A stretch of DNA of 9,474 bases, from assembly GCA_025774865.1 (NCBI GenBank), contig JALGZO010000328.1:1-9474 (forward strand). The letters are read 5' to 3'. The notes below the pieces were generated by a model that ran no database searches, was not told where the DNA came from, and saw only the letters and a list, made by a program, of their open reading frames with translations. This DNA comes from a bacterium. GTDB taxonomy: Bacteria > ARS69. Of this stretch, positions 1 to 9,474 are shown piece by piece. Every line of letters begins with the position of its first letter. The stretch's first letter is position 1. Position numbers and translations under genes: made by a program.

Positions 1-647
1 TTGTGATCCGGATTGAATCGTCGCGGCGTGACGAGATGAAGTTCGCCGGCCGCGGCGCGCTGCCGATACTCCTCGTCGACGCCGAGGAGCAATCCGACCG
101 GCGGATGAAGCTCGGCGTGGGGACCGTTCCCCCCCTCGAACCAGCGCAGACGCCGCGCCATCCGTCGGGCGGACCGGCTGAGCAGGCTGTCGAGGATCCG
201 GCGGATCATCGCGGCCCGGCGCTCGCCCACTCCGAAAACTCGTTCGAGTCGCCCGTCGTGGGCCGTGACTTCCAGCTCTTCCAGGGTCTCGATGTCGAGC
301 TCGTGGTGGATACGGTGGGCGAGGGCGTCGCCGACGCCGGGCAGGGTCGCGAAGAGATCTTCCGGCGAGACCTGTCCCTCCAGGCGGTCGAGCAAGGGAC
401 ACCGACCGGTGAGGAGGATCCCCTGGATCAGGGTCGAGATTCTCTGTCCCACCCCGGGAATCCGGTCGAGGCCGTCGATACCCTCCGCCTGGTAAACGAG
501 CGCGACCGGTCGCGGCCACGCCCTCACCGCCTTCGCGGCGTTCCGGTACGCCCGCACGCGGTACTGGCTCGCGCGTTGAGCCTCGAGCAACGCCGCGACG
601 CGGAACAGGACATCGGCGATCTCGTTGTTGTGCGGTCGCGACATCAT
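1..647 (-). CDS. Helix-hairpin-helix DNA-binding protein, PolX N-terminal-like (partial, C-terminus off the left edge)
   Basis: Only the first 215 residues are visible; the frame is open to the window edge. The N-terminus (NNEIADVLFRVAALLE, then YRVRAYRNAAKAV at about 29-41) resembles the 8-kDa-like HhH domain at the start of family X DNA polymerases. Three helix-hairpin-helix motifs follow: IPGVGQRI (63-70), LPGVGDALAHRI (102-113) and VFGVGERRAAMI (137-148). After a basic linker comes GVDEEYRQRAAAGELHLVTP and RRFNP (189-213). From memory this opens a conserved C-terminal module in stand-alone HhH proteins of proteobacteria and related phyla that lack a polymerase palm domain. I therefore expect a roughly 300-residue DNA-structure-binding or repair-related protein, not a polymerase, but the missing C-terminus leaves this open. 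The start chosen is the first of two adjacent ATG codons, preceded by GGAAGGAG about 9 nt upstream. It has its own leader of about 97 bp behind the Fnr-like gene. Confidence 0.85.
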   Translation of the reverse strand, partial: MMSRPHNNEIADVLFRVAALLEAQRASQYRVRAYRNAAKAVRAWPRPVALVYQAEGIDGLDRIPGVGQRISTLIQGILLTGRCPLLDRLEGQVSPEDLFATLPGVGDALAHRIHHELDIETLEELEVTAHDGRLERVFGVGERRAAMIRRILDSLLSRSARRMARRLRWFEGGNGPHAELHPPVGLLLGVDEEYRQRAAAGELHLVTPRRFNPDH

Positions 648-714
648 GTCGAGGCGCTCCTTCCCGCTCCAGTCTGCTCCGCGACGCCACCAGCGGGCAT
701 GACCGGGGACAGGC

Positions 715-728
715 CTCGTCATGACGAG
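715..728. promoter_or_regulatory. Perfect 14-bp palindrome, possible operator
   Basis: CTCGTCATGACGAG is a perfect inverted repeat with no loop, so it looks more like a protein-binding site than a hairpin terminator. It begins 17 bp after the stop codon of the Fnr-like gene and ends 68 bp upstream of the HhH gene's start codon, where an operator for the latter would sit. I do not recognise it as the site of a named regulator, and it does not match the palindrome upstream of the Fnr-like gene. Confidence 0.35.
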
Positions 729-744
729 AATCATTGCACCGGGC

Positions 745-1479
745 TCAGAGAACGAACCTCTCCTGGATCCGGGCCAGACGGGCGAGGCGAGTCGGGTGTT
801 CGATCAGGATCACGCGGCCGCGGGTCGCGATGATGCCCTCGCGTCGGAGCTCGCTGAGCTGGCGGATGGCGGTCTCGGGGGTCGTCCCGACCATCTCGGC
901 GATGTCGTCCCGGGAAAGCGTCAACCCGATACGAATCCCGTTTTCGGTGGGCTCCCCGTACTTGCGGGCGAGGCTGAGCAGCGTCAGTGCCATCCGCTCC
1001 CCGACGCTGCCGCCGGCGAGCTCGGCCCGCTCCGCTTCGGACCGCAACAGCTGCTCCGCGAGCAGCTTCGTGACGCTCCTCAATGCGGCAGGGCTTTGAT
1101 CGAGCGTCCTCAAGAAGGTGCCGCGGTCGATGTGGCAGACGGAGCCGTCTTCGATCATCTCCGCCGTGGAAGCGTGGTGTCGGCCGGTGAGCGCGGATTC
1201 GACCCCGAGGACGTCACCCGGCCCGGCGAGATAGAGGATGTGTGGTCGGTCCCGCGGCGTGCAGGAGTGAACCTTGACGCGGCCCGATCGGATGCACACG
1301 ACGGTCGCGACGGGGTTCCCCTCGTAGTGCAGGACGTGACCTCTCCCGTAGTGGTGCGTCACCTTGGCGTGGTCGAGATCAGCAAGCGCCGGCGCCGAAA
1401 CGCAGGCGAATACACCCTTGAGGCGGGTCATGCACGCCTCGCAGCTCTCGAGCTTGCCGTTGCCCGTGGGCCGGCGCAT
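745..1479 (-). CDS. Crp/Fnr-family transcriptional regulator, probably FNR-like [4Fe-4S] sensor
   Basis: The 244-residue protein has the full Crp/Fnr layout: a cysteine-rich N-terminus, a cyclic-nucleotide-binding-like beta-roll (about 35-125, with IRSGRVKVHS and LAGPGDVLGVESAL), a dimerisation helix (about 130-160), and a winged helix-turn-helix (about 160-230, with LSRDDIAEMVGTTPETAIRQLSEL). Cysteines at 13, 16 and 26, plus Cys115 in SVCHIDRGTF, line up with E. coli FNR C20, C23, C29 and C122 (the last in MVCEIPFETL). The spacing is C-x2-C-x9-C rather than C-x2-C-x5-C. An oxygen- or redox-labile iron-sulfur cluster is the natural inference. In the recognition helix, E202 and R206 match FNR E209 and R213, but I205 replaces S212, so the DNA site should differ from TTGAT. 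The start is ATG with GAGGGG upstream. A palindromic candidate operator lies 85 bp upstream, suggesting autoregulation. It stands alone, separated by 444 bp from the operon upstream. Confidence 0.9.
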   Translation of the reverse strand: MRRPTGNGKLESCEACMTRLKGVFACVSAPALADLDHAKVTHHYGRGHVLHYEGNPVATVVCIRSGRVKVHSCTPRDRPHILYLAGPGDVLGVESALTGRHHASTAEMIEDGSVCHIDRGTFLRTLDQSPAALRSVTKLLAEQLLRSEAERAELAGGSVGERMALTLLSLARKYGEPTENGIRIGLTLSRDDIAEMVGTTPETAIRQLSELRREGIIATRGRVILIEHPTRLARLARIQERFVL

Positions 1480-1548
1480 CGCTCACCCCTCATGGGGTCC
1501 GGTCAGGCAGGGAGCCCCACCTGGAACGTACCGGCGGTCGTATTTCCT

Positions 1549-1560
1549 GACCAGCTGGTC
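1549..1560. repeat. Perfect 12-bp palindrome next to the candidate Fnr-type operator
   Basis: GACCAGCTGGTC is fully self-complementary and lies 3 bp from the TTTTGGC-N4-GCCAAAA palindrome, on the side nearer the Fnr-like start codon. Its left part overlaps CCTGACC (1546-1552), which forms a separate inverted pair with GGTCAGG at 1501-1507. It could be a second operator in the same control region, but a 12-bp palindrome in GC-rich DNA can also arise by chance. Confidence 0.3.
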
Positions 1561-1563
1561 TTG

Positions 1564-1581
1564 TTTTGGCTCGGGCCAAAA
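1564..1581. promoter_or_regulatory. 18-bp palindrome, candidate Crp/Fnr-type operator upstream of the Fnr-like gene
   Basis: TTTTGGC and GCCAAAA are perfect inverted arms separated by TCGG on the plus strand. The inner 14 bp, TTGGC-N4-GCCAA, have the same length and spacing as the FNR box TTGAT-N4-ATCAA and share its outer TTG/CAA. It lies in the leader of the Fnr-like gene, centred about 93 bp before its start codon. An A/T-rich patch (GGAAATAC on the minus strand, 1547-1540) sits about 30 bp downstream of the centre. That is roughly where a -10 element would be if the regulator binds near -41.5. The symmetry is seen directly; the assignment to this regulator is inference. Confidence 0.55.
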
Positions 1582-1795
1582 ACTGACGCAAATCATGAAT
1601 CCGGCTGCGCCAGGTCATGGCCGCCGAGGGGCCTCTGGCCCACTATTTGGACACCGTCGGGACCCGAGGGGCAATGTCGATTCCCCCGATATCCCGAACC
1701 TACCCCAGAGGTTCGTGGCTAGCCGCCCGGGCTCCCGGCGGAACTCATCGGCGACTGATCGACCAGAATACCGGGAATCAGAGCCGGGGGGCGGA

Positions 1796-1848
1796 GGGCT
1801 CGTCGACACACCTCGGAGAAAGGATCCCCGACGACGCGAGACGAGCCC
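1796..1848. repeat. Inverted repeat with 9-bp perfect arms downstream of the GMC gene
   Basis: GGGCTCGTC (1796-1804) and GACGAGCCC (1840-1848) are exact reverse complements separated by 35 nt. The interior holds a short TCGG/CCGA match that could close the loop further. It lies about 75-130 bp beyond the stop codon of the last operon gene. A structured 3' end of the long transcript is one reading. There is no T-run, so a classical intrinsic terminator is not supported. Confidence 0.3.
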
Positions 1849-1861
1849 CCGTCCCATTCAA

Positions 1862-1879
1862 GCCGGCAGCGAGGCCGGC
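1862..1879 (-). terminator. Weak stem-loop after the GMC oxidoreductase gene
   Basis: GCCGGC, a 6-nt loop, and GCCGGC form a short GC-only stem about 45 bp past the GMC stop codon in the direction of transcription. No U-tract follows on the minus strand, and each arm is itself a palindrome. Termination by this element is only a possibility; Rho-dependent ending is equally likely. Confidence 0.2.
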
Positions 1880-1923
1880 GCTCCTCCCCGACCGGCCGAC
1901 CTCATGGATCCCGCACTCCGGAA

Positions 1924-3537
1924 CTAGAAAGCGCGGTCCGCGATCCGGGCCGCGTTCGCCATCAGCGTGAATGTGAGATTCTTCGCGGGTAGGAACGGAA
2001 ACGTCGTCGCGTCGACGATCCAGAGGTTCTCGAAGTCGCGGCTCCGACCATCCGGCGTCGTCGTGAACGGCTCGTCTTTCTCGGACATCGGGAGAGTCCC
2101 CGCGTAGTGAACGCTCGATCCCATCGGGCGCACGTGGCTCATTCGCGGCGGCACGAAGCATCCGAGCTTCGAGAGCGCCCGGCGGAAGCGGCGTTTCGCC
2201 CGGCGCAACCGCCGTCGTTCGCCGGCGGGCCGTTCGTAGTGGATGCGCAGCGCCGGGGCTCGCGAGCGCGTGACGAGCGACGTACCGCCGAGGGTCACGT
2301 AGCAGTCCTTCCGCCGCCGGTCCGCGAAATTGATGTTCACGAGACCCAAGGCGGCGTGGAGGTTGCGAAACATCCACAGCGAGGTTCCCACATCCAACGG
2401 AATCCCCTGAACGACCGGGTGGATCGACGCTGACTTGAGGGTGGTCAGAAGCCCGTGCACGAGGTCGCGCGGCGTCTCGCCCTCCAGGCCGATCGTGATC
2501 TGATGGTACTGATACGTTTCGGGGTCGTGCGGGTGCCGTAGGAGTCTCGGGTTGACGAACGGCATGAGAACCTGGCGATTGTCCATCAGGCCCGACAGCC
2601 GGAGGATTTCGCCGGTCTCCTCGAACCACGACTCCATCACGATGTTCGCCGACGAGAGCGTGCCGGCCCCGAGCACGAGGTGTTCGACCGGGAACTTCTC
2701 CTCCTCGCCGTCCCGGACGTGCTGCGTCACGAGCACGGAGATCCGGCCGCTCGAGTCGTATTCGAAGCGCCTCGCGAAGAGGCCGCCGCGGTACGTGAAG
2801 CGCTCGTGCTTCAGAAGCTCGCGAAGCGTGACGAGCGGCGTGTACAGCGACTCGGTGGGACAGCCGAGGAGACACCGCCCGAGCTTTTCGCAAGCGGGAC
2901 GACCGTCGCGCTCTTCGGACAGGGTCGCGATGCGCGATCGCCCCATCGTGACCCCGAGCGAGCGGAAGGTCTCGCGCTTCGCCTCGTAGCGCTCGAGCAG
3001 TACCCGGGAGTGCTCGTCGAGATCGAGCGGCGGCAGGAGATGGTCGTGCACCGGGTGAAGCTCGGCGAGGTCATCGCGCGTGCCGGAGATTCCGATCCTC
3101 CGGGCCACGAGATCGTAGAAGGGCGCGAGATCGTCGTACGAGAACGGGAAGTCCGCGAGCTCCTCCTCTCGAAACGGGAAGACTCCGGCCGTCCACGCCT
3201 CCGCGAGGCCGCCCTGCGCGAACGACACGAGCGGTGCGAACCCACTCGCGCGAACCTGAAACGGCGTGATGCCTTCGAACACGTAGCTCTTGTTCGGTGG
3301 GAAGCCGTAGAACTCGCCCTCGCCTCCCGGGTACGTGACGGCCTCGAAGTTCTCCCCGAGCAAGTGCGCCACGGGATCGTCGAGATTCCGTTTCAGATCC
3401 TCAAAGGAGTCGCCGGGGCGAACGGGAGCCGGACGTTCGCGCCCCACGTCCACCATCGTGACCTCGTGCCCCTTCTCGAGCGCCGATTGCGCAAAGTGGA
3501 CGGCGCTCGCGCCCGACCCGACGACGAGGATGTTCAC
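1924..3537 (-). CDS. GMC-family (glucose-methanol-choline) FAD oxidoreductase
   Basis: This 537-residue protein opens directly with a Rossmann FAD-binding fold (NILVVGSGASAVHFA, then VTMVDVG at 27-32). It ends with a GMC C-terminal domain: SSVHYAGTLPM (474-484) carries the expected catalytic His477, and LWIVDATTFPFLPAKNLTFT (505-524) supplies the paired Asn520. Enzymes of this fold oxidise alcohol groups using FAD. The middle holds C216, C222 and C226 in ACEKLGRC-LLGCP, like the cysteine cluster found in some long-chain alcohol oxidase-type GMC proteins. No signal peptide is visible, so it is probably cytoplasmic. The start is GTG, overlapping the stop of the SDR gene as GTGA, with GGAG about 9 nt upstream. 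An upstream extension of the same frame runs through the SDR gene and has no domain sense. It is the last gene of the seven-gene run. Its substrate and electron acceptor cannot be read from the sequence. Confidence 0.88.
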   Translation of the reverse strand: MNILVVGSGASAVHFAQSALEKGHEVTMVDVGRERPAPVRPGDSFEDLKRNLDDPVAHLLGENFEAVTYPGGEGEFYGFPPNKSYVFEGITPFQVRASGFAPLVSFAQGGLAEAWTAGVFPFREEELADFPFSYDDLAPFYDLVARRIGISGTRDDLAELHPVHDHLLPPLDLDEHSRVLLERYEAKRETFRSLGVTMGRSRIATLSEERDGRPACEKLGRCLLGCPTESLYTPLVTLRELLKHERFTYRGGLFARRFEYDSSGRISVLVTQHVRDGEEEKFPVEHLVLGAGTLSSANIVMESWFEETGEILRLSGLMDNRQVLMPFVNPRLLRHPHDPETYQYHQITIGLEGETPRDLVHGLLTTLKSASIHPVVQGIPLDVGTSLWMFRNLHAALGLVNINFADRRRKDCYVTLGGTSLVTRSRAPALRIHYERPAGERRRLRRAKRRFRRALSKLGCFVPPRMSHVRPMGSSVHYAGTLPMSEKDEPFTTTPDGRSRDFENLWIVDATTFPFLPAKNLTFTLMANAARIADRAF

Positions 3538-4892
3538 GACTTCTTCTCCGGCGGAGCGTAGCCGCGGAACGCGGCCCCGAGATGCTTCGGTCCGAACCAG
3601 AGTGCCGCCGATATCCCGAGGATCGGAACGCCGGCGAGCCGCACGATCGATCCGAGCACGAAACGGAAAGTCGAGGTGGCGTCGGGCGAGTCGACGAGCG
3701 CGCTCGCCTCCCGGGTCGACTCCAGGATCGCGAGGAGGAGGACGAGCTTTCGGCGGAAGGTCCCGTGGCGGGAGAACACGGCGGCGTAGGCGTCGGCGAA
3801 GCGGGTGCGCCCGGGGCCGCCGCGGGCGAACGCGATGAGCCGGTCGTCGAAGGAACGGCGGAGGACCGGCCCGTTCGGACCGGCCGTGTGCGCTTCCACA
3901 TACTTGGTGCGGATGTACTCCGAGGGCTCCCGCCCGATCAGGTAATGACAGAAGACGGCCGCCTCGTCGCCGAGCGGCTCCACGGCGGGCGGCGGCGGCG
4001 GCTCCGTCGGCCACTGCTCGGCGATGATCTCGTCGACGCCGCGACGATCGGCCAGCGCCGGGACCACGCCCTCGTCGCGCTCCGGGACGCTGTCGTAGAG
4101 GAACGCGTAGAACTGTCCGGCGGTCACGGGCAAGGTCGGCAGCAGGAACTTCTGGAGCCGGGAGAGCACCGCCACGATCGGCCGGATCGCCATGCGCAGC
4201 TCCGGCCCTTCCTTGCCGGTGAGGGCCCACCGGATGCGCCGCTGGAAATCCTCGATCGTGAGCACGTTGCGGCCGCCGAACCCGAACGTGCGTCCGCCCC
4301 GCATCTCGGACTCCGCGAGCCACTCGAGGCACGACGCCACATCGTCCACGTGCACCGGGTTGATCCGCGCTCGGCCCTTCCCGAGGATGATCATCACCGG
4401 CGCCGTCGACAGCCACCGAAACCGGTTGCCGTGTGGTGACCCGGGACCGAGAACGATCGTCGGGCGGACGATCGCGTAGTCGAGGCTGCTCGCGCGCACG
4501 AGCTCCTCCGCCTCTTTCTTCGTCTGCGCGTAGGCGTACGCTTCGGTGGCGGGATAGTCGACCGCGATCGTGCTGACGTAGATGATGCGCTTCACGTGGG
4601 CCTTCAGGCACGCCTCCAGAAGCGTCCGCGTCCCCACCGTATTCACGCGACGGTGCTTCTCGAAGGAAGCCTTGCCGGTGAGCGAGGCCAGATGAATGAC
4701 CGTGTCACACTCGGCGAGTCGCGCCTCGTAGGAGTCGGGGTCGTGCAGGTGTCCCGGGACGAGCTGCACCCCGGCCGGCAACCGCGCGGGGCCGCGCACG
4801 AGCGCATGGACCGGACCGAGTCGGTTCAGGTCCAGGTTCTGCAGAAAGCGGCGGCCGATGAAGCCGGTTCCGCCGGTCACGAAGAGAGCCAT
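3534..4892 (-). CDS. Extended SDR-family NAD(P)-dependent epimerase/dehydratase-like protein with C-terminal extension
   Basis: The 452-residue protein starts with the nucleotide-binding motif VTGGTGFIGRRF (G7-x2-G10-x2-G13). It continues with HLASLTG (67-73), the YVST strand (105-108) and the active-site Y121-x3-K125 (YAQTK), then IVRPTIVLGPG and INPVHVDDVASCL, as in extended short-chain dehydrogenases. Such enzymes act on sugars, steroids or other hydroxy/keto substrates; the substrate here is unknown. After about residue 290 it leaves the family pattern with a proline-rich linker (PTEPPPPPAVEP, about 295-306). A region of about 120 residues follows that I do not recognise, and a hydrophobic stretch near the C-terminus (about 410-432) could be a membrane anchor. 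The ATG lies 15 nt after the PPTase stop with only a weak ribosome binding site. Its stop overlaps the GTG of the GMC gene, so the two products are probably made together and may act in sequence on one substrate. Confidence 0.85.
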   Translation of the reverse strand: MALFVTGGTGFIGRRFLQNLDLNRLGPVHALVRGPARLPAGVQLVPGHLHDPDSYEARLAECDTVIHLASLTGKASFEKHRRVNTVGTRTLLEACLKAHVKRIIYVSTIAVDYPATEAYAYAQTKKEAEELVRASSLDYAIVRPTIVLGPGSPHGNRFRWLSTAPVMIILGKGRARINPVHVDDVASCLEWLAESEMRGGRTFGFGGRNVLTIEDFQRRIRWALTGKEGPELRMAIRPIVAVLSRLQKFLLPTLPVTAGQFYAFLYDSVPERDEGVVPALADRRGVDEIIAEQWPTEPPPPPAVEPLGDEAAVFCHYLIGREPSEYIRTKYVEAHTAGPNGPVLRRSFDDRLIAFARGGPGRTRFADAYAAVFSRHGTFRRKLVLLLAILESTREASALVDSPDATSTFRFVLGSIVRLAGVPILGISAALWFGPKHLGAAFRGYAPPEKKS

Positions 4893-4907
4893 CGGTCGGC
4901 GAGCCTA

Positions 4908-5666
4908 TCACGGTCCGTCGGAACCGGCACCCAGCCGCCACGATCGGATCGTGGCCGGCTCGCCTTCCACCGCGAGGACGCACACTCGATCCGGTGGCCC
5001 TGGCACGAGCCCGATCCGCCACGGCCAGTCGCCGCCATCTGGCGCCCACGCCGCGAGCGGGCTCCCCGGATCCGCCTCCACCTCGAAGCGATCCGAGTGC
5101 GAGAACATGCCCTCCCCCATCGCCTTCACGATCGCCTCGCGGCACGCCCACGTGCGAAGGAACGCCGCCCGCTTGCGAGCACCGGAGAGCGCCTGCAACG
5201 CTTCACGCTCCCGCGCGGAGAAGAGCCGCGACGCCAGCCGGTCGACGTCGACACGACGATCGAGTCGCTCCACGTCGACGCCCACCTCGCGATCCCGCGC
5301 GACGGCGACCATCCAGAGGGAGCCGCTGTGCGAGAGATTGAACCGGATCGCGGAGCGCCCCCGGTCGGAATCGATGAGGAATGGCTTCCCCTGTCCCGTG
5401 GTGTCGAAGCGCAGGTCGTCATCGACGTAGGAGGCCAGAATGCTGCGCAGAAGGCGGCGCGAACGAACGAACCGGTCGCGAGCTTGCCGTATCCGAAGGC
5501 GCTCGGCGCGCTCCTTGTCGGGCGAGGGCAGTTCCGCTGGATCGGCCGGGCCCGTGAGCTCCGCGCGCCAGACGTGGATTTCACCCGCCGTGAGCACCGG
5601 TGGCTCCGGAGGTACGGGAACCGCTTCCGGAATCTCCAGGGTGCGCCCGATCCGATCGGCGATCAT
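4908..5666 (-). CDS. Sfp-type 4'-phosphopantetheinyl transferase
   Basis: This 252-residue protein would transfer the phosphopantetheine arm of CoA to a serine of acyl or peptidyl carrier proteins. The family signatures are in order: RFNLSHSGSLW (108-118), VGVDVERLD (128-136) with the Mg-binding pair D131 and E133, and FLRTWACREAIVKAMGEG (169-186) with E177 and K181. In the usual W-x2-K-E-A-x2-K motif the first lysine is arginine here (R176). Length and N-terminal pattern (EIHVWRAEL, then ERLRIRQARDRFVRSRRLLR) fit the two-domain Sfp/EntD-like class rather than the short AcpS class. The ATG overlaps the stop of the DUF423 gene as ATGA with little ribosome binding site of its own, so translation is probably coupled. 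No carrier protein or synthase is encoded in the window. It may be the housekeeping PPTase or may serve a distant pathway. Confidence 0.9.
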   Translation of the reverse strand: MIADRIGRTLEIPEAVPVPPEPPVLTAGEIHVWRAELTGPADPAELPSPDKERAERLRIRQARDRFVRSRRLLRSILASYVDDDLRFDTTGQGKPFLIDSDRGRSAIRFNLSHSGSLWMVAVARDREVGVDVERLDRRVDVDRLASRLFSAREREALQALSGARKRAAFLRTWACREAIVKAMGEGMFSHSDRFEVEADPGSPLAAWAPDGGDWPWRIGLVPGPPDRVCVLAVEGEPATIRSWRLGAGSDGP

Positions 5667-6145
5667 GGATTGTGGGACGTTGCTTCAACGTCCTCCACGT
5701 CCTCGATCCCGACCGTGATCACCTCCTCCGGCTCGATCTCAGCAATGATCACGCGCGGCTTCATCGCCGAGAGCCCGAGGAACGCCCAGCCCACGAGCCA
5801 CGCCACCCCACCGACCGGGGTCACCGCACCGAAGGCGCGCACGCCGGAGAGCGCGAGCGCGTAGAGCGAGCCCGAGAAGAGAACGGTACCGATCAGGAAG
5901 AGCCAGCCGGCGGCCGGCGCCCCGCGGCCGCGGCGCCGCACGGAGAACATGCCGGCGACGATCAGGGAAAGCGCGTGGAACATCTGGTAGCGTGCGGCCG
6001 TCTCGAAAACCTCGAGCCGATCGGCGGGCAGAGCGTCCCGCAACCCGTGCGCGCCGAACGCGCCGGCCGCGACCGCCACGAACGCGGACGCGGCGCCGAG
6101 TCCCACGAACCAGCGTTCACGAGCGGGAGACGCGTCGAGGATCAC
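5663..6145 (-). CDS. DUF423 (YgdD-like) small integral membrane protein with acidic C-terminal tail
   Basis: The 160-residue protein shows the DUF423 pattern: GAFGAHGLRDAL (28-39), FETAARYQMFHALSLIVAG (47-65), LFSGSLYALALSG (89-101), and VTPVGGVAWLVGWAFLGLSA (108-127). Four hydrophobic helices place it in the cytoplasmic membrane. Family members such as E. coli YgdD are about 130 residues with no agreed function. Here an acidic tail of about 30 residues (from PRVII at 130, then AEIEPEEVITVGIEDVEDVE) extends past the last helix. The start is GTG 9 nt after the mqnC stop, with GAGGGG about 5 nt before it. The stop overlaps the PPTase start. Its place directly after three menaquinone genes suggests a membrane role compatible with quinone metabolism, but that is only association. 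Confidence 0.88.
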   Translation of the reverse strand: MILDASPARERWFVGLGAASAFVAVAAGAFGAHGLRDALPADRLEVFETAARYQMFHALSLIVAGMFSVRRRGRGAPAAGWLFLIGTVLFSGSLYALALSGVRAFGAVTPVGGVAWLVGWAFLGLSAMKPRVIIAEIEPEEVITVGIEDVEDVEATSHNP

Positions 6146-6154
6146 GGCGGCCCC

Positions 6155-7282
6155 TCACCACTCCCGGACGTGTTCGTACAAGGTCGTGCGTTGCATCGGC
6201 CGGAACCCGGCGTCCCGGATGAGGCTCACACACTCGTCCGTGGTGGTCCGATTGTGATGGTTCGCGAGTCTCAAGACGTTCTCCTCGATCAGAGTGCCGC
6301 CGAAGTCGTCGCCGCCCGCGTGCAGCGCGATCTGCCCCGTCTTCTTCCCCTCGGAGAACCAGCTCGCCTGGATGTGCTCGAAATTGTCGAGGTAGACGCG
6401 TGCGAGCGCGATGAGGCGCAGGTACTTCACCGGTCCGGGACTCTCCGGGACCTTCTTCTCGAGAAGCGTGTTGCCCGGCTTGAAGCTCCACGGGATGAAC
6501 GCGGTGAAACCGCCGGTCTCGTCTTGCAGCTCGCGGGTCCGGCGGAGGTGCTCGACGATCTCCTCGTCGCGCTCCGCGTGTCCGTACATCATGGTGGCGG
6601 TCGTGCGGTAGCCGATCTCGTGGGCGGTTCGCATCACCTCGAGCCAGTTGTCGGCGCTCGCCTTCTTCGGGCTGATCCGTTTGCGAACGCGATCGACCAG
6701 GATCTCGGCGCCGCCGCCCGGGATCGTGCGCTGCCCCGCCTCCCACAGCTCCTGCAGCACCTCGCGGATCGAGAGTCCCGACACCTCCGACATCGTGGCG
6801 ATTTCGGACGGACTCCAGAGGTGGATGCAAAGCTCGGGATAGTTCTTCTTCAGCGCCCGCACCACATCCAAGTAATAATCGAATGGGATCTCGGGGTTGT
6901 GACCGCCCTGCAGGAGCGAGGTCGTGGCCCCCTTCTCGACCGCCCGCCCGACCATTTCCACGACTTCGTCGACCGAGTGCCAGTAGCCCTCTTCGTGACC
7001 GGGTTTGCGGTAGAACGCGCAGAAGAGGCAGTCCGTCACGCACACGTTCGTGTAGTTCGGGTTCGTGTCGATGACGAACGTGACGAAGTCGCCGGCCACG
7101 CGCCGCCGCCGCATAGCATCGCCGAGCGCGCAGAGGTCGCCAAGCTCGGCGTCGCGCAAGAGGAACTGCGCGTCCTCTTCGTCGATTCGCTCGGCGCCGA
7201 GGACCCGCCCCGCGATCTCCTCGAAACGGACCGAATCCCCGGACGGGCGGTGCAGGTCCTGCCACGCGAAGCGGGTGGCCAT
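6155..7282 (-). CDS. mqnC: Cyclic dehypoxanthinyl futalosine synthase (radical SAM)
   Basis: MqnC converts dehypoxanthinyl futalosine to its cyclic form by radical-SAM chemistry, the third committed stage of the futalosine menaquinone route, in the cytoplasm. The cluster motif is YTNVCVTDCLFCAFYR with C81, C85 and C88 (C-x3-C-x2-C). It is followed by LLQGGHNPEIPFDYYLD (124-140), the IPGGGAE loop (187-193), ELQDETGGFTAFIPWSFKPGNT (251-272) and a C-terminal DDFGGTLIEENV segment (325-336). Length (375 residues) and the CAFYR signature fit MqnC rather than MqnE. The start is an ATG sharing its A with the mqnA stop (TAATG), with GGAGGAGG about 8 nt upstream. The same frame continues open into mqnA but without homology, so it was not extended. 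Two DNA stretches match its paralogue mqnE. Confidence 0.96.
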   Translation of the reverse strand: MATRFAWQDLHRPSGDSVRFEEIAGRVLGAERIDEEDAQFLLRDAELGDLCALGDAMRRRRVAGDFVTFVIDTNPNYTNVCVTDCLFCAFYRKPGHEEGYWHSVDEVVEMVGRAVEKGATTSLLQGGHNPEIPFDYYLDVVRALKKNYPELCIHLWSPSEIATMSEVSGLSIREVLQELWEAGQRTIPGGGAEILVDRVRKRISPKKASADNWLEVMRTAHEIGYRTTATMMYGHAERDEEIVEHLRRTRELQDETGGFTAFIPWSFKPGNTLLEKKVPESPGPVKYLRLIALARVYLDNFEHIQASWFSEGKKTGQIALHAGGDDFGGTLIEENVLRLANHHNRTTTDECVSLIRDAGFRPMQRTTLYEHVREW

Positions 7283-8055
7283 TAGGCGTCCTCCTCCAAC
7301 AGCTCCTCGAACGCCTGCTGTCCGAGCTCCTCCACCGGGCCGATCCGGTAGATGAACGTGGACAGGTACCGCCGGACCGCCCGACCGTCGAGGCCGAATT
7401 CCCGGCCGCGCCGCGCCGCGATCTCCGGGATCCGGAGCTCCCATCCGCGGAGCGACGACTCGAGGTTCTCGGCCAGAGCGCGACGATCTTCCTCGGGCAC
7501 GTCCTTCGACACGACCCAGCGCGCGAACACGAACGGCAGCGCGCGCCACCCGTGCCACTCCTGCCCGAGATCGTAGACGAAGGGATAACCGTCCAGACCG
7601 TCCCCGGCGGCGAGCAAAGCCTCGTCCCCGATCAGGAGACGGCCGTCGTCGTCCTCGCCGAGCTCGCGCGAGTATTCGAGCTCCGTTTGACCGTATTTCC
7701 GCTCGAGCACGAGGCGAAGGAGCTGGACGGACGTGGAGCTCTCCGACGTGAGTCCGATCTGCCCGCCGGAGAGACGCTCGATCGGCTCGCGCGCAAAGAA
7801 GAGCACGGAGTGCGCCGGCCCCTCGCAGGCGATGCCGAAGTCCCCGAGCAAGTCGAAGCGGTCGCGCAGCCGAAACCAGTCCGCGACGGCCATCGGTCCG
7901 CCGGCCGCCGCTCCCTCCTCCGCGAGCTGCCCGAGCCGGCGTGGACTCTCCCGCACGATCTCGAAGTCGAGAGCGTCCAGATTCGCGTAGAACGGCTCGC
8001 AGTTAAGATACGGGATGAGTGCGAGCGTCGTCTTCGTCGTGGATTTCGAGGACAT
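7282..8055 (-). CDS. mqnA: Chorismate dehydratase
   Basis: MqnA removes water from chorismate to give 3-[(1-carboxyvinyl)oxy]benzoate, the entry step of the futalosine pathway. The 257-residue protein has the periplasmic-binding-like MqnA/MqnD fold. IPYLNCEPFY is at 14-23, with Asn18 in the position of the conserved active-site Asn. GIACEGPAHSVLFFA (74-88) carries Ser83, probably the conserved Ser. IGLTSESSTSVQLLRLVLE (100-118), LLIGDEAL (140-147), and YDLGQEWHGWRALPFVFARW (161-180) follow. The only possible in-frame start upstream of the essential IPYLN motif is the ATG at 8055, which lies 53 nt inside the 3' end of mqnE. Its ribosome binding site is poor, so reading probably depends on translation of mqnE. 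MqnD, the related paralogue for the later step, is less likely because of the LNxxPF and TSES motifs and the co-location with mqnE and mqnC. Confidence 0.94.
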   Translation of the reverse strand: MSSKSTTKTTLALIPYLNCEPFYANLDALDFEIVRESPRRLGQLAEEGAAAGGPMAVADWFRLRDRFDLLGDFGIACEGPAHSVLFFAREPIERLSGGQIGLTSESSTSVQLLRLVLERKYGQTELEYSRELGEDDDGRLLIGDEALLAAGDGLDGYPFVYDLGQEWHGWRALPFVFARWVVSKDVPEEDRRALAENLESSLRGWELRIPEIAARRGREFGLDGRAVRRYLSTFIYRIGPVEELGQQAFEELLEEDA

Positions 8056-9130
8056 GATAGAGGGCGTCCCTGCGGACCGGCACTTTCCCGGCCTCGCGGA
8101 TGAGCTTCAGGATTCGTCGCTGCGTGAGCCCCACGGGGCTCTCCGCCAGTGCGTAGTGCGCGATCTTTTCCTCGACGATCGTGCCGTCGATATCGTCGGC
8201 TCCGAAGTTGAGTGCCACCGACGCCGTCTCCTCACCGAGCATCACCCAGTACGCCTTGATGTGATCGAAGTTGTCCAGCAGGAGGCGGGAGGCGGCGATC
8301 GTCCGCAGTCCGTCGTCGGCGGAAGGGGGACGATCCACCAGCATCGTCGTGCCGAGCTGGTACTCGAGCGGAATGAACGAGTAGAAGCCGCCGGTCTCGT
8401 CCTGGAGCTCGCGCACCTGGAGCATGTGATCCACGCGCTCCTCCAGCGTCTCGATGTGTCCATAGAGCAGAGTGCAGTTCGAGCGGATGCCGAGCTCGTG
8501 CGCTTTCCGGTGGATCTCGAACCAGCGGTCGTGCCCCATCTTGTTGTGATAGAGCTCCTTCCGGATGCGGTCCGAGAACACCTCGGCGCCGCCGCCCGGC
8601 ATCGCGACCATGCCCGCTTCCTTCAGCGTCGCGAATACTTCGCTGAGGCTTTTCTTCGAGATCTTCGTGAACCAGTCGATCTCGACCGCGGTCCACGCCT
8701 TGATCGGGAGATCCGGCTCCTTCTCGTGGAGGCGCGCGACGATCTCCACGTAGTCCTCGAACTTCCACTTGGGGTGGAGCCCCCCCACGATGTGGATCTC
8801 GTCGATGTCGGGAGTCGCGTGAGCGAGGATCTCGTCTATCGCCATCTCGTACGCGTGATCGTCGCCTGCCTTCGCGGCGAAGTCGCAGAACTTGCACGAC
8901 AAGACACAGAGGTTGGTGGGGTTGAGCTGACGGTTGAGGACGTAGAAGACGCGGTCCCCGGTCTTCTTCGTCTTCGCCCGGTCCGCGATCCGGCCGAGGC
9001 CGAAGAGGTCCTCCGTCTCGAGGCAGCCCAGGCCGTCCTGGAAACCGAGGCGCTCGCCCGCTTCCACCTTTTCGGCGATCTCCTGGAGTTTCGGATCTCG
9101 AATGAGTCGGGAGTCGAGCGCGGAGGCCAT
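8003..9130 (-). CDS. mqnE: Aminofutalosine synthase (radical SAM)
   Basis: MqnE joins the MqnA product to SAM-derived adenosyl radical to form aminofutalosine, in the cytoplasm. The radical-SAM cluster motif is NPTNLCVLSCKFCDFAAKAGD, with C75, C79 and C82. HIVGGLHPKWKFEDYVEI (113-130), the MPGGGAEVFSDRIR loop (about 170), ELQDETGGFYSFIPLEYQLGTT and the DDIDGTIVEEKI segment near the C-terminus complete the family pattern. CKFCDFA and GGLHP distinguish it from MqnC. The ATG start has GAGG about 5 nt upstream and sits about 20 nt behind a good sigma-70-like promoter, making this the first gene of the run. The last 17 codons overlap the start of mqnA. The overlap-encoded tail (DEDDARTHPVS) is charged and probably variable. 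Confidence 0.96.
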   Translation of the reverse strand: MASALDSRLIRDPKLQEIAEKVEAGERLGFQDGLGCLETEDLFGLGRIADRAKTKKTGDRVFYVLNRQLNPTNLCVLSCKFCDFAAKAGDDHAYEMAIDEILAHATPDIDEIHIVGGLHPKWKFEDYVEIVARLHEKEPDLPIKAWTAVEIDWFTKISKKSLSEVFATLKEAGMVAMPGGGAEVFSDRIRKELYHNKMGHDRWFEIHRKAHELGIRSNCTLLYGHIETLEERVDHMLQVRELQDETGGFYSFIPLEYQLGTTMLVDRPPSADDGLRTIAASRLLLDNFDHIKAYWVMLGEETASVALNFGADDIDGTIVEEKIAHYALAESPVGLTQRRILKLIREAGKVPVRRDALYHVLEIHDEDDARTHPVS

Positions 9131-9156
9131 GCGTTCCTCGGTTCCGGGAGCGCTCC

Positions 9157-9184
9157 ATCATAGAGAAGGCCGGAGAGGATTCAA
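9157..9184 (-). promoter_or_regulatory. Sigma-70-like promoter for the mqnE operon
   Basis: On the minus strand a -35 element TTGAAT (9184-9179; four of six consensus bases) and a -10 element TATGAT (9162-9157; five of six) are separated by 16 bp. Shifting the -35 by one base to CTTGAA gives 17 bp. Transcription would start near 9150, leaving an untranslated leader of about 20 nt that contains the GAGGAACGC ribosome binding site of mqnE. No FNR-type palindrome overlaps it. This is the only good consensus promoter I found before a gene start in the seven-gene run. Confidence 0.55.
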
Positions 9185-9474
9185 GCGGACATTTGGCGAT
9201 CGAACGCAAGACCACGACGCGTTCGTGCACGGCTCACCGTCCGTGCGGTAGCCGATGTGCTCGTGATCCCGGACGGTCTGCTCCCCCCGAGACGTCCCGG
9301 GCGACGTCCGGGCTTGTCTCCGACCGGCGCACCCATACATTGCAGAACATGACTCTCGGCTCTTCCATGAGCCCGGGGGCATGCGTTCGCTGATCCCCGG
9401 CCGGGGTCACGGACGTCCAAGCCCGACCCTGCCGTTGAGGGGCTCTTCCGCGCGTCGCCTTCACGGGGCCGTCC
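9185..9474. other. Non-coding region upstream of the mqnE promoter
   Basis: No recognisable gene or RNA is present on either strand; short open frames here have no family pattern. It contains an imperfect tandem repeat (GACGTCCCGGGC at 9291-9302 followed by GACGTCCGGGC at 9303-9313) and a 12-bp palindrome CCCCGGCCGGGG at 9395-9406. It is either a long intergenic region or the far end of an unseen neighbour. Confidence 0.5.
9291..9313. repeat. Imperfect tandem repeat upstream of the mqn operon
   Basis: GACGTCCCGGGC and GACGTCCGGGC are adjacent and differ by a single missing C. They lie about 130 bp upstream of the mqnE promoter. Each copy contains GACGTCC, so tandem protein-binding sites are conceivable, but two short GC-rich copies are weak evidence. 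Confidence 0.3.

Follow-up and report, generated by a model that had tools for sequence, protein, structure and literature searches.

The closest described systems are Crp/Fnr-type regulators whose sites consist of two half-sites separated by 4 bp. Escherichia coli FNR reads TTGAT-N4-ATCAA. HcpR1 of delta-proteobacteria, whose proteins lack the FNR-type cysteine motif, has the consensus wyTTGACnnnnGTCAArw, and NnrR of alpha-proteobacteria has TTGcg-N4-cgCAA (PMC1274295). Rodionov et al. (2005) found that residue 180 of the regulator correlates with base G3 of the site and Glu181 with base A6 (PMC1274295). A literature search returned no paper on FNR operators arranged in tandem at 22 bp, and none on TTGGCNNNNGCCAA.

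Here, a window of 9,474 nucleotides (the whole stretch of DNA that was analyzed) was examined together with its host genome, a fragmented assembly of 4.7 Mb in 785 contigs (92.65% complete, 8.3% estimated contamination). The initial annotation had proposed that a TTTTGGC palindrome upstream of an FNR-like gene is the autoregulatory operator of a subfamily with its own DNA specificity. Our analysis suggests, with a probability of about 0.74, that this leader is controlled through a tandem Crp/Fnr-type pair next to the palindrome and not through the palindrome itself. The features concerned are the following.

3-647, minus strand: helix-hairpin-helix (HHH, PolX-type N-terminal) gene, truncated by the contig end
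699-734, no strand assigned: second predicted tandem operator, ATGACCGGGGACAG-N8-ATGACGAGAATCAT, with 1 mismatch and a PWM score of 22.3
745-1479, minus strand: Crp/Fnr-family regulator (cNMP_binding and HTH_Crp_2 domains; recognition helix TPETAIR)
1564-1581, no strand assigned: palindrome TTTTGGC-TCGG-GCCAAAA, unique in the genome
1583-1596, no strand assigned: unit 1 of the predicted tandem operator, CTGAC-GCAA-ATCAT (TGA-N6-TCA core), from motif and PWM
1605-1618, no strand assigned: unit 2 of the predicted tandem operator, CTGCG-CCAG-GTCAT, centered 22 bp from unit 1

The regulator contains the two domains of the Crp/Fnr superfamily (PF00027, 1.5e-14; PF13545, 8.5e-18) and is 24% identical to E. 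coli FNR. Among the four ligands of FNR sensu stricto (C20, C23, C29 and C122), only the equivalents of C20, C23 and C122 are conserved, as a CxxC motif and a Cys122 equivalent; a Cys29 equivalent is absent, and a third N-terminal cysteine has another spacing and is not common to the relatives. The FNR model NF008365 gave 67 bits, below its cut-off of 228. The initial annotation had correctly read the recognition helix, in which the Glu and Arg of FNR are kept and Ser is replaced by Ile (TPETAIR versus TVETISR in E. coli FNR, with E209 and R213 kept and Ile at S212). Across the regulator family, Glu181 and Arg185 are accompanied by Ile or Thr at the position of FNR Ser212 and by Pro, Thr, Val or Ala instead of Arg at 180. 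Given the published correlations, Pro180 together with Glu181 would predict an xTGA half-site, not TTGG (PMC1274295).

The nearest relatives of the regulator are encoded by genomes G001 and G002 (45% identity each) and by a paralogous gene on host contig C75 (41%); a scan of the genome_contigs collection returned only relatives of ~25–35% identity. In the host, Crp/Fnr proteins number at least two (window and C75), with a weak third on C150. The G002 regulator, which is syntenic with the C75 paralogue, has no in-frame ATG, GTG or TTG before its CxxC motif (L125, ~8408–8480), which suggests either an unusual start codon or an error in the sequence.

The palindrome is real: a sequence check confirmed that its 7-bp arms are perfect and that 4 bp separate them. 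It lies 85–102 bp upstream of the regulator ATG, within a 444-bp gap bounded by the regulator ORF and an upstream GMC oxidoreductase gene. In dinucleotide shuffles of the gap, perfect 7-bp-arm/N4 palindromes of any sequence appeared at 0.065 per gap, and at 0.002 when TTG was required in the arm, a post hoc criterion picked once the sequence was known. With spacers of 0–10 allowed, the gap holds two such repeats against 0.72 expected, and shuffles of the whole window gave an expectation of 1.5 palindromes with 7-bp arms and an N4 spacer. By these expectations the palindrome is unremarkable per se and unusual only in its TTG/CAA content.

The proposal of an autoregulatory operator for a Crp/Fnr subfamily with TTGGC half-sites draws on the perfect arms, the FNR-like half-site spacing and the position in the leader. 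In the host genome, no other copy of the 18-mer has one or two mismatches, 24 have exactly three, and the total of 25 at up to three mismatches compares with 57 for the reversed control. TTGGC-N4-GCCAA occurred as a single exact copy in 4.7 Mb, and single-mismatch 14-mers numbered 79 versus 168 for the reversed pattern. The one-mismatch sites examined all fell within ORFs, and none of the sites found preceded a respiratory gene, a placement that the initial annotation had named as support for its proposal. Two sites of the wider pattern TTGRC-N4-GYCAA were first called outside ORFs; one of these falls inside the first part of the EF-Ts gene, and the other is outside ORFs in the gap between spoVG and an outer-membrane gene. 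An inverted repeat, AATCGCCAA...TTGGCGATT, was observed between spoVG and the outer-membrane beta-barrel gene (L109, 1501–1540; G000:C523). The expected conservation upstream of orthologues was likewise not seen: the leaders of the G001 and G002 genes (the two nearest relatives) and of the C75 paralogue all lack the palindrome, although these genes are not clean one-to-one orthologues of the window regulator. With one genomic copy and none in the relatives' leaders, a TTGGC-N4-GCCAA regulon was rejected, and the subfamily that it was to define, with a site kept in relatives and repeated before targets, was not recovered. A TTGGC operator also conflicts with the Glu181–A6 correlation (PMC1274295), and both the regulator family and the genome-wide data are far better matched by the tandem site next to the palindrome. 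We consider this proposal very improbable.

Most likely, the palindrome arose by chance as an inverted repeat or serves another factor as a private operator, and we regard this reading as highly probable given the expectation of 1.5 such palindromes per window; against it stand the AT-rich TTG/CAA arms, which are unusual in a leader of 66% GC (a post hoc frequency of 0.002 per shuffle). A terminator was rejected, since neither strand of the hairpin is followed by a T-run and the terminator scan did not list it, and no sigma-70 promoter was found. Nor does the palindrome serve as a third 22-bp unit: its center is 17 bp from the neighboring unit, and the register 1561–1596 scores only 10.6. On its gene side, a second perfect palindrome, GACCAGCTGGTC, with 6-bp arms and no spacer (1549–1560), is compatible with chance.

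Directly adjoining the palindrome is the tandem pair at 1583–1618. When scored with a PWM built from 25 other host sites, with the window copies left out, the pair reached 29.9, the top score among 300 shuffled windows being 15.4. Unit 2 departs from the consensus at two positions, and its inner half-site CTGCG recurs in five other regulon copies (C16, C72, C282, C553 and C561). Across 22 leaders of relatives, TGA-N6-TCA was found at six sites versus 0.9 expected, and TTG-N8-CAA at one versus 1.4 expected; of the six TGA-N6-TCA sites, the G001 regulator leader accounts for two and the window for one (1584–1595). The pair can be placed in the Crp/Fnr operator class, that is, TGA-N6-TCA palindromes that lie upstream of genes and co-occur with the regulator. 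Of the proposed autoregulatory operator with altered specificity, the part that assigned it to the palindrome falls, and the part that placed an altered Crp/Fnr-type operator in this leader holds for the tandem MTGAY-N4-RTCAK pair. A chance palindrome and a neighboring tandem operator are compatible readings, and the likelihoods attached to the alternatives are not mutually exclusive.

In the host genome, MTGAY-N4-RTCAK has many sites, which are repeatedly paired at exactly 22 bp. The single-site search returned 86 sites versus 9 for the reversed pattern, an unfair control in that the reversed pattern may hold stop codons in coding DNA; we therefore relied on the tandem search, on intergenic placement and on comparison between genomes. 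The tandem pattern TGAYNNNNRTCA-N10-TGAYNNNNRTCA, searched with up to 2 mismatches, gave 30 copies in the host and 0 for the reversed control. Among the 29 copies read, 27 were located between genes, as judged with an ORF caller that is based on codon usage and was trained with the genes of the window, the ORF boundaries being those of the present analysis. In loci chosen regardless of spacing, 9 of 14 pairs were at exactly 22 bp. The FNR site TTGAT-N4-ATCAA had two exact genomic copies, both within ORFs; exact TTGAC-N4-GTCAA pairs, the type of site that in HcpR1 regulons stands before hcp/frdX, occurred only inside ORFs in the host, and no hcp gene was present among the annotated targets.

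The putative targets form a mixed set of proteases, secreted proteins, transporters and redox enzymes that is not textbook anaerobic. These include enzymes (DeoC/LacD aldolase, oxoprolinase, pyridine-nucleotide-disulphide oxidoreductase, dihydroorotate dehydrogenase, PMSR and a MauG-type dihaem peroxidase), peptidases (M28, M3 and M1), transport and binding proteins (MatE transporter, MFS transporter and phosphonate-binding protein) and others (LVIVD and beta-propeller proteins, a protein kinase, archease and a LuxR-type regulator). An exact tandem operator is located immediately behind the paralogous regulator gene (G000:C75:14087-14122; L123, 8088–8123), ~490 bp before a DeoC/LacD aldolase gene, in a neighborhood similar to that in G002. 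Contigs C69 and C131 share a near-identical tandem operator (ATGACCCTCGTCATGCGAAGACCTG...; L187, 215–260; L192, 2500–2545), reflecting either promoter duplication or overlap in the assembly.

Within the window, the second tandem operator (699–734) is positioned between the regulator stop and the HHH gene. The start of the HHH gene probably fits better at 647 than at the ATG at 734, which places the operator in an intergenic gap. With PWM scores of 29.9 and 22.3, a tandem operator is predicted before each of the two genes (regulator and HHH, respectively), and the HHH gene is probably both neighbor and target of the regulator. Upstream on the same strand, positions 6155–9130 hold genes of the menaquinone (futalosine pathway) type, with two MqnC/CofH-like radical SAM genes flanking a VitK2_biosynth gene.

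The tandem motif was then compared between genomes. At up to 2 mismatches, G002 contained 13 copies (reversed control 0), G001 contained two, both exact, in a genome that is 67% complete (control 1), G004 contained two (control 1) and G003 contained none (control 1). The regulator family was found in the host (G000), G001 and G002, and searches of the G003 and G004 genomes returned no match to it. The co-occurrence of motif and regulator is drawn from six genomes in all, among which G003 and G004 also differ in other respects. When 193 genomes were searched with no more than 1 mismatch allowed, the host (19), G002 (8) and G057 (7) had the most copies, and most genomes had 0 or 1. Outside the phylum, the regulator has its best homologue in G057 (35% identity). 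Each of the seven motif copies in that genome lies between genes, with neighbors encoding NrfA (cytochrome c552), PFOR (pyruvate:ferredoxin oxidoreductase), Usp (universal stress protein), a P-type ATPase for metals and a protein that binds cNMP. Some copies in G001 and G002 are near multihaem cytochromes, and the G001 regulator gene, itself adjacent to a multihaem cytochrome gene, has an exact tandem pair in its own leader. The leaders of the G002, G057 and C75 regulator genes have no tandem site, so autoregulation is not general.

These data bear on which protein reads the sites. An unrelated transcription factor could do so and co-occur with the Crp/Fnr regulator by chance, given that the co-occurrence test covered few genomes and that one target region holds a LuxR-type gene. 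However, TGA-N6-TCA matches the Crp/Fnr core and spacing exactly, the motif stands in regulator leaders of two genera, and the association is repeated in G057, outside the phylum; we consider an unrelated factor distinctly improbable. It is also conceivable that the sites form a Crp/Fnr regulon bound mainly by the C75 paralogue, or by both proteins, with the window regulator as a cascade target. The two host paralogues are close (41% identity), and G002, which has the motif, encodes a single regulator that is syntenic with the C75 paralogue. Set against this, the only regulator of G001 has a tandem site in its own leader, and E181 and R185 are common to both recognition helices, so both proteins may bind. 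We consider this reading rather unlikely, though less so than an unrelated factor.

We favor control of the regulator leader through the tandem pair, for which the following mechanism can be envisaged. Each TGAY-N4-RTCA unit would hold one Crp/Fnr dimer; the unit centers are separated by 22 bp (about two helical turns), and the two dimers would be neighbors on the same side of the DNA. The shared TGA would be contacted by Glu181 and Arg185, and the changes at 180 and 212 (FNR numbering) may loosen the preference for T at the first base or turn it towards A/C, a residue-to-base step that we infer. The regulator would then act on the gene that encodes it, on the HHH gene downstream and on ~25 other transcription units, and both host paralogues may bind the tandem sites. 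Binding by the Crp/Fnr family, cooperativity, a signal sensed through the cysteines (redox, O2 or NO) and any sign of regulation are predictions from sequence. Whether this lineage uses an obligatory two-dimer operator throughout its regulon, with a tetramer-like pair of dimers on two TGAY-N4-RTCA units at 22 bp reading specificity in place of a single high-affinity site, we judge to be evenly balanced.

We know of no experimentally studied regulator in this phylum, which is represented by five genomes. The present analysis provides a predicted regulon of ~27 sites, an operator code and a probable regulator for it. It also offers an example from nature of altered Crp/Fnr specificity, in which Ser212 to Ile/Thr accompanies a first half-site base of A/C instead of T, and a 22-bp tandem fixed across the regulon would suggest cooperative pairs of dimers.

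Compared with known systems, the regulator resembles E. coli FNR in its Crp/Fnr fold, in Glu209 and Arg213 and in the CxxC and Cys122 equivalents, and the sites share the TGA-N6-TCA core and the N4 half-site spacing. The protein differs from FNR in its low identity (24%), the missing Cys29 equivalent and the change of Ser212 to Ile, and the sites differ in having A/C for T as the first half-site base and in their regulon-wide tandems at 22 bp. NnrR, compared here by site consensus, indicates that TTG half-sites without a following A exist in the family, and CTGCG half-sites recur in the host regulon, but its main consensus differs from the TGAY found here. HcpR1 is similar in the absence of Arg180 (Ser or Pro), the retention of Glu181, the TGAC half-site core and the N4 spacing; unlike the regulator described here, it lacks the FNR cysteine motif, and its consensus is a single site with T at position 3, where the host sites have A or C.
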